From a virus: a stretch of DNA of 57,973 nt. The notes beneath the pieces are model-generated. The model was not told where the DNA came from. It did not search any database and saw only the letters and a list, made by a program, of their open reading frames with translations. The number at the start of each line of letters is the position of its first letter. The first letter of the stretch is position 1. The translations under genes and the position numbers were made by a program. Positions 1 through 57,973 of this stretch are shown piece after piece. The stretch spans positions 1-57,973 of IMG/VR virus record IMGVR_UViG_3300046471_000036. One strand, given 5' to 3'.

Positions 1-127
1 TCCCGCAGTGGACCGCCGCTTACGTGATGTCGATGGACGCCCGCGCACGCGATGCGACGCTGGGCACCGGTACCGCCGCCGGCAGCTACTCGACGCACTA
101 CCGCGACCGGAAGACGGATCGGCCGGT
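1..127. repeat. 127-bp terminal direct repeat, left copy
   Basis: These bases are identical to 57847-57973. The length of exactly 127, a common assembler k-mer size, and its position inside a coding sequence suggest the overlap of a circular assembly graph rather than a physical terminal repeat. Confidence 0.97.
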
Positions 128-1640
128 CAGCCTGAAAAATTACCCGTACATGACGCTCGAAGGCAATCCAGGCGATACCTGGAACCCAGCAACCAACGTC
201 CGCGAGTCGTTCCCCGATGCCGGCGGCGACGTGACGACGCCATACACCGCGGATATTTCGCACCAGCCGAATCTCGCCTACGTGCCATACCTGCTGACGG
301 GTGATTATTACTACCTGGAAGAAATGCAGTTTTGGGCCATGTACGACACCTTCCGGTCGAACCCGAACTACCGCGGCCAGGGCCAAGGCCTGGTGATTCC
401 CGGCGAACTCCGTGCGCAAGCATGGGCAATGCGCACGCTGGCCGAGGCCGCTGCTTTCACGCCTGACGATGACGCTCTGAAGGCCGAATTGAACGGCTTC
501 GTGAGCAACAATCTCGACTGGTACAACGCGACCTACGCGCAGAACCCGAAAGCGAATCAACTGGGCGTGATGACGCACGGCTACTCATTCGCGTACGGCG
601 TGGCGATCGCTGCCTGGATGGATGATTTTTTTACCTCGGCCATGGGCCACGCGGTCGACCTGGGATTTACCAGGGCTGCGCCGATGCTGGCGTGGAAAGC
701 AAAATTCCCTGTCGGTCGCATGACTGCGCCTGGCGTGTGCTGGGTGATGGGCGCGCCGTACGGGCTGAAGCTGCGCGAGGGCGACAACGAATCATTCCCT
801 GTGTACTCGACGCTGGCCGATGCCTATAAAGCCGTCTACCCCGGCTTCGTCAGCCTGCCATGCGCAGGCGCTGAAATGGCTGCGGCATGGGGCGCGCGTG
901 GCGCCGGTGACATGGGCGGTATTTCGGAGGGTTACCTGGGCTACCCGTCGAACATGCAGCCAGCACTGGCGTGGGCTGTCGATGCGGGCGTGCCGAATGC
1001 GCCAAAGGCATGGGACCTGTTCATGTCGCGCACCGTCAAGCCAGATTACAGCCTCGGCTCCGGCTTCTCGATCATCCCGCACGGCTATGTGAATACGACT
1101 GTATCGCCGACGCCCGGTGCCACGCTGCCGACAGCGCCTGCCGCACCCGTTACGCCGATCGTCACTGCCACGCTGGCTGCTGCGCCGACCGTCGCCGGGA
1201 CGTGGATGCGGCTGGGCGGGGAGAATGAAATCGTTACCGTGCCTGCCGACACCGTCGTGCGCTACGGCGATGGCGCGACTGGCCGCTACGTGTACGCCAA
1301 GATCACAGGGCAGTTCACGATCTCCAACGATTATTTCGGCAGCGACCCGGCCGTGACGATCAACAAGACGGCGGAGGCCTTCACGCCGGCGCCGCCAGCC
1401 AAGCCAGGCAAGGTCACGACGCCGACGAACGTCAAGCTGCAAAAGCTGACAGGCCTGACCGCAACGTTCATCGATCCGATCACGCTCGACGAGGTGAAGC
1501 AGTTCACCGGCGTGACCGCCACGTCGAAAGGAGCGCTCAGCTTCACCGAAGTCGCACTGGTGCCTGGCACCACCTACATGGTCCGAGTCGCTAACACCAG
1601 CGGCGTCCTGGACGTCATGTACCCGATCACCGCTCAATAA
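1..1640 (+). CDS. RIFT-barrel/toroid polysaccharide-lyase-like protein, C-terminal part
   Basis: This is the 3' part of the 864-residue gene that starts at 56892; the frame is continuous across the circle junction. The part here holds a helix-rich segment (full-protein residues about 345-690) with an aromatic, conserved-looking stretch HQPNLAYVPYLLTGD, as in alpha/alpha-toroid polysaccharide lyases. A proline/threonine linker and two small beta domains follow. The last one (about 780-864) looks Ig-like and starts after PAKPGK. The stop at 1638-1640 is 9 bases before the next gene. The family suggestion (PcRGLX/YetA-like, exo-rhamnogalacturonan-lyase group) rests on recalled sequence character, not on a search. 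A structural, non-enzymatic role is possible. Confidence 0.75.
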   Translation, partial: PQWTAAYVMSMDARARDATLGTGTAAGSYSTHYRDRKTDRPVSLKNYPYMTLEGNPGDTWNPATNVRESFPDAGGDVTTPYTADISHQPNLAYVPYLLTGDYYYLEEMQFWAMYDTFRSNPNYRGQGQGLVIPGELRAQAWAMRTLAEAAAFTPDDDALKAELNGFVSNNLDWYNATYAQNPKANQLGVMTHGYSFAYGVAIAAWMDDFFTSAMGHAVDLGFTRAAPMLAWKAKFPVGRMTAPGVCWVMGAPYGLKLREGDNESFPVYSTLADAYKAVYPGFVSLPCAGAEMAAAWGARGAGDMGGISEGYLGYPSNMQPALAWAVDAGVPNAPKAWDLFMSRTVKPDYSLGSGFSIIPHGYVNTTVSPTPGATLPTAPAAPVTPIVTATLAAAPTVAGTWMRLGGENEIVTVPADTVVRYGDGATGRYVYAKITGQFTISNDYFGSDPAVTINKTAEAFTPAPPAKPGKVTTPTNVKLQKLTGLTATFIDPITLDEVKQFTGVTATSKGALSFTEVALVPGTTYMVRVANTSGVLDVMYPITAQ

Positions 1641-1649
1641 CGGAAAAAT

Positions 1650-3368
1650 ATGACAGACCACTTCAACGCAGTTCGCGGCGCTCTAACCGCTGGCGGTACG
1701 GGTAACGTCACCGCTGCATCAACTGCGTCAGGCAAGGCGCGCCCGTTGAGCACCCTGCCAACCGGGTGGCAGGGCGGACTGCGCTTCGACGACCCAAACG
1801 GCGTCGACTGGGAATTGTCGCTCTGCACGGCACAGGGCGGCAACGTGTTCTCGCGCGACACGCTGCTGTGCAGCTCGACCGGGAGCAAGGTAAATCTGGC
1901 AGTCGGAACAATTGTGCTTCAAACGGTGGTTGCCGAGCAGTTGAACGCAATGCTTTCCGTGGCGGATATTCCGTTTTCCGGCGCAATCCCGCTGACGCGT
2001 CCAGGCAACAGCTACATGGCCGCCAAAACAGTTTCTGGGCCGCTTACGTTCACCCCGGCGGCCAGCGCTGTGCGCGGTGCCTTGGTGTATCTGCGAGTGA
2101 TCGCTGATGGCACGAACCTGCCAATCTATTCCGCGTTCAAGGAATGGGGTGGCTCAATGGGCTACTTGAACGCCGCCGGCATCGAAAATCAGATGCAGTT
2201 CTTCTACGACGGCTTCAATTACTTTGTCTTGATTACCCAGGCCATCAATGCCGTTGCCGTGCCATTGCCAGTGAGCGGGGTAACGCTGGCAGGGCCAACA
2301 GGCGGCATTGTTAATCAAGCCTCGGCTAACTTCACGGTTGGCGTCACTCCTGTCGGCGGCACGATCACAGGTGATGTAGTGGTAACGCCAACACCAGTAT
2401 CCGGAGTCACTTTCACCCCAACGAGTCGCACGGTTAATAACGCGTCTCCAACCGGCACTTTCACGGCCACGCCGAATGCGACAGGCAGTGTAAGTATTGC
2501 CGTTACGAACAGTGGCGGATTGGCTAATCCGGCTGCGATTGGGTACACGGTTTCAGCCGCGCCGACGTTGCCAGGCACGCCGGCAGCGCCTACGGCAACC
2601 GCGGGCGTGAACAGCGCGTCTCTCGCGATCGTCGCTCCTTCTACTGGTTCCGGCACCATCGATAGCTACGTCGTGACACCGTATCTGGCCGGGGTTGCGC
2701 AAAATCCGCAAAACATTACAACGCTGTCCAGCCCGCTCAATATTACGGGTCTTACTGCCGGCAATTACACCTTTACTTTCCATGCGCGTAGCAATGTCGG
2801 AAATGGTGCGGAATCGCCTGCATCGAATTCTGTTGCTGTGACTGGGCAGGTATCGACTGCTCGCCGTCTGACCTCCTTGGTCGGAATGACGGAATCTGCG
2901 TCGGCACCATACGTGTACTCCTCAGATGGCAGCAACTACAGTGGCTCAGATGGCCCCAAAGGGCGATTGAGTGCTACGCTTCCAAGCGGCGCTAATGGGT
3001 CAATTCAATTCATTATTTCAACTTCCGTCGGTGGCGGCGTCATGTTGGGGACCGAACTATCGCCCGCCCAGGCCGGATATGGTAATTGGGGCTATGGCAC
3101 GTTCGGCTCGACGGGCAACTACAATTCTTTGAACGGTGGAATTAGTGGGCAGAATGGCGCAGCGCTTACTCCTGCTGTTGGCGATATCGTGCGCTGGACG
3201 CGCACCGGAACGACCATCGTAATTGATGTTGCTCGTGCGTCGAGCCCGACATCTTTTACTGTGGTGCAGACTTACACGAATGCGAGCACGGCGCTTCTTT
3301 ATTTCAACCTGTCTGCATCAGTTGGTGGCGCGCTCAGCAACGTCAGCACGAGTGGCGGGTTCGCCTAA
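1650..3368 (+). CDS. Virion-associated protein with Ig-like and Fn3-like domains
   Basis: This 572-residue protein has no recognised catalytic motif. The N-terminal 210 residues are a mixed domain beginning MTDHFNAVRGAL. Then come an Ig-like repeat (about 215-305), an Fn3-like domain after PGTPAAPTATAG (about 307-398) and a C-terminal beta-rich domain (about 403-572) with many Gly, Ser and Tyr residues, as in lectin-like phage appendages. The stop overlaps the next start as TAATG, so it is probably co-translated with the SGNH hydrolase. It may be a capsid decoration or head-fibre protein. Function is inferred from domains and position only. Confidence 0.7.
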   Translation: MTDHFNAVRGALTAGGTGNVTAASTASGKARPLSTLPTGWQGGLRFDDPNGVDWELSLCTAQGGNVFSRDTLLCSSTGSKVNLAVGTIVLQTVVAEQLNAMLSVADIPFSGAIPLTRPGNSYMAAKTVSGPLTFTPAASAVRGALVYLRVIADGTNLPIYSAFKEWGGSMGYLNAAGIENQMQFFYDGFNYFVLITQAINAVAVPLPVSGVTLAGPTGGIVNQASANFTVGVTPVGGTITGDVVVTPTPVSGVTFTPTSRTVNNASPTGTFTATPNATGSVSIAVTNSGGLANPAAIGYTVSAAPTLPGTPAAPTATAGVNSASLAIVAPSTGSGTIDSYVVTPYLAGVAQNPQNITTLSSPLNITGLTAGNYTFTFHARSNVGNGAESPASNSVAVTGQVSTARRLTSLVGMTESASAPYVYSSDGSNYSGSDGPKGRLSATLPSGANGSIQFIISTSVGGGVMLGTELSPAQAGYGNWGYGTFGSTGNYNSLNGGISGQNGAALTPAVGDIVRWTRTGTTIVIDVARASSPTSFTVVQTYTNASTALLYFNLSASVGGALSNVSTSGGFA

Positions 3369-4030
3369 TGGGGCCGCTGCTTGGGGGTTCAGCGCGAGCC
3401 AGTTTCTCGCCCACTAAAGCGGCGGCTGTATTCGATGGCAATTCGCTCGTCGATACGGCTACAAGCGATCTTGTTTTGCAGTTGCAGGCGATAGCCCCGA
3501 TTAGTAATCAAATAACGATCTTGAATCGAGGTGTAAGCGGGCAAACTATTCGAAATATGATTACTCGCGCTCCGTCGAATGTGGATAACGCATTCATTGA
3601 TGGTAAGTCGAATTATCTTTTTTTGTTCGAAATCACCAACAGCATTTTCAATAGTGGCTTAACTGGAATGCAGGCGATTGCCGATCTAAACGAATATATT
3701 CAGGGGCGGCTTGCACTACACCCATGGAAAATAATTCTGCTCACGTGCCTGCCGCGCGGGGATTTTCTCGGCACTACCTGGGATGCTTACACAGGCGAGG
3801 ATCAGATTCAAATCGCCAATACGTATCTGCGTCAAAACTTCAGGGCAATGGGCGCCAAAGCATTGGTAGAAATACGCCGAGCTGGTGGGCCGTTCGACTT
3901 TAACGACCCTTGGAATCACGGTAGATTTCCGCCGTCACTATGGAATGATCTTACACATCCAAATGCGGCCGGGCGCGCAATTGAAGCCCAGTATATCGCC
4001 GATGTTCTCAAGCGGCTTCCGGCGAGGTAA
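3368..4030 (+). CDS. SGNH/GDSL-type hydrolase (esterase)
   Basis: This 220-residue protein carries SGNH blocks: block I FDGNSL with candidate nucleophile Ser26, block II GVSGQT with Gly58, a degenerate block III ending EITNS in place of GxND, and block V DLTHPN with Asp194 and His197. Family members remove acyl groups, often acetyl groups on polysaccharides. There is no signal peptide. It lies between two Ig-like proteins and downstream of a lyase-like protein, so a role in removing O-acetyl groups from a surface glycan is a reasonable inference. Loss of the block III Asn may reduce activity. Confidence 0.8.
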   Translation: MGPLLGGSARASFSPTKAAAVFDGNSLVDTATSDLVLQLQAIAPISNQITILNRGVSGQTIRNMITRAPSNVDNAFIDGKSNYLFLFEITNSIFNSGLTGMQAIADLNEYIQGRLALHPWKIILLTCLPRGDFLGTTWDAYTGEDQIQIANTYLRQNFRAMGAKALVEIRRAGGPFDFNDPWNHGRFPPSLWNDLTHPNAAGRAIEAQYIADVLKRLPAR

Positions 4031-4033
4031 CCG

Positions 4034-5242
4034 ATGACCGGATTCTACACAACCGGCGAGGTAGCGATTGGGCTGGTGGGCGACGCCGGCGCAGCGCCAG
4101 TTTCGACCGTCACCGGCGTTACCGTCTCGCCGTCCACGGCAACTCTAGCCGGCGGCGCTATCGTCGATTTCGATTGGGTGATCACTGGAGCGAATGGCCC
4201 GAGCCAGGCCGCCACCGTCACGACGACGCTCGGAACGATCAATTCGGCTGGCGTGTTGACCGCGCCGGCGGCAACGTCGTCTGCGCAGGCTGGCACGGTC
4301 ACCGTGACCAGCGCGCAGGACCCGACGAAAAGCGGCACGGCCACATTCACGGTGTCCGCGGCGCAGGCCGGCGACACCACCGCTCCGACGCTGACCGCTG
4401 CCAGCGCCACCGCCGCCGGCCAGACGACCGCCACCGGAACCGTCACTACCAACGAGGCGGGCGGCACGCTGTACGGCACCACTACGGCGAGCGCGACCGC
4501 GACGGCATCGCAGGTGCAGGCCGGTATTTCGAAAGCCGTGACGGCAGCTGGCGAGCAGGCGATGAGCTTCACCGGTCTGCCCGCAGGCGCCACGCTGTAC
4601 CCGCATTACGTGCACGTGGACGCATCTGGCAATGTCTCTGCAGTCGCCAACGGCGCCAGCTTCACGACGCAGTCCGCGGGCGACACCACCGGCCCGGTCA
4701 TGCAAGGCGAACTGATCGCCAGCAAGACGTCGACGACGACCACGATCACGGTTCCGGTCGCCACGGACGCCAGCGGCATCGGCGAATACTTCTTCGCCAT
4801 CGACGGCGGGGCGCCGGTCAGCAACGGATCGAGCCGGACCAAGACATTCACCGGCCTGGCGCCGCTGACGCCGCATCTGTACGAGGTCACGGCGACCGAT
4901 ACGCTGGGCAATCCGTCCGGCAACTCGCTGAGCATCACGGTCGTGACGGACGCCGCCGGCGACGATCCGAGCCTGGTGACGAAAAACATTCAGGTGACGC
5001 TGAAGGGCCGAGACCTCTCGGTGCGGGCGAATGCCGCCGGCATCAACTGGGAATGGTCCGACGCGCGCGGCGTGGTCACATCGTCCGGTACCGGGCTGGT
5101 CGGCAGTGCCTCTGGCGTGCTGACCATTCCAATCCGGACGCGGCTGCTGTCGGACGGGGTAGGGCGGCTCAGCCTGGACAACTACAACGGCGGCAACATC
5201 CTGACGTACCTTGCCACGCAATTGTGGGTGCGCTTGCCGTGA
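4034..5242 (+). CDS. Ig-like (Big_2/Fn3) repeat protein
   Basis: A 402-residue beta-rich protein. Residues 25-110 form a bacterial Ig-like domain, with VTGVTVSPSTATLAGG at its start. Two Fn3-like units follow the repeated phrase DTT(A/G)P (about 113-212 and 214-303). A C-terminal domain of about 90 residues begins at SLVTKNIQVTLKG. Composition is rich in Ala, Thr, Ser and Gly, with no Cys. Such repeats are common as weak glycan-binding decorations on capsids and tails. Its stop overlaps a GTG start (GTGA) of the next small ORF. Role inferred. Confidence 0.7.
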   Translation: MTGFYTTGEVAIGLVGDAGAAPVSTVTGVTVSPSTATLAGGAIVDFDWVITGANGPSQAATVTTTLGTINSAGVLTAPAATSSAQAGTVTVTSAQDPTKSGTATFTVSAAQAGDTTAPTLTAASATAAGQTTATGTVTTNEAGGTLYGTTTASATATASQVQAGISKAVTAAGEQAMSFTGLPAGATLYPHYVHVDASGNVSAVANGASFTTQSAGDTTGPVMQGELIASKTSTTTTITVPVATDASGIGEYFFAIDGGAPVSNGSSRTKTFTGLAPLTPHLYEVTATDTLGNPSGNSLSITVVTDAAGDDPSLVTKNIQVTLKGRDLSVRANAAGINWEWSDARGVVTSSGTGLVGSASGVLTIPIRTRLLSDGVGRLSLDNYNGGNILTYLATQLWVRLP

Positions 5243-5421
5243 TCCGCGTCATCTTCGACGTGCAGCAGGGCGCCGACGGAGTGATCTTCGACCCGCCGAT
5301 TCAGCAGGTCATGTCGGCGCCGGCGGGCAGCAGCGCACCGCGCGCCACGCAACACCAGCAGCGCCCCGAACAGCAGCCGCAGCACCGACCAACCAAGGAA
5401 TGCACATGCCGCACAAAGTAA
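5239..5421 (+). CDS. Small protein with IFD-GVIFD motif
   Basis: A 60-codon ORF with a GTG start overlapping the preceding stop as GTGA. Its N-terminus (IRVIFDVQQGADGVIFD) closely resembles the N-terminus of the tail protein at 13276 (IDLIFDTPAADAGVVFD). The rest is a Gln/Pro-rich tail ending in CTCRTK. It overlaps the start of the connector gene at 5406 by 16 bases. It may be a real head-joining peptide or a decayed gene copy. Confidence 0.5.
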   Translation: MIRVIFDVQQGADGVIFDPPIQQVMSAPAGSSAPRATQHQQRPEQQPQHRPTKECTCRTK

Positions 5422-5948
5422 TCACGCCGCCGGCAACCATGGCGGTATCGCTGGCTGCCGCCCGCACCGCCGCGCGCGTGAACGGTACCGCGTTGGACGA
5501 CGAGATCAAGATCGCAGTCGGCAACGCCACGACCGAAGCCGAGCATTACACCGGGCGCGCGTTCGTCAACCGCACCTACCGCATCACGCTGGACCGCTTC
5601 TGTGGCGACATCGAGATTCCCGCATCGCCGGTAGTCGAGGTGGTCACCTTTGTCTACGCGGACGTCGACGGCGCGCCGCAGGAACTAGATTCGGCCGACT
5701 TTCGTTTCGACACCGCGCGCGAGCCGGGTTTCATCGTGCCGGCGTTCGGCAGGACCTGGCCGGTCACCGGTGGTGACATCGAGTCGGTCAAGGTTGACGT
5801 GATCTGCGGCTACGGGCCGGACGACACGGCGGTTCCGGATGCGGTCAAGGCCTACGTCTTGGCGCGCGTGCGCGAACAGTATGCGCCGCCGGGCACGCCG
5901 CAGTCACCGTGGCTGCTGTCGGGCCTTCAAGCGCTCAAGGTGTATTAA
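5406..5948 (+). CDS. Head-tail connector, gp6-like
   Basis: A 180-residue protein of the HK97 gp6-like adaptor family (DUF3199/TIGR02215 type), a ring bound beneath the portal. Seen: an N-terminal helical part rich in Ala/Arg with TTEAEHYTGR, the usual LDRFCGDIEIPASPVVEV-type hairpin, and a C-terminal helix with VKAYVLARVREQYAPPG. The ATG at 5406 is chosen because AAGGA lies 8 bases upstream and the length fits the family; the frame is open further upstream. The stop overlaps the next ATG (TAATG). Confidence 0.85.
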   Translation: MPHKVITPPATMAVSLAAARTAARVNGTALDDEIKIAVGNATTEAEHYTGRAFVNRTYRITLDRFCGDIEIPASPVVEVVTFVYADVDGAPQELDSADFRFDTAREPGFIVPAFGRTWPVTGGDIESVKVDVICGYGPDDTAVPDAVKAYVLARVREQYAPPGTPQSPWLLSGLQALKVY

Positions 5949-6301
5949 TGGCCGCGCCATTCACCTGCGACGACCAAGTCAGCATCGAGCGCCTGGTCAA
6001 GATCAAGGAGCCGGTCTACGGCACCGAGACGGATAGCTGGGTGCCGCTGCATGCCTACTTCTGGGCGAACGTGCAGGACGTGCTGCCGAGCCGCGGCGAG
6101 GCGACGGACAACGGTCTGACGGTTCCGGTGACGCGCAGCCGCCTGCGGATCCGTGACGCTGCTGGCACCACCATGGCAATGCGCGTCGTGCTGCACAGCC
6201 GCGGAGGCAAGGTTATGCAGATCATCGCTGGGCCAGCGCAGCTGGATGACGGCGTGTACGACGAATTTATGCTTGAAGAATACGGGGGCGCAAATGGCTG
6301 A
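5948..6301 (+). CDS. Head closure / head-tail joining protein
   Basis: A 117-residue protein with the pattern of the phage head-tail adaptor family (SPP1 gp16/HK97 gp7 type). It has a short beta-barrel with WVPLHAYFWANVQDVLPSRGE near the middle and a long hairpin ending MQIIAGPAQLDDG. Its place between the gp6-like connector and the gp10-like protein is the standard order. It overlaps both neighbours by 1 to 8 bases. Confidence 0.8.
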   Translation: MAAPFTCDDQVSIERLVKIKEPVYGTETDSWVPLHAYFWANVQDVLPSRGEATDNGLTVPVTRSRLRIRDAAGTTMAMRVVLHSRGGKVMQIIAGPAQLDDGVYDEFMLEEYGGANG

Positions 6302-6866
6302 CGATCGGGTAATTATCGGCGGCGAGCAGTTGTTTAATTTTTTGCAGACGCTTTCGGTGAAGGTTGAGCGAAATATCATGCGCTCGGCCTTGCGCTCTGG
6401 CGCCGCTGTGATCCGCGAGAAGGCGCGCGAGAATGTGCCCGTTCGATTGGGCGCGCTCAGAAAAAGCATTCGCGTCACGACCGGATCGAAAAAGGGCATT
6501 GTGACGGCGTCCGTCAAGGCCGGCAGCAAAGAGGCGTACTACTGGCGGTGGGTTGAATACGGCACGAAGGGTCATTTGATCAAGGTCGAGGACAACGAGC
6601 GCGCGATCAATTACCGGCTGACCGCAAAGCGCGGCAAGTTGACTTACGTCTCAATGTCGACGGTCAATCGAAACGTGCTGCGAATCGGCAATACGTTTGT
6701 CGGACCGACTGTCAGCCACCCCGGCGCCAAGGAATCGCCGTACATGCGTCCTGCGCTGGATTCGGAAGGCGACAACGCCATCGCGGCGATCGTTGCGCAG
6801 ATCAAAAAGCGCCTCACAGCAGAGGGAATCAATATGGCCGACCCAGGTGGCGACAATGAAAATTGA
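6294..6866 (+). CDS. HK97 gp10-like tail-joining protein
   Basis: A 190-residue protein of the HK97 gp10 family. Seen: helix VERNIMRSALRSGAAVIREKA, then VPVRLGALRKSIRV, YWRWVEYGTKGH and a C-terminal PYMRPALDSE. These four conserved blocks appear in family order. The ATG at 6294 overlaps the previous stop by 8 bases; an in-frame ATG at 6153 would intrude deep into the preceding gene. It joins the tail terminator ring to the head. Confidence 0.9.
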   Translation: MADDRVIIGGEQLFNFLQTLSVKVERNIMRSALRSGAAVIREKARENVPVRLGALRKSIRVTTGSKKGIVTASVKAGSKEAYYWRWVEYGTKGHLIKVEDNERAINYRLTAKRGKLTYVSMSTVNRNVLRIGNTFVGPTVSHPGAKESPYMRPALDSEGDNAIAAIVAQIKKRLTAEGINMADPGGDNEN

Positions 6867-7083
6867 AATGACGAAATCCTTGCACGGCACGCTGGACGGC
6901 GTGACCGTTCGGCCTTTGACTGCGGGCTCGACATACTCCACGCCGTCAACCGCGATGGGCGAACGCATGGGGTTGGCATTGATCCGGCGCCAAGTCGCGA
7001 AGCTCGCGCCAGACGCTGGCGCAGAATTGCGTGCGCCAGTCGGCTTGTCCAAGCCGGTCAAGCCAAAACGGAAGCCTAAATAA
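6856..7083 (+). CDS. Small conserved-position protein in head-tail module
   Basis: 75 residues, beginning MKIEMTKSLHGTLDGV and ending in the basic tail KPVKPKRKPK. It overlaps the upstream gp10-like gene by 11 bases, and its stop overlaps the next start as TAATG. I do not recognise a family. The middle is compatible with a short helix (ERMGLALIRRQVAKL). The tight overlaps argue that it is translated. Confidence 0.65.
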   Translation: MKIEMTKSLHGTLDGVTVRPLTAGSTYSTPSTAMGERMGLALIRRQVAKLAPDAGAELRAPVGLSKPVKPKRKPK

Positions 7084-7484
7084 TGGATGGCGTCGCAGTC
7101 ATACGCGCATTGCTGCTCGAGCATGAGCCCTTGGTTGCCCTGGTCGGCGATCGCATTATGGCAGGCACCGTCCCCGCAGGGGTGTCATTGCCAGCCGTCG
7201 GCATCACTGAAGTCGGCAGCAATGACCTGGATACCGTCGCCCGCAAGGCTGCCGCTCTCGTTACGGCGCGCATTCAAGTCACCGTCTATGCGAACAATTA
7301 CCCGCAGATGAAGGCCGCACTGAAGGCGGCAGGACTCGGCCGCGGCGTATTCACAGGGACGATTGCCGGCGTGAAGGTGCTGAGCGTGCTGCGCGACACG
7401 GTCGGGCCCGATATGAGCGACGAGGCGCCCGGCCTCGCGGAGCAGTCGAGAGATTTCAAGGTCACGTACGTCGAACCGGATTAA
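7083..7484 (+). CDS. Tail completion/terminator protein (DUF3168-like)
   Basis: 133 residues. The pattern is that of gp17/DUF3168 tail-completion proteins: N-terminal helix (VIRALLLEHEPLVALVGDRI), PAVGITEVGSND, a long helix with YPQMKAALKAA, and a C-terminal strand pair with SRDFKVTYVE. These proteins cap the tail tube and dock it to the head. It lies directly before the tube gene, separated from it by two terminator-like hairpins. Confidence 0.85.
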   Translation: MDGVAVIRALLLEHEPLVALVGDRIMAGTVPAGVSLPAVGITEVGSNDLDTVARKAAALVTARIQVTVYANNYPQMKAALKAAGLGRGVFTGTIAGVKVLSVLRDTVGPDMSDEAPGLAEQSRDFKVTYVEPD

Positions 7485-7502
7485 CAGCATCAAAATCAAG
7501 CG

Positions 7503-7522
7503 CCGCCTACGGGCGGTTTTTT
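7503..7522 (+). terminator. Intrinsic terminator inside late operon (first of two)
   Basis: Hairpin CCGCC-TACG-GGCGG followed by six Ts, located 18 bases after the tail-terminator stop codon. As it sits inside a co-directional structural operon, it would need readthrough or antitermination, or would lower the level of downstream mRNA. Confidence 0.7.
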
Positions 7523-7543
7523 ACATCTAAAGCTTTCCCGCCC

Positions 7544-7574
7544 GCCCGTTTCGCATCCGCGAGCGGGCTTTTTT
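7544..7574 (+). terminator. Intrinsic terminator inside late operon (second of two)
   Basis: Stem GCCCG/CGGGC with a 15-base loop and six Ts, ending 14 bases before the tail-tube start. Together with 7503-7522 it forms a tandem pair. Confidence 0.6.
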
Positions 7575-7588
7575 ACAGGAGTTTCACC

Positions 7589-8041
7589 ATGCCATTTGAA
7601 GCAGATTTTGAAACCGTCGCCGGCACCGCGCTGTATGTTGCCGCCGCCATGCCAGCCGACAACACTGCCGTAGCATTCGCTGCGCTGACCTGGATCGAGG
7701 TTGGTGAAATCACGAACGTTCCGAGCGTCCTCGGTCGCGAATACAGCGAGTCCACCATTTCGACAGTGAAGAATGCTCACGACCGCAAGAAGAAAGGGTC
7801 GTATTCGCTGCCAAATGCAGACTGGGAGTGCGCGTGGGTCGAGGACGACGCCGGCCAAGTGCTCGTGCGCGAGGCAGCGAACAACAACGACATTCTGCCG
7901 TTCAAGGTCGTCAAGCAAGGCGCTTCGATCCGCTATTTGAGCGCGCAGGTTTCGAAGTTCGTCGAGAACAACGGCACCAGCAATGACGCAGTCAAAGGAT
8001 CGTTCACGATGCTGCGCCAGTCCGACACGATCATCGCCTAA
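7589..8041 (+). CDS. Tail tube protein
   Basis: 150 residues, rich in beta structure. N-terminal MPFEADFETVAGTALYVAAA, WIEVGEITNVPSVLG and a C-terminal DAVKGSFTMLRQSDTI are typical of siphophage tube proteins of the lambda gpV-like fold. A good GGAG lies 8 bases before the ATG (ACAGGAGTTTCACC). Position between tail terminator and assembly chaperones supports the call. It has its own leader behind two terminators, unlike its overlapping neighbours, which may allow separate high expression. Confidence 0.85.
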   Translation: MPFEADFETVAGTALYVAAAMPADNTAVAFAALTWIEVGEITNVPSVLGREYSESTISTVKNAHDRKKKGSYSLPNADWECAWVEDDAGQVLVREAANNNDILPFKVVKQGASIRYLSAQVSKFVENNGTSNDAVKGSFTMLRQSDTIIA

Positions 8042-8150
8042 ACCATCACGGCCATCCGGCCCTCACCAGCACCGGCTCGCCGTTGTCTCCTTTCGCGGGG
8101 AGCGACGACGGGCGCGGGCATTTACATTCCACCGCGAATAGGAACCCACT

Positions 8151-8600
8151 ATGTTCAACCTGAAAAAACTGGCCATTGCCGCCGCCGCCGATATGCCTGT
8201 CCGTGATGCATCGGGCGAAATCCAAAAAGACGAGGCCGGCAATCCGCTGACCATCACCCTGCACAGCCCGGGCACGAAAGAATTCCAGAAGGCCAAGCAC
8301 GCCCGCGACGAGAAAAACAACGCGCGCGTGATGTCGCGCATGCAAGGCAAGTCCGAGGCCAAGCAGACCGCCGAAGAAGCGAACATTGAGCGGGCCGAAT
8401 TCCTGGCCGGCTGCACGAAGTCGTTCAACGGCGTCGGCGTCGAGGGCAAGGCTGGCTTCGAAGCATTCAAGGCGACGTACGCGGATATTGAAATCGGTCA
8501 CATTGCTGACGACGTCGATAAATTCCTGGGTGACCGGGGAAACTTCAAAAAGCCATTGGCGACCAGCTCGCCGCCTACGTCCGACATTCTGCCTGGCTAA
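8151..8600 (+). CDS. Tail assembly chaperone (G-like)
   Basis: 149 residues, highly charged, starting MFNLKKLAIAAAADMPVRD. It lies between the tube and tape-measure genes, the place of lambda gpG. Residues 30-100 are helical with many Lys/Glu. A slippery run C-AAA-AAG at 8546-8552 lies 48 bases before the stop and allows a -1 shift into a long open frame (see the fusion entry). Confidence 0.85.
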   Translation: MFNLKKLAIAAAADMPVRDASGEIQKDEAGNPLTITLHSPGTKEFQKAKHARDEKNNARVMSRMQGKSEAKQTAEEANIERAEFLAGCTKSFNGVGVEGKAGFEAFKATYADIEIGHIADDVDKFLGDRGNFKKPLATSSPPTSDILPG

Positions 8601-9001
8601 ACGCCACGCCAGAGCCGGACGAGCGCGAGGGCAAAAGCGACCGGAAGAAGGCACCACAGAAAACGCGGCGTGCCGAGCTGCTCGCCGCCGGTATCACTCC
8701 AAAAACGCCAGATATCCCGGCCGCCCAATACCTCATCGATTATTTATTCGAGGTGGGCCCGGTGATGTCTGGTGGCATGGGCATGGCCCCGCTGACGTTT
8801 TCCGAGTTGGAGTCCTGGCAGCGCCAGATCGGCATCGAGTTGAAGCCGTGGGAAGTACGGCTGCTTCGACGACTGTCCGGCGAGTACTGCGCCGAATCGT
8901 CGGCGGCAACAAAAGCCGATGCCCCGGCGCCATTTAAATCGATAGACGAACGCAACCTGCAGCGCCTTCGGGTCGCGCGCGATATCGACGAATCATTCTA
9001 G
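8151..9001 (+). CDS. Tail assembly chaperone fusion by -1 frameshift (GT-like)
   Basis: After 133 residues of the G-like protein, a -1 slip on AAA-AAG (8547-8552) enters a frame that stays open for another 150 residues to the TAG at 8999-9001, giving about 283 residues. The extension begins KAIGDQLAAYVRHSAWLN and includes LTFSELESWQRQIGIELKPW, as in T-region proteins. It has no good start of its own in its first 67 codons. This is the lambda gpG/gpGT arrangement. The shift is inferred from the open frame and position. Confidence 0.8.
8546..8552 (+). promoter_or_regulatory. Slippery heptamer for -1 frameshift
   Basis: CAAAAAG read as C-AAA-AAG in the frame of the chaperone gene. It is the only slippery run I see in the overlap of the two open frames. 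In bacteria the A-site lysine codon AAG slips readily to AAA. Confidence 0.7.
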
Positions 9002-9020
9002 CCACCTTCGGGTGGCTTTT
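9001..9020 (+). terminator. UUCG-loop terminator before tape measure
   Basis: Perfect hairpin GCCACC-TTCG-GGTGGC followed by TTTTCTTTT, starting on the last base of the chaperone stop codon and ending 14 bases before the tape-measure ATG. The very stable UUCG tetraloop makes it a strong candidate. It again sits inside the late operon. Confidence 0.75.
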
Positions 9021-9034
9021 CTTTTGGGAAATCC

Positions 9035-12000
9035 ATGATTGCAGGCTCACTTGAGATTCAACTGCTCGCAAACATCGCTCGCCTGCAGGCCGACATGGAC
9101 CGCGCGCGCCAAGTCGTCGGTGGCGCCATGGATCGCATCGGCAATTCTGTCGAGACGGTGAAAAACGCATTCAAGGGCTTCATTGCACTGGAGGCGATCC
9201 AGTACCTCATCGCCTTCGTCAAAGGTGTGCGCGACATGTTCCTGGGCAGTATCGACGCGGCGGCGGGGATGAACGACCTTGCCATTCAGACCGGCGCGTC
9301 CGCCGCGGCGCTGATGGCATTTAAAGAAATCGGCGCGACGTCGGACACGACGGTCGAGTCGATGGTTGGCGCCATGGGCAAATTGGCAAAGGGTATGGCC
9401 GTCGCCACCGAGGAAAGCAAGGGCCTGCCGCAGGCACTCAAGGCCATCGGCATCGACTTCGACGCGCTCAAGGCCATGTCGCCGGATCAGCAGATGATTG
9501 CGATCGCCAAAGGGTTCGACCAATTTGCCGACGGCGCCGGCAAGTCGGCTGCGGCTATGGCGATCTACGGCAAGGAGGGCATGAAGATGCTGCCGTTCCT
9601 CGCTGACCTGGCGGCCGAGTCGGACAGCGTCACGAAAGCGCTGACTGCGCAGGAAATCGCGTCCAAGGCATCCCTTGCCGGCATGTCGGACAGCTTCGGC
9701 GACAACATGACCAAGATCGGGCAGTCGATGAACGAATCGCGCAAAGCGATTTCATTTGGCATGCTGCCGGCCCTGTTCGAAATGAGCGAGGCATTCAAAG
9801 CCGTCATGACGGAAAGTGGCGGCGTAAAGGATTTGATTGCAGGCCTAGCCGCCGACGGAACTATCACGAAATGGGCGCGCTCTGGCGCCATCGGTTTGAC
9901 CTATTTGCTTGACGGCTTCGAGCGCGTCTACCGCTTCGTGTCGATCCTCAAAACTATCGTAGGCGGCGCGCTGAGCACGATGGCGACGTTCGTCACCGGT
10001 TCCGCTTCGGCAATGAAATCGTTCATCGAGGGCGACTATTCCAAGAGCTTCGCCATGATGAAGCAGACCGCCCTGGCGTCGGTTGGCGTGGTGAAAGATG
10101 CGGCTACCGATGTCGGGGCGCTGCTGACCGATGACTTAATCGGGACGAAGCTGCGCGCGCAGATGGAAGCCGCCAAGAACGCCGGCACCGCCGCAGCGGA
10201 AGTAAAAAAACAACTGAACTTCGATGGTAACGGCCCCGACAAGGATGCCGCCGCTGCAGCGAAAAAAGAGGCGGACGCCTACGCAACGCTGATGACCGCG
10301 ATCCGCGCAAAGACGGAAGAAAATCGGATGGAACTGCTGATGGGCGAGAACATCAGCGAAAGCCAGAAAATGGCGATCAAGCTTGACGAGGAACTGCGCA
10401 CGGGAAAACTGAAACTCACCGCTGCGCATGAAACCACGGCGCGCGCCGCCCTGGTCGAAATGGCCGTGACGGAGCAACTGGTCAAACAGCAAACCGCGCA
10501 GCGCGACGTCGACAAATACATTGCCGCCAGCGCTGCCGCGCGCGATGAGTCAACCGCCTCGCTGAATGCGGAATACGCAGCGTATGGAAAGAGCGCTGAC
10601 GCACGCGAAATGCTGATGGTCACCGTGAAAGCGCAGGCCGACACCCAGAAAAAGCTGTCCGAACTCGAGCTGGCCCATTTGCCAATTTCGGACCGGATGC
10701 GCAAGCAACTCGATGCGGAAGAGAAGGCTCGTATTCGCGTTGGCGAGGCGGCAATCGGGCAGGGTAAGGCACTCCAGTATGCCGCGCAACTCGCCGACGA
10801 AAACAAGAAATTTGCCGCCGAATCGATCTATGACGAGAAGGCTCGCGCGGCCGCGCTGCTGGCGATTGACGCGGACATGTGGCAAGAGCGTATCGAGTTG
10901 GCGGGCGCCGGCACTGAAGCGCAAAAGCGGTTGCAGGACGAATACAACATCTGGTACGGCAATCAGACCCTGAAGCCGCAGATCGACGCCCAGAAGAAAA
11001 TGTGGGATTCGATTGAAACGACTGCGCACGATACCTTCGTCAGCATCTTCGATAGCGGCAAGTCCACATTCGACCGCCTGCGCGACACGCTGAAAAACGG
11101 TCTGATGGACTTGCTCTACCAGATGACGGTCAAAAAGTGGGTGATGAGCATCAGTGCATCGGTCGGCTTGACCGGCGCATCCGGCCTGGCGGAAGCCGCT
11201 GGCACCGCAACTGGCACCGGTACGTCTGGCGCAAGTGGCCTGATCGGCATCGCGCAGACCGCGTCGAACATGTACAAGGCCATCACCGGTGGCTTCGAAG
11301 CGCTTGGCGACGGCGTCGCGGGCTACGTCCAGCAGGGGTTGAGTGCTGCCGGCTACACGCCGACGGCCGCATCGGGCTTGTCGACGGCCGGCGGCCAGGC
11401 GCTGACGCCGTTTGCCTCGCAGGTCGGCCAGGTCGCTGGCGCGGCTGCTGCCTATATGGCCGGCTCCGCGCTGAACAAAGCGATCTCGGGTCAATACTCG
11501 ACCGGTAGCGGCTTCATGACCGCGCAGAAGGTCGCCACCGCCGTGGCCAGCTACGTCAACCCGGTGCTTGGCGTCGCAGTGGGCGCGATCTCAGGCCTGA
11601 TCAACCGCGCTTTCGGCATGGGCAATACCGAAGTGAAATCGCAGGGCCTGAGTGGCACCCTGTCGTCCGCCGGCGTGACCGGCAACACGTACCAGAATCT
11701 GCACCAGGATGGCGGCTGGTTCCGCAGCGACAAGAATTGGACCGACAAAACGGCGCTGACGGCGGAAGTCACCGCGCAATTCACGCAGGGCTTCGAGGCG
11801 ATCAAGTCAGCATCGGCCGGCTTCGCCACTTCCATCGGCGCGTCCGTCGACAGCCTGGCGGCGTACAGCAAGACGTTCGATATCGCCCTGACCAGCGACA
11901 CGGCAGCCAATGAAAAGGCGATCGCCGATTTCTTCACCGGCGTGGGTGACGAGATCGCTTTGCGCTTGGTGCCGGGCCTCGCCCAGTTCAACAAGTCCGG

Positions 12001-13279
12001 CGAGACGATGGCTGCGACGCTGCAGCGCTTGGCCGGCGACTTCGACGCGACCAATCAGGTTGCCATGCTGCTGGGCAAAAACGGCACCAGCATGTTCGGC
12101 TCTTTGACGATCTCGTCGGCCGCCGCGCGCGAGCGCCTGATCGAGTTAGCCGGCGGTGTATCGAACCTGACCACGCAAGCCACCGGGTTCGCGCAGAATT
12201 ACCTTTCGGAGGCCGAGCGCCTGGCACCGGTGTCGGAAGCGGTCGCTGCGGCGATGGCATCCCTCGGCCTAGCCAGCGTCACCACACGTGAGCAGTTCAA
12301 GACCGTCGTGCAGAGCCTGGACGTCACAACCGCCGCCGGTGCGCAGCAGTTCGCGTCGATGATGGCTTTGTCCGATGCATTCGCGCAAGTGCACCCGGCC
12401 ATTGAGGCGACGACGGCCGCGTTGCGCACCGAAGCCGACGTGCTCAGTGAGCGCAAAGACCTGCAAAAGCAGATCGACCAGTTGACCCTGACGTCTGTTC
12501 AGTTGCGCGCGAAGGAGCGCGCCGCAATCGACGCCAGCAACGTTACGCTGTTCGACCAGATCACGGCGCTGCAAAACGCGGCCACGATGTCCGACACGCT
12601 GAAAACGTCGATCGACAGCCTGAAGGCATTCCGCGACGGCATCCTGTCTTTCAAGGATTCGCTGGCCATGGGCAGCCTGTCGACGCTCACTCCGATGCAG
12701 AAGGCATTCGAGGCGCAGCGCCAGTACGAGGAAATGCTGGGCAAAGCGAATAGCGGCGATGCCACGGCGCGATCCGGCATCAACGCGGCTGCCACGGCGT
12801 ACCTGACCGCGAATCAGGCGATCAACGCCAGCAGCAGCGCGTACGTCGCCACGTACGCCAAAGTGCAATCCGACCTGGAATCGCTGGCCGCTGTCGCCGG
12901 CACGCAACTGACCGACGCCCAGCAGCAACTTGCCGCGCTCGACCAGCAGGTCAGCCAGTTGGCATCCCTGAATGCCACGGCCAGCAACATCGAGGCAGCA
13001 CTGACGATGCCGACGCCCGTGCTGAACTGGAGCGAAGTCGGCACCACCAACATGGCGCCGCTGACCGAGGAAATCAAAGGCCTGCGCGCTGACAACGAAG
13101 AACTGCGGGCCGACAACGCCGCGCTGCTCGCCGCTGTCAACCGTCAGACCGATGCAGTGGTCGCCGCCACGCTCGCCGCGGCGGACAACAACGCCAAGGC
13201 AGTCACGGCAGGCGCCGAACAGGTGGCCAAATCCGGCAACTGGATGCAGCAGCTGGTCGCTGAAGTGGCGCAGGCATGA
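9035..13279 (+). CDS. Tail tape measure protein
   Basis: 1414 residues. It sets tail length and is the scaffold for tube polymerisation; at about 1.5 angstrom per residue a tail near 210 nm is expected. The N-terminal 250 residues have the usual helical start (IQLLANIARLQADMDRA). Hydrophobic, Gly/Ala-rich segments occur near residues 710-880 (SASVGLTGASGLAEAA and following), and long coiled-coil regions near 380-650 and at the C-terminus (LRADNEELRADNAAL). The stop overlaps the start of the next gene (ATGA). By far the longest gene, located directly after the chaperones. Confidence 0.95.
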   Translation: MIAGSLEIQLLANIARLQADMDRARQVVGGAMDRIGNSVETVKNAFKGFIALEAIQYLIAFVKGVRDMFLGSIDAAAGMNDLAIQTGASAAALMAFKEIGATSDTTVESMVGAMGKLAKGMAVATEESKGLPQALKAIGIDFDALKAMSPDQQMIAIAKGFDQFADGAGKSAAAMAIYGKEGMKMLPFLADLAAESDSVTKALTAQEIASKASLAGMSDSFGDNMTKIGQSMNESRKAISFGMLPALFEMSEAFKAVMTESGGVKDLIAGLAADGTITKWARSGAIGLTYLLDGFERVYRFVSILKTIVGGALSTMATFVTGSASAMKSFIEGDYSKSFAMMKQTALASVGVVKDAATDVGALLTDDLIGTKLRAQMEAAKNAGTAAAEVKKQLNFDGNGPDKDAAAAAKKEADAYATLMTAIRAKTEENRMELLMGENISESQKMAIKLDEELRTGKLKLTAAHETTARAALVEMAVTEQLVKQQTAQRDVDKYIAASAAARDESTASLNAEYAAYGKSADAREMLMVTVKAQADTQKKLSELELAHLPISDRMRKQLDAEEKARIRVGEAAIGQGKALQYAAQLADENKKFAAESIYDEKARAAALLAIDADMWQERIELAGAGTEAQKRLQDEYNIWYGNQTLKPQIDAQKKMWDSIETTAHDTFVSIFDSGKSTFDRLRDTLKNGLMDLLYQMTVKKWVMSISASVGLTGASGLAEAAGTATGTGTSGASGLIGIAQTASNMYKAITGGFEALGDGVAGYVQQGLSAAGYTPTAASGLSTAGGQALTPFASQVGQVAGAAAAYMAGSALNKAISGQYSTGSGFMTAQKVATAVASYVNPVLGVAVGAISGLINRAFGMGNTEVKSQGLSGTLSSAGVTGNTYQNLHQDGGWFRSDKNWTDKTALTAEVTAQFTQGFEAIKSASAGFATSIGASVDSLAAYSKTFDIALTSDTAANEKAIADFFTGVGDEIALRLVPGLAQFNKSGETMAATLQRLAGDFDATNQVAMLLGKNGTSMFGSLTISSAAARERLIELAGGVSNLTTQATGFAQNYLSEAERLAPVSEAVAAAMASLGLASVTTREQFKTVVQSLDVTTAAGAQQFASMMALSDAFAQVHPAIEATTAALRTEADVLSERKDLQKQIDQLTLTSVQLRAKERAAIDASNVTLFDQITALQNAATMSDTLKTSIDSLKAFRDGILSFKDSLAMGSLSTLTPMQKAFEAQRQYEEMLGKANSGDATARSGINAAATAYLTANQAINASSSAYVATYAKVQSDLESLAAVAGTQLTDAQQQLAALDQQVSQLASLNATASNIEAALTMPTPVLNWSEVGTTNMAPLTEEIKGLRADNEELRADNAALLAAVNRQTDAVVAATLAAADNNAKAVTAGAEQVAKSGNWMQQLVAEVAQA

Positions 13280-14847
13280 TCGACCTGATCTTCGACACGC
13301 CGGCCGCCGACGCCGGCGTCGTTTTTGACGCCCAGACGCCTGCCGTGCCATACCCGGCGATCGTGCTGGTGTCCGATCCTGAGTTCGAGGCATGGCTGTC
13401 GTCGCCTGACGCCATCCGCGTGGTGCTATTCGAATCTGGCGTCCTGACCGACGGGGCGGAAGTGACGCGCTATACGTGCAACGGATCGTTCCCGATCACG
13501 GCGCCGAACGACTCGCCGGCGAACACGTTCTACGAGCCGATCGCGTCAAGCGGCGTCCAGTTCACGGAGCAGCTTTCCCTGACCGGCGCGGCCACCGCGG
13601 CAATCGGCGACATCGAGTTCGACAACGGCAACTTCGTCCGCGACGACTGGTATCTGGATGACATCTGGGCCAGCCGGGCGCAGCGCGCGTACCTGGGCGA
13701 CGTGCGTTGGGCGCGTAGTAACTTCCGCATGATCCTCAACGGCATGGCGTCGGGCATCGCGCGCAAGGATCGGGCGAAGTTGGCCGTCAAACTGCGCGAC
13801 CAGTTGCAGCGCCTGGAGACTCCGATTTCGGACCGTACTTTCGGCGGCACCTCGCTGATGGCTGGCACGCTGTACCCGTCGTGCTTTGGCGAGTGCTTCA
13901 ACATCACGCCGGTCTACGACGCCAGCACGGACCGCTACTACGTGCACTTCGGCCCGGTCGAATGGATCTTTGAAATCCGCGTCAACGGGCTGCCGGTCGA
14001 CGCGACGGTCGACAATGCCACCGGCTCGTTCCAGTTGAATTTCGGCCTGCCTCCGTCGGGCGTGATCACCTGTTCGGTACAGGGCGACAAGTTTGGGGGC
14101 GTCTACCGCAACACGGTCGGCGCGCTGGTGCGGCGCATCGCCACCGGCTACGGTAAAGAGGACGGGCGCTACACCGACGACGACCTGGACCTGGCGAACC
14201 TCGACACGTTCGAAACGTCGCACCCGCAGAAGATCGGCCTGTACATCACCGACAACACGACCGTCAAAAGCGCGATCGACCAACTGGCCGGCAGCCTCGG
14301 CGCGCAAGCGATCCCATCGCGCCTGGGCAAGCTGCGCCTGATCCAGATCGGCATCAGCGGGGCCAGCACGTTCGACATCCGCGTGCAGCACATGAAGAAC
14401 GCGACGCTGGAGCCGGTGACGAGCATGGCGCCGGTAGCGGCCGTGTCGATTGGCTACGACCGGAACTGGACGCCGCAGGACAACCTGCAAACCGCCCTGT
14501 CGGACCGGGACAAGCAGTTTTACGACGACGACTACCTGTACGCCAGCGCAACGAACGACGACATCGTCGACGACTACCGGATGTCGCCCACGGTGACCGC
14601 CAAGAACACGCTGCTGAAAATCAAGGCCGAAGCTGAGGCCGAAGCCCGCCGACTGGCTGACCTGAACGGCCGGCCGCGCCAAATCTTCAAATTCGATGGG
14701 ACTCCCGAAATGCTGCAACTCGTGCTCGGCCAACAGGTGACGATGTACCACCACGAAAACAGCATGGCCGCCGGCGTGCGCGCGCAGATCATCATGCTCT
14801 CGCCCGACTGGAAAAACAGCCGCTGCGACGTCGGGGTGCTGGTTTGA
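13276..14847 (+). CDS. Tail hub/distal tail protein
   Basis: 523 residues, located after the tape measure where siphophages encode the distal tail and hub proteins. The first 35 residues hold the motif IFD...GVVFD shared with the small ORF at 5239. Middle parts read like baseplate hub beta domains (QLSLTGAATAAIGDIEFDNG, FGPVEWIFEIRVNG). The C-terminus, with LVLGQQVTMYHHE, looks like the substrate-facing beta barrel of tail hub proteins. The exact family is not recognised. It overlaps its neighbours by 4 bases on both sides. Confidence 0.75.
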   Translation: MIDLIFDTPAADAGVVFDAQTPAVPYPAIVLVSDPEFEAWLSSPDAIRVVLFESGVLTDGAEVTRYTCNGSFPITAPNDSPANTFYEPIASSGVQFTEQLSLTGAATAAIGDIEFDNGNFVRDDWYLDDIWASRAQRAYLGDVRWARSNFRMILNGMASGIARKDRAKLAVKLRDQLQRLETPISDRTFGGTSLMAGTLYPSCFGECFNITPVYDASTDRYYVHFGPVEWIFEIRVNGLPVDATVDNATGSFQLNFGLPPSGVITCSVQGDKFGGVYRNTVGALVRRIATGYGKEDGRYTDDDLDLANLDTFETSHPQKIGLYITDNTTVKSAIDQLAGSLGAQAIPSRLGKLRLIQIGISGASTFDIRVQHMKNATLEPVTSMAPVAAVSIGYDRNWTPQDNLQTALSDRDKQFYDDDYLYASATNDDIVDDYRMSPTVTAKNTLLKIKAEAEAEARRLADLNGRPRQIFKFDGTPEMLQLVLGQQVTMYHHENSMAAGVRAQIIMLSPDWKNSRCDVGVLV

Positions 14848-17411
14848 GCGCCATCGTAGGCGAGCGCGACAAGGCGCTGCGGGCGACCATCCCGCGCAAC
14901 ATCAACCCGACAGCAGGGAAATCACTGCTGCTGGACGTCGACCCGCCAGCATTCCACCAGAACGCCGCTGGCATCCCGACGATTCCGTCTGCCAAGTTCA
15001 CTGCGACGCCGCTTGGCTTTGCCGGCACGGTCATGTGGTCGATCACGTCGGGTGGCAAGCTGACCGGCTCGACGCCGAACGAGCGCACGTTGCTGTTTTC
15101 GGACATGACGGCCGATAGCGTCAAGGTGACCGTCACCATCGTCTACCAGGGCGAGGCGTACATTCGCGTCAAGACGTTTTTCAAGCTGACCGACGGCGCG
15201 AAGGGCGAGGATGGGCAGGGCGCTGATCCTGCTGACCTGTCGCCCGAGGCGCTGGCCGCTGCGCTGGAAGGGCGCATCACTGAGTCGCAGCTTTACGCTG
15301 ACCTGCGCTCGCGCATCAACCTGATCGACAGCCCAGCATCGGTTATCGGCAGCGTTGCCGCACGCGTCCAGGCCGAGACGGATGCTCGCGTCACCGCTGT
15401 CGGCTCGGCGCTGCAAACTGCATCGAACGCTATAGGCCAAGAGGTTGCGGACCGCATCGCCGCCATTCTGGCCGAGTCCGGCGCCCGCGCGACCTACGTC
15501 CAGAATTACACGTTCAGCAAAGAGGAAATCAATTCGTCGCTGTCGATCCAGGCAACCCAGATTGCTGCGGCATTCACGTACACCGACACGAAGACGGGAG
15601 GTATCCTTGCCACTGCGGCGGCCGACGTCCGGACCTACAGCTATTCGAAGGCCGACACGACAAGCGCGATTTCGGCGGCAGAAACCCGCCTGCGGTCCGA
15701 GTTCGTGGCAAGTGGTGGCGCGACGGAGGCGTTCGTGCAGGGCTGGTCGTACAGCAAAGCGCAGTCCGATAGCGCCGAGGCCGCGCAGACCGCAACAATC
15801 ACGACCAGCTATCAGGGGTATGCGGACCTGAAGAAGTCCGAGGCGAAGGCAGACGCGGCGGCCGACGTGCGCAACTACGCGTACAGCAAATCCGATGCCA
15901 ATGCCGCCGAGGCTACGCAGTCAGCAACCCTGACCACAAACTACACGGCCTACGCCGACGCGGCCCGGGAGAATGCCATCAGCACGGCCAACGCCGACGT
16001 CCGGGCCTATTCGTACGCCAAGTCGGCGACGGACAGCGCGATCACGGCGGCAATCCAGCAGCTGCGATCCGAGTTCGTCGGAAGCGGCGGCGCCACGGAA
16101 GGCTACGTCACCAATTACGCCTACAGCAAGTCGCAGATCGACCAAGCCGAGGCGGCGCAGACAACCGCAATCACGACGCAATATCGCCAGTACGCCGGCG
16201 AAATTGGCGAGCAGGTGCTGACCGCGACCTATGCCGACGTGCGCCAGTACGCCTACAGCAAGTCGAACGTGGACAGCTCCCAGGCAGCGCTGGCCAGCAC
16301 GCTGCGCGCCGAGTTCACTTCGAACAACGGCGTCAGCACCGCCTACCTGGAAAACTACGCCTACAGCAAGGCACAGACGAACAGCGCGATCACGCAGCAG
16401 ACCTCGACGCTTGTTTCGACGGTGGGGCAAAACACGACGGCGATCCAGCAACAGTTCACTACGCTGGACGGGCTGTCAGGTCAGCTTGTCTGGAAAATCG
16501 ACAACAACAACCACGTGACCGGCTTTGGGCTGGCCAGCACGCCGATCAATGGCGTGCCGTACAGCACGATGATTTTCAACGTGGACGTGCTGGCGGTCGC
16601 ACTGCCGGGCGCTACCACCAGCAAGCCGATCTTCACGGTTGGACAAGTCAACGGGCAATCGCAAGCTGTCTTCCGGACGGATTTAATGGTCGATGGCGGG
16701 CTCACCGCACGCATGCTCAAAATCGGCGGCAGCGACAACATCATCCCCGATCCGAAGTTCTACGACCTGGGCTGGTGGGGCCGCGTCGGCGCGCCGGTGG
16801 GCGACTACACCGGCATGAACAATGGCTGGCTCGGTGGTGCGATCATGCTGATTCAACCAGGCAGCGGCGTGCGTACGTCTACATCGAAGGCTTTCGTATC
16901 GACCCCGGGCGCCACTATGCGCCTCGAGGTGCAGGTTGAACTCTCAAGCGACTACGTCGGAAATTTCTCGGTGTTCTTCTACGTAGAGGGCGCCGAACTG
17001 TACTCGATGGGCTGCCCGCAAGTCAGCACGTGGTCGAATGGCGGCTACCCGGGCTGGCCGATCCAGTTTAATAGCCAATCGACGAAGGGTCGATTCAGCT
17101 ACAACCAGACGATCACAATCCCGCTGAATAGCCAATGCGCGAATGCGCACATGGTCATCATCGACGACACGGTTGCGGGCAATGTGGCCATCGGCAGTTG
17201 CAGCGCCACCCGCATGGGCGATAGCGTTCTCATTAAAGACGGCGCTGTTCTGGCCCACCACATTCAGGTCGATAGCCTGCAGGCGATCTCGAGTATTGTC
17301 ACCGCGCGCGCCGGCGGCACCGGGGCCGGCATCGACCAGGACCAGAACGGGATCCGAATCTACGCCTCCAATGGCATGCGCGTGGTGCAGATCGGGAACC
17401 TCGACGTATGA
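14844..17411 (+). CDS. Central tail tip / fibre protein with YSK repeats
   Basis: 855 residues. After an N-terminal domain (1-125, with one Ig-like stretch) and a helical stalk come eight copies of a (Y/W)-x-(Y/F)-(S/A)-K motif between about residues 219 and 512, spaced about 30-50 residues apart in units such as ADVRxYxYSK and SGGATEAFV. Similar repeats form trimeric coiled shafts in phage fibres. Residues about 610-800 look like a carbohydrate-binding jelly roll, with IIPDPKFYDLGWWG near its start. The C-terminal tail resembles lambda J-type ends. A GTG or TTG start is used (TTGA overlap at 14844). Probable receptor-binding or central fibre. Confidence 0.8.
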   Translation: MSAIVGERDKALRATIPRNINPTAGKSLLLDVDPPAFHQNAAGIPTIPSAKFTATPLGFAGTVMWSITSGGKLTGSTPNERTLLFSDMTADSVKVTVTIVYQGEAYIRVKTFFKLTDGAKGEDGQGADPADLSPEALAAALEGRITESQLYADLRSRINLIDSPASVIGSVAARVQAETDARVTAVGSALQTASNAIGQEVADRIAAILAESGARATYVQNYTFSKEEINSSLSIQATQIAAAFTYTDTKTGGILATAAADVRTYSYSKADTTSAISAAETRLRSEFVASGGATEAFVQGWSYSKAQSDSAEAAQTATITTSYQGYADLKKSEAKADAAADVRNYAYSKSDANAAEATQSATLTTNYTAYADAARENAISTANADVRAYSYAKSATDSAITAAIQQLRSEFVGSGGATEGYVTNYAYSKSQIDQAEAAQTTAITTQYRQYAGEIGEQVLTATYADVRQYAYSKSNVDSSQAALASTLRAEFTSNNGVSTAYLENYAYSKAQTNSAITQQTSTLVSTVGQNTTAIQQQFTTLDGLSGQLVWKIDNNNHVTGFGLASTPINGVPYSTMIFNVDVLAVALPGATTSKPIFTVGQVNGQSQAVFRTDLMVDGGLTARMLKIGGSDNIIPDPKFYDLGWWGRVGAPVGDYTGMNNGWLGGAIMLIQPGSGVRTSTSKAFVSTPGATMRLEVQVELSSDYVGNFSVFFYVEGAELYSMGCPQVSTWSNGGYPGWPIQFNSQSTKGRFSYNQTITIPLNSQCANAHMVIIDDTVAGNVAIGSCSATRMGDSVLIKDGAVLAHHIQVDSLQAISSIVTARAGGTGAGIDQDQNGIRIYASNGMRVVQIGNLDV

Positions 17412-17773
17412 CGAACGGTTTGCGCACATGGGACCAAAACACCGGCGCCCTGACATTTGACAGCTACACTGACTTCGTTCTGTTTCCGCAGGTGGAGCAG
17501 TTCATTTCCGGAAACTCGCAAGTCGGCAGCGGCGCGGGCCTCACGCTCAGCTACCCGCAGTTCCAGGGCAAGAAAGTGATGCCGTTCCTGACGTGCCCCT
17601 ATGGGAGCTACACACCCAACCCGGCGGCGACGCTGAGTTGCCGCGTCTCGTATCCCGGCGGCGTGCCCACCGTGAACATTTTCGTTGATAACAATTTTGA
17701 TCCGCTAACTGGAAACAGCCTGCCGATCCTCGACGGCTACCTGGTCGTGATGCTGACGGGTTCGAACCAATGA
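17408..17773 (+). CDS. Tail-tip accessory protein
   Basis: 121 residues, beta-rich, beginning MTNGLRTWDQNTGALTFDSYTDF. It overlaps the fibre gene and the next gene by 4 bases each (ATGA). Its place downstream of the tip protein and its sequence style suggest a small fibre-associated protein. The family is not recognised. Confidence 0.65.
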   Translation: MTNGLRTWDQNTGALTFDSYTDFVLFPQVEQFISGNSQVGSGAGLTLSYPQFQGKKVMPFLTCPYGSYTPNPAATLSCRVSYPGGVPTVNIFVDNNFDPLTGNSLPILDGYLVVMLTGSNQ

Positions 17774-18603
17774 CGTACGGATACCGCGCGCGCAACGGCA
17801 GCGACATCATCACGGTCGACGAAAATTCCGGCACTTATGTCTATCTCGGCAAGTGGCCAATCGACATCAACACCGGCGGACTGTCCGTGCATTGCGTCGG
17901 GTACCCGCTCATCTTCTTCGGCATTCCGTACGGCACGGTCAACGGCGGCGAGAATGGCGCCGGCCTGGGCCATGGGTTCCTACGAACGCGCGCCGGCATT
18001 TCGATGACCGGCCTGCAGCAGTCGGCAGGCGATCCGAATATTTGGAACGTCAACATCAACTGCAATTTCGTGAACGGCGGCAACCCTGGCCAGCTTTACG
18101 TGCGCGTTTTCGGGCTGCTGCACCTAAATTTTCCGAATGGATCGGGCGTGCAGTGGGGCGCCAGGATGTGGAATCAATCGACTGGCCGCGTCTACGTTGA
18201 TTCGGGCTGCCGGCCGCTGCGCCTCGCCGGCAACACCTACGACACAGAATTGCAACTGCCGGCCGCCGTACCGCTCGACACGGAGCGTGCTGATTCGAAA
18301 GACACCGCGGTGAGCCTGCCATTCAACATGGCCGGCAAGTCGATCATGGCAAATACGCGCGGCACGGTGACCTATCCGTTTTACACCGGCACCTACAAGG
18401 ACTCGGACACGCAGCAGGACATTGACATGTACGACCTGGCGTCGATCGACACCATGTTTTGGTCGTCTGGCAGCGCCCTATACGCGCGGCGCGTGTCCCG
18501 GTCGCAATCCTATTACGAGCGAACGAGTGGATTGATCGTGGTGGCACCGCCCCAAGTCGTCTACACGCGCGTCGCCGTCATCGACAACAACCTTTTCCCT
18601 TGA
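17770..18603 (+). CDS. Tail-tip/fibre protein
   Basis: 277 residues, Gly- and aromatic-rich, with no visible membrane segment. It begins MTYGYRARNGSDIITVDENSG and has a repeated style of short beta strands (VNINCNFVNGGNPGQLYVRVFG). It is coupled to the preceding gene by ATGA. The same opening (TYGxRxxxGxD) recurs in phage tail proteins encoded next to J-like genes. Receptor contact is possible; no catalytic motif is seen. Confidence 0.65.
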   Translation: MTYGYRARNGSDIITVDENSGTYVYLGKWPIDINTGGLSVHCVGYPLIFFGIPYGTVNGGENGAGLGHGFLRTRAGISMTGLQQSAGDPNIWNVNINCNFVNGGNPGQLYVRVFGLLHLNFPNGSGVQWGARMWNQSTGRVYVDSGCRPLRLAGNTYDTELQLPAAVPLDTERADSKDTAVSLPFNMAGKSIMANTRGTVTYPFYTGTYKDSDTQQDIDMYDLASIDTMFWSSGSALYARRVSRSQSYYERTSGLIVVAPPQVVYTRVAVIDNNLFP

Positions 18604-18609
18604 GGGCAA

Positions 18610-19269
18610 ATGATCCAGAAACCAATCACCACGGCGAACGGGCCGGCGGCCTTTCACGTCCTGAAGAAAATCGAATCGCTGCGACCATTCGCGGTATTGA
18701 CGCTGACCGTCGACAGCTATGCCGACGAAGCGACGTACCTGGCCGGCGGTGGACTCATCACGCGGCATACCGTGCCGATGCTGTCACCGACGACAGAAGG
18801 CCGTATTGACGGTGACGCGGAGGCTTGGCTGATCGCCGACGCTTCCAGTCCGATCTACGGCGGCCAGATCGTGCCGGACGCCAGCGAAAGCATCGAGGCG
18901 CTGCGCACGCGCAAGGCGGTCGAGATGTCGCAGCGATGCGCCGATACGATCCTGGCCGGGTTTGTGTCGTCGGCGCTGGGCTCGGCCTACACCTATCCGG
19001 CAAAGCTGAATGATCAGGCCAACCTGACCGCGTCTGTCCTGGCCTCGGTGCTGCCAAGTTCAGGGCCGGACTGGTCGACGCCATTCTGGTGCGCCGACGT
19101 CGACGGCAAGTGGGAATTCCGCATGCACACGGCAGCGCAAATCCAGCAGGTCGGCGTCGACGCCAAGGTCGCGATCCTCACGTGCATGACCATCAACGAA
19201 CAGCTGCAGGCGCAAATCATTGCGGCTGAAACGACCGCCGACCTGGCGGAAATCACCTGGCCCGCATAG
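18610..19269 (+). CDS. Tail protein with DUF4376-like domain
   Basis: 219 residues. The C-terminal half (about 95-200) carries RTRKAVEMSQRCADTILAGF followed by TYPAKLNDQANLTASV, the signature layout of DUF4376, usually found in tail-fibre proteins or fibre-assembly factors. The N-terminal half is not recognised. It lies in the fibre cluster, 6 bases after the previous stop with GAGGG just upstream. Confidence 0.65.
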   Translation: MIQKPITTANGPAAFHVLKKIESLRPFAVLTLTVDSYADEATYLAGGGLITRHTVPMLSPTTEGRIDGDAEAWLIADASSPIYGGQIVPDASESIEALRTRKAVEMSQRCADTILAGFVSSALGSAYTYPAKLNDQANLTASVLASVLPSSGPDWSTPFWCADVDGKWEFRMHTAAQIQQVGVDAKVAILTCMTINEQLQAQIIAAETTADLAEITWPA

Positions 19270-19275
19270 GACACC

Positions 19276-20097
19276 ATGGCAAAATTCATTTTCAAGAGCG
19301 TCGCGCCGCTGGCAGTGCTGGTCGCGTCATCGACAGCGCTCGGCACAACTGCGGCCAGCATGCTCACGGACATCAAGCAGGAAGTGCACCGCTCGGTCGG
19401 CACCACGGCCAGCTACGCGCTCACGTTCGCAGCCGCGCAGACGGTCGGCGGCGTACACATGCCGTGGACCAACCTGTCGCCGACGGCAACGATCCGCGTG
19501 CGCGGTTACTCCGACGCGGCCGGTACGGCGCAGGTCAGCGACACCGATGTGATCCTGGCATGCCCGGCGCAGATGATCGACCTGGCCGGCTGGACGCCAG
19601 CACAGGCTGCCAGCGCTTATGCCTACGGCGGCGGGGCACACGCGCGCGCGTGGTTCGACAACGTGACCGTGCGGCGTGTGGTGATCGATGTGGTCGACAC
19701 GGCCAACCTGCAGGGCTACATCGAATGTGGCCGCATCTTCGTTGGCGCTCAATGGTCGCCGGTGGAGACGGCCGACTACGGCGCGCCGGTGACGCAGGAG
19801 GACGCCAGCACCTCGTACCGCGACGACGGCAGCAACCTGCGCAGCAACAAGAGCTACAAATTCCGGAAGGCGTCAATCGACCTGTCGCACTTGACTGCGG
19901 CGGATCGCTACACCGTCGAGGCCGCGCGCGCCAGCCTGGGCACGTCCGAAGCGTTCGTCTACAGCCTGTACCCGGGCGACGCCGATCACGAGATCGAGAG
20001 ATTCAATCAGGGCATCTACAAGTTTTCCGCGTCGGCTGCGCTCAGCACGCCGGGCTTCGAGCGATACGCGACCACCTTCGACATGGAGACGGTTTAA
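19276..20097 (+). CDS. Tail fibre-associated protein, unrecognised
   Basis: 273 residues. It begins MAKFIFKSVAPLAVLVASSTA; this hydrophobic stretch looks like a weak signal peptide but the rest reads as a soluble beta protein (MPWTNLSPTATIRVRGYSD). Tyr- and Ala-rich. Last gene before the lysis block. A role at the virion tail is inferred from position alone. Confidence 0.6.
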   Translation: MAKFIFKSVAPLAVLVASSTALGTTAASMLTDIKQEVHRSVGTTASYALTFAAAQTVGGVHMPWTNLSPTATIRVRGYSDAAGTAQVSDTDVILACPAQMIDLAGWTPAQAASAYAYGGGAHARAWFDNVTVRRVVIDVVDTANLQGYIECGRIFVGAQWSPVETADYGAPVTQEDASTSYRDDGSNLRSNKSYKFRKASIDLSHLTAADRYTVEAARASLGTSEAFVYSLYPGDADHEIERFNQGIYKFSASAALSTPGFERYATTFDMETV

Positions 20098-20155
20098 CCC
20101 GTTCCGCCAATCGCAACCAGGCTGCGACGACGCGGCCGCTCAAAAAGGAATATTC

Positions 20156-20689
20156 ATGTCCGATGCAAAGACCCATCCATGTGACGGCAACAACCCGCGC
20201 GACCCGACGTACACCGGGGATCGCCGAAAGAATCCACCGAAGGCCACGACGCTGGACCGGCGCACGCTGTACCTGCAACGATCCGGCTCAATCTTCCGAA
20301 TATTCATGGGCGGCGCCGCAGTGGTCAGTTGGATCATCGCAATGACGGACCCGAACGCGGTGATGTATTCGGTTGCCGCAACATCGGACGGCGCCGCGGC
20401 GATCTGGGTGCTCATGATCCTGGGCGCCTGCTTGATGGCCGACGCAATCCTGAACGACGTGCTGCCCGAGCGCTGGCATTGGCGCGTGGCGCTGCGCCAG
20501 CGGCACTACCTGCTGGTCGGGATGGCCTTCTGCTACCTGGCTCAAATTTACACCGCATTCGAACTCGGCCGGCATATCAGCCTTGCCTACGATTATTTAT
20601 GGAGAGCCAGCATGATCATGCTCGCAGCCTTCTACGACGCACATCAACGCCTGAAGGACGCGAAATGCCAGATAGCAAACAACTCTTGA
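20156..20689 (+). CDS. Four-helix membrane protein, lysis cluster
   Basis: 177 residues. A hydrophilic N-terminus of about 45 residues is followed by candidate transmembrane helices near 49-64, 80-98, 118-135 and 143-160. SD AAGGA lies 9 bases upstream. It overlaps the holin-like gene by 25 bases. Position suggests a holin partner or antiholin, but no family is recognised. Confidence 0.65.
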   Translation: MSDAKTHPCDGNNPRDPTYTGDRRKNPPKATTLDRRTLYLQRSGSIFRIFMGGAAVVSWIIAMTDPNAVMYSVAATSDGAAAIWVLMILGACLMADAILNDVLPERWHWRVALRQRHYLLVGMAFCYLAQIYTAFELGRHISLAYDYLWRASMIMLAAFYDAHQRLKDAKCQIANNS

Positions 20690-21087
20690 AATTCTGCTGG
20701 CTGCTGCTGGCTCTGTCGTTCTCCATGAGCGCCGCTGCTGCGCAATCCACGTTCGTCACGGACCTGTCGGTCATCCCGCTGGGGGCTGTACTCGTGGCCG
20801 TCGGCATTTCCATCACCGGCGGCGCCGGCGCGACCCTGGCCAAGATTTCCAGCACGAAGGTTAAGATCGATAACCTGTGGGTCGTGGTACTGAGCGACAT
20901 GGTTCTGTCCCTGGTTGCCGGCCTGGCCGCCTTCTTCGCGTGCGCCGCATGGGAGATTGCACCGTTCAAAGCAGCGCTGGCCATCCTGATCGCTGGCTAC
21001 GGCAATGCGCGCGTGCTTGAACGGATCCTGTCAGCCGGCATCTCGCAAATCAGCCAGCGTACTGGCACCACGGAACCGACGCCATGA
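20665..21087 (+). CDS. Holin, LydA/Phage_holin_3 type
   Basis: 140 residues. There are three hydrophobic segments: residues 9-26 (a signal-like start), 36-58 and 72-92, plus a shorter one at 101-112. The stretch NLWVVVLSDMVLSLVAGLAAFFAC then AILIAGYGNARVLERI fits the LydA-like holins (GxxGxR near the C-end, here GYGNAR). It forms lesions in the inner membrane to release the endolysin. The ATG at 20665 lies inside the preceding gene; the frame continues upstream but without a better start. The stop overlaps the endolysin ATG. Confidence 0.7.
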   Translation: MPDSKQLLKFCWLLLALSFSMSAAAAQSTFVTDLSVIPLGAVLVAVGISITGGAGATLAKISSTKVKIDNLWVVVLSDMVLSLVAGLAAFFACAAWEIAPFKAALAILIAGYGNARVLERILSAGISQISQRTGTTEPTP

Positions 21088-21710
21088 CCCCCGACCAACT
21101 CCGCAAGGTGGCGCCGCGCGCGCTGCCCTACCTCCCGCAGATCAACGCGGCCATGGCCAAATTCGGCATCACCGGTCCGGCCAGCCCGGCGGCGTTCGTC
21201 GCGCAGATGTTGCACGAGTCGGCGAACTTCACGGCGATGGAAGAAAATCTTAACTACTCGCCGGGCGGGCTACTGGCCACCTGGCCGAGCCGTTTCACTC
21301 CGGCGCTGGCGGCGCAGTACGGCCGCACAGCCGCGCACCCGGCGAACCAGACTATGATCGCCAACATCGCGTACGGCGGTCGCATGGGCAACGGCCCGGC
21401 GTCGACGAACGACGGCTGGCGGTACCGAGGCCGCGGCCCGGGGCAACTAACAGGTCATGACAACTACCAGAACTGCGGCGCCGCGCTGGGCATCGATCTG
21501 CTGGCCTATCCCGAGCTGGTCGCCAGTCCAGACGTCGGCTGCCTGGCGTTCGCCTGGTTCTGGGCCAAAGGCAATCCAACCGGCAAGTCGCTGAACCTGC
21601 TGGCCGACTCCGGGCAGATCAACGCGATCAGCGTGGCGGTCAACGGCGGCAACAAGGGCCTGCTCGAGCGCGCGCAATTGACGCGCGAACTGATGGGAGC
21701 GATGACATGA
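21084..21710 (+). CDS. GH19 endolysin (chitinase-like muramidase)
   Basis: 208 residues. Degrades peptidoglycan at lysis. Glycoside hydrolase 19 features: FVAQMLHESANF with candidate catalytic Glu45, the short NLNYS block, WRYRGRGPGQLTGHDNY in the cleft and a C-terminal VNGGNKGLLER helix. There is no signal peptide, so export depends on the holin. ATGA overlaps on both sides. Confidence 0.92.
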   Translation: MTPDQLRKVAPRALPYLPQINAAMAKFGITGPASPAAFVAQMLHESANFTAMEENLNYSPGGLLATWPSRFTPALAAQYGRTAAHPANQTMIANIAYGGRMGNGPASTNDGWRYRGRGPGQLTGHDNYQNCGAALGIDLLAYPELVASPDVGCLAFAWFWAKGNPTGKSLNLLADSGQINAISVAVNGGNKGLLERAQLTRELMGAMT

Positions 21711-22027
21711 AGAACCTCGGATCAAAATTATTGGTCGGCGACGCCGGTTACACGATGTTTCGCTGCCCAGCCTGCGACACGCCGCATGCCCTCAGTACGG
21801 CGCCGGGCGGTTGGGGGTTCAATGGCGACGGTGACAGGCCGACGTTCACGCCCTCCGTGCTGGTGACGCACGACGCTGTGCCGACTGCAGGCCCCGGCTT
21901 TGAAGAATTTCTCACTGCTCGCGCCTGCCACTCGTTTGTCACCGACGGTCGAATCCAGTTTCTCAGCGACTGCACGCACGCGCTGGCGGGCCAAACGGTC
22001 GATTTGCCTGATTGGGGCCCGGCGTGA
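21707..22027 (+). CDS. DUF6527-type small protein
   Basis: 106 residues. It has a CPACDTPH zinc-like pair near residue 20, WGFNGDGDRPTFTPSVLV, and CHSFVTDGRIQFLSDCTHAL with a Cys/His set. This is the layout of DUF6527 proteins often found beside phage lysis genes. Function is unknown; the Cys and His spacing suggests metal binding. Coupled by ATGA upstream and GTGA downstream. Confidence 0.75.
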   Translation: MKNLGSKLLVGDAGYTMFRCPACDTPHALSTAPGGWGFNGDGDRPTFTPSVLVTHDAVPTAGPGFEEFLTARACHSFVTDGRIQFLSDCTHALAGQTVDLPDWGPA

Positions 22028-22524
22028 GCATCCTGGCCGCGCTGTCTCCGTACAAGCTCGTTGCCGAGATCGTCGTGTTCGGTGCGCTGGCTGCCGGCGC
22101 CGTGGTCGGCATCCATTTTTTCTTGGAGCATGAGCGCGACATCGGGCGCACCGAAGTCCGCGCCGAATGGGATAAACAGATCGCCATCGACAAAGAGGCA
22201 GCGCGCGTGCGCACCGCCGAGTGGGAGGCGCAGCGCGGCACCGCAGTTACTGACGGAGTAAAACGTGAAGAAACCATTCAAAAACTTGCCACTGCTACTG
22301 CTGCCGCTTCTGGCGGCCTGCGGGACGCCGTTGCTAAAATCGACCGGGGCGTGCCCGACTATTCCGGCGATGCCCTACGTGCGCTCACCAGCACTTACGG
22401 GCAGCTTCTTGCAGAGTGCGTCGGACGACGCACAGAGGTGGCAGTCGAAGCTGAGCGACTCAACTCCGAAAAGCGTACCCTGATCGAGGCTTGGCCGCGC
22501 ACAACCGCAGCGCCGGATAAGTAG
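22024..22524 (+). CDS. Rz: Rz-like i-spanin
   Basis: 166 residues. An N-terminal transmembrane segment (about 12-33) is followed by a long, charged, coiled-coil-rich periplasmic part (ERDIGRTEVRAEWDKQIA). With Rz1 it fuses inner and outer membranes in the last lysis step. The GTG start at 22024 overlaps the previous stop. The Rz1 gene is nested within it in another frame (22265-22483), which is strong support. Confidence 0.85.
   Translation: MSILAALSPYKLVAEIVVFGALAAGAVVGIHFFLEHERDIGRTEVRAEWDKQIAIDKEAARVRTAEWEAQRGTAVTDGVKREETIQKLATATAAASGGLRDAVAKIDRGVPDYSGDALRALTSTYGQLLAECVGRRTEVAVEAERLNSEKRTLIEAWPRTTAAPDK
22265..22483 (+). CDS. Rz1: Rz1-like o-spanin lipoprotein, nested
   Basis: 72 residues, entirely inside the Rz gene in the +1 frame. 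A lipoprotein signal MKKPFKNLPLLLLPLLAAC has its lipidation Cys at residue 19. The mature part is short and proline-rich. Nested Rz1 in Rz is the lambda arrangement. Confidence 0.85.
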   Translation: MKKPFKNLPLLLLPLLAACGTPLLKSTGACPTIPAMPYVRSPALTGSFLQSASDDAQRWQSKLSDSTPKSVP

Positions 22525-22541
22525 GGCGCTATACTGGCGCG

Positions 22542-22790
22542 ATGAAGACCGTCAAGCCGCCATTGTCCAGGCCCGAACTGCAAGAGATACAAGCGCGTCG
22601 GCGCGACGATCCCGACGTCATGGCCTTGTTGTGGGAGATCAAGCGCATGCGTGCGGTACTGCTGTTCGCCGACCAGTTGCAGCGTGAAATGGGTGTGATG
22701 AGCGGTCCGCAGGGGATGGTGCTGGACGCCTTGCGCGCGCGACTGAAGGATGAGCCTTGCGTGCTGGAGTTTCCGCGCCTGTCGGATTAG
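22542..22790 (+). CDS. Small helical protein after spanins
   Basis: 82 residues, predicted mostly helical, with no Cys beyond one near the end (EPCVLEFP). It begins MKTVKPPLSRPELQEIQARRRDD. It sits as the last rightward gene, 17 bases after Rz. Not recognised. Its stop overlaps the stop of a possible leftward ORF. Confidence 0.6.
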   Translation: MKTVKPPLSRPELQEIQARRRDDPDVMALLWEIKRMRAVLLFADQLQREMGVMSGPQGMVLDALRARLKDEPCVLEFPRLSD

Positions 22791-22945
22791 CGGTGCCGTG
22801 GCGTCGCCAGCACCCGCCCGGCAGTCGCCAAGCTGACGCCGTGCCGCAGTAGTTCGCGTGCGAGCGCCTGGCGGTTGACGCGCCACTTCGCGGCCTGGGC
22901 GTTGCGGATATGCTGGGCGGTGAGGGCGTCGAGTCGGCGGCACAT
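22787..22945 (-). CDS. Possible small leftward protein
   Basis: 52 codons from ATG 22945. Rich in Arg/Ala/Leu, with HIRNAQAAKWRVNRQALA followed by ELLRHGVSLATAGRVLA, which looks like two short helices of an HTH-type fold. The frame is open further upstream. No clear ribosome site. It is convergent with the late operon, and the stop codons overlap. Coding status is uncertain. Confidence 0.35.
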   Translation of the reverse strand: MCRRLDALTAQHIRNAQAAKWRVNRQALARELLRHGVSLATAGRVLATPRHR

Positions 22946-23110
22946 GGGGTAGTGTGGCGCGCGGTCGGCGCTGACCGTTGGATGCGCGTCAAAAGTGGCG
23001 CCCGCAGCCCTGTGTAATTCCTTGTGTAAAACCCTGAATTCCGACTGCTTATTTCGGCGTGCGGAAGCAAATGTTCCCTATGGCGCGCCCGTTGTCTTGC
23101 CTCATCAATG

Positions 23111-23158
23111 GCATTCACACTGCAAGGGTCGGCAGTTCGAAACTGCCACTTCCCACCA
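23111..23158 (+). other. attP: attP core: 3' half of a tRNA-Val(CAC) gene
   Basis: Positions fit a class I tRNA from the anticodon arm to CCA: loop ttCACac (anticodon 23116-23118), stem strand TGCAA, variable GGGTC, T arm GGCAG-TTCGAAA-CTGCC (23131-23147), acceptor strand ACTTCCC, A73 and CCA (23156-23158). The 5' half (GGGAAGT and D arm) is absent. A tRNA 3' fragment next to an integrase gene is the usual phage attachment site; integration would rebuild the host tRNA. The stretch 22946-23246 otherwise holds only the terminator at 23191. Confidence 0.85.
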
Positions 23159-23190
23159 GAATACATTAGAAAAATCAGTAACTTGAAAGC

Positions 23191-23222
23191 AGCCGGAGCG
23201 AATCGCCACCGGCTCTTTTTTT
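23191..23222 (+). terminator. Intrinsic terminator between late operon and int
   Basis: Stem AGCCGG/CCGGCT followed by seven Ts. It lies after the rightward late and lysis genes and 25 bases before the end of the leftward integrase gene, so it stops late transcripts from running into int in antisense. Confidence 0.75.
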
Positions 23223-23246
23223 GCCTGTGTAATTTTCCGGTGTAAT

Positions 23247-24248
23247 TTATCCGGTCTTTTGTGTCAGCACAGACAGTTTATCGAGCGCGGCGCGCTGCGC
23301 GTCGACCTGCATGTGTGCATAGCGCTGCGTGGTCGAGACGTTGGCATGTCCTAATATTTTGCTTATCGTGTACAGATCAACGCCCAGGCCCAGCATGATG
23401 CTCGCGCAGGAGTGGCGCAGATCGTGGAAGTTGACATGCTCCATGCCGGCCTTCACGCGCGCACGCTGCCAGCCCGATTTGACGCCCTCAAACTCGATCT
23501 CCAGAGGGAAGAATGTCAGCCATGGACGCAGCGCCGCGATGATAGGAATCACGCGCATACGGTTCGTTTTCGTGTGGCTGGCGGGCAGGGTGATCGTGTC
23601 CTCGCCGATGTGTTCGGCTCGCACCTTCAGGATCTCGCCGCGGCGCGCGCCGGTCAGCAGTGCGAACCAGACGGCGGCCTTGACCTGCGGCGAGCAGTGG
23701 TCGGCGATCGCGCGTACCTGCTCAACGGACAAGAACACCTCGCGCTTGTTGTTGACGGCGATCGGCTTGATGCGCAGCCCGTAGTTTTCCGGCGTGATGC
23801 GCTGGCGCCATGCAATTTCCAACCCTTTTTTCGCGCACGCCAGCGAGCGATTCACCGTTGCCGCAGCGTATGCCGGACTCCACTCTTTCGTCTCCTCGTC
23901 CTGAATGAGTTGGCCCATGTCCTTGATCACCAGGTCGGCGAACTCCTGCGCCTGGCTGGCGCGGAATTTCTTGGCCCAAGGTTCCAGTCGCTTGATATGG
24001 CTAATCGAAGTCACTGAACTGCGCAGTCCTTTCGCATGCTCTTCGTAGATGGCCAAGATTGCCACCATCGGCGGATCCCCCGGTATATTCACAGCCTTCG
24101 GTGATCGCGCCACAGCCGCCCGTATTTCGGCCTCTACTCGCTTGGCATCACTCGCAGATGTGCCTTTCGGCAAGATGCGGTGAACGCGCTTGCCTTCGAC
24201 CATAACTCCGACGTGCTTCCGACCTTGATCGTCTTCCCAGATTGACAC
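23247..24248 (-). CDS. int: Tyrosine integrase
   Basis: 333 residues from the GTG at 24248, chosen because AAAGGAG lies 8 bases upstream; an ATG at 24278 in frame has no such site. Catalyses attP x attB recombination. Catalytic residues seen: Arg203 (TGARRGE), His275 and Arg278 (HDLRH), His301 (LGHANVS) and Tyr310 (QRY). The N-terminal part has the SAM-like core-binding domain (about 60-155). It overlaps the upstream HTH gene by 115 bases. Last gene of the leftward operon and next to attP. Confidence 0.95.
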   Translation of the reverse strand: MSIWEDDQGRKHVGVMVEGKRVHRILPKGTSASDAKRVEAEIRAAVARSPKAVNIPGDPPMVAILAIYEEHAKGLRSSVTSISHIKRLEPWAKKFRASQAQEFADLVIKDMGQLIQDEETKEWSPAYAAATVNRSLACAKKGLEIAWRQRITPENYGLRIKPIAVNNKREVFLSVEQVRAIADHCSPQVKAAVWFALLTGARRGEILKVRAEHIGEDTITLPASHTKTNRMRVIPIIAALRPWLTFFPLEIEFEGVKSGWQRARVKAGMEHVNFHDLRHSCASIMLGLGVDLYTISKILGHANVSTTQRYAHMQVDAQRAALDKLSVLTQKTG

Positions 24249-24502
24249 GATTGATTCTCCTTTAACCATTTCTTGCATTCGGCCAGATCGTACCGCTTCG
24301 AGCGTACGCCGACCGGCGTGAACGGCATGCCGTCGTGTTCAAGTCGCCGGATGGTCGACTCGCTCACGCCCAGCGCGGCACATATTTGCTGCCGGTTTAA
24401 TTCGCCCATCGCCGGGATTTTCACCTTGGCGGCCGACTTGTCGGCAACGCGCGCGGTGACAGCTTCGACGATGCGCGCCAGTTCCACTTCGCTCATATTC
24501 AC
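24134..24502 (-). CDS. xis: Excisionase-like HTH protein
   Basis: 122 residues. A MerR/AlpA-type helix-turn-helix sits at about 35-80: LNRQQICAALGVSESTIRRL then DGMPFTPVGVRSKRYDLAEC. This is typical of excisionases and AlpA-type regulators that steer integrase direction. GTG start with GGAGG 7 bases upstream, in a GTGA overlap with the preceding gene. The C-terminal 40 residues overlap the int start and look less conserved, perhaps read through from an ancestral shorter gene. Confidence 0.75.
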   Translation of the reverse strand: MNMSEVELARIVEAVTARVADKSAAKVKIPAMGELNRQQICAALGVSESTIRRLEHDGMPFTPVGVRSKRYDLAECKKWLKENQSCQSGKTIKVGSTSELWSKASAFTASCRKAHLRVMPSE

Positions 24503-24834
24503 TTCGCATCCTCCTTCGTTCCCGGTATAGCGGGAATGGTGGGGGCGGACTCGATCATGGCGCGGTAGCCGTATCTGCTAATCGCGCCCATTGGCGCAAC
24601 AGAATTATTCTCGTAGACGGCACGCATAGCCTCCGTAACTTCGACCGGCACGCACTTCCAGCCCTGAGGCACGGTCAGCGCCTCTACCTGGGCGATCAGG
24701 GAGAGGATAGCGAATGCCGGCGCATGCTCGCGGTATTCTTCGAGCCGGGCGTTGAAGATGTGCTTTGGGGCGCTTCTGGCCGCGACCAGTTTTTCGGCCG
24801 CCGCCTTCAATTCTTCGCGTTGTTCTGGTGTCAT
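24499..24834 (-). CDS. Phage accessory protein, Eaa-like C-terminus
   Basis: 111 residues with a C-terminal pattern VPVEVTEAMRAVYEN...YRAMIESAPTIP, common in phage early accessory proteins (Eaa-type ends). The N-terminal half is helical (EQREELKAAAEKLVAARS). Function unknown. Coupled by ATGA to the upstream membrane peptide. Confidence 0.65.
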   Translation of the reverse strand: MTPEQREELKAAAEKLVAARSAPKHIFNARLEEYREHAPAFAILSLIAQVEALTVPQGWKCVPVEVTEAMRAVYENNSVAPMGAISRYGYRAMIESAPTIPAIPGTKEDAK

Positions 24835-25025
24835 GGTTGCTCCTTCGATTCGATAACGACTTGCAACAGCCCGCTGAATGCGTCGACTGCGGCCTCAATG
24901 ATTTCGCGCCAGTACATCACCATCAGGAACGGCAGCATCAGGACCGGCGACAAGACCAGCAGAAGCACTGCGGTTGCGCGGCGCTGGAAGGGATGGCGTT
25001 GCCAATATCGCCTGTAGTCGCTCAC
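24831..25025 (-). CDS. Small single-pass membrane protein
   Basis: 64 residues. A basic N-terminus (SDYRRYWQRHPFQRRA) is followed by a strong transmembrane helix at about 17-38. Overlaps both neighbours by 4 bases. Not recognised. Confidence 0.65.
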   Translation of the reverse strand: MSDYRRYWQRHPFQRRATAVLLLVLSPVLMLPFLMVMYWREIIEAAVDAFSGLLQVVIESKEQP

Positions 25026-25531
25026 GATTTCACCCCGCCTGTTTCAGCGCTGGCCCGAGCGCGGTCTTGCCTGATGACTTCCATCATGTCGACGCCGGCC
25101 AGCTTGTTGAACGTGTCGCGCCACCAGAACGAACCGGAACGCAGGGGCTGCGCAAACGCGTCACCACCTGCGCCCATCAGCCACAGATATGCGCTGACCG
25201 GAATCGACAGCCGCGCGCTGTCCTCGCCCTGCGCCGTTCGCATGACCGCAGCAAGCGCCTGCTCTCGCGTCATGGTGCTGTCGACACGGATCATGCCGGT
25301 GAAGTCGCCTGACGTACTGGCACGCTTAGTAAGCTCGCTCTGCGCCTCGGTGGGGGCTGGCTGGGCCTTGAGGGCTGCGCGGACAAACAGATCGTCAAAT
25401 GTGGCTAAGTGTTTCTTCCAGGCGCGCATTTCTGTTAACTTTAACGCTAGGCTCATGTTGGATTCGATGGCCGCACGCAATGCGGCGCAATCGCTATCCG
25501 CAGTCGGAACGGCGGTTTCTTTGTTGGTCAT
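25022..25531 (-). CDS. Phage accessory protein, unrecognised
   Basis: 169 residues from ATG 25531, which overlaps the stop of the next upstream gene (ATGA); the frame is open for 35 more codons upstream but inside that gene. Helical N-terminus with SNMSLALKLTEMRAWKKHL; the C-terminus has SGSFWWRDTFNKLAGVDMMEVI. No known domain recognised. Confidence 0.6.
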   Translation of the reverse strand: MTNKETAVPTADSDCAALRAAIESNMSLALKLTEMRAWKKHLATFDDLFVRAALKAQPAPTEAQSELTKRASTSGDFTGMIRVDSTMTREQALAAVMRTAQGEDSARLSIPVSAYLWLMGAGGDAFAQPLRSGSFWWRDTFNKLAGVDMMEVIRQDRARASAETGGVKS

Positions 25532-25767
25532 GGCGTCGGCTCCTTCATGGCTTTCACTTTCTCGGCGTGCCGATGGGCACGTTCGTATGCTTTCTTTGCC
25601 GTAAGCAGGTCGGCGCTGGCCTTCTGCGTCATCCAATCGTGCGCCTCGCGCCAGGTTGAGAAGTAGGGCTTAAACTTCGCCTGACACACTGCCCACTTAT
25701 CGACCGACTTATAGCTGATTCGTGCGATATATCCGGCGAACCACGCTTTCGGATTTGACTTAGCCAT
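25528..25767 (-). CDS. Small basic protein
   Basis: 79 residues from ATG 25767, preceded by a G-rich site (GGCGGGG); an upstream ATG at 25791 lacks one. Contains aromatic, Lys-rich segments (WFAGYIARISYKSVDKW, FSTWREAHDWMTQKA). The start overlaps the stop of a 22-codon ORF. Not recognised. Confidence 0.55.
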   Translation of the reverse strand: MAKSNPKAWFAGYIARISYKSVDKWAVCQAKFKPYFSTWREAHDWMTQKASADLLTAKKAYERAHRHAEKVKAMKEPTP

Positions 25768-25828
25768 CACGCCCCGCCACGGTGTTGTCATGCGGAGCGT
25801 TGCAGGTTGCGCATGTGCGGTCGGTCAT
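25760..25828 (-). CDS. 22-residue Cys-motif peptide
   Basis: A tiny ORF whose ATG overlaps the upstream stop as ATGA and whose end overlaps the start region of the next gene. It encodes MTDRTCATCNAPHDN and a short tail, with a CxxCxxxH pattern. Its junctions match those of the proven-looking genes around it. Could be a metal-binding micropeptide or a linker for translational coupling. Confidence 0.45.
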   Translation of the reverse strand: MTDRTCATCNAPHDNTVAGRDG

Positions 25829-26241
25829 GGCTTGGCTCCTTTGGTGGCGGCCGATTTTAGGTCGCGCACAAATTCCGCTACGTAGGCTGGGTTGCACATC
25901 CGCACCTTGGCGTCGAAGTGCAGCGCGACCTCTTCGAGCACGGCGTCCCGCTCCACGTCCGCTGTTGCGCGCGGCGAGACTTGGACAGCCGCTAATCCAG
26001 CCTGATAACGTTGCTCACCGTATTCGATCATCTGGCGCTTTTTGAATGCTGGATACGAGTGGTCAGCATATGTGCATGCTGGTTGAGGCAGCATCGGCTC
26101 GTCGCTTGCCTGCACGCCCGAAGCATGCGCTATCAGGTCATTGAGCCGCGCCACTTCTGCGCGCCATTTACGCAATTGCTTTGCAAGTAGTGCTGTTTCG
26201 TCGCCAGCCTGCGCTGCGACATTATTTTCGGTGTTGGTCAT
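25825..26241 (-). CDS. Accessory protein with N-terminal coiled coil
   Basis: 138 residues. A helix (LLAKQLRKWRAEVARLNDLIAHA) is followed by a region with YPAFKKRQMIEYGEQRYQ and DVERDAVLEEVALHFDAKV. The latter pieces recur in phage early proteins. ATGA overlaps at both ends. Function unknown. Confidence 0.6.
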   Translation of the reverse strand: MTNTENNVAAQAGDETALLAKQLRKWRAEVARLNDLIAHASGVQASDEPMLPQPACTYADHSYPAFKKRQMIEYGEQRYQAGLAAVQVSPRATADVERDAVLEEVALHFDAKVRMCNPAYVAEFVRDLKSAATKGAKP

Positions 26242-26489
26242 GGGGCAACCTTAAAATTTTCATCGTTAAATTCATGAAGCCAGCGCGAAGCCGATTCGAC
26301 ACGCGCGGCACGAACATCGTTGGCTGGTGCGCGCTCTTCGGTAAGTGGCTGGACGAGTATCCAAGGCCCAGCAAATGGCGAGAATGGGACGCGGGCCTGA
26401 CTCTTAACTACCTCCCAACGGTCGCCGTGCTCCTTCACGATCTGCCTTGCGCGCTTGGTCAGCGGTAGAAGGCTAACGACTCGCATCAC
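26238..26489 (-). CDS. Small accessory protein
   Basis: 83 residues, basic N-terminal half with TKRARQIVKEHGDRWEVV then PFSPFAGPWILVQPL. No family recognised. It starts at MMR, where the start overlaps the upstream stop. Confidence 0.6.
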   Translation of the reverse strand: MMRVVSLLPLTKRARQIVKEHGDRWEVVKSQARVPFSPFAGPWILVQPLTEERAPANDVRAARVESASRWLHEFNDENFKVAP

Positions 26490-27712
26490 TCACCCCCGCC
26501 TGTCTTGTCGGCCAGTGGCGCGACTTTTCCGCAGACTTGGCATTTCATCCCGCCCGACGATATGTTCCGATCGGGATTTATGTTCCGTCCCAATGCGTTA
26601 TATATCGCGGGATAGTAAGCGAGGGTTCGGGTATGTGCATGAGTCTCAACAAATCGGCATTCGTTCGGGCGATCACATGGAGGAAGGTTGTCAGCCACGC
26701 CCGCTTGACGGCCAAGCGCCTCGATCGGTACGGCCTTGACAGTAGCGGCAAGGGTTAAGCTGTCGGCTCTGGTGGCGAATGCTTCGTCGCCAGTGAGGTA
26801 GTACAGAGCGTCGGCAGCGTGCCACTGAGCAGACAATGTTCCAGGAGCCGGATCGAGGATTTGCCGCAAGCGTCGCCCGACCATATCCATGCTGGAATCG
26901 CTTACCGCCACGCCAGCAGGGTCTGCAACCATCGGGGCGGCATCAGGCCATGCAGCGCACGCTCCTTCGTGACCAGGGGCGCGAGTGCAATGCCAACCCG
27001 AGGGAGGCACAGTGCATGTGGAGCCGCCAGAAGGTCCGATACCGCGGATTTCCTCTGCCAATTCAACCAGCGAGCTGTGGTAGTCGCGGCCTGCTTCACC
27101 ATAGTGGAAGACGGTAGCGCCAGTGTCAGGCTCGATGCCTGCGTTCTCTTCGAGATACGTTTCGGCTTTCGCATCGATGTAGTCAGCTGCCGCACTCGTA
27201 TGCGCTTGAGCCACCGGCTCTACAACCATTACGGGTTCCTGAATGGTGGCGGCACGTTCGGCAGAGATTCGCAGGTAGTCGGCGTCGGTCAGCATGTCGT
27301 GCAGTGCGAACTGCAATCCTTCTTCGGTCAGCGGGTCGCCTTCACAGTGGTCGATCAGGTAGCCGGGAAACAAGTCCCAATGCACGACGCCAGCGGCCCA
27401 TACTTCGCCCAGCGTGGCTTTCTGCGCCTGAATGGTGGCAGAGGCTTGGACTGCTGGGGCGCGGAAATTGTCATTGAAGCGCTTGTCGTAGGGGCTGTTA
27501 GATTTGACCTTGGCGAACAGATGCGCATTCCAGCTGATCGAAATTTGCTTGAAGCGATAGGCGGCACGGTCAGCGCCGATAACCAGCTCGTTCGGGCGCT
27601 CGTTGTCATCGAAGACGATCAGGTACGGCACTTGATCCTGGTCGGCCATTGCCGCGTTCAGCGCATCATCCCCGATGCTCTTCGGCTGGCTGGCTGTGGT
27701 TTCGTTGGTCAT
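26486..27712 (-). CDS. Mosaic accessory protein
   Basis: 408 residues made of unlike parts. N-terminal domain with YLIVFDDNERPNELVIGADR (about 28-130). Middle with EPDTGATVFHYGEAGRDYHS (about 180-230). A phage-typical CTRAPGHEGACAAW zinc-like motif near 245-258. A TM-free segment with SAQWHAADALYYLTGDE. C-terminal CQVCGKVAPL. It looks assembled from modules seen singly in other phages. Function unknown. Confidence 0.6.
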   Translation of the reverse strand: MTNETTASQPKSIGDDALNAAMADQDQVPYLIVFDDNERPNELVIGADRAAYRFKQISISWNAHLFAKVKSNSPYDKRFNDNFRAPAVQASATIQAQKATLGEVWAAGVVHWDLFPGYLIDHCEGDPLTEEGLQFALHDMLTDADYLRISAERAATIQEPVMVVEPVAQAHTSAAADYIDAKAETYLEENAGIEPDTGATVFHYGEAGRDYHSSLVELAEEIRGIGPSGGSTCTVPPSGWHCTRAPGHEGACAAWPDAAPMVADPAGVAVSDSSMDMVGRRLRQILDPAPGTLSAQWHAADALYYLTGDEAFATRADSLTLAATVKAVPIEALGRQAGVADNLPPCDRPNECRFVETHAHTRTLAYYPAIYNALGRNINPDRNISSGGMKCQVCGKVAPLADKTGGGE

Positions 27713-27715
27713 GGT

Positions 27716-27994
27716 TCAGTCCTCGAATGCGCGCTTCGTTTGCGCTTTGGTGAAGCCGATAAGTTCGCAGCCTTTTTCGGTTGCGTGGTAGTAGTGCATG
27801 TGCGCGCTACTGTCGCCCTTGGTCGCCAATCCTGCAGCGACAAGCCGTCCCATCGCTTCCATGGCCTCGCCGCCACTGGTGGCGTAGTAGTTGCGAAAAC
27901 CCCATTCGCGCATCTTGTATTGGCTGCTCGCGCCCAGCATGTGCCGTAGCTTGGAGACGTCTGCGGGAGTCACCGCGCCAAGTTCATCAGCCAT
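27716..27994 (-). CDS. Possible winged-helix regulator
   Basis: 92 residues from ATG 27994, which follows the stop of the Cys4 gene with an overlap; the longer in-frame start at 28033 lies inside that gene. VSKLRHMLGAS, GGEAMEAMGRLVAAGLATK and HYYHATEKGCELIG fit a winged-helix fold (recognition part followed by a beta wing). The DNA-binding role is inference. Confidence 0.6.
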   Translation of the reverse strand: MADELGAVTPADVSKLRHMLGASSQYKMREWGFRNYYATSGGEAMEAMGRLVAAGLATKGDSSAHMHYYHATEKGCELIGFTKAQTKRAFED

Positions 27995-28148
27995 TGCGCA
28001 CCCCACCATCGGTATCCTCGTTTTCGTCGTCATCGGGCTGCTCTACGGCCTGGTTGTTGATGCGTCCGCACGACTCGCATTCTGTGTGCGTCAGGTTCGT
28101 TATCGGGCCGCGCCAGGTGACATTGCCGCCGCAGGTTTCGCAGATCAT
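27987..28148 (-). CDS. 53-residue Cys4 zinc-ribbon-like protein
   Basis: Starts with MICETCGGNVTWRG and continues to THTECESCGRINNQA, with Cys at 3, 6, 24 and 27: a CxxC-17-CxxC zinc ribbon. The acidic tail is DDDENEDTD. ATGA overlap with the upstream gene and overlap with the downstream start, so it is very likely translated. Confidence 0.65.
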   Translation of the reverse strand: MICETCGGNVTWRGPITNLTHTECESCGRINNQAVEQPDDDENEDTDGGVRNG

Positions 28149-29605
28149 GACTGCACCCCACCATCGGTAGGCTGGCTGCTGGCCGCGCGTTCATTGTTGA
28201 GAGCAACCTGAACGCAGGTGTCGCGATAGAAATTCATCTGCTCGACGGTGTACAAATCGCGTTGCATACCCAGCATTCGCAGGTAAGGTGCGGGTAGTTT
28301 CGGCATTTCTCCGTCGGTAGGCTGGCTGCTGGAAAAAATTGGCGTCCAGCCTTCACCTCCCTGTTTCTGCACCATCATTCCAACACCCGCGACAAGCTTG
28401 CTCTCAAGCTTCTTCAATTCGGATGTGCGGACATATCCAGTTGGTTCGGTAGGCTGACTGCTGGCCGGCTTAATGGCGTCGATTGCGGCTTTCCAGGCCT
28501 TTCGCCAAGTAGTGTGCGGCCAGTCGTCGCTGCATTCTTCCATCGCGTCCATCATTGCTTTTGATGGTTCTACTGGCACGATTGCGTATTTCGCACCCGA
28601 GAACAGCGCTTTCACGTCCTCGGCGCGGTAAAACTGGCGGTCCAGATGCAGCGGCAAGTCGTCAAGCATTGAAGCGAAGTCGGTAGGCTGGCTGTCGAGC
28701 GCATCAGCAGCGCGAGATTTGATGCCAGCTTGCAACTCGCGGAGCTCGGTGCTGGTGATCGCCCACAGGTCATCACGGTTAGTCTGCTTTCCGCGAATGG
28801 TGTCGGTGTACAAAATCATGCGCGACCACGCTGGATGCTTCTCGCTCGGCTCGGAGGGCGCTTCAGTAGCGCGAGATTTGACGATGTTGAGCGCGCGTTG
28901 TGCAACGCGGTACGTGGTTTCGCAGGTAGGGTCGCCCAACTTGTTCAGCCGCATGTAATCGGCCTTCTCGTCCAGCATCAAGTTCAGCGCGTTTTCGAGC
29001 ATCTTTTCGCGCTCGCTCGGCTCGGAGGTCGCGTCAGCAGCGCGAGATTTGCCGAATACAAACGTCTTGAAGTCAGCACGCAGCGCGGCGCCAATGTCGA
29101 TGCCGTCGAAATCGCAGCCATCCCATGAGGTGAAGATTGGCTCGATCAACGTGGCGAGGTCGGAGGGCGCATCAGCAGCGTGGGCCGACGACGAGAATGC
29201 TGCGATCAAGTCAGCGGCGGCGTGGCGCGCATCGCGGTGGCCGATCTTGTACGCTTGGAACTCGGACTGCACGACGAAGTGCGACAGCGTTTTCGTGCAC
29301 GGGATATTCATCACCGCGCCGTAAAGATGGTCGGTTGCCGCCGCTACCGCCTCGCCACGAACAGCAGCGACAGTTTCGCCGCATTCAGGGCAATGGCCCT
29401 CGCGCTTGTAGCTGTGCTCACAGTCGTCGCCACGAACAGCAGCGCCCTGGTCGTTGCGCACCTCGGCGCCGCTCAAATCCTTCAGCGGCCTGAACATTTC
29501 TTTGTCGTCCATCGTTTTCCCCTTGCTCCATTCGATTTCGACTGCCGTGCGGAAGTCGGTAATTTCGCCTGCTTGGCTCATCGTGTCGTCGCGTAATTTG
29601 CACAT
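28145..29605 (-). CDS. Mosaic repeat-linked accessory protein
   Basis: 486 residues from ATG 29605, placed 10 bases after the NinB stop; the open frame runs further into ninB. Blocks of unlike sequence are joined by recurring linkers, SRAADA(T/L), SEPSE and (S/A)SSQPT(D/E). The matching DNA string with gtaggctggct occurs at about 28168, 28319, 28449 and 28684. Modules include CEHSYKREGHCPECG near 60-75 and an Eaa-like AIVPVEPSKAMMDAMEE near 350. It looks like a gene grown by recombination between short repeats. Function unknown. Confidence 0.6.
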   Translation of the reverse strand: MCKLRDDTMSQAGEITDFRTAVEIEWSKGKTMDDKEMFRPLKDLSGAEVRNDQGAAVRGDDCEHSYKREGHCPECGETVAAVRGEAVAAATDHLYGAVMNIPCTKTLSHFVVQSEFQAYKIGHRDARHAAADLIAAFSSSAHAADAPSDLATLIEPIFTSWDGCDFDGIDIGAALRADFKTFVFGKSRAADATSEPSEREKMLENALNLMLDEKADYMRLNKLGDPTCETTYRVAQRALNIVKSRATEAPSEPSEKHPAWSRMILYTDTIRGKQTNRDDLWAITSTELRELQAGIKSRAADALDSQPTDFASMLDDLPLHLDRQFYRAEDVKALFSGAKYAIVPVEPSKAMMDAMEECSDDWPHTTWRKAWKAAIDAIKPASSQPTEPTGYVRTSELKKLESKLVAGVGMMVQKQGGEGWTPIFSSSQPTDGEMPKLPAPYLRMLGMQRDLYTVEQMNFYRDTCVQVALNNERAASSQPTDGGVQS

Positions 29606-29615
29606 GGTCAGGCTC

Positions 29616-30080
29616 CTAGTTGCCGCGAGGCGGCGGTTCGTGGAATTCGACGCCCAGGCCCGCGCCGAACGCGTGCACCTGGTCGAGATATTGGGCAAAT
29701 CCTTTGATCGTCAGGTCGGTGGTCGATCCCACCAGCACATGCCCGCCGCCCGGGCCGTCCGCCCACTTTTGGTAGCCTTCGTCCTTGCACAAATCAGCGT
29801 CGTACGTGTCGGGCAAAAACTGCTCCTTGAAATACACGTGCCACACCTCCGCGCTGTGCTGCCGCCCGAATACCCATGCCTGCTCGGTGATGTCCTTCAG
29901 TGGGCCGACCCACATCAGCGCGTTCTGGTCCAGTTTCCGGGCCTTGACCTCCTCGCGCACCAGGATTTCTAGTGGCTTCGCGTCGTCCAGCGGCACGGTG
30001 CGAAGCAAGGCTATGGCGCGCTCAACCTGCTCCGGGCCACGCAGGAGCAGCTTTCGCTGCGTGAATTTTTGGCGCGTCAT
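29616..30080 (-). CDS. ninB: NinB/Orf-like recombination mediator
   Basis: 154 residues of the NinB family, which loads annealing proteins on SSB-coated DNA. Seen: KPLEILVREEVKARKLDQNALMW in the first half, QAWVFGRQHSAEVWHVYFKE, and STTDLTIKGFAQYLDQV at the C-terminus, the family core. It lies downstream of the recT/exonuclease pair in the same operon. Confidence 0.9.
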   Translation of the reverse strand: MTRQKFTQRKLLLRGPEQVERAIALLRTVPLDDAKPLEILVREEVKARKLDQNALMWVGPLKDITEQAWVFGRQHSAEVWHVYFKEQFLPDTYDADLCKDEGYQKWADGPGGGHVLVGSTTDLTIKGFAQYLDQVHAFGAGLGVEFHEPPPRGN

Positions 30081-30388
30081 GGCGGCGTTGGCTCAGGCTC
30101 GATCCAGTAACCCGGGCAGCCGTCGTGCTCGCCGTAGTCGAATCCCTTGCAGCCTTTGTCGGCGTGCTTGCATGGGCTCGAACAGTCGTCGCCCATCGGC
30201 AGGGTTTGGTGGCCCTTGACCAATTCGTCTTGCAGGGCGTCGATCGCCTCCAAGCGCGACAGAGGCCGACCGTCGTCATCGTTGAACGCCGATTTCTTCG
30301 AGCGCGATTCGGCCAGGTTGCGCAGGGCGCCGCGCACTGAAAGGCACATGCTGATGCGGCGGGTGCCGAAACGCTGCTCTTCGCTCAT
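30077..30388 (-). CDS. Small Cys-containing accessory protein
   Basis: 103 residues. N-terminal basic half; the C-terminal half has CSSPCKHADKGCKGFDYGEHDGCPGYW, with Cys/His spacing like a small metal-binding knot. ATGA overlaps with ninB and with the upstream gene. Not recognised. Confidence 0.6.
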   Translation of the reverse strand: MSEEQRFGTRRISMCLSVRGALRNLAESRSKKSAFNDDDGRPLSRLEAIDALQDELVKGHQTLPMGDDCSSPCKHADKGCKGFDYGEHDGCPGYWIEPEPTPP

Positions 30389-30636
30389 GCTGCCTCCGCC
30401 AGCGTGCGTGCTGCGTCGAAATCGATCCGGCTCAGGCGCTCGACCGCTTCCAGGATGCTGAGGTCGAACGCCGTGGCGACCATGGCGATGATGTCTTTCG
30501 TACTCTCGGCCAGGGCGGTAAGCTCGATGCGCAGCATGCTGCTGCCCATGACGCGAGCGGCGCGCTCGGCCGGCGGCAAAACTGTCAGGTCACTTCCGGC
30601 GATTGCCGCCAGTTCGTTTTCGTTCGTTGCGCTCAT
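30385..30636 (-). CDS. Small helical protein between exonuclease and NinB
   Basis: 83 residues from ATG 30636, which overlaps the stop of the YqaJ gene (ATGA). Mostly helical with LRIELTALAESTKDIIAMVATAF. Not recognised. The location within the recombination cluster suggests an accessory role, by context only. Confidence 0.6.
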   Translation of the reverse strand: MSATNENELAAIAGSDLTVLPPAERAARVMGSSMLRIELTALAESTKDIIAMVATAFDLSILEAVERLSRIDFDAARTLAEAA

Positions 30637-31280
30637 GCTGCCCGTCCCATGCTCAGAAAATCGTTGACCTTGACCTGCACTTCGGCCAAGAATTGAAGAA
30701 CCTGCTCTTCCAGGTTTGCGATGTATTTCGGGTCCCGCTCGACGCGCTGGCGGTACAGCTTCAAATGCTCGCCGCCGGTTTGCATGCGTGGGTCGTAGCT
30801 GCAAAAGTCGATCCAGTCCAGATCCAAGATCCACATCTGACCCATTACCTGCGCCAGGTGATGCTCGGGCATGCCGTCGGCCCAGGTCATCAGGTGGATG
30901 CCGCTGTTGTGCGGGCATTTAATTTCTACCCCGCCTTTGGCGCCGACGCGACCGTCCGACGATGCACCCACCCATTTATGCTTCGGATGCTTGATGAAGC
31001 CGACTTCGGTGACGATGCTGCCAGTCACCAGTTCGTACTCGGCGCGGGCGAACGGCTCGGCGTCCGTGCCCCATGCCATAGCGAAGCTGCTCGCGCTCTC
31101 GGTCGGCTCGCCGGTGATGCGTTCGACCACCAGGCGCATCAGGTAGTCGTCGCGCGCTTTCAGCGGCTTGCCGTCGCGCTTGCTGACGGCCATGATGTCG
31201 GCGAAGCAGGACGCTGTCGCGCAGCCGGCCCGGTCGCGCAGCCAGGATTCGCTGCCCTGGTCAGATTTACGCTCAATCAT
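30633..31280 (-). CDS. YqaJ-type phage exonuclease
   Basis: 215 residues of the YqaJ/lambda-exonuclease group (PD-(D/E)xK fold). Active-site pieces: WLRDRAGCATAS near the start, WGTDAEPFARAEYE (candidate Glu), VGASSDGRV (Asp) and VEIKCPH (ExK). It degrades one strand of dsDNA ends to feed RecT. Coupled to recT by ATGA. Confidence 0.9.
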   Translation of the reverse strand: MIERKSDQGSESWLRDRAGCATASCFADIMAVSKRDGKPLKARDDYLMRLVVERITGEPTESASSFAMAWGTDAEPFARAEYELVTGSIVTEVGFIKHPKHKWVGASSDGRVGAKGGVEIKCPHNSGIHLMTWADGMPEHHLAQVMGQMWILDLDWIDFCSYDPRMQTGGEHLKLYRQRVERDPKYIANLEEQVLQFLAEVQVKVNDFLSMGRAA

Positions 31281-32074
31281 TTCGCGTCTCCCAGCGCCCA
31301 GATGCGCTTATGTTCTTCGGCGCCCAGCAGCTTGCGTTGCTCGACGGTCATCTTTTCGAACATGGCGGCGTAGGCCTCCTGGCCCTGCTCGGTCACGACC
31401 AACTCCAGATCGGCAATCATTTGGTCACGCGCTGGCGTCGATTCGACTGCTTGCGTTGCGGTCGCGATCTTCGTGGCGCTCTGGCGCACCGGGCGCGCCG
31501 ACGGCGTGATGTCGCGCGGTTCGATGTCCATGATTTCTTCGGCGATCGGCATGCCACGCAGCACGTCAGGGAACACGTCACGCAGCGCCCAGGACCGGGC
31601 CCGCATCTGCATCATCCGTTTCGGGTACTGCGTCCACGGCCCGGCCTTGCCGATCAATCCGGCTTTCTTGGCGTCGTCCGGCGTGAAGATGCGAATCTGC
31701 TCGTCCTCGCCGCGGCGTTTGACGCGGCAGATAGCCTTGCCGTCGATTTCTTCCTCGATGACGTACTCGCACAGTGGCGAGGACCGCACCAGTCCGATCA
31801 CGGCGTCGCCCCAGAGCGATGGGCGCCCGTTGATGACGGCGATGTTTTGCATGGCCTGCATGGGCTGCAACCCCAACTCCATGCCCCATTGGATCGCCAC
31901 CAGGACATTGCCCGGGTTGCCGATGAACTCTTTCGGGACGATGCTCGACTTCGAGAGGATTTCCGCGAACTGGAGCGCTTGCGCCAGGTCCTGCGGCGCG
32001 AGGGAAAACGATGCCTTGCCGCTTGCCGGCGCTGCGGCCAGTTGCTGCGACTCAGTGTTGGTGACTGCGTTCAT
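31277..32074 (-). CDS. recT: RecT-family single-strand annealing protein
   Basis: 265 residues. RecT hallmark segments: NVLVAIQWGMELGLQPMQAM, NIAVINGRPSLWGDAVIGLV and GPWTQYPKRMMQMRARSWAL. The last 60 residues are a variable tail. It anneals complementary strands together with the exonuclease beside it. Its ATG overlaps the stop of a 34-codon ORF. Confidence 0.95.
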   Translation of the reverse strand: MNAVTNTESQQLAAAPASGKASFSLAPQDLAQALQFAEILSKSSIVPKEFIGNPGNVLVAIQWGMELGLQPMQAMQNIAVINGRPSLWGDAVIGLVRSSPLCEYVIEEEIDGKAICRVKRRGEDEQIRIFTPDDAKKAGLIGKAGPWTQYPKRMMQMRARSWALRDVFPDVLRGMPIAEEIMDIEPRDITPSARPVRQSATKIATATQAVESTPARDQMIADLELVVTEQGQEAYAAMFEKMTVEQRKLLGAEEHKRIWALGDAK

Positions 32075-32175
32075 TTGTTGCCTTTCTGCCGAGACTCTGC
32101 CGGCGTGGGTTTTACTTCCAAAACTTCCAGTACTTCAAAGCCAGTGCTACCGCACCGCGTCGCCTGAACCCGCAT
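32071..32175 (-). CDS. 34-residue peptide coupled to recT
   Basis: A tiny ORF from ATG 32175 whose TGA overlaps the recT ATG (ATGA). It reads MRVQATRCGSTGFEVLEVLE and a charged end. A second reading of the same DNA (GTG 32192 to TAA 32112, 26 codons) overlaps the upstream stop. The first is preferred because of its recT junction. Confidence 0.45.
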   Translation of the reverse strand: MRVQATRCGSTGFEVLEVLEVKPTPAESRQKGNK

Positions 32176-32188
32176 CCGAATGGCCACT

Positions 32189-32278
32189 TCACGGCATCCT
32201 CTCCAGCACGCCGGCAGCCATCAGGACCAGCATCACGATGGCGAATGCGGCCATGGTGCGGAGGAAAAGGGCGGTCAC
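32189..32278 (-). CDS. 29-residue membrane peptide
   Basis: GTG start overlapping the previous stop as GTGA. Almost all hydrophobic: TMAAFAIVMLVLMAAGVL. One transmembrane helix. It is the second of two consecutive membrane micro-ORFs. Confidence 0.5.
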   Translation of the reverse strand: MTALFLRTMAAFAIVMLVLMAAGVLERMP

Positions 32279-32352
32279 GACATGCTCCACGTGTAGATCA
32301 GCAGGATGAGGAGGGCGAGAGCGGCGCCGTAGCCGGGCGTGCTGGCCTTCAT
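32275..32352 (-). CDS. 25-residue membrane peptide
   Basis: ATG start overlapping the upstream stop (ATGA). Sequence MKASTPGYGAALALLILLIY and five more residues, one hydrophobic helix. Coupled to the next micro-ORF by GTGA. Confidence 0.5.
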   Translation of the reverse strand: MKASTPGYGAALALLILLIYTWSMS

Positions 32353-32630
32353 GGCATCCCCGCGCCGATTTCAGCAGCGGCCCGGACGATGGCGCGGCGT
32401 GTCGCTTCGAATGGATTGTTGGCATGGCCTTCGCAATAGCCTTCGCCAGTCCAATGCTCGGTATTCGCGGCCGACATACTTGCGCCGTTGTCGATACTTA
32501 TTTCCATGCCCAGCTTCACTGCCAGCCGCAGCGCGTCGCCATCGTCCGCAAGCGGCGCCCACGGCTTCGATGTGTCGATGCCGCCAGCCTTCGCAGCCAG
32601 TGCCAGCAGTTCGTCGTCGCTGCGGCTCAT
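32349..32630 (-). CDS. Phage early accessory protein
   Basis: 93 residues from ATG 32630 (ATGA with the upstream gene). Contains LLALAAKAGGI, then WAPLADDGDALRLAVKLGM and EATRRAIVRAAAEIG. This layout is widespread in phage early operons of Gram-negative hosts. Function unknown. Confidence 0.65.
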   Translation of the reverse strand: MSRSDDELLALAAKAGGIDTSKPWAPLADDGDALRLAVKLGMEISIDNGASMSAANTEHWTGEGYCEGHANNPFEATRRAIVRAAAEIGAGMP

Positions 32631-32884
32631 GGCATCACCTGTTCGAGCGCGGCGCCAGCCAGGATCACCAGCGCCGCCAGCGCGAGCATCACGCCCGGGT
32701 GCCGGTCCGTGACCTCGATCTTGTGCAGCAGCACGAACCCAATCGGATCGAATTGCTTGCATGCCCCGATCCCGTCCGCCTGCCGCACGCTGCTGTCGAA
32801 TGCCGGGCGCGGCGTGGACTGTTGCGGCTGACGCTCGGCGCGCGCTTCGAGGCGGTGACGCATGGCTTGTTCGTCGCGGATCAT
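32627..32884 (-). CDS. Small membrane-anchored protein
   Basis: 85 residues. Soluble N-terminal part (DEQAMRHRLEARAERQPQQS) and a transmembrane helix near 64-80. ATGA overlaps on both sides. Not recognised. Confidence 0.6.
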   Translation of the reverse strand: MIRDEQAMRHRLEARAERQPQQSTPRPAFDSSVRQADGIGACKQFDPIGFVLLHKIEVTDRHPGVMLALAALVILAGAALEQVMP

Positions 32885-33147
32885 TTGGACAGCTCCGCAA
32901 GCAGCGCATCGGCGTACTCGACAGCTTTCGCCGCGCGAAGTTCGGTCGTTTTGGCGCCCGAATAGTCGCCAGGGCAGGCCAGAATGCCTTGCAGGGCGGC
33001 GGTTGCCACGTACTCGCGCAGCGACAGCCCGGTGTGCTGCTGATCCAGTGCCGCAACTGCTTGTTCGATCTCGCCGCGCGCCGCCTCTGGCACGTAGAAC
33101 ATCATTCCGCCCCGGCTTGGAAACGCCGGTCCGCCTGTCTTATCCAT
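32881..33147 (-). CDS. Phage accessory protein (GPAFP-type)
   Basis: 88 residues. The pattern TGGPAFPS ... GLSLREYVATAALQGILA ... AVEYADALLAEL is typical of a very common but uncharacterised phage early protein. Its leader between 33148 and 33234 holds a hairpin. Confidence 0.7.
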   Translation of the reverse strand: MDKTGGPAFPSRGGMMFYVPEAARGEIEQAVAALDQQHTGLSLREYVATAALQGILACPGDYSGAKTTELRAAKAVEYADALLAELSK

Positions 33148-33187
33148 CGCTGCTCTCCGTTATTTAGTGGGTGTTTGCACCGCTAAT

Positions 33188-33204
33188 GCCGCCTCGTGGG
33201 CGGC
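33188..33204. other. Intergenic hairpin in left operon
   Basis: Stem GCCGCC/GGCGGC with a 5-base loop between the 97- and 88-residue genes. No clean T run follows on the coding (-) strand, so it is more likely an mRNA processing or stability hairpin than a terminator. Confidence 0.4.
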
Positions 33205-33234
33205 TTGGATCAAGGCGGCTTTTCAACTCGCATT

Positions 33235-33528
33235 TCAGTACCTACCCGACTGGTTGCGGTATTGGCTCGCTATCTGGCGCTTCATCGGGTCTGGCGAGCC
33301 GCGTAGGTCCAGGTAGCGGCTCAAGCACTCCAACTGCCGACCGCTGAACAGCGTCGTGATGTCGTGCTGCGTGCCGGCGACCATCACGGTGATGACGTTG
33401 GCGCCTTCTTCGGCAGACCAGTCGCCGTACAGGTCGATGGCCAGCGTCTCGTCGTAGTCGTGGTCGGCTGTCAGCAACTTGCCGCGAATTTCTGGCGCGA
33501 GCAGGGCAGGGTTCAGCGGGGCGTTCAT
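33235..33528 (-). CDS. Phage accessory protein, unrecognised
   Basis: 97 residues. It begins MNAPLNPALLAPEIRGKLLT and contains LAIDLYGDWSAEEGANVITV and LECLSRYLDLRG. ATGA overlap with the upstream gene. No domain recognised. Confidence 0.6.
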   Translation of the reverse strand: MNAPLNPALLAPEIRGKLLTADHDYDETLAIDLYGDWSAEEGANVITVMVAGTQHDITTLFSGRQLECLSRYLDLRGSPDPMKRQIASQYRNQSGRY

Positions 33529-33668
33529 TTGGCGGCCTTGTTTTCAGGGACCAGGTGCCAGCCAAGTTGCCGACGCACTTCCTCCGGCGAAAGCGGTGGC
33601 ACGTTCTCTGCCCGGCGCTTTGCCATCACGTCGCGCACCAGCTGCTTGTCTGGATGGGTGGCGGTCAT
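33525..33668 (-). CDS. 47-residue basic peptide
   Basis: ATG 33668, with the stop overlapping the next ATG. Contains DVMAKRRAENVPPLSPEEVR and GWHLVPEN. Length and junctions suggest a real early gene. Function unknown. Confidence 0.55.
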   Translation of the reverse strand: MTATHPDKQLVRDVMAKRRAENVPPLSPEEVRRQLGWHLVPENKAAK

Positions 33669-33671
33669 GGC

Positions 33672-33800
33672 TTACCAGCCCTTCAGCACGATCACCGCGC
33701 CCACCGGCATTACTGCCGCTTGCGCTTCGGTCAGCTTCGGCGTCACCAGCTGCGCGGCTGGGCTGGCTTTCTGGATTGCTTCGATTGCGGCTCGGTCCAT
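33672..33800 (-). CDS. First gene of left operon, 42 residues
   Basis: ATG 33800 with GGAG 7 bases upstream, about 29 bases after the predicted pL start site. Sequence starts MDRAAIEAIQKASPAAQL. Helical N-terminus. Not recognised. In lambda the corresponding first pL gene is the antiterminator N; this protein is short and not Arg-rich, so it does not look like N. Confidence 0.55.
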   Translation of the reverse strand: MDRAAIEAIQKASPAAQLVTPKLTEAQAAVMPVGAVIVLKGW

Positions 33801-33835
33801 GGTGGGCTCCGGTGTGTTTGTTGAGGCGATGACGT

Positions 33836-33864
33836 ATATTAGTCCGACTGATTTATAGTGTCAA
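33836..33864 (-). promoter_or_regulatory. pL promoter
   Basis: On the - strand: TTGACA (33864-33859), 17-base spacer, TAATAT (33841-33836). An operator overlaps the spacer and -10, and a second lies just upstream of the -35. Same design as pR. Confidence 0.8.
33841..33849. promoter_or_regulatory. Operator OL1
   Basis: AGTCCGACT, a palindrome with a central S, overlapping the pL -10 element. Same core as the sites at 33866, 35671 and 35697. Confidence 0.75.
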
Positions 33865-33865
33865 C

Positions 33866-33874
33866 AGTCCGACT
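33866..33874. promoter_or_regulatory. Operator OL2
   Basis: AGTCCGACT in the context ACAGTCCGACTAATA, 25 bp centre to centre from OL1. Confidence 0.75.
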
Positions 33875-33945
33875 AATAAATATCCAGAAAATTATTTATT
33901 TGTTGGAGATGGCTGCGAAGTTGTGGCGGCTAGGCGTACGGACGT

Positions 33946-34003
33946 AAAAAAACCCGCTCGGGGCGGGCTGTTCTGGGCGGAAAATACCCGCGCTGGCGGG
34001 TAT
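33946..34003 (-). terminator. Tandem terminators after immunity genes
   Basis: On the - strand there are two hairpins in a row: ATACCCGC-CAGC-GCGGGTAT followed by TTTCC (34003-33984), then CCCGC-CCCGA-GCGGG followed by seven Ts (33967-33946). They stop the repressor-operon transcript before it enters the left operon operators. Confidence 0.8.
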
Positions 34004-34013
34004 CTGGTGCGCC

Positions 34014-34523
34014 TTAATCTAACGCGTGGAGTGCGCTCTTCGCTTCGTACAGAGACTTGCCAGCGCAGCTCTTGTTCCACGCCCCACGCGAATTGCTAAT
34101 GGCATCTTTCGCCATCGCAGCATGCTCGACATTCATCCCGCCGAATCCATTGCGAGCCCGGTAGGTAAGGCACACCACCTTGCCGTCCTGGCTGGCCGAG
34201 ATATCGATCCACTCGACTGAATTCGGCTCGCGCAGCCTGTTTTTTACCGCTCGAAGCGTAGCTGCCGTATTGACGAACCGCGCATTCTTTTCAAGCGCCT
34301 CCCTGTCCTTGGCGGCCTTCTCTTCAGCCGTCAATACCGGTTCTGGCACTGCCTTTGGCTTATCACCTCCGATAGAGGAGGCTACGACAATGACGAGAAA
34401 GCAAATACCTATGATGTAAGTCATTACGCCTACAGGCTTTTTCGGCTTGACTCCGCAACTGGGGCAGGCCACCGCCTTGGTACTTATCTTGGCGCCGCAT
34501 TCGGCGCATGGTCTCAGAGCCAT
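34014..34523 (-). CDS. Zinc-ribbon membrane protein
   Basis: 169 residues. Zinc ribbon at the N-terminus (CAECGAKISTKAVACPSCG; Cys 6, 9, 20, 23), a transmembrane helix about 33-50, a charged coiled stretch (LTAEEKAAKDREALEKNA) and a C-terminal domain with VEWIDISASQDGKVVCLTYRA. Similar proteins are frequent near phage repressors and in bacterial genomes. Expressed from the lysogen side of the switch, so possibly a lysogenic-conversion or superinfection function. Confidence 0.65.
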   Translation of the reverse strand: MALRPCAECGAKISTKAVACPSCGVKPKKPVGVMTYIIGICFLVIVVASSIGGDKPKAVPEPVLTAEEKAAKDREALEKNARFVNTAATLRAVKNRLREPNSVEWIDISASQDGKVVCLTYRARNGFGGMNVEHAAMAKDAISNSRGAWNKSCAGKSLYEAKSALHALD

Positions 34524-34562
34524 TTAGCATCCCTACTGCGGCATCACGGCGTGCCGGCTCGC

Positions 34563-34835
34563 CTAAAACGGTAAATCATCCGGGTCTGGCGGCAACTCCA
34601 GGTTGCGCCAGACCCATTCCTGCGAAGTCAGTACGAAGTTCGGGGTAAATGCGCCCTGTGATCGAATGCCATCCTCTGCTTCCCAGTCCGGCGTGGTCAC
34701 CGTGACTGGCATCATAAAGTGTTTGTCGAGACGCTCCAGCAGTCTGGGCATTTCTGGCCCGTCGAACACCGATGGATCGACCTCGACGACGATCATCGGC
34801 GCGATCCATCGGCCGACGGCTGATCGCATTTTCAA
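34563..34835 (-). CDS. Small protein downstream of repressor
   Basis: 90 residues. Contains PMIVVEVDPSVFDGPEMPRL and ends LELPPDPDDLPF. ATGA overlap with the repressor stop, so it is co-expressed in the lysogen. Not recognised. Confidence 0.6.
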   Translation of the reverse strand: MKMRSAVGRWIAPMIVVEVDPSVFDGPEMPRLLERLDKHFMMPVTVTTPDWEAEDGIRSQGAFTPNFVLTSQEWVWRNLELPPDPDDLPF

Positions 34836-35611
34836 TCCAGCCGCCCGGACACCACGCGGCCAGGTTGATAGACCACCTTGCCGATGATATCGCAGTCCGG
34901 CGACCGGTACGGCTTCGGGTCGTACTGCGGGTTAAATGAGCGCAGCATCCATTGCTCGCCCTGAAGTGCCAGTTGTTTGACGACCGGGTTGCCTTCGCAA
35001 TTTACCGCGTAGACCTCGCCAGAAACCATCTTCCGATCCGCCACGTTGATAACGATCGTGTCGCCATTGGAAAAGACGGGCGCCATGCTGTCGCCACGGA
35101 CCTTGATGGCCAACAGGCAATGCGGACTCCAGCGCTGCCCTTCGATGGCCTTGCGAGGGATATGGATCACGCCGCCGTCCTCAAATTCGCGGTCGGCGTC
35201 GAAGCCAGGGAACCCGGCTTGCACCTTGATATTCACTGACTTGATCGCAATGAGCTCGCTTTCGTCCTGATCTTCTGTCGTGACAGGCGTGGCCTTGCGT
35301 GTGAATCGCTGGCGATCACGCTCGTCAATCTCACCGGTTGCCACCCAGTTGTCACCGGCAAGCTTATTGCTAAATTCCTTAATGGAACAGCCGAGCAGCT
35401 CCGAAAACTTTTTCGCAGACGCGACGTTTAGTGGAATTTTCCCATTGAGGTACTGGCTCATCGCGCTCTGATTGAAGCCGAGCATTTCGCTGACGGCCTC
35501 CTGGGAGGATGGAAGGCCCGCATCACGCTGGGTTTTCTGCCAGATGACAAACAGCGCCTTCAATCGGGCGGCGTCCTCAAGCTGGTCTTTTGATAGTGGG
35601 AGGGCTGGCAT
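34832..35611 (-). CDS. cI: CI/LexA-type repressor with autocleavage domain
   Basis: 259 residues. Maintains lysogeny by binding OL and OR. N-terminal HTH at about 34-85 (SQEAVSEMLGFNQSAMSQYL). C-terminal S24 peptidase fold with cleavage site Ala132-Gly133 (VQAGF), nucleophile Ser175 (RGDSM) and general base Lys212 (PVVKQL), so RecA-stimulated self-cleavage is expected. Divergent from cro across OR. A -35-like TTTACA and -10-like TTATTA on the - strand within 35630-35660 could be pRM. Confidence 0.93.
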   Translation of the reverse strand: MPALPLSKDQLEDAARLKALFVIWQKTQRDAGLPSSQEAVSEMLGFNQSAMSQYLNGKIPLNVASAKKFSELLGCSIKEFSNKLAGDNWVATGEIDERDRQRFTRKATPVTTEDQDESELIAIKSVNIKVQAGFPGFDADREFEDGGVIHIPRKAIEGQRWSPHCLLAIKVRGDSMAPVFSNGDTIVINVADRKMVSGEVYAVNCEGNPVVKQLALQGEQWMLRSFNPQYDPKPYRSPDCDIIGKVVYQPGRVVSGRLD

Positions 35612-35648
35612 CGCGAGAGAATATAAGTAAAACTAATAATCGGCAATT

Positions 35649-35658
35649 AGTCGGGACT
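35649..35658. promoter_or_regulatory. Operator OR3 (imperfect)
   Basis: AGTCGGGACT, the operator core with one additional G, on the repressor side of OR. A weaker site here would fit control of the repressor's own promoter. Confidence 0.55.
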
Positions 35659-35670
35659 GTAAAATAAATC

Positions 35671-35679
35671 AGTCGGACT
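35671..35679. promoter_or_regulatory. Operator OR2
   Basis: AGTCGGACT just upstream of the pR -35 element. Confidence 0.75.
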
Positions 35680-35680
35680 G

Positions 35681-35710
35681 TTGACAGTGGCTAAACAGTC
35701 GGACTAATAT
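35681..35710 (+). promoter_or_regulatory. pR promoter
   Basis: TTGACA (35681-35686), 18-base spacer, TAATAT (35705-35710). The cro ATG at 35718 is only 8 bases after the -10, so transcription should start at or next to the start codon. Confidence 0.8.
35697..35705. promoter_or_regulatory. Operator OR1
   Basis: AGTCGGACT in the context ACAGTCGGACTAATA, inside the pR spacer and touching the -10. 26 bp centre to centre from OR2. A half site TCCGACT follows at 35711-35717. Confidence 0.75.
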
Positions 35711-35717
35711 TCCGACT

Positions 35718-35939
35718 ATGAACAAATTTCATCACATCAGAGCACAGCTCGGCGTCACGCAACTCGCGATGGCGCAAGCCCTTGGCATGTCGCAAGGGAA
35801 CGTCTCCAACTACGAGAACGGTCAGACCGTGCCTCCGTATGTGGCGAACAAGCTCATCGAGTACGCGGCCTCTCTTGGCCACGTGCTGACGTACGACGCT
35901 ATCTACGGCGCCGTCCAACTGGAGCCCGCCCCACCTTGA
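35718..35939 (+). CDS. cro: Cro-like repressor
   Basis: 73 residues, XRE-type HTH: RAQLGVTQLAMAQALGMSQG then VSNYENGQTVPP. Divergent from cI and first gene of the right operon. There is no Shine-Dalgarno sequence upstream, and the predicted pR start is at the AUG, so the mRNA is probably leaderless. Confidence 0.9.
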   Translation: MNKFHHIRAQLGVTQLAMAQALGMSQGNVSNYENGQTVPPYVANKLIEYAASLGHVLTYDAIYGAVQLEPAPP

Positions 35940-36017
35940 CACCTCGCCGACCGCATCACGGCAGGCATACCTACGTCCTAATTTTCACGTTTCAACATTC
36001 CCTCACCGGAGATTCAC

Positions 36018-36284
36018 ATGATCGATACAACCCGCTACCTGCTGCACAAGGTCTACGTCAATGAAATCGAGGACGACGTAATTGCCGAGCATTGCCGCGC
36101 TCTCGGCATCACCCGTAGCGAGTTTTACCGCCGCGCCGCACTGAAGGAGGCCGCGCCGCCGAAGTCCCTACCTGCGCATCGTATTCGACGAGCGCCAGGG
36201 CGTGAAGGGCCCAAGTCGGGCCCACGCCTGCCGCGCACGTTTGCGAAGCGCCACGGCGGTGCGCCGACTCCACTTCGGATTTGA
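36018..36284 (+). CDS. Small early protein after cro
   Basis: 88 residues with GGAG 8 bases upstream. N-terminal half, DDVIAEHCRALGITRSEFYRRA, looks like a ribbon or HTH element; the rest is Arg/Pro-rich and basic. It stands at the place of lambda cII but lacks recognisable CII sequence. DNA or RNA binding is likely from charge and motif. Confidence 0.55.
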   Translation: MIDTTRYLLHKVYVNEIEDDVIAEHCRALGITRSEFYRRAALKEAAPPKSLPAHRIRRAPGREGPKSGPRLPRTFAKRHGGAPTPLRI

Positions 36285-36312
36285 CTCAAACCGTAGGACT
36301 TAGGAGCTGCTT

Positions 36313-36498
36313 ATGAGTATCAAAGCGAATTTCGACAATGCAGCAGTCGCGTTTTACCGGGCACATAAAGCATGGAAGGCGGCGCCGGACGGGCTGCAGA
36401 AGGTTGAAGCAAAACGGGCACTTGGCAAGGCGCGCAGCGAGTTCATCACGGCTGGCGACCTGCACGTGCCTGTTGAAAAAAAGCCGCCAGAGCGCTGA
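36313..36498 (+). CDS. Small helical early protein
   Basis: 61 residues, SD TAGGAG 9 bases upstream. A single predicted helical hairpin: FDNAAVAFYRAHKAWKAAP and QKVEAKRALGKARSEFI. Not recognised. A 17-codon ORF (36512-36565) follows in the gap before the KilA-N gene and is of doubtful status. Confidence 0.55.
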   Translation: MSIKANFDNAAVAFYRAHKAWKAAPDGLQKVEAKRALGKARSEFITAGDLHVPVEKKPPER

Positions 36499-36577
36499 CG
36501 GCATCCCACCAATGAACCATAAACCCGCGCTGCTTTTGACATTGACGCGGCGCACAAGGAGTTGAAGGTGAAAACAA

Positions 36578-37222
36578 ATGAATGACTTGATCACCGCTGA
36601 GTACAACGGCGTCCCGTTCAGCTTCCAGCCGGATGGATGGTTTAACGCAACGCTTGCGGCAAAGCGCTACGGAAAGCAGCCGAAGGAATGGCTCAGGCTC
36701 GATGAAACCAACGAATACATCGCGGCACTCAGCCAACTTTCAAATGGGGGCCAAAACCCCATTTGGCACAAAACGAAACGCGGCAACAACGGCGGCACAT
36801 GGCTTCACCCGAAGCTGGCCGTTCGCTTCGCTCAGTGGCTCGATGCACGTTTCGCCGTCTGGTGCGACATGCAGATCGACGCAATCTTGCGTCCGGCTAA
36901 CCCTGCCAACGATGCCGACGCTATCAGCACCGTCAACGACCGTTCAGGGCTGCTTCTATCGGCGGTGTTCAGTGTCATTCGCCACCGCCTTGGCTTCGGC
37001 ACCGTCTACCAGGCATTCAACAGCGCCGCTGGCTCGGATCACTTCCGGCACATGACCAAGGCGCAAGTTCGCCAAGCCGAGCCTGTCGCGCACCGCATCG
37101 CCAACGGCGCGGCGACCGAGCAGGACTGGCAGTTGATCGAATCGAACCGCGCCGACAAGCCGGCCGCGCCGCAGCAACATCAACTCAGCTTCTCCAGCAC
37201 CGACGCGGCGGTTTCCAAATGA
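36578..37222 (+). CDS. KilA-N domain protein
   Basis: 214 residues. KilA-N DNA-binding domain at about 8-105: the DGWFNATLAAKRYGKQPKEW core, then GGTWLHPKLAVRFAQWLDARFAVWC. The C-terminal part contains a helix bundle (GLLLSAVFSVIRHRLGFGTVYQAF). Such proteins act as phage antirepressors or regulators. AAGGAG-like sites upstream. The stop overlaps the next start (ATGA). Confidence 0.9.
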   Translation: MNDLITAEYNGVPFSFQPDGWFNATLAAKRYGKQPKEWLRLDETNEYIAALSQLSNGGQNPIWHKTKRGNNGGTWLHPKLAVRFAQWLDARFAVWCDMQIDAILRPANPANDADAISTVNDRSGLLLSAVFSVIRHRLGFGTVYQAFNSAAGSDHFRHMTKAQVRQAEPVAHRIANGAATEQDWQLIESNRADKPAAPQQHQLSFSSTDAAVSK

Positions 37223-37353
37223 TCACCATCACCATCATCTTCCGCACGCTCTACGCCTTCTGCCGCCTCGGCTTCGACTACGCCCGGCTGCGGCCTGCGC
37301 ACGCGGTTGCCGCTGGATGTGTTCTGGCTGCTGCGGCATGGGCGGTTGCATGA
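37219..37353 (+). CDS. 44-residue membrane peptide
   Basis: ATGA overlaps at both ends. N-terminal hydrophobic strand (MITITIIFRTLYAF) and a C-terminal hydrophobic helix (HAVAAGCVLAAAAWAVA). Not recognised. Confidence 0.5.
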   Translation: MITITIIFRTLYAFCRLGFDYARLRPAHAVAAGCVLAAAAWAVA

Positions 37354-37580
37354 GCGCGCTGACCAACTGGTTCGCGGGCGATGTGCGTCCCGAGCGTCCC
37401 GGCGCCTACGAAACCAAGAGCGCGGATCACGAGCGCACTTGGTTTCAATACTGGAACGGCACTCAATGGGGCGCCTATTGCACCACGCCAGCGATTGCCG
37501 AAAAGGATGCCAATTTTCGCTCGGCCCGCCAGTTTCCATTGTGGCGCGGCCTCGCCTCCGACCCGAGCGTGACGCCATGA
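37350..37580 (+). CDS. Small early protein
   Basis: 76 residues from the ATG at 37350 (ATGA); the frame is open upstream from 37317. Aromatic-rich: TWFQYWNGTQWGAYCTTP. Such short YWNGxxWG phrases occur in uncharacterised phage early proteins. Not recognised. Confidence 0.55.
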   Translation: MSALTNWFAGDVRPERPGAYETKSADHERTWFQYWNGTQWGAYCTTPAIAEKDANFRSARQFPLWRGLASDPSVTP

Positions 37581-37630
37581 CCGACGACGACTGGCAAGTT
37601 CGACCGCGCCGCAACCCGCCGCAGAAATGA
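37577..37630 (+). CDS. 17-residue peptide (doubtful)
   Basis: MTDDDWQVRPRRNPPQK, ATGA overlap upstream, ends at a hairpin. Could be a leader peptide. Coding is supported only by the overlap. Confidence 0.3.
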   Translation: MTDDDWQVRPRRNPPQK

Positions 37631-37654
37631 AAAAAGGCCGATTGCAGTCGGCCT
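37630..37654 (-). terminator. Terminator-like hairpin in antisense direction
   Basis: Stem AGGCCGA/TCGGCCT with six As on its + strand 5' side, that is, a T run only when read leftward. It lies in the leader of the 52-residue gene. Confidence 0.5.
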
Positions 37655-37686
37655 CTCGAAAACACAAATCACTTGGAGCAACCATT

Positions 37687-37845
37687 ATGTTACACGATCT
37701 GAAAAAACCCGCGCTGCACCCGGTCAACCTGCCAGCCCTGCATCTGCGCGCTGCCTACCTCACCTCGCTGGAGCAGTTCCTGCGCTTGGCGCAACGCGCT
37801 GCGGCTGAGCAACAGGCGGCAGCAGGGAAGGGGCGTGCGTTATGA
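37687..37845 (+). CDS. Small early protein
   Basis: 52 residues from ATG 37687 with TTGGAG 9 bases upstream; the frame is open from 37627 but there the hairpin occupies the 5' end. Contains LRAAYLTSLEQFLRLAQRAA. Not recognised. Confidence 0.5.
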   Translation: MLHDLKKPALHPVNLPALHLRAAYLTSLEQFLRLAQRAAAEQQAAAGKGRAL

Positions 37846-38615
37846 GCGCCGCCGATATCGAACGCTTCAAACGCGACGTCGCGGAACATGCAATCACCGT
37901 GATCCGTAACGAGGGCGTCTACCGACACATCAAATTTGCGCAAGGCGATTCCAGCTGCTACCGATTCGACCTGGTGACGTTCCCCGGCTACCTCTGCTAC
38001 ACCGGGGACATGGGCACCTACGTGTTCGAGCGCACCACCGACATGTTCACGTTTTTCCGCAAAACGGACTGGACGTCCATCGACTTCCGCTACTGGGCCG
38101 AGAAGTGCGAAGCCTCTGACCGCGACGGTATTCGCAAATTCAGCCATGACGCATTCGCGAAGTGGGTCCGCGCATGGATCGACGATCGCGAAGCCGATGA
38201 CCGGCCAGATGATGACGAGCCAGAAGAATTGGCGATCCATGCTGCGGCCTACGCCGAACTGCGCGCCGCCGTCGAAAGCGACGTATGCGGCTCCGACAGC
38301 AACGATGTGCGCTGCTACGACGCCATGAACGACTTCCGGCATGAGGGCGAGGCCTGGTCGGCGCTGCACGGCAAGGACGCTCAGTTCGAGTTCCATGACG
38401 CATGGGACGGCTTCGACTCCGCTACGCATGAATACACCCTGCGCTTCAAGTGGTGCTGCTACGCGATGGCTTGGGGCATCCAGCAGTACGACGCGCACAT
38501 GGCGGCCGCCGAGGTGCCAGCGCCCAAGAACGACGATCCATTCGCCGACGACGACACAGCCGCAGTCGAAAAGAGCATCGCGCGCCACGCAGCCAAGATC
38601 GGCGGTGCAGCATGA
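37842..38615 (+). CDS. Conserved-type phage early protein
   Basis: 257 residues. Its core, YLCYTGDMGTYVFERTTDMF followed by FFR, is widespread in phage early proteins of unknown role. The acidic middle reads DDREADDRPDDDEPEE; a further aromatic block is YTLRFKWCCYAMAWGIQQYD. ATGA at both ends. Confidence 0.7.
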   Translation: MSAADIERFKRDVAEHAITVIRNEGVYRHIKFAQGDSSCYRFDLVTFPGYLCYTGDMGTYVFERTTDMFTFFRKTDWTSIDFRYWAEKCEASDRDGIRKFSHDAFAKWVRAWIDDREADDRPDDDEPEELAIHAAAYAELRAAVESDVCGSDSNDVRCYDAMNDFRHEGEAWSALHGKDAQFEFHDAWDGFDSATHEYTLRFKWCCYAMAWGIQQYDAHMAAAEVPAPKNDDPFADDDTAAVEKSIARHAAKIGGAA

Positions 38616-38803
38616 GGCCCTTCGTCACCGGCTTCGCCATGGTCGCCATATTCGTTGCCGGAATGATCGGCTGCATCGAGGTCATCAGCGTTCCGCAACG
38701 CGATGCAGCGAAAGCCCGCCAAGCCGAATGCGCCACTCGCGGCGGCGCCCTGGTCCTCGACATGTCTCGCGTTGAGCGTTGCGTCAAGGCGGTGCTGCCA
38801 TGA
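38612..38803 (+). CDS. Small membrane protein
   Basis: 63 residues. N-terminal transmembrane helix (FVTGFAMVAIFVAGMIGC), then a short periplasmic or cytoplasmic tail with two Cys. ATGA overlaps. Not recognised. Confidence 0.6.
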   Translation: MRPFVTGFAMVAIFVAGMIGCIEVISVPQRDAAKARQAECATRGGALVLDMSRVERCVKAVLP

Positions 38804-39222
38804 TCGGCGCCAGTCCACACCGCGTCGCCAACCTGCGTCGCCTGATAGCCTCCCTCGCCAGCGAAATGTCCCGCAGTGAGATCGCCACGCTGTTTGGCTG
38901 CTCCGAATCCGGTGCCCGCAATTACATCCGCGAACTCCAGCCCATCTTGATCCTGGTGCGCCGCGATGGCGTCACCGCGCATTCAGTGGGGCAGCCGGTC
39001 TATCGCATCACCGATGACGTCGCGGCCGTGCAGGAATTTATTGCTGCGCTGGAGGCAAGCGTTGTTCCGCCCACGCCGCGCAAGAAGCCGGTCAAGGTGG
39101 TCGATGCGACGCGGCATGTGCATATCCTGGCTGATGATGAGGCGTTCGTGCCGAGGTTGCATCGCGGGCTGCCGCAAAGGGATGCGCTGGTGGCGGCTTT
39201 CTTCGGGGAGGCGCAGCCATGA
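38800..39222 (+). CDS. HTH regulator
   Basis: 140 residues from ATG 38800. HTH near 18-50: MSRSEIATLFGCSESGARNY. A wing-like beta region follows (GVTAHSVGQPVYRIT). The C-terminus has VHILADDEAFVPRLHRGLPQ. Same style as other early phage HTH proteins. Coupled to the methyltransferase gene by ATGA. Confidence 0.65.
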   Translation: MIGASPHRVANLRRLIASLASEMSRSEIATLFGCSESGARNYIRELQPILILVRRDGVTAHSVGQPVYRITDDVAAVQEFIAALEASVVPPTPRKKPVKVVDATRHVHILADDEAFVPRLHRGLPQRDALVAAFFGEAQP

Positions 39223-40139
39223 AGGCAATCGATCTATTCTCGGGATTGGGCGGCTTTTCGTGTGGCGCCGAAATGGCAGGCGTCGACGTGGCGTGGGCTG
39301 GCAACCACTGGCCGGCCGCGGTCGAGATTCACGCGGCCAACCACCCTGGCGCTGAGCACGCGTGCCAGGACCTGCAACAGACCAACTGGCGCGACGTGCC
39401 GGCGCACGACATCATGCTGGCCTCGCCGTGCTGCCAAGGCCACAGCCGGGCCCGCGGCAAGGCCAACGGAAATCCGCAGCACGATGCCAGCCGGTCGACC
39501 GCATGGGCGCCCGTGTCGGCTTTGGAATACCACCGGCCCCGCTTCGCAGTAATCGAAAACGTGGTCGACCTCGCACAATGGGCGCTGTACCCGGCATGGT
39601 GCGCGGCGATGACCGCGCTGGGCTACGCGATGACGCCGATGGTCGTTGACGCGGCTGACCATGGCGTGCCGCAGCACCGAGAACGCCTGTTCATCGTCCT
39701 GGTGCTGGGCAAATATCCGCTCGAAATCAAACTGCCGCGGCGCGAGCATGTGCCAGCCAGTTCGTTCATCGACTTCGACGCCGGCAACTGGCAGCCGATT
39801 GAAAAGCCGGGCAGGGCGCCGGCCACCTTGAATCGAGTGCGCGCCGGCCGGGCCAGCTTTGGCGATCGCTTCATCATGCCCTACTACGGCGGCGGTTCGG
39901 GCTTGACCGGGCGCTGCCTTTCCCGGCCGGTCGGCACCATCACCACGCGCGACCGCTGGGGCATCGTCGACGGCGACCGCACGCGAATGATGTCGGCAAA
40001 CGAATGCCGAGCCGCGATGGGCTTCCCCGCCGGCTACATCCTGCCGCCGAAACACACCGACGCCGTGCACATGCTCGGCAATGCCGTGGCGCCGCCGGCC
40101 GCGCGCGACGTGCTCACTGCGATGCTGGAGGCCGCATGA
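39219..40139 (+). CDS. dcm: DNA cytosine-5 methyltransferase
   Basis: 306 residues. Motif I DLFSGLGGFSCG, motif IV ASPCCQGHS with catalytic Cys72, motif VI IENV (Glu113), motif VIII QHRERLF, and IX/X near the end with MLGNAVAPPAA. No restriction enzyme is nearby, so it is an orphan enzyme that probably protects phage DNA or changes host expression. The usual Pro before the catalytic Cys is Cys71 here. Confidence 0.92.
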   Translation: MKAIDLFSGLGGFSCGAEMAGVDVAWAGNHWPAAVEIHAANHPGAEHACQDLQQTNWRDVPAHDIMLASPCCQGHSRARGKANGNPQHDASRSTAWAPVSALEYHRPRFAVIENVVDLAQWALYPAWCAAMTALGYAMTPMVVDAADHGVPQHRERLFIVLVLGKYPLEIKLPRREHVPASSFIDFDAGNWQPIEKPGRAPATLNRVRAGRASFGDRFIMPYYGGGSGLTGRCLSRPVGTITTRDRWGIVDGDRTRMMSANECRAAMGFPAGYILPPKHTDAVHMLGNAVAPPAARDVLTAMLEAA

Positions 40140-40336
40140 CCACCTACATCGTCAACGGAAAAATGACCGTCGCCTGCTGGACGGAAGTCGAAGCCAACTC
40201 TCCCGAGGAGGCCGTCGAGATTGCACGAAAGCGCGACGTTGCCGAGATCGAAATCAGTCTCAGCTATCCCGAGGATGAGTGCTGGAATCTGAATAACGGC
40301 GGCACGCCCTTTGACATCAGCGCGGAGGTCGCATGA
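40136..40336 (+). CDS. Small early protein
   Basis: 66 residues, beginning MTTYIVNGKMTVACWTEVEA. The pattern of a short beta hairpin with SPEEAVEIARK then acidic Tyr/Pro-rich end is like small DpnD/PcfM-type phage proteins. ATGA at both ends. Confidence 0.6.
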   Translation: MTTYIVNGKMTVACWTEVEANSPEEAVEIARKRDVAEIEISLSYPEDECWNLNNGGTPFDISAEVA

Positions 40337-40437
40337 CCCGCTCAATCCCCCGCTGCACCTGCTGCGGCCGCCTCCAGGGCGAGCCTCACGCCGCCGGCTG
40401 CCGCTACTTCAACACCATTCGGAGGTCCCATGACTGA
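40333..40437 (+). CDS. 34-residue Cys/His peptide
   Basis: CTCCGRLQGEPHAAGC: a CxCC...H...C set suggests a small zinc knuckle. ATGA overlap upstream and 8-base overlap downstream, where the next gene's GGAGG lies within it. Likely translated. Confidence 0.5.
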   Translation: MTRSIPRCTCCGRLQGEPHAAGCRYFNTIRRSHD

Positions 40438-40837
40438 AAAGAAACGTGCCCTGTCAACTGACTGCCTGGCATTCCGCGCCGCGTTGCCGATGTTCGCGCG
40501 CGGGCCGCAAACGAAAGAAGGCGTCCTGCTGCTGGCCGACTTCGGCCACACGGCAATCCTGCAATCGAAGCGCTTGGAGACGGCGATGAAATCCGGCTGG
40601 CTGGTCGAGATCGGCGGCTTGATTCACCTGTCGGAATACGCCATGCACTACTTCGAAGGCACCGAGCCGGAGCCGCAGGCACCGAAGCCGCCGACCGGCA
40701 GCCTCGCCACGCCGCGCGAGAACCTGCATGCGATGGAGCCGCTGTCGCGCAAGCACTTCCTCAACGTCAAAGGTCCGCGCGCGGATGCGCCTGATGTTCG
40801 TGCGTATCCATCGATCTACGCCAAGGTGACGCCATGA
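40430..40837 (+). CDS. Early protein with winged-helix-like N-half
   Basis: 135 residues. The first 75 residues (TKEGVLLLADFGHTAILQSK, RLETAMKSGWLVEIGGLIHL) fit a winged helix with a terminal beta hairpin. The C-terminal half is Pro-rich and basic. GGAGG upstream. DNA binding is inferred. Confidence 0.6.
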   Translation: MTEKKRALSTDCLAFRAALPMFARGPQTKEGVLLLADFGHTAILQSKRLETAMKSGWLVEIGGLIHLSEYAMHYFEGTEPEPQAPKPPTGSLATPRENLHAMEPLSRKHFLNVKGPRADAPDVRAYPSIYAKVTP

Positions 40838-41124
40838 CTGCGCATCTGAAGGTCGGCATGATCTGCATCCTGCGCAACGACCCGCACCTGACCGTGCCGA
40901 GCGCTGAGCGTTACAACGGCGAAGAGGTCGAAATAATCCACGGCCTTGCCTGGACGGAATTTGCCGATGGATCCGCGGGCTACACGTACGATATTCGCGT
41001 GCCAGGCGGCGATGAATTTTGTGCATTTCCGCACGAGCTCATCCCGAAGCAGCCACCCACCGGCCTCGCCACCGTCCTTGAATGGTTCACCGCGCCGGCG
41101 CCGCGCGAAGTGGATGCGGCATGA
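40834..41124 (+). CDS. Small SH3-like early protein
   Basis: 96 residues. Begins with KVGMICILRNDPHLTVPSAERYNGEEVEI, in the style of short KOW/SH3-like barrels found in phage early operons. Ends in a flexible Pro-rich tail. ATGA overlaps. Function unknown. Confidence 0.6.
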   Translation: MTAHLKVGMICILRNDPHLTVPSAERYNGEEVEIIHGLAWTEFADGSAGYTYDIRVPGGDEFCAFPHELIPKQPPTGLATVLEWFTAPAPREVDAA

Positions 41125-41246
41125 AAGTCATCCTCATCGTATGCGCGGCATGGGCGACGTGGCTCGCGCTCATTAGCCTGAAATACCCCGGCTTGGTTCC
41201 TGCTATGTGGCACGCGCTGTGCGCTCGCGTAATGGGGCTGGCATGA
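41121..41246 (+). CDS. 41-residue membrane peptide
   Basis: N-terminal transmembrane helix (MKVILIVCAAWATWLALISL). ATGA overlaps on both sides. Not recognised. Confidence 0.5.
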   Translation: MKVILIVCAAWATWLALISLKYPGLVPAMWHALCARVMGLA

Positions 41247-41740
41247 CACTCACCAGATCCGGCATCAAACCCGGCAAAGGCTTCAAGCCCCGCGCCAAAT
41301 TCCTTCGCGCTGCATCGCGCAGCAAACCAGCATCCAGTGCAGGCGTGCTGCGTGTCGACGCGGTGCAGCGGGAGAAGAGGACGAAGAAGTCACGCCCGAA
41401 AGCGACGCCAGCCGATCGCGCGCACATGGGCGCCGTCGCCGCGATGGGCTGCTGCCTCTGCGAACACCTGGGCTCTGGCGCCACGCCGGCCGAAGTCCAC
41501 CACGTTCGCGCGCGGCACGGCTGGGGCAGGTCGGGGCACGACAAGGTGATTCCGCTTTGCCGCGCACACCACACGGGCCAGCCGGGCGGCGTGCATGACA
41601 TGGGGCGCGAGGAGTTCACGGCTCTGTACGGGGTCAGCGAAATCGAACTGCTCGAGCGCGTGACGCTTCGGCTTATCAGCGGGAAAGTAACGAGTTCTGA
41701 CCTCGCCGCAATCCCTAAACAAATATCACTGGAGCAATAA
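41243..41740 (+). CDS. Ref-like HNH recombination nuclease
   Basis: 165 residues. Basic N-terminus; then the HNH-like core CCLCEHLGSGATPAEVHHVRA, RHGWGRSGHDKVIPLCRAHH and GGVHDMGREEF. This is the layout of the phage P1 Ref/recombination-enhancement family. A RecA-dependent nuclease role is expected. The ATG at 41243 overlaps the preceding stop. Confidence 0.85.
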   Translation: MTLTRSGIKPGKGFKPRAKFLRAASRSKPASSAGVLRVDAVQREKRTKKSRPKATPADRAHMGAVAAMGCCLCEHLGSGATPAEVHHVRARHGWGRSGHDKVIPLCRAHHTGQPGGVHDMGREEFTALYGVSEIELLERVTLRLISGKVTSSDLAAIPKQISLEQ

Positions 41741-41741
41741 A

Positions 41742-42221
41742 TTGTCTAATCCAATTATCTCATGCTGCAAGCGCAGCGCCACGCCGGCCAATCTGGCCGT
41801 GATCCTCGTCAACGCATTGGGGGGGGGCGTGACCATGGGAGCCTTCTGCGTATTCGGCATCAGCCGCACCGTCTGCAAAACTCTCGCTGCACGTAAAACA
41901 CCAGAACGGGAAGGTCGCGAGCCGGTCCCGATTGCCGTATGGGCTGCGCGCCGCGATGCGCTGGCCGAACAGCTTTTCATCGACTCCACGCGCCGCGTAA
42001 AGATCAGCCCCGAGCTGGACGCGCCGCAGTTCTGCCGCGACTGGCTGCAGGCAGACCCGGGCAACGTGCGCGACACCGTACTGATGGTGCGCGGGCCGAA
42101 AGTTGACAAGCACGGCAACGCGGTAACGCGCAATGGAATTCAAGTCGAAACGTGGCTGAATTACGAGGGCGAGTGCGCGCGGCTGAAGATCACACCATAC
42201 CTGTTCGCGGAGGCGTCATGA
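41742..42221 (+). CDS. Early protein of unknown role, start uncertain
   Basis: 159 residues if started at the TTG 41742, which has GGAG 7 bases upstream. A run of nine Gs (41819-41827) lies within the N-terminal part. An ATG at 41835 gives a 128-residue form starting MGAFCVFGISRTVCK, which resembles the start of related phage proteins I recall. The core includes AVWAARRDALAEQLFIDS and VRDTVLMVRGPKVD. Not assigned to a known function. Confidence 0.6.
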   Translation: MSNPIISCCKRSATPANLAVILVNALGGGVTMGAFCVFGISRTVCKTLAARKTPEREGREPVPIAVWAARRDALAEQLFIDSTRRVKISPELDAPQFCRDWLQADPGNVRDTVLMVRGPKVDKHGNAVTRNGIQVETWLNYEGECARLKITPYLFAEAS

Positions 42222-42907
42222 CCTCCCGCGCCAAGAACGTCGCCGTCGGCCGCAGCCAGCGCAACGACGCCCGCGTCTCCGCGCTACTGGTCGACAAGCA
42301 GCTGAGCAATCAGCAAATCGCCGACGCGTTGCACATGTCCCGCGACAGCGCGCACATTTACACCCGCCGACTGCGCGACTGCACGCCGAAGCGCATCTAC
42401 CTGTGCGGCTGGCTGCACGCCCCGAAAGGCAAGCCGGCGCCACTGTTCACGGCTGGAGACCTGCCTGACGTCGAGTACGCGTCGACTCGCAAGAGTAAGC
42501 AGCCCAACCGGGCGATCGCGCAAATCGAGAGAATCAAAATAGCACTGGCTGAGCCGAAGACCGCAAATCAACTAGCCGTCGCGATTTTTCGATGCAATAG
42601 CCAGACGCACAAGTACCTGCGGATGCTGCGCGACGAAAAACTTGTCTACATCAAGGGTTTGGCGCCGCTGGATGGACGCGGCGAACAAGCGCCGATTTAC
42701 GCGCTGGGGAATCTTCCGGATGCGGTCAAGCTTCGCCAAGCGCGCGGCGAGCGCAGCCAGAAAGAGCAGGCCAGCCCAAGTCGAAAATTCCAGGTCGGTA
42801 CGTCACGTCGGGCCCGCCGTCGTAAGGAGAAGAGCCTGCCGCCGCCAGTACCAGCCAGCCCGTTCGCGGCGCTATTCCAAATCAACCAGGAGGGCGCAGC
42901 ATGCTGA
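42218..42907 (+). CDS. Duplicated winged-helix regulator
   Basis: 229 residues from ATG 42218 (ATGA). Two similar winged-helix units: about 20-90 (IADALHMSRDSAHIYTRRL, then RIYLCGWLHAPKGKPAPLFT) and about 108-175 (LVYIKGLAPLDGRGEQAPIY). Both end in the phrase APxFTAGDLPD or APIYALGNLPD. The C-terminal 50 residues are basic. Probably a DNA-binding regulator; target unknown. Confidence 0.7.
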   Translation: MTSRAKNVAVGRSQRNDARVSALLVDKQLSNQQIADALHMSRDSAHIYTRRLRDCTPKRIYLCGWLHAPKGKPAPLFTAGDLPDVEYASTRKSKQPNRAIAQIERIKIALAEPKTANQLAVAIFRCNSQTHKYLRMLRDEKLVYIKGLAPLDGRGEQAPIYALGNLPDAVKLRQARGERSQKEQASPSRKFQVGTSRRARRRKEKSLPPPVPASPFAALFQINQEGAAC

Positions 42908-43011
42908 CCCGCGCCATCAAATTCCTCGCGTCCTGCATTCGCCTGCGCTCTATTGGCTCCGCGCTGTGGGTTGACGCCTATGACAACTACAACGAAAAGA
43001 ATCGCCCATGA
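42901..43011 (+). CDS. 36-residue peptide upstream of ParB-like gene
   Basis: ATG just before the preceding stop; ATGA into the ParB-like gene. Amphipathic N-terminus, then ALWVDAYDNYNEKN. Coding status supported by coupling only. Confidence 0.45.
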   Translation: MLTRAIKFLASCIRLRSIGSALWVDAYDNYNEKNRP

Positions 43012-43955
43012 CCCAGCAAATTGACATGATTCCTGTCGAGTCCGTCCGTATCAATGGCGGCACTCAGTCCCGCGTCGAGTTGAATCAGGCGACGATTTCC
43101 GAATACGCCGAGTCGATCCGCCTTGCGGTTGATCTGCCGCCGGTTGTGGTGTTCTTCGATGGCGCAACGTTCTGGCTTGCCGACGGGTTCCACCGATTCC
43201 ACGCTCACCGCGAGGCCGGCGCCATGGAGATCGCGGGCGACATTCACACTGGGACGCAGCGCGACGCCATCCTGTATTCGGTCGGCGCCAACGCTGCGCA
43301 CGGGCTACGCCGCACAAACGCGGACAAGCGCCGCGCCGTCGAAACGCTTTTGAATGACGCGGAATGGGCGGCATGGAGCGGAAACCAAATTGCGAAAGCC
43401 TGCGCAGTCTCCGAAAGCTTTGTCCGCCATCTTCGTTTAAACGAAGATACGCCCGCCGCGCCGCCCATCCGCATCGTTGAGCGTAACGGCAAAACCTACG
43501 AGCAAAACACCACCAACATCGGCAGGCCAGTGCCGCGCGTGGAATCGGATTCCACCCCGGCGCCCAAGTCCGCGCCGACGATCGCAACGCCACGCGCACC
43601 GGAGTCGGCGCCGGGCCCGGTCGAAACCATTGCCGACGAACCTGACGCCGCGCCAGCTCCGGAACCGGAAATCGGCGACATCACCGAATTGCGAGAGAAG
43701 GTCGCCGAACTGTCCGATCTGCTGCAATCGACGCTGGCCGACAACGAAATGATGGGCCGCGTGTTCGACGCCGACGACCAGATCAAGGCAGCGATGGCCG
43801 AAGCGACGCGCCAGCGCGCCATTGCGGAAAACGCCGAACGCACCCTGATCGCCAAAAACGGCGAGTTCGTCGAGCGCGCCCGCGCCGTTACCTACTGGCA
43901 GAACCGCGCGACCAAAGCCGAGAAAGCCCTGGAAAAACTGGAGCCTAAAAAATGA
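43008..43955 (+). CDS. ParB-like domain protein
   Basis: 315 residues. ParB/Srx nuclease-like domain at 1-110: IPVESVRIN, PPVVVFFDG, FWLADGFHRFHAHREAG (GxHR-type pocket). An HTH-like stretch near 120-145 (WSGNQIAKACAVSESFVRHL). Acidic, Pro-rich linker, then a coiled-coil C-terminus (ITELREKVAELSDLLQSTL). It starts the replication block and precedes the helicase by ATGA. An origin-binding or partition-like role is plausible. Confidence 0.8.
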   Translation: MTQQIDMIPVESVRINGGTQSRVELNQATISEYAESIRLAVDLPPVVVFFDGATFWLADGFHRFHAHREAGAMEIAGDIHTGTQRDAILYSVGANAAHGLRRTNADKRRAVETLLNDAEWAAWSGNQIAKACAVSESFVRHLRLNEDTPAAPPIRIVERNGKTYEQNTTNIGRPVPRVESDSTPAPKSAPTIATPRAPESAPGPVETIADEPDAAPAPEPEIGDITELREKVAELSDLLQSTLADNEMMGRVFDADDQIKAAMAEATRQRAIAENAERTLIAKNGEFVERARAVTYWQNRATKAEKALEKLEPKK

Positions 43956-45463
43956 CGACCAACTACGCAAGTGCGAAATTCCCCGAGCCGCGCCCATTCC
44001 AGACTGCCGCCCGCCTAAAGCTGCGCGAAGGGTTTGCCGCCGGCCACCGCTGCCAGATGTTGATGAGTCCCACCGGTTCCGGCAAGACGATCCTGGCGAT
44101 GTTCCTGACGCACGAAGCCCTGCTGCGCAACAAGCGCGTGATATTCGTCGCCGACCGCCGCACCCTGATCAACCAGACGTCGGAAGTCGCCGACTCGCTG
44201 GGCCTGATATCACACTCCGTCCTGATGGCTGGCCACTGGCGATTCAACCCGTCCCTGCCATTCCAGATTGCCAGCGCGCAAACGCTCGCGCGCCGGTCGT
44301 GGCCCGACGCCGACCTGATCATCATCGACGAATCGCACACGCAACTGAAAGCGTGGACGGAGCATATCCAGACATGCCGCGCCGCCGTCATCGGCCTGTC
44401 GGCGACGCCATTCAGTTCCGGCCTGGGCAAACTGTTCACCAACCTGGTCAACGCCACCACGATGAACGAACTGACGCAATCGGGCGTACTGGTGCCGATG
44501 CGCGTCATGTCCTGCACGAAGGTCAACATGAAGGGCGCAGCAACCGCCGGCGGCGAATGGACGGACGCCGCGGCACAAGAGCGCGGCATGGAGATCGTCG
44601 GCGACGTCGTGCACGAATGGATCAAGCATGCCGAGGGACGCAAGACCATCGTGTTCGGCGCCACCATTGCTCACTGCGAAGCCATGGCGCGCGAGTTCAA
44701 CAGCGCCGGCGTCATGGCCATGGTGTTCACGGCCGAAACGACGGAAGCCGAACGCAAGGAGATTCTGGAGGATTTCAAGCAGGCCGACGCCGTGCTGAAA
44801 GTGCTGATTTCCGTCGAGGCGCTGGCCAAGGGCTTCGATCAGCGCGACGTCAGCTGCGTGTGCGACGTGCGCCCGCTGCGCAAATCACTGTCGACCGCCA
44901 TCCAGATGTGGGGCCGCGGCCTGCGCGCGTCGCCCGAAACCGGCAAGACCGACCTGCTGCTGCTCGACTTCTCCGGCAACATCGTTCGCTTTGCCGAGGA
45001 CTACGAAGCCATTTTCTACGACGGACTGGACGCGCTCGACATGGGCGAAAAACTCGACAAGACGATCCGAAAGGACGACGAGGAAGAATCGGACGCGCCG
45101 GCCAAGTGCCCGAAATGCGGCTTCTCGCCGTTCCGCAAGCGCTGCGTGTCGTGCGGCCACGAAATCATCAAGCCGAACCTGATCGAACATGAGGCCGGCG
45201 AAATGAAGGAATTCAAGATCGGCAAGGCCACCGTCGGCAACAAGCTGAAAGTGTGGGAAGAGGCCGTCACGCTATGCCGCAATCAGGGCAAGCCGGAAAC
45301 CGCAAAGGGCAGGGCATTCCACCTGTTCAAGAGCATCACCGGGGTCGAGCCGCGCGGCCTTCCATCGTTCGACGCGGTGCAGAACGTGCCGATCTCGCGC
45401 GCCGTGATGAACAAGGCCAAGGCCAACGCGATTGCGTTCTCACGTGGGAGGCAGGCGCCATGA
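43952..45463 (+). CDS. SF2 DEAD/DEAH-box helicase
   Basis: 503 residues. Walker A PTGSGKT (40-46), motif Ia VIFVADRRTL, motif II DESH (126-129), motif III LSATPF, motif V/VI VEALAKGFDQRD and QMWGRGLRAS. The C-terminal zinc motif is CPKCGFSPFRKRCVSCG. Likely the replicative or origin-unwinding helicase of the phage, as in other phages with a helicase-primase pair. ATGA into the primase. Confidence 0.92.
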   Translation: MTTNYASAKFPEPRPFQTAARLKLREGFAAGHRCQMLMSPTGSGKTILAMFLTHEALLRNKRVIFVADRRTLINQTSEVADSLGLISHSVLMAGHWRFNPSLPFQIASAQTLARRSWPDADLIIIDESHTQLKAWTEHIQTCRAAVIGLSATPFSSGLGKLFTNLVNATTMNELTQSGVLVPMRVMSCTKVNMKGAATAGGEWTDAAAQERGMEIVGDVVHEWIKHAEGRKTIVFGATIAHCEAMAREFNSAGVMAMVFTAETTEAERKEILEDFKQADAVLKVLISVEALAKGFDQRDVSCVCDVRPLRKSLSTAIQMWGRGLRASPETGKTDLLLLDFSGNIVRFAEDYEAIFYDGLDALDMGEKLDKTIRKDDEEESDAPAKCPKCGFSPFRKRCVSCGHEIIKPNLIEHEAGEMKEFKIGKATVGNKLKVWEEAVTLCRNQGKPETAKGRAFHLFKSITGVEPRGLPSFDAVQNVPISRAVMNKAKANAIAFSRGRQAP

Positions 45464-46410
45464 CGACGCAAAAAGCGCAATCTGCGCTCACCTTCATCCC
45501 GCCGCACGACCGCGACCTGTGGGTCAAGATGGGCATGGCCGTCAAGAATGAATTTGCCGAGGACGGCTTCGACATGTGGGACGCCTGGAGTCAGGGCGCC
45601 GACTCGTACGATGCCAAGGCGGCGAAATCCGTGTGGCGCAGCATCAGCGCCGCCGGTAAGATCGGCATCGGCACGCTGTTCCGCGAAGCTGCAGCGAACG
45701 GCTGGCGCGACAACGGCGAGCATCGCGGCCCGCTGACGCCGCAGGAGGCCGCCGAACGCCAGCGCGCGCGTGATGAGCGCGACCGGGCCGCCGACGCCGA
45801 GCAGCGCCGCAAAGAGGCAGGATACCGCGCGGCCGCCGCTGCAGCGCAAACCACCGTCGAAAACTGCGAACTGAAAACGCACTATTACCTGAACTCGAAA
45901 GGCCTGCCTGACGTGCTGGGCCTGGTGAGCGACGCCACCTTGATCGTGCCGATGCGCGACCTGGTGACGAACGATCTGCGCGGCATGCAAACCATCGACT
46001 GGGTGCCAGAGGAACGGCGCTGGGAAAAGAAGATGGCGCACGGAATGCGCGCCAAGGGCGCTGTCCTCCGGCTAGGGAATCAGCGGGCCAAGGAAACGTT
46101 CTTGGTCGAAGGGTACGCCACCGGCCTGTCGGTCGAAATGGCTCTGCGCCGGCTGCGCCTGAACGCCTCCGTGCTGATTTGCTTCAGCGACTCCAATCTG
46201 GCGCACGTGTCCACGCTGCTAACCGGCGCCGCGTTCGTCATCGCCGACAACGATGCGTCACAGGCCGGAGAGAAGGCGGCGATCAAGACGGGGCTGCCAT
46301 GGGGCATGTCGTCGGAGGTCGGATTTGACGCAAATGACCATCATCAGAAGTTCGGCCTGGCCGCGCTTTGCAAGCTGATTATCGACATTCGCATGAGGGA
46401 AAAGCCATGA
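45460..46410 (+). CDS. Primase with PriCT-like and Toprim domains
   Basis: 316 residues from ATG 45460. N-terminal PriCT_2-like part: FIPPHDRDLWVKMGMAVKNE, then MWDAWSQGADSYD. Central charged linker. Toprim-like part from about 190: LIVPMRDL, FLVEGYATGLSVEMAL (Glu of Toprim), FVIADNDAS (DxD). Synthesises primers next to the helicase. ATGA overlaps. Confidence 0.88.
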   Translation: MTTQKAQSALTFIPPHDRDLWVKMGMAVKNEFAEDGFDMWDAWSQGADSYDAKAAKSVWRSISAAGKIGIGTLFREAAANGWRDNGEHRGPLTPQEAAERQRARDERDRAADAEQRRKEAGYRAAAAAAQTTVENCELKTHYYLNSKGLPDVLGLVSDATLIVPMRDLVTNDLRGMQTIDWVPEERRWEKKMAHGMRAKGAVLRLGNQRAKETFLVEGYATGLSVEMALRRLRLNASVLICFSDSNLAHVSTLLTGAAFVIADNDASQAGEKAAIKTGLPWGMSSEVGFDANDHHQKFGLAALCKLIIDIRMREKP

Positions 46411-46718
46411 GCGCCGTCCAATACCTGACCGTAAAAAACTGGAAAGAATTTCAGCACTACGGCAAGCGCAACCCGCCATGGATCAAGTTGCACCGCGCGA
46501 TCCTCGACGACTACAGCTTTTGCGCCCTGACCGACGCTGCCAAGGCACATCTGATGCTGCTGTGGGTCTACGCCAGCCAGAACGACGGCCGAATCCCGGT
46601 CGATGTCCCGTTCCTCGAAAAGAAGTTGTCGTGCCGAGATCTGGATCTGGACGTGTTCGTTCAGGCCGGATTTCTGATCGCTACAGATAGGCCAAAGCCG
46701 GCGCTAGCAGCTTGCTAG
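46407..46718 (+). CDS. Replication-type protein, frameshifted
   Basis: 103 residues are readable: WIKLHRAILDDYSFCALTDA and LLWVYASQNDGRIPVD fit the N-terminal domain of DnaT/O-like phage replication proteins. The frame ends early at TAG 46716. The -1 frame from about 46691 stays open (ASSLLATDAIHIAYSQ, then QLRREEIRAKPK) and stops at TGA 46826-46828, exactly overlapping the next ATG. This is expected of the intact gene (46407-46828), so a single-base loss near 46688-46690 is likely. Confidence 0.7.
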   Translation: MSAVQYLTVKNWKEFQHYGKRNPPWIKLHRAILDDYSFCALTDAAKAHLMLLWVYASQNDGRIPVDVPFLEKKLSCRDLDLDVFVQAGFLIATDRPKPALAAC

Positions 46719-46824
46719 CAACTGACGCTATTCACATTGCCTATTCCCAGAAGAGTGCGCTAGCAACTGACGTGCAGCTTAGAAGAGAAGAGATAAGGGC
46801 AAAACCAAAGGCAAAACCGGCACC

Positions 46825-47112
46825 ATGAACCACAGTCAAATTCAAGAACAGATTCAACAGCAAAAGCCAAGTCAAGAGCCTTGCGCCTGGTGCTTGACGA
46901 ACGCCGGCCGGACGCACGCGAATCGCAAGTGCTGCCAACTGCGCCGCCTGGCCATGGCGCCGCGCCACGCTCAAGCCGAATTTGCCAAGAGTCTGACCGA
47001 TGGCGAACGCGCCGCGCTGCGCCCGAGACTGGCGGCCGAAATCAAACGGCTGCGCGCGCTTCGGGAAGCCGCCAATGCCGCGCCGGCTGCATCTGCGGGG
47101 CCGCCAGCGTGA
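46825..47112 (+). CDS. Small Cys-containing protein
   Basis: 95 residues. Gln-rich start, then PCAWCLTNAGRTHANRKCCQ (four Cys), a helix (LTDGERAALRPRLAAEIKRL) and an Ala-rich tail. Possibly a zinc-binding helper of the replication genes. ATGA overlap with the -1 frame of the preceding gene. Confidence 0.6.
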   Translation: MNHSQIQEQIQQQKPSQEPCAWCLTNAGRTHANRKCCQLRRLAMAPRHAQAEFAKSLTDGERAALRPRLAAEIKRLRALREAANAAPAASAGPPA

Positions 47113-47187
47113 TTTCTGAACTCATTGGCTGCATCCTGTCGTCCGACCCCAAATAAATTGAACCTGAAGCGTTTTAAGGAAAATCGA

Positions 47188-47616
47188 ATGATCGAGTTCA
47201 TCATCCCCGGCCAGCCAGTCGCCAAAGGTCGCCCGAAGTTCGCGCGGCGCGGCGCCCACGTCGTTGCCTACACGCCCGAAAAGACCGCCAGCTACGAGAA
47301 CCTGGTCAAGATCGCTGCGACGACGGCAATGTGCGGCCAGCCGCCGAGCGGCAAGCCCATCGCGCTGTCGATCAGCATCAACCTGCAGATCCCGGCCAGC
47401 TGGTCCGGCAAGCGCCGCGCGCAGGCCGAACTGGGCGCCATCTACGCCACCAAGAAGCCGGACGCCGACAACGTGCTCAAGGGCATCAAGGACGGCTGCA
47501 ACGGAATCGTGTGGCGCGACGACGCCCAGGTGGTGCGCGTCATGCTGGAAAAACGGTACTCGGCCACGCCGCGAGCGCTGGTGCGGGTCATTGAAATTGA
47601 AGGGGAATGCGCGTGA
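47188..47616 (+). CDS. rusA: RusA-family Holliday junction resolvase
   Basis: 142 residues from ATG 47188 (AAGG upstream). RusA core: IPGQPVAKGRPKFARRG, TPEKTASYENLV, KKPDADNVLKGIKDGCNGIVW and DDAQV, with catalytic Asp residues in DADN and DDAQ. Resolves branched DNA before packaging. The 75 bases before it hold nothing but a doubtful 15-codon ORF. Confidence 0.93.
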   Translation: MIEFIIPGQPVAKGRPKFARRGAHVVAYTPEKTASYENLVKIAATTAMCGQPPSGKPIALSISINLQIPASWSGKRRAQAELGAIYATKKPDADNVLKGIKDGCNGIVWRDDAQVVRVMLEKRYSATPRALVRVIEIEGECA

Positions 47617-48041
47617 TGGGTAACTCAACCAAGCCCCGCAAGCCGCACCGCCCGAAGCCCGTCGTCAAGCCGCTGGGCATGCGCGACCACCACAAGCACG
47701 AACTACCCGCACTGGCGGCGCTTGACGCACTCGGCAAAGCACATTTCGCCGAGCAGCACGTGTACGACCTGCTGAGCGCTGCCGACCTGGTCAAGCGCAT
47801 CGCGCCGAAGGATGCCGAGATCCGCGTGGCAGCGCAGGCAGTCATCCACGCGATCGCCGAAATCCAGCACCGGGCGCAGCGCACTTGCAAGACGGGTGCC
47901 ACCGGGCCGGAAATGACCGCGATCCGGCAGTCCATGGGCAGCGTCATCGCCTACCTGCGCGACTGCACCAACGTTCAGATTTACCGGGCTTCACTGGCCG
48001 CCGTGGCCGAATTTAACAAGACAGGAGCGTTACGGGTATGA
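47616..48041 (+). CDS. Early/delayed protein of unknown role
   Basis: 141 residues from the ATG at 47616 (TGATG with rusA); a start at 47607 is possible. Basic start (NSTKPRKPHRPKPVVKPLGM), then a helical domain with LLSAADLVKRIAPKDAEIRV and a C-terminal helix. Not recognised. Similar genes of this size accompany RusA in other phages. Confidence 0.6.
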   Translation: MGNSTKPRKPHRPKPVVKPLGMRDHHKHELPALAALDALGKAHFAEQHVYDLLSAADLVKRIAPKDAEIRVAAQAVIHAIAEIQHRAQRTCKTGATGPEMTAIRQSMGSVIAYLRDCTNVQIYRASLAAVAEFNKTGALRV

Positions 48042-48131
48042 GGCGTCGGATCGACACAACAACGTGTTGCCGAGAGGCGACAAACTTGCATAAATATGGT
48101 AAGGTCAGGTGGTCTTTTAACAGGGGGTGGC

Positions 48132-48674
48132 ATGGGTTTCAGTGATAAGTACCTTCGTGCGTTGCTCACCTCCGATCTGCGCGACGACGCATTTCACCAT
48201 CAGCCCGAGACGCTCCAGGCATCCGCGCACGCCGACAAGGTTGCGCGCGACCTGGGCTCTTTGCTGAAACGTGTCAAGTACGCTGACACGCTCGGCCGCC
48301 AGTTCGAGGACAACGCCGGCAACTTGGCGCACCTGCTGCGCGAGTGGTCCGCCATCGTTGCCGAGAAGGGCGCCGCTCGCAACTGGATCAGGCCAGCCGA
48401 TATTCCGACCATTGGCCATCTGGCCCCGGCGATGTACAAGCGCGTGGCTGAAGCCAGTCTGGCGCACTTCCTCGACGGCAAATGCGTCGTGTGCCGCGGC
48501 GCCAAGGTCGGGCCGGACCGGCGAACATGCGGGACCTGCGCGGGCACAGGAGACGCTAAGATCGTCGGCATGAGCGACTTCGAGCGCCTGCGCACGCTGG
48601 ACATGGTGAGCGAGTTGATGTCGCTGGAGTCGAGCCATTCGGGCGCGGCCAATGTGTTGTTGCGGAGGGATTGA
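48132..48674 (+). CDS. Candidate Q-like late antiterminator with zinc motif
   Basis: 180 residues from ATG 48132 (GGGGG upstream). A DnaJ-like zinc motif at about 118-142, CVVCRGAKVGPDRRTCGTCA plus GTG, resembles the Cys4 finger of phage Q antiterminators. Preceded by a helical domain. Last regulatory gene before the late control region; the late operon carries internal terminators. The Q role is inference from place and motif. The 90 bases upstream (48042-48131) contain a possible promoter and an inverted repeat CAAC...GTTG. Confidence 0.6.
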   Translation: MGFSDKYLRALLTSDLRDDAFHHQPETLQASAHADKVARDLGSLLKRVKYADTLGRQFEDNAGNLAHLLREWSAIVAEKGAARNWIRPADIPTIGHLAPAMYKRVAEASLAHFLDGKCVVCRGAKVGPDRRTCGTCAGTGDAKIVGMSDFERLRTLDMVSELMSLESSHSGAANVLLRRD

Positions 48675-49036
48675 TGAAGGTCGATGAATTGGCGGGCGCG
48701 CAGCTGGACTATTGGGCTGCGCTTGCTGACGGGCGTTCGGCCGACGAGATTGTGATTGTCGAACGCGCCGATGGATCGAAGGGGCTTCAAGGCTACGATT
48801 CGGATCGCGGCATGTATGTCGGGCTGAACTACTCGACCGATTGGCGCTACGGCGGGCCGATCATTGAAAAAAACGACATCAAGATCATGCCGTGGCATCC
48901 AGGTCGCAAGACGGGCATCAATTTTTGGATGGCGCAAGCCGTCGGCAAGGGCGCTGTTCTTGGGTCAACAGCTTTACTTGCCGCCATGCGCGCCTTCGTT
49001 GCCAGCAAATACGGCAAAACCGTGCCCGACGAATAA
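48674..49036 (+). CDS. NinX/DUF2591-like protein
   Basis: 120 residues. The pattern ELAGAQLDYWAALADGR, YSTDWRYGGPIIEKNDI and LLAAMRAFVASKYG matches the DUF2591/NinX family of phage genes. Function unknown. TGATG coupling with the zinc-motif gene. Confidence 0.85.
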   Translation: MKVDELAGAQLDYWAALADGRSADEIVIVERADGSKGLQGYDSDRGMYVGLNYSTDWRYGGPIIEKNDIKIMPWHPGRKTGINFWMAQAVGKGAVLGSTALLAAMRAFVASKYGKTVPDE

Positions 49037-49050
49037 ACATCCACCAGTCA

Positions 49051-49082
49051 TTGCAGACTTATCTGCAATAGCGTAGTAAAAT
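49051..49082 (+). promoter_or_regulatory. Candidate late promoter with perfect palindrome
   Basis: TTGCAGA-CTTA-TCTGCAA (49051-49068) is a perfect 7-bp inverted repeat. TTGCAG may serve as -35 with TAGTAA 17 bases further, or TAAAAT (49077-49082) as -10. It starts 14 bases after the last early gene. It has the location of lambda pR'. The activator is unknown. Confidence 0.5.
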
Positions 49083-49199
49083 ACGCGAGCAACACAAATT
49101 CTCCGCCAGGTCGTACTTATCGCATCCGCGATTCCGCCGCTGGGGGACTCAAGCAAGGCAAGCCATCCAGAGTTGCTTTGTCACGTCCAAAAATATCGA

Positions 49200-49230
49200 A
49201 GCCCGCACCGAAAGGTCAGCGGGCTTTTTT
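49200..49230 (+). terminator. Intrinsic terminator (tR'-like)
   Basis: Stem AGCCCGC/GCGGGCT with a 12-base loop, then six Ts. It lies about 120 bases after the late-promoter candidate, the lambda pR'-tR' arrangement. Confidence 0.75.
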
Positions 49231-49239
49231 ACGTTCGTT

Positions 49240-49316
49240 GCCGCCATAGCGCAGCTGGCCAGAACGCCGGTTTTGTAGTCCGGATGTCCGGGGTTCGACT
49301 CCTCGTGGCGGCTCCA
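49240..49316 (+). tRNA. tRNA-Thr(TGT)-like gene
   Basis: 77 bases. Acceptor GCCGCCA/TGGCGGC, discriminator T, encoded CCA. Anticodon stem CCGGT/TCCGG around loop ttTGTag gives anticodon TGT (Thr). T arm CGGGG-TTCGACT-CCTCG, one G-T pair. Flaws: T31-T39 mismatch and a D stem in which only the outer pairs form, so the D arm is non-standard. It sits 9 bases after one terminator and before another, inside the late leader. Functional status is uncertain. Confidence 0.75.
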
Positions 49317-49410
49317 GAGCAAATGTCCGCAAGGGCCAACGGTTGCAGGTGACGATGGGTGATATCGGAACCTGACTAATTATCCAGCGCCACTTCCCCG
49401 TGGCGCCTTC

Positions 49411-49436
49411 CCGCCGGCCTGTGCTGGCGGTCTTTT
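49411..49436 (+). terminator. Second leader terminator
   Basis: Stem CCGCCGGC/GCTGGCGG (one G-T pair) with a 4-base loop, then TCTTTTATT, 14 bases before the first late ORF. The stretch 49037-49450 carries no protein gene; it contains the promoter candidate, two terminators and the tRNA. Confidence 0.65.
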
Positions 49437-49450
49437 ATTCCGAGGTACGT

Positions 49451-49618
49451 ATGGCCAACGTCAACCTGATCGTCACGATCAAGCTCGCATGGTGGCTGCG
49501 CCTCTACATCTACGGCATCGCTACCATGGCTGCAATCACCGGCGCCGAGCCGAACTGGGATCGTGTGAAGTATTGGGTTGCACGCGGCACGACTGCCAAG
49601 ATCAAGGCTGGACGATGA
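49451..49618 (+). CDS. Small membrane protein, first late gene
   Basis: 55 residues from ATG 49451 with GAGG 5 bases upstream. One hydrophobic helix (LAWWLRLYIYGIATMAAI). Not recognised. ATGA with the next gene. Confidence 0.55.
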   Translation: MANVNLIVTIKLAWWLRLYIYGIATMAAITGAEPNWDRVKYWVARGTTAKIKAGR

Positions 49619-49809
49619 ATAAGTCCGACGAATACATGGCAGTGGTAACGCCCGGCGGCGATGTGATCCGGCGCCGCGCCAATGTGTCTGTTGTCGGATA
49701 TCGCGGCTTGCGCGACCCGATCGAACACCGTACGCCAGCGCTTGAAGATAACGAACTGCTGGTCGAGCGCATTGGCAATATCCCGATGATCATCAAGGCG
49801 CACGCATGA
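49615..49809 (+). CDS. Small late protein
   Basis: 64 residues from ATG 49615. Contains VVTPGGDVIRRRANVSVVGYR. No domain recognised. ATGA overlaps. Confidence 0.55.
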   Translation: MNKSDEYMAVVTPGGDVIRRRANVSVVGYRGLRDPIEHRTPALEDNELLVERIGNIPMIIKAHA

Positions 49810-50006
49810 GGCAGCACCACTGGCGCGCCATCATCACCCGCGCCGTCCACAGTAACGACCCGATCCAGATCAACGCCTTGGCATCGCGACTCGCTGCTGA
49901 CGAACGCCTGGCCATCGCACTGCAGGCGCACGGGCACATCCTCAACGGCCAGCCCATTGACGTGGTGGTATGCCGCGCACTGAACGTGAAGGCTATCGAT
50001 GAATAG
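49806..50006 (+). CDS. Small late protein
   Basis: 66 residues, helical: HHWRAIITRAVHSNDPIQIN and ALASRLAADERLAIALQ. ATGA upstream, 8-base overlap downstream. Not recognised. Confidence 0.55.
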   Translation: MRQHHWRAIITRAVHSNDPIQINALASRLAADERLAIALQAHGHILNGQPIDVVVCRALNVKAIDE

Positions 50007-50181
50007 CCTGACTCTGCTTGACTGCTTCATCCGCGGTGCCATGGTCGGTGCCGGCATGCTGACATTCGGCGCGCTGTGCTGGTGGATGGCGAGGATGGGG
50101 CGCAAGCGGTGGAGTGCGGAGCGGCGAGAGCATCGTGCGTTCTATGACCGCGCAGCCAAGGTAGGACACGGCGGGTCGTAA
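49999..50181 (+). CDS. Small membrane protein
   Basis: 60 residues. One transmembrane helix (GAMVGAGMLTFGALCWWMA), then a basic, positively charged C-terminus (RRKRWSAERREH style). Topology N-out, C-in is likely from charge. Not recognised. Confidence 0.55.
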   Translation: MNSLTLLDCFIRGAMVGAGMLTFGALCWWMARMGRKRWSAERREHRAFYDRAAKVGHGGS

Positions 50182-50217
50182 TCGATCTGCCCAACGAATC
50201 AACAACGAAGGATCACC

Positions 50218-50484
50218 ATGAGCTACCAGTTCACCGCCAAGGGCAAGACCAAAGACGCAGCCAAGCAGGCTGTCGCCGACGAGTTCGACAAGATGATGGG
50301 CGTGCAGCCTGTGCACTCGAAGGACCGTGCCGCAGCTATTGCCAATGCCAGCGCAGTCATCGACCTGCTGGCCGACAGCGACGTGTACGGCATCCAGGTC
50401 ACGCTCAACGGCTATGTGTCGTGGGCTGGCAATGGGCTGAACAACGCGTCGATCTCGGCGACGGCGACGCATATCAGTATGTGA
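50218..50484 (+). CDS. Small late protein
   Basis: 88 residues, GAAGGA upstream. Contains SYQFTAKGKTKDAAKQAVAD, a hydrophobic helix DRAAAIANASAVIDLLAD and a beta C-terminus (YGIQVTLNGYVSWAG). Similar small proteins occur near phage terminases. Function unknown. Confidence 0.6.
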   Translation: MSYQFTAKGKTKDAAKQAVADEFDKMMGVQPVHSKDRAAAIANASAVIDLLADSDVYGIQVTLNGYVSWAGNGLNNASISATATHISM

Positions 50485-50584
50485 ATTACGGAATGACCTT
50501 GCGATCGTTCGGCGTTTCGACCAAATCGGCATAGCTGAATAAAAATCTCGCCATGTCTGCGATTAACAATGTTCGGTTTGCCTG

Positions 50585-50908
50585 ATGGCTTGGGGCACGA
50601 AGAGCCGGCAGGAGCGGGGCTACGGCGCAGCATGGGATCGAGTCCGCAAGGTCGTGATGACCCGCGACGCCGGGATGTGCCAACCATGTCGCAAGGCCGG
50701 GCGCCTCGGCGTGCTGGCTCAAGCGGTCGACCACATCATCAGCAAGGCCAACGCCGCCAAGATGAGGTGGGCGCAGGCACGCATCGATCATCCGGACAAT
50801 CTTCAGGCGATCTGCGATGAATGTCACAAGGTCAAGACCGAGGCGGAGCAGGGCAAGAGGTTTCAGCCGAAGGTCGCCATCGGGCTGGACGGCTTCCCCA
50901 TCGAGTAG
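50585..50908 (+). CDS. HNH endonuclease beside terminase
   Basis: 107 residues. HNH core: CQPCRKAGRLGVLAQAVDHI, then HPDNLQAICDECHKVKT with the paired CxxC zinc sites and the catalytic His in VDHI. In HK97-like phages an HNH protein next to the terminase genes is needed for cos cleavage. The preceding 100 bases hold no further gene. Confidence 0.93.
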   Translation: MAWGTKSRQERGYGAAWDRVRKVVMTRDAGMCQPCRKAGRLGVLAQAVDHIISKANAAKMRWAQARIDHPDNLQAICDECHKVKTEAEQGKRFQPKVAIGLDGFPIE

Positions 50909-50910
50909 AT

Positions 50911-50923
50911 GAGAATCGTTCTC
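50911..50923. repeat. Inverted repeat GAGAA-TCG-TTCTC
   Basis: Perfect 5-bp palindrome 2 bases after the HNH stop. It resembles a Fur-box core but lacks the flanking AT-rich symmetry. It could be a protein site near the packaging region or a weak hairpin. Confidence 0.4.
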
Positions 50924-50944
50924 GTTTGAAGATGCGAACGTGCA

Positions 50945-51015
50945 ATGTTTCTTTTCAATATGTTTCACCCATGAATGTTTCTCCTATGACATTTGTTTCA
51001 CGGGTGAAATGTTTC
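50945..51015 (+). repeat. Five (A/T)TGTTTC iterons: candidate TerS/cosB site
   Basis: The 6-mer TGTTTC begins at 50946, 50961, 50976, 50994 and 51010, a spacing of 15, 15, 18 and 16 bases, all in one orientation. Four are preceded by A. The set lies between the HNH and terS genes, where cos/TerS binding sites are expected. In lambda, R sites bound by the small terminase also carry a GTTTC core. A TTTCACCC/GGGTGAAA inverted pair also spans the block. Confidence 0.6.
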
Positions 51016-51030
51016 TAATGGGGAAGGGTA

Positions 51031-51046
51031 CCCCGAAAGTTCGGGG
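51031..51046. repeat. Palindrome CCCCGAA-AG-TTCGGGG: candidate cosN
   Basis: Perfect 7-bp inverted repeat right after the iterons, followed by a second short dyad (CCTC...GAGG, 51047-51061). A dyad near iterons and before terS is the design of a cos nicking site. Not proven; a pac phage could also carry such hairpins. Confidence 0.45.
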
Positions 51047-51123
51047 CCTCGAAAGTAGAGGACCGCGCTCAGCCCATTTATTCGCACGTGCAAGATAGAA
51101 AAAACGGTTTTTGAGGATTCGAT

Positions 51124-51546
51124 ATGCCAGGCCCAGCTAAGAAGCCGACCACGCTCAAGTCGATTTCGGGCACTCGGCAAAAATGCCGCGACGCTCCGCC
51201 GCCGGCTGTTGATCTACCGCTCGTCACAGAGGTGCCATCTGCTCCTGACTGGTTGCCGAATGCGCACGCCGTGAAAGAGTGGAACCGCCTGGCGCCAATC
51301 CTGACCGCGAACGGTTTGCTTACCGAAGGCGGCGTTTCCGCGCTGGCCATGCTGTGCGCGGCGCACGGAAAGATCGTCCAGTTGTACTCCGCCGGGGAGG
51401 CGCCTACCGCCAGCATGATGAGCACCCTGCAAAGCATGATCAACGACTTTGGCCTGACGCCAGTCGCACAGGGTAAGGTGAAACCAGTTGGCAACCAAGA
51501 CGAGAAAGGTAACAAGTTCGCAGCCAACGGCAAGCGGACCGCGTGA
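51124..51546 (+). CDS. terS: Terminase small subunit, P27 family
   Basis: 140 residues. PGPAKKPTTLKSISGTRQK at the N-terminus and PDWLPNAHAVKEWNRLAPIL plus GLLTEGGVSALAMLC follow the P27 small terminase pattern. It recognises viral DNA for packaging. It overlaps terL by 59 bases. Confidence 0.9.
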   Translation: MPGPAKKPTTLKSISGTRQKCRDAPPPAVDLPLVTEVPSAPDWLPNAHAVKEWNRLAPILTANGLLTEGGVSALAMLCAAHGKIVQLYSAGEAPTASMMSTLQSMINDFGLTPVAQGKVKPVGNQDEKGNKFAANGKRTA

Positions 51547-53254
51547 TTTCGTCCAGATAGCGATCGATTACGCCCAGGCCGCCGCCGGCGACAAGCACGG
51601 CAAGCGTTTCGGAAAGTGGGTACGCCTGGCGGCTAAGCGGTTCCTGGACGATCTGAAGCGCGCGAAGAAAAAAGGAGCGCCGTTCATCTTCGACGAGTGG
51701 CATGCAACTGACGCATGCGACTTCATCGAGAAGCTGCCGCACGTCGAAGGTACGTGGGACACGGAAAACGTGGTCATGCACCCGTCGCACATCCTGTTCG
51801 TGGTCCAGCTGTTCGGCTTCCGCAATCGCGATGGCACACGGCGCTTCACAACAGCGCTATTCGCGGTGGCGCGAAAGAATGCCAAGTCGTTTCTCTGCTC
51901 GGCGATCCTGCTGTACTGCTTCTGCTGCGAAAAAGAGAACGGCCCGCAGGTCATCAGTGCGGCGGCGACCGGATCACAAGCCCGCATCGTTTTCAACGTC
52001 GCAAAGCGCATCGTCGAGAAGCTCGCCGACCTTCGCGAGCATTTCATGCTGGAGCCGTTTGCCAATGCGATTGCCCGGTACGAAAACGGCGGCACCTTCA
52101 AGCCGATTAACGCGAAAGCCAGCACGCAAGACGGTCTGAATCCGTCGCATTGCGGCATCGACGAGATCCACGCGCACAAGAATCACGACCTGCTGAACGT
52201 GCTGAAGTCGGCGGCCGGCGCCAGGCGCAACCCGCTGTTTCTCTATACGACGACCGAGGGCTACGAAAGCCCGGGGCCATGGGGTGAAATCAGACACTTT
52301 GCGAAGCAGTTATTGGAGGGAATGGTCGAGGCAGACCACTTCCTGGCCATCTATTTCGCGGTAGACGACGAGGACAAGGAGGCGGGCACGCCGGCCGACG
52401 ACGACTTCGACGAAACGAAGTGGATTAAGGCCAATCCGCTGATGGAAGTGAATCCGCTCTTGATGAAGGAGATCAAGAAGGAGGCGATCGAGGCGAAGTC
52501 GATGCCCGGGCGCCACGCGGAATTCAAGATCAAACGACTGAACCGACCGTCGGCTGCTGCTGGCGGCTGGGTCAACCTAGTGAAGTGGAAAGCGTGCACT
52601 GGCGCCGTCGACCTGGAGTGGTTGCGGCAGTTTCCGTGCTGGGGCGGACTTGACCTGGCCAGCACGCGCGACCTGACGTCATTCCGCTTAGTTTGGCGCA
52701 TCGAGGGCCGGCTGTACACGTACGGATGGCGCTTTGTGCCGGCCTCTGCGGTACATGGGCGCACGGAGCGCGGCCTGGTGCCGTATCAGGCGTGGGTCCA
52801 GGCAGGCCACCTCATCGAATCAGGCGAAGAAGTCACCGATTACGACGCCGTCGAGGCCTGCATCTTGGAGGCAAAGGCGCGTTTCAACATTCAGATGATC
52901 GGGTACGACTCATGGAACGCCAAGCAGCTCGTGCAAAAGCTGCAAAAAGAGGATGTACCGCTGCAGGAATTCATCCAGGGCGGCAAGAGCTTTCACCCGG
53001 CGATGCAAGAACTCGAGCTGGCGTACATCGAAGGCAACCTCAATCACGGAAACGATCCGGTCCTGAACTGGTGCGCATCGAATCTGATAGCACGGACGGA
53101 CCAAAACATGAATACGGCGCCGGACAAAAAGAAGGCGCCGGAAAAAATCGATGACATGGTCGCGCTCTTAATGGCGATCGGCGTCATGCAAACGGCTGTA
53201 GACCAGGGCGATATCGACGGTTTCTACGCAAATCCAATCATGGTGGGAGTTTAA
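51488..53254 (+). CDS. terL: Terminase large subunit
   Basis: 588 residues. Packaging ATPase and nuclease, HK97-like (Terminase_1). Walker A-like ARKNAKS (128-134), Walker B-like HCGIDEIH region, nuclease motif GLDLAST, a later acidic site in IGYDSW and a C-terminal DDMVALLMAIG. The TTG start at 51488 lies 59 bases inside terS; a later start would shorten the N-terminus. The TAATG junction links it with portal. Confidence 0.95.
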   Translation: MATKTRKVTSSQPTASGPRDFVQIAIDYAQAAAGDKHGKRFGKWVRLAAKRFLDDLKRAKKKGAPFIFDEWHATDACDFIEKLPHVEGTWDTENVVMHPSHILFVVQLFGFRNRDGTRRFTTALFAVARKNAKSFLCSAILLYCFCCEKENGPQVISAAATGSQARIVFNVAKRIVEKLADLREHFMLEPFANAIARYENGGTFKPINAKASTQDGLNPSHCGIDEIHAHKNHDLLNVLKSAAGARRNPLFLYTTTEGYESPGPWGEIRHFAKQLLEGMVEADHFLAIYFAVDDEDKEAGTPADDDFDETKWIKANPLMEVNPLLMKEIKKEAIEAKSMPGRHAEFKIKRLNRPSAAAGGWVNLVKWKACTGAVDLEWLRQFPCWGGLDLASTRDLTSFRLVWRIEGRLYTYGWRFVPASAVHGRTERGLVPYQAWVQAGHLIESGEEVTDYDAVEACILEAKARFNIQMIGYDSWNAKQLVQKLQKEDVPLQEFIQGGKSFHPAMQELELAYIEGNLNHGNDPVLNWCASNLIARTDQNMNTAPDKKKAPEKIDDMVALLMAIGVMQTAVDQGDIDGFYANPIMVGV

Positions 53255-54561
53255 TGCACGAAGAACGCAAAATGCTTGACCGGTTTCGCATGAAGCTGAT
53301 CACGCTGCTGAGCGGCTCGTCCTCCCTTACGGGCGTCGGGTCGAGCGGGAGCCTTGGCTCGTCTGGCAATCGATCCAACGCCGCCGGCAAGAATGTCAGC
53401 GTGGATTCAGCGATGCAACTGTCCACCGTGTGGGCCTGCGTGCGCCTGATCTCGGAAACTGTATCGACGCTGCCTATGCGCGTCTACAAGAAGCGCCCAG
53501 GCGGCGGTCGCGACGTCGCCGACAAGCACCCGCTTTACGATTTGCTGTGCCGGTCGCCCAATGCTGAGATGACGCCAGGCCGTTTCATGCTGCTCATCGT
53601 GGCTTGCTTGGTTGTGCGCGGCAATGCCATTGTCGAGAAGCAGCGGATTCTCGGGAAAGTCGTCGCACTCAACCCACTGATGCCGCAGCATGTAACCGTG
53701 CGGCGCGAAAACGGGCGGCTTGTCTATGACGTGCGCGATGGCGCGGTCAAACGCACACTTTCGGCTGATGACGTCATGCACATTCGCGGCTTCGGCCTGG
53801 ACGGCATGTGTGGATTACAGCCGATTATGGAGGGCCGGGAAATTGTCGCCGCATCTACCGCCGCGAACGAGGCAAGCTCCAAGATCTTCGCTCAAGGAAT
53901 GCAATTAAGCGGCGTTTTAAGTACCGAGGCCGCCCTGAATGCAACGCAGCGAGGGCAAATCAGTGAGAGCCTAAATAAATTCACCGTGTCGACCAATTCT
54001 GGGAAATTGATGGTCCTGGAAGGTGGGATGAAGTACCAGGGGATCGCAATGAACCCGGAGGCAGCGCAAATGCTGCAGACCAGGGCATTCAACGTCGAGG
54101 AATTATGCCGTTGGTTCGGCGTTCCACCATTCATGGTGGGGCATATGGACAAGGCCAGCAGCTGGGCTTCCAGTGTTGAGGCGCAAAACCTCCACTTCTT
54201 GACCAGTTGTCTGCGCCCAATCCTCGACAACATTGAGCAGGAAATCATTCGTTGCCTGATTCCGCGCGCGGAGTGGGGCACGATTTACGCTGAGTTCAGC
54301 GTGGAAGGTCTTCTGCGCGCGGATTCCGCAGGCCGCGCTGCGTACTACAACATCATGCTGCAAAACGGCGTGTACAACCGCGACGAAGTGCGCGCCCGCG
54401 AGAACATGACTCCGATCAAGGGCGGCGATATCTATACCGTGCAGGTCAATTTAACGCCGCTTCACATGCTTGGCGCGCAACCGCAGCCGGCTGACGCCGC
54501 GCGCGCTGCCCTTAAAGCCTGGCTCGACGCACTCCCATCGACCGAACCGGTCACCCAATAA
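53254..54561 (+). CDS. Portal protein, HK97 family
   Basis: 435 residues. Typical portal pieces: MQLSTVWACVRLISETVSTL, LPMRVYKK, HPLYDLLCRSPNAEMT, GNAIVEK, and VEAQNLHFLTSCLRPIL. It forms the dodecameric ring for packaging and tail attachment. A Ser/Gly-rich N-terminus (about 15-45) is probably flexible. Confidence 0.95.
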   Translation: MHEERKMLDRFRMKLITLLSGSSSLTGVGSSGSLGSSGNRSNAAGKNVSVDSAMQLSTVWACVRLISETVSTLPMRVYKKRPGGGRDVADKHPLYDLLCRSPNAEMTPGRFMLLIVACLVVRGNAIVEKQRILGKVVALNPLMPQHVTVRRENGRLVYDVRDGAVKRTLSADDVMHIRGFGLDGMCGLQPIMEGREIVAASTAANEASSKIFAQGMQLSGVLSTEAALNATQRGQISESLNKFTVSTNSGKLMVLEGGMKYQGIAMNPEAAQMLQTRAFNVEELCRWFGVPPFMVGHMDKASSWASSVEAQNLHFLTSCLRPILDNIEQEIIRCLIPRAEWGTIYAEFSVEGLLRADSAGRAAYYNIMLQNGVYNRDEVRARENMTPIKGGDIYTVQVNLTPLHMLGAQPQPADAARAALKAWLDALPSTEPVTQ

Positions 54562-54572
54562 AAGGAAATTCC

Positions 54573-55259
54573 ATGTCGTTTTTGACGAAATCCGTTCCGC
54601 TTGAGCTGAAAAGCTTGACGGACGAAGGCACCTTCTCGGGCTACGGTTCGGTCTACAACGTCGTAGACAAAGGCGGCGACATTGTCGCTCCCGGCGCGTT
54701 CTCAGAAAGCCTGGCGGCCTGGAAGAAAGCCGGCCGCACGGTCCCTGTCCTTTGGCAGCACCAGACAGACCAGCCGATTGGCGCCTGGACGGACTTGAAA
54801 GAGGACGAACACGGGCTGCTTGGCGACGCATCTCTCTGGCTGGCCGAGGCCCCATACGCGCGCCTGGCGCACAAGGGCATGCAGACGAAGGCCATCACCG
54901 GCCTGTCGATCGGCTACCGCGTCAAAGACTACAGCATCAACAAAGAAACCGGCATCTACACGCTGATGAAGCTGGAACTGGTCGAAATCAGCGTTGTGAC
55001 CAACCCGATGAACGACGACGCTCGCGTGGCCGACGTCAAAGCATTGATCGAAGCGGGGCGCTTGCCTTCGCTTTCAGAATTCGAAAAGTTCCTGTGCGAG
55101 GCAGCGGGCTTTTCAAAAACGCAGGCCAAAGCCATCGCCGGCAATGGCTTGTCGAAATTGCTTGCTCGGTGCGAGGCCGAGGGCGAAAAAGGCGACAACG
55201 AAAAACAAGCGCTCAGCCTTCTGGCCGCTTTCACCCTCACCACCAAGGAAACAAAATGA
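54573..55259 (+). CDS. Prohead protease, HK97 type (U35)
   Basis: 228 residues. LWQHQTDQPIG holds the catalytic His of the HK97 protease family, and MQTKAITGLSIGYRV the catalytic Ser. Cleaves the scaffolding region of the capsid protein. AAGGAAA upstream. The stop overlaps the capsid start (ATGA). Confidence 0.93.
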   Translation: MSFLTKSVPLELKSLTDEGTFSGYGSVYNVVDKGGDIVAPGAFSESLAAWKKAGRTVPVLWQHQTDQPIGAWTDLKEDEHGLLGDASLWLAEAPYARLAHKGMQTKAITGLSIGYRVKDYSINKETGIYTLMKLELVEISVVTNPMNDDARVADVKALIEAGRLPSLSEFEKFLCEAAGFSKTQAKAIAGNGLSKLLARCEAEGEKGDNEKQALSLLAAFTLTTKETK

Positions 55260-56605
55260 AAAAAAGTAACATCTTCAAGATTGCATTTTTTGCGGTCGTC
55301 GCCCTCGGCGCCGGCATCGCGCAAGCTGCAGGCGTCGACGTCGCAGCGTTCGTGCAATCGCATCGCGAACTGGCGGCCGGTTTGTTGATGGCCAGCATGG
55401 CTGGCGAAATGGACATCAAGGGCCTGGAATCGGCGCTCGGCAACATCAAGGGCCAGGTGCAGGAGGCTGCCGAAAAAACGCTGGCCGAGGCCAAAAAAGG
55501 CATCGACATGTCGGTCGAACAAAAAGGCCGCATCGACGAACTGCTGACGGAGTTCCATGAACTGAAAGGCCAGGTCACTGCTGTTCAGCAACTGATCGTT
55601 CTGCCGAAGGGCAATGAAGGCCAAAACGAATTCAAAACCGCCGGTCAGCGCGTCGTGGAAAGCGACGGATTCAAAGGCATGGACAGCTCGTCCCGCGGCA
55701 AGTCGATGCGCGTGTCGATGGAGCGCAAGGACCTGATGAACGTGACCGGCACCACCGGAACCGGCGTCAGTCCTGGCAACTCGCTGACCCCGGGCGACCG
55801 CCAAGTCGGCATTATCGCGCGCCCGAACCGCAAGATGACCATCCGCGACCTGTTGATGCCTGGCCAGACCGACGGCTCGTCCATCGAATACGTCGTCGAA
55901 ACCGGCTTCACCAACAACGCCGGCATGCAGGTCGAAGGCGCCGCCAAGGGCAAATCGAACATCACGTTCGACCTGAAGAGCGCGCAAGTTCGCACGATCG
56001 CCCACTACTTCAAAGCTTCGCGCCAGCTGCTGGACGACGCCAAGGGCCTGGCCAGCTACATCGACGGTCGCGCAGAATACGGCCTGCGCTTTAAGGAAGA
56101 GCAGCAGTTCCTCGCTGGCGATGGCTCGGGCGCCAACATTCTGGGCTTGATGCCGCAAGCATCGGCGTTCGTCGCCAATCCGAACGTGGTCGTTACCGCC
56201 GGCACCGCGCTGGACCGCATGCGTCTGGCGCTGCTGCAGGTCGTCCTGGCCGAGTACCCATCGTCGGCGTTCATTCTGAACCCGATCGACTGGACGCAGA
56301 TCGAGTTGACCAAAGACCTGGAAGGTCGCTACATCATCGCGTCGGCCGTCAACGGTACCGACCCGCGCATGTGGGGCCTGCCGGTCGTGGAAACCCAAGC
56401 GATGGCGCAAAACAACTTCCTGACCGGCGCATTCAATCTGGCGGCGCAGATTTTCGACCGTATGGACGTTGAAGTGCTGCTTTCGACTGAAAACGAGGAC
56501 GATTTCATCAAAAATATGTGCACAATTCGCGCCGAAGAACGGACTTTGCTGGCCGTTTATCGTCCTGAAGCCTTTGTTACCGGCCTCGTAAAACCAGCGG
56601 CCTAA
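55256..56605 (+). CDS. Major capsid protein, HK97 fold
   Basis: 449 residues from ATG 55256. The delta/scaffold domain (about 52-120, coiled: EAAEKTLAEAKKGIDMSVEQ) is followed by the HK97 core with TPGDRQVGIIARPNRKMTIR, NAGMQVEGAAKGKSN, HYFKASRQLLDDAKGL and GDGSGANILGLM. Unusually, the first 45 residues look like a signal peptide or membrane helix (KIAFFAVVALGAGIAQAAG). An internal ATG at 55409 would start the usual delta domain (MDIKGLESALG). The predicted protease cut is near residue 125. Confidence 0.95.
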   Translation: MKKSNIFKIAFFAVVALGAGIAQAAGVDVAAFVQSHRELAAGLLMASMAGEMDIKGLESALGNIKGQVQEAAEKTLAEAKKGIDMSVEQKGRIDELLTEFHELKGQVTAVQQLIVLPKGNEGQNEFKTAGQRVVESDGFKGMDSSSRGKSMRVSMERKDLMNVTGTTGTGVSPGNSLTPGDRQVGIIARPNRKMTIRDLLMPGQTDGSSIEYVVETGFTNNAGMQVEGAAKGKSNITFDLKSAQVRTIAHYFKASRQLLDDAKGLASYIDGRAEYGLRFKEEQQFLAGDGSGANILGLMPQASAFVANPNVVVTAGTALDRMRLALLQVVLAEYPSSAFILNPIDWTQIELTKDLEGRYIIASAVNGTDPRMWGLPVVETQAMAQNNFLTGAFNLAAQIFDRMDVEVLLSTENEDDFIKNMCTIRAEERTLLAVYRPEAFVTGLVKPAA

Positions 56606-56620
56606 TCGTCAAAACCCAAG

Positions 56621-56646
56621 AAAGGCCGCCTCAAAACGGCTTTTCT
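56621..56646 (+). terminator. Hairpin after capsid gene
   Basis: AAAGGCCG...CGGCTTTTCT, 16 bases after the capsid stop. Weak four-base GC stem extended by A-T pairs. It may raise capsid-mRNA stability or reduce downstream transcription. Confidence 0.5.
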
Positions 56647-56660
56647 CACTGGAGAGCAGA

Positions 56661-56876
56661 ATGAGTGAAGTAACAGTCAAGGCAATTCGTCCGTTCGAGG
56701 GCGACGAGGGGTTCAAGAACTCCGAAAGCGAGCCATTTACCGTTTCGCGCCAGCGCTTCGCCGACCTGAAGGCCAACGGCCTGGTCGAAGAAGTCAGCGA
56801 AAAAGCTGCCCCGGCACCGCAAAACAAGATGGAAGCCGCGCCGACCAACAAGGCCGCCGTCAAAGTCAACAAATAA
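56661..56876 (+). CDS. Small head protein
   Basis: 71 residues, GGAG upstream. VTVKAIRPFEGDEGFKNSES and SRQRFADLKANGLVEEV match short proteins found after capsid genes in related phages (an FxGxxGxK pattern then RxxxLxxNGLV). The C-terminus is Lys/Ala/Pro-rich. Perhaps a capsid-stabilising peptide. Function unproven. Confidence 0.65.
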   Translation: MSEVTVKAIRPFEGDEGFKNSESEPFTVSRQRFADLKANGLVEEVSEKAAPAPQNKMEAAPTNKAAVKVNK

Positions 56877-56891
56877 CCCCGAGCGCACACG

Positions 56892-57973
56892 ATGACCACC
56901 CGATCCCGCATCACACTGTTCTTGGCCGCCGCTCTGCTGGCTGCCAGCGCAGCCGCCGCCGGCGCCATCACCGATGTGCGCTTCCAGAATACCGGTGCCG
57001 CCCAATCGAACGTGCCCGTCACCTTCGGCCAGGTGTTCGCCGTCGGCGACATGAAGAAGTCCGACGTCCTGGTCGGCAAGCTGGACGGCGCCACCGTGCC
57101 GCTGCAGGTCGACGTCAAGGCCACGCATGCCGACGGCAGCGTGCGCCACGCGATCATTTCGGCCATCGTGCCATCGCTGAAGGCCGGCGCCACCGGCACG
57201 ATGACGCTCAACACCGGTGGCACCGCGGCGCCCAGCACCGTCACCACGGTCAACCTGCTGGCCGATGGCTTCACCGCCTCGGCCTCCGCGACCATTGCCG
57301 GCGTCAAGTACACCGCATCCGCTGACCAGCTGCTGAAGGTCGGTGCCAAGGCAACCTGGCTGGCCGGCGCCGTCGCCAACGAATGGCATGTCTCGGCACC
57401 GTTGACCACCACGGCCGGCGTGGCGCATCCGCACCTGCAGGCCCGCTTCGCCGTGCGCTATTACAGCGCCGTGAAGAAAGCTCGCGTCGACGTCACCATC
57501 GAAAACGCATGGGCATTCGAGCCCGGCCCGCAGAATTTCACCTACGACACCGAGATCATCGTCGGCGGCAAGTCCGTCTACAGCAAAGCAAGCCTGACGC
57601 ACCTGCACCACGGGCGATGGCGCAAACTGTTCTGGTGGGGCGACGCGCCGGCCGTGAACGTGCAATCGAACGTACCGTACCTGATTTCGACCCGCGCGGT
57701 ACCGAACTATGATCCGCTGTACCCGCCATCGGAAGCGGTGCTGCAAGCCATGGCCACGCGCAATGCCAGCAGTATGGAGCCGATGCAACTGGGCTTCGCC
57801 TCGCCATACATGCCGACCACCGGCGGCAATGATGGCATCGGCATCCTCCCGCAGTGGACCGCCGCTTACGTGATGTCGATGGACGCCCGCGCACGCGATG
57901 CGACGCTGGGCACCGGTACCGCCGCCGGCAGCTACTCGACGCACTACCGCGACCGGAAGACGGATCGGCCGGT
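56892..57973 (+). CDS. RIFT-barrel/toroid polysaccharide-lyase-like protein, N-terminal part
   Basis: The gene continues over the circle junction to base 1640; 864 residues in all. A clear Sec signal peptide stands at the N-terminus: basic MTTRSR, hydrophobic LFLAAALLAASAAAA, cut near residue 25. Then a RIFT-barrel-like domain (about 30-180) has NVPVTFGQVFAVGDM and LQVDVKATHADGSVRHAI. A further beta part carries GPQNFTYDTEIIVGGK and HLHHGRWRKLFWWG. A helical toroid and two small beta domains follow in the other part. A signal peptide is odd for a gene in a head operon. Confidence 0.8.
   Translation, partial: MTTRSRITLFLAAALLAASAAAAGAITDVRFQNTGAAQSNVPVTFGQVFAVGDMKKSDVLVGKLDGATVPLQVDVKATHADGSVRHAIISAIVPSLKAGATGTMTLNTGGTAAPSTVTTVNLLADGFTASASATIAGVKYTASADQLLKVGAKATWLAGAVANEWHVSAPLTTTAGVAHPHLQARFAVRYYSAVKKARVDVTIENAWAFEPGPQNFTYDTEIIVGGKSVYSKASLTHLHHGRWRKLFWWGDAPAVNVQSNVPYLISTRAVPNYDPLYPPSEAVLQAMATRNASSMEPMQLGFASPYMPTTGGNDGIGILPQWTAAYVMSMDARARDATLGTGTAAGSYSTHYRDRKTDRP
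57847..57973. repeat. 127-bp terminal direct repeat, right copy
   Basis: Identical to 1-127. Read the two as one stretch of the circle. Confidence 0.97.

Follow-up and report, generated by a model that had tools for sequence, protein, structure and literature searches.

A PL26-like lyase from a host EPS-enzyme family, with fiber and esterase genes, between the capsid and connector genes of a temperate siphophage

Among the head genes of the phage analyzed here lies a PL26-like lyase that belongs to an enzyme family of host EPS loci and carries an added phage-type C-terminal domain, and it is this combination of source, domain and gene position that is new. The window (the whole stretch of DNA analyzed, 57,973 nucleotides of IMG/VR record IMGVR_UViG_3300046471_000036) encodes the lyase as the first gene of a four-gene cassette, which continues with two fiber-type proteins and an SGNH esterase; the lyase recurs at the same position in other phages, in one of which an esterase domain is fused to a homolog of a cassette protein. 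The cassette is likely an EPS-degrading system. Its fuller reading, to which we give an even chance, is that of an EPS-breaching module carried by a temperate siphophage whose hosts are Massilia-like (Oxalobacteraceae); in it, an exported lyase would be combined with virion-borne fibers and esterase.

Organization and position of the cassette

The first 127 bases of the window are identical to its last 127 bases, and the window is therefore a complete circular phage contig. When one repeat copy is removed, a single 864-aa frame runs across the junction (56892-57973, then 128-1640); joining the ends with both 127-bp copies kept was rejected because it breaks the lyase frame. The original prediction, made from the sequence alone, placed four large co-directional genes of 864, 572, 220 and 402 aa in the interval from the major capsid gene to the head-tail adaptor, and this arrangement is borne out, with the length of 864 aa obtained after end joining. 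The coordinates attached to it, 56892-57973, cover only its beginning, and the rest lies past the junction, extending to 5242. The signal-peptide-like N-terminus, the RIFT/toroid fold, the Fn3/Ig domains and the SGNH motifs that had been described were all found. The features are as follows.

55256..56605, + strand: HK97-type major capsid protein (phrog_10, 2.6e-77)
56661..56876, + strand: 71-aa gene between the capsid gene and the lyase (phrog_20799, function unassigned)
56892..57973, + strand: PL26-like lyase gene, 5' part (residues 1-360), with signal-peptide-like residues 1-25 at 56892-56966
1..127 = 57847..57973: repeat inside the lyase gene, from the comparison of the ends
128..1640, + strand: lyase gene, 3' part, with the catalytic part ending near base 1082 (residue 679)
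1083..1637, + strand: lyase C-terminal extension, with a terminal domain of ~85 aa at about 1386-1637, absent from host homologs
1650..3368, + strand: P0001, 572-aa fiber-type protein with a tail-fiber-type N-terminus, a beta-sandwich and Ig/Fn3 domains
3368..4030, + strand: P0002, 220-aa SGNH/GDSL esterase (Ser26, Asn91, Asp194, His197)
4034..5242, + strand: P0003, 402-aa Ig/Fn3-like protein with a partial match to a 1058-aa protein of viral contig L002
5385..5948, + strand: head-tail adaptor, the downstream border of the cassette (phrog_442, 4.5e-23)

Terminase, portal, protease and HK97-type capsid genes and the 71-aa gene, which is kept upstream of the lyase in viral contigs L001 and L002, precede the cassette; the head-tail adaptor, Neck1, tail terminator and major tail protein follow it. 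The tail has its own fiber genes at 13-20 kb, as had been noted. The window also contains integrase, CI-like repressor and RecT genes, indicating that the phage is temperate. A DNA-level search of phage records with the window gave no match, and a capsid protein search of 62 Massilia-genus genomes found no close prophage of this phage.

That siphophages usually have little between capsid and connector holds for the four annotated phages that were compared because their head genes are related (Klebsiella phage ST13-OXA48phi12.4, Pseudomonas phages phi_D3 and TC7, and Sinorhizobium phage NV1.1.1), each of which has one or two small genes in this interval. The window shares with five further viral contigs, L001, L002, L085, L087 and L091, a lyase placed between capsid and connector genes; this recurrence of the slot, a point in favor of the original prediction, is beyond chance. 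Other phage lyases vary in position. In L088, whose capsid family is unrelated (phrog_29), the lyase is flanked by capsid and tail genes, and in L090 (capsid family phrog_334) by portal and capsid genes. EBPR siphovirus 1 has it after the terminase, ahead of a gene annotated as head protein; it precedes the terminase in L089 and L112. In L086 (L086:4127-10346) it follows the tape-measure gene, not a capsid gene, at the contig end, and in L092 it lies away from recognized head genes. The L112 terminase gene (L112:2982-5267), downstream of the PL26-like lyase, seems to carry an insertion of intein type together with an overlapping HNH-like frame.

Fold, conserved residues and kinship of the lyase

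Judged by its modeled fold, the 864-aa protein is PL26-like, short of a proven PL26 member. Against Pfam PF19501 (PL26 N-terminal RIFT) the window lyase scores 20.8 bits at a cutoff of 22.1, which is passed by the L001 ortholog (24.4 bits) and by EBPR siphovirus 1 gp39 (23.3 bits). The window gene spans the contig ends, and the protein modeled was the L001 ortholog, 71% identical to the window lyase, from an AlphaFold input alignment of the L001 lyase plus relatives (57 rows). The model has a mean pLDDT of 89.9 and displays RIFT barrels and an alpha toroid over its catalytic part. All 12 Foldseek matches in the PDB at E ≤ 0.001 are to the Penicillium PL26 exo-rhamnogalacturonan lyase, and a second structural alignment with PL26 (Z of 13.5, 511 residues, rmsd of 4.3) lays model residues 20-687 on residues 22-927 of the PL26 chain, spanning all catalytic domains; other proteins reach a Z of at most 10.4, with essentially the toroid alone covered. 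A PDB sequence search with the 57-sequence lyase profile returned no chain at E ≤ 1. The RIFT barrels and alpha toroid are common to the phage protein and the Penicillium chrysogenum enzyme (PDB 5xq3, 5xqg, 5xqj and 5xqo), but the phage protein is only about 10% identical to it, without a sequence match, has an extra C-terminal domain and probably acts on bacterial EPS. A beta-helix tailspike depolymerase was also considered and rejected on the RIFT and alpha-toroid model of the lyase ortholog.

The window lyase keeps all 37 of the strongly conserved, mostly polar or aromatic positions checked across 57 sequences, among them His237, His240, Arg242, His349, Arg351, His404, Tyr413, Glu423 and Glu424 (L001 numbering), and the same positions are retained in nearly all phage copies. 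The lyase-like nature of the large protein, as first proposed, is thus supported by both the PL26 fold of the ortholog model and the retained polar residues.

The phage lyases are distinguished by what follows the catalytic part. Most of the 46 bacterial lyases examined stop at "..FAIVPR" (residue about 678) or no more than a few residues from it, with a few from other lineages extending past it, and the window lyase continues for about 185 residues beyond this host end point. Its terminal 85-residue domain is common to the lyases of the window, L001, L002, L085, L089 and L112. A profile of this domain matches a frame beside EBPR siphovirus 1 gp40 (1.9e-5) and was found in 1 of 62 Massilia-genus genomes, the sole match (L116) being the C-terminus of a 493-aa Ig-type protein in a prophage-like region, beside a Gp77-type adaptor. 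Because it occurs beside EBPR gp40 and in a prophage-like Ig-type protein, we take the domain to be phage-type, present on both enzymes and fiber-type proteins. A profile comparison with fiber C-terminal domains, including that of P0003, gave a weak match (probability of 15%), which is suggestive of a kinship with the P0003 C-terminal domain.

The nearest cellular relatives of the window lyase come from Massilia and further Oxalobacteraceae and are secreted. A genome scan with the lyase recovered 78 loci, mostly from these bacteria, and the closest homologs are 50 to 60% identical over residues 26-678. At least two EPS-type gene families lie nearby in 35 of the 78 loci, including the XrtA/PEP-CTERM sugar transferase (TIGR03013), kinase PrsK (TIGR02916), the PEP-CTERM response regulator (TIGR02915), exosortase-A-associated ligase, decarboxylase and hydrolase, and a flippase. 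A nucleotide-sugar dehydrogenase and an epimerase in these loci are closest to TviB and TviC (Vi polysaccharide), below the cutoffs of both models, which suggests that the host slime contains uronic acids; a lyase needs uronic acids in its polysaccharide. The PL26-like proteins of the Massilia XrtA/PEP-CTERM EPS loci have the same conserved residues as the phage lyase, but many of them start like lipoproteins, with a lipobox that the phage copy lacks. A second Massilia clade of PL26-like proteins (L018, L023, L025, L027, L031, L033-L035, L041, L043-L046, L051, L052, L056, L071 and L080) adjoins S9 peptidase, urate oxidase, OHCU decarboxylase and M20 peptidase genes, not EPS genes.

In the phylogeny, the window lyase falls in a clade of six phages (support of 99) beside Massilia EPS-locus lyases; the L087, L089 and L091 lyases adjoin another EPS-locus group, and those of EBPR gp39 and L090 are remote. 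A single common phage clade was rejected (p-AU of 4e-79, reduced tree), indicating that phages took up the gene at least twice, and the nesting of the phage lyases in the tree points to transfer from host to phage.

Fiber and esterase proteins and their neighbors in relatives

P0002 contains the SGNH blocks GNS, GVSG, ITN and DLTH (Asp-x-x-His). Ser26, Asn91 and His197 are invariant among P0002 and its two homologs (L100 and L101), the block II Gly being Ser in L100 and the Asp not being retained in L101. The protein matches a phrog_6102 lipase (9e-7) and scores 17.1 bits against Pfam Lipase_GDSL_2, whose cutoff is 32.9. Searches of phages and viral contigs with the P0002 sequence found no match, its homologs coming from two Oxalobacteraceae genomes; a PDB sequence search with the esterase profile gave nothing significant, and a single-sequence structure model (pLDDT of 42) was unusable for a fold search. 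With Ser, Asn and His retained, P0002 is a plausible catalyst by its motifs, in keeping with the SGNH esterase predicted at this locus.

The flanking proteins are of fiber type, and together with their Ig/Fn3 domains they support the predicted presence of glycan-binding-type modules in the cassette. The N-terminal region of P0001 and that of its homolog match the N-termini of proteins annotated as tail fibers, the match of P0001 itself being weak (E of 0.05). Residues 114-402 of P0003 are 77% identical to the C-terminal part of a 1058-aa protein of L002, a polypeptide in which a SASA esterase domain is followed by the P0003-like part; this fusion ties the functions of the esterase and P0003 together.

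Esterases also accompany lyases elsewhere: an SGNH or SASA esterase protein directly follows the lyase in L001, L085, L088 and L091, and the L002 esterase likewise adjoins it. A fiber-type protein without a recognized esterase is present in L087, L090 and the EBPR siphovirus. For the SGNH part of the L001 esterase protein, a match to the neck passage structure proteins of phrog_7918 (1.6e-17) was obtained. Homologs of the P0001-P0002 pair occur without a lyase in prophage-type regions of two Oxalobacteraceae genomes. A Gp77-type gene, named a fiber-tail adaptor (podophage GP4) by Pfam, follows in L085, L087, L091 and L101, and the preceding protein ends in a VPxxRxVVFEGGxRVVxF-like tag; L116 has the two fused into a single protein. 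Tag and adaptor are a candidate docking peptide-adaptor pair. Profile and motif searches found neither in the window, L001 or L002, and a PDB sequence search with the Gp77-like protein gave nothing significant. The regions concerned are listed below.

L101:8138-14614: P0001-P0002 homolog pair in a Massilia-genus genome, between the capsid gene and a Gp77-type adaptor
L100:7711-10133: P0001-P0002 homolog pair in an Oxalobacteraceae genome, just before a GpA-type terminase
L085:11628, L087:10584, L091:13842, L101:8446 and L116:7738-8622: tag/adaptor sites

In the Massilia prophage-like region of L116, a 370-aa Kelch- or propeller-like protein (L116:10106-11218) lies between the portal and the fiber/Gp77 genes and is a candidate for a further glycan-acting module in the same slot.

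Delivery of the cassette proteins and relation to known systems

Signal-peptide-like N-termini occur on the lyases of five phages (the window, L001, L002, L085 and L086) as three different sequences, each with a charged start, a hydrophobic core and small residues; six phage lyases have no such N-terminus. None of P0001 to P0003 has one, and a joint export of all four proteins was therefore rejected. The major capsid open reading frame also begins with a signal-peptide-like stretch (window 55256-55333, MKKSNIFKIAFFAVVALGAGIAQAAG), behind a good ribosome-binding site; this stretch persists in L001, where 50 codons hold 16 amino-acid changes, and is absent from L002, L085 and L087. Because the capsid protein starts likewise, the signal-like stretch of the lyase is no strong argument for export. 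Read literally, it means that the lyase would be Sec-exported while the fiber proteins assemble inside the cytoplasm, and the signal peptide argues against its traveling with the fibers.

The cassette had been proposed as one system, possibly borne on the head. It is probably two units with different delivery, since the signal-like start is found on the lyase alone and the fiber/esterase pair occurs without a lyase in two prophage-like regions. None of the four proteins is placed on the head by the evidence: the fiber-type N-terminus, the Gp77-type adaptors of relatives and the neck-passage-structure match favor a neck or tail-side appendage over a capsid decoration for the fiber and esterase proteins.

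Under the preferred reading, the lyase, drawn from the host EPS-locus family, would be Sec-exported late in infection, would be freed at lysis as a soluble depolymerase clearing slime for the progeny, and would cut uronic-acid-containing EPS by beta-elimination. P0002 would strip O-acyl groups, exposing the chain, and P0001 and P0003 would bind glycans as fiber-type proteins, with the fiber and esterase proteins belonging to a virion appendage at the neck or on the tail side. That the lyase and esterase act in series on an acetylated polysaccharide, as the original prediction had it, is something we infer. Soluble depolymerases released at lysis are of a known kind (PMC5380687).

Alternatively, all four proteins, the lyase included, may be virion parts of one neck- or head-side appendage, the hydrophobic lyase N-terminus being a relic of the host ancestor or removed on assembly. 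The L087 and L091 lyases occupy the same slot without a signal peptide, the phage C-terminal domain is also found on the L116 fiber-type protein by a Gp77-type adaptor and beside EBPR gp40, the L001 esterase protein resembles a neck passage structure, and the window capsid protein itself has a signal-like N-terminus, all of which fit such an appendage. It is nevertheless somewhat unlikely, given that signal-like N-termini are retained in five phages as three different sequences and that a Sec-exported protein would be barred from cytoplasmic assembly.

P0001 to P0003 could instead be ordinary tail-tip fibers, with a gene position in the head block that says nothing about location. The match of P0001-type N-termini to proteins annotated "tail fiber," the naming of Gp77 as a fiber-tail adaptor and the L086 lyase after the tape-measure gene agree with this, but we hold it unlikely in view of the distinct tail fiber set at 13-20 kb and of a slot by the head genes that recurs with unrelated capsid families (phrog_29 in L088 and phrog_334 in L090). 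It is doubtful, too, and quite improbable, that lyases of the signal-peptide clade are exported, freed at lysis and then dock on the neck appendages of released particles; if true, this would make the lyase a virion enzyme assembled outside the cytoplasm.

Two further readings concern the lyase itself. In lysogenic conversion, a lysogen would make and export the lyase, altering host biofilm or dispersal and not aiding infection; integrase, CI-like repressor and an enzyme family common to host EPS loci suit this idea, which is made highly improbable by the siting of the lyase within the late head operon on the same strand and by its linkage to fiber/esterase genes across phages. A case for a lyase built from fold and conservation would also accommodate a catalytically dead, lectin-like adhesin, but its probability is very slight, since the window has lost none of the strongly conserved positions checked and nearly all phage copies retain them too.

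The EPS-breaching module that we prefer has partial counterparts. In EBPR siphovirus 1, as in the window, the head block has a PL26-like protein, gp39, with an Fn3 protein, gp40, after it, but gp39 is 33% identical to the window lyase, lacks a signal peptide and an adjoining recognized esterase, and lies in a different slot. Glycan-acting or glycan-binding appendages at the capsid/neck side are known from the lactococcal neck passage structure, whose collar fibers have glycan-binding ends (PMC6669499), and from the pre-neck appendage depolymerase of Staphylococcus phage PhiIPLA7 (PMC5380687), whereas the window cassette, a putative appendage of this kind in which no BppU-type N-terminus was recognized, adds a PL26-like lyase. 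Pantoea WceF (PMC7949094) is an EPS-locus enzyme with phage-enzyme relatives, and Vibrio RbmB has such a relative in the Peru-2 tailspike (PMC13320782), so that in these cases, too, a host EPS-modifying enzyme and a phage depolymerase have a common fold and target; they are, however, beta-helix proteins, the phage ones tailspikes, in contrast to a PL26-fold lyase with its gene in the head block.

Most phage depolymerases are beta-helix tailspikes, and their origin is unclear. The source of the enzyme is traceable here, to an Oxalobacteraceae EPS-locus family, and provides a testable pair of host and phage enzymes for the same slime. The finding also poses the question of whether one gene in one position is delivered by two routes, export and the virion, and it suggests that a host's own EPS enzymes may serve as predictors of what its phages carry.
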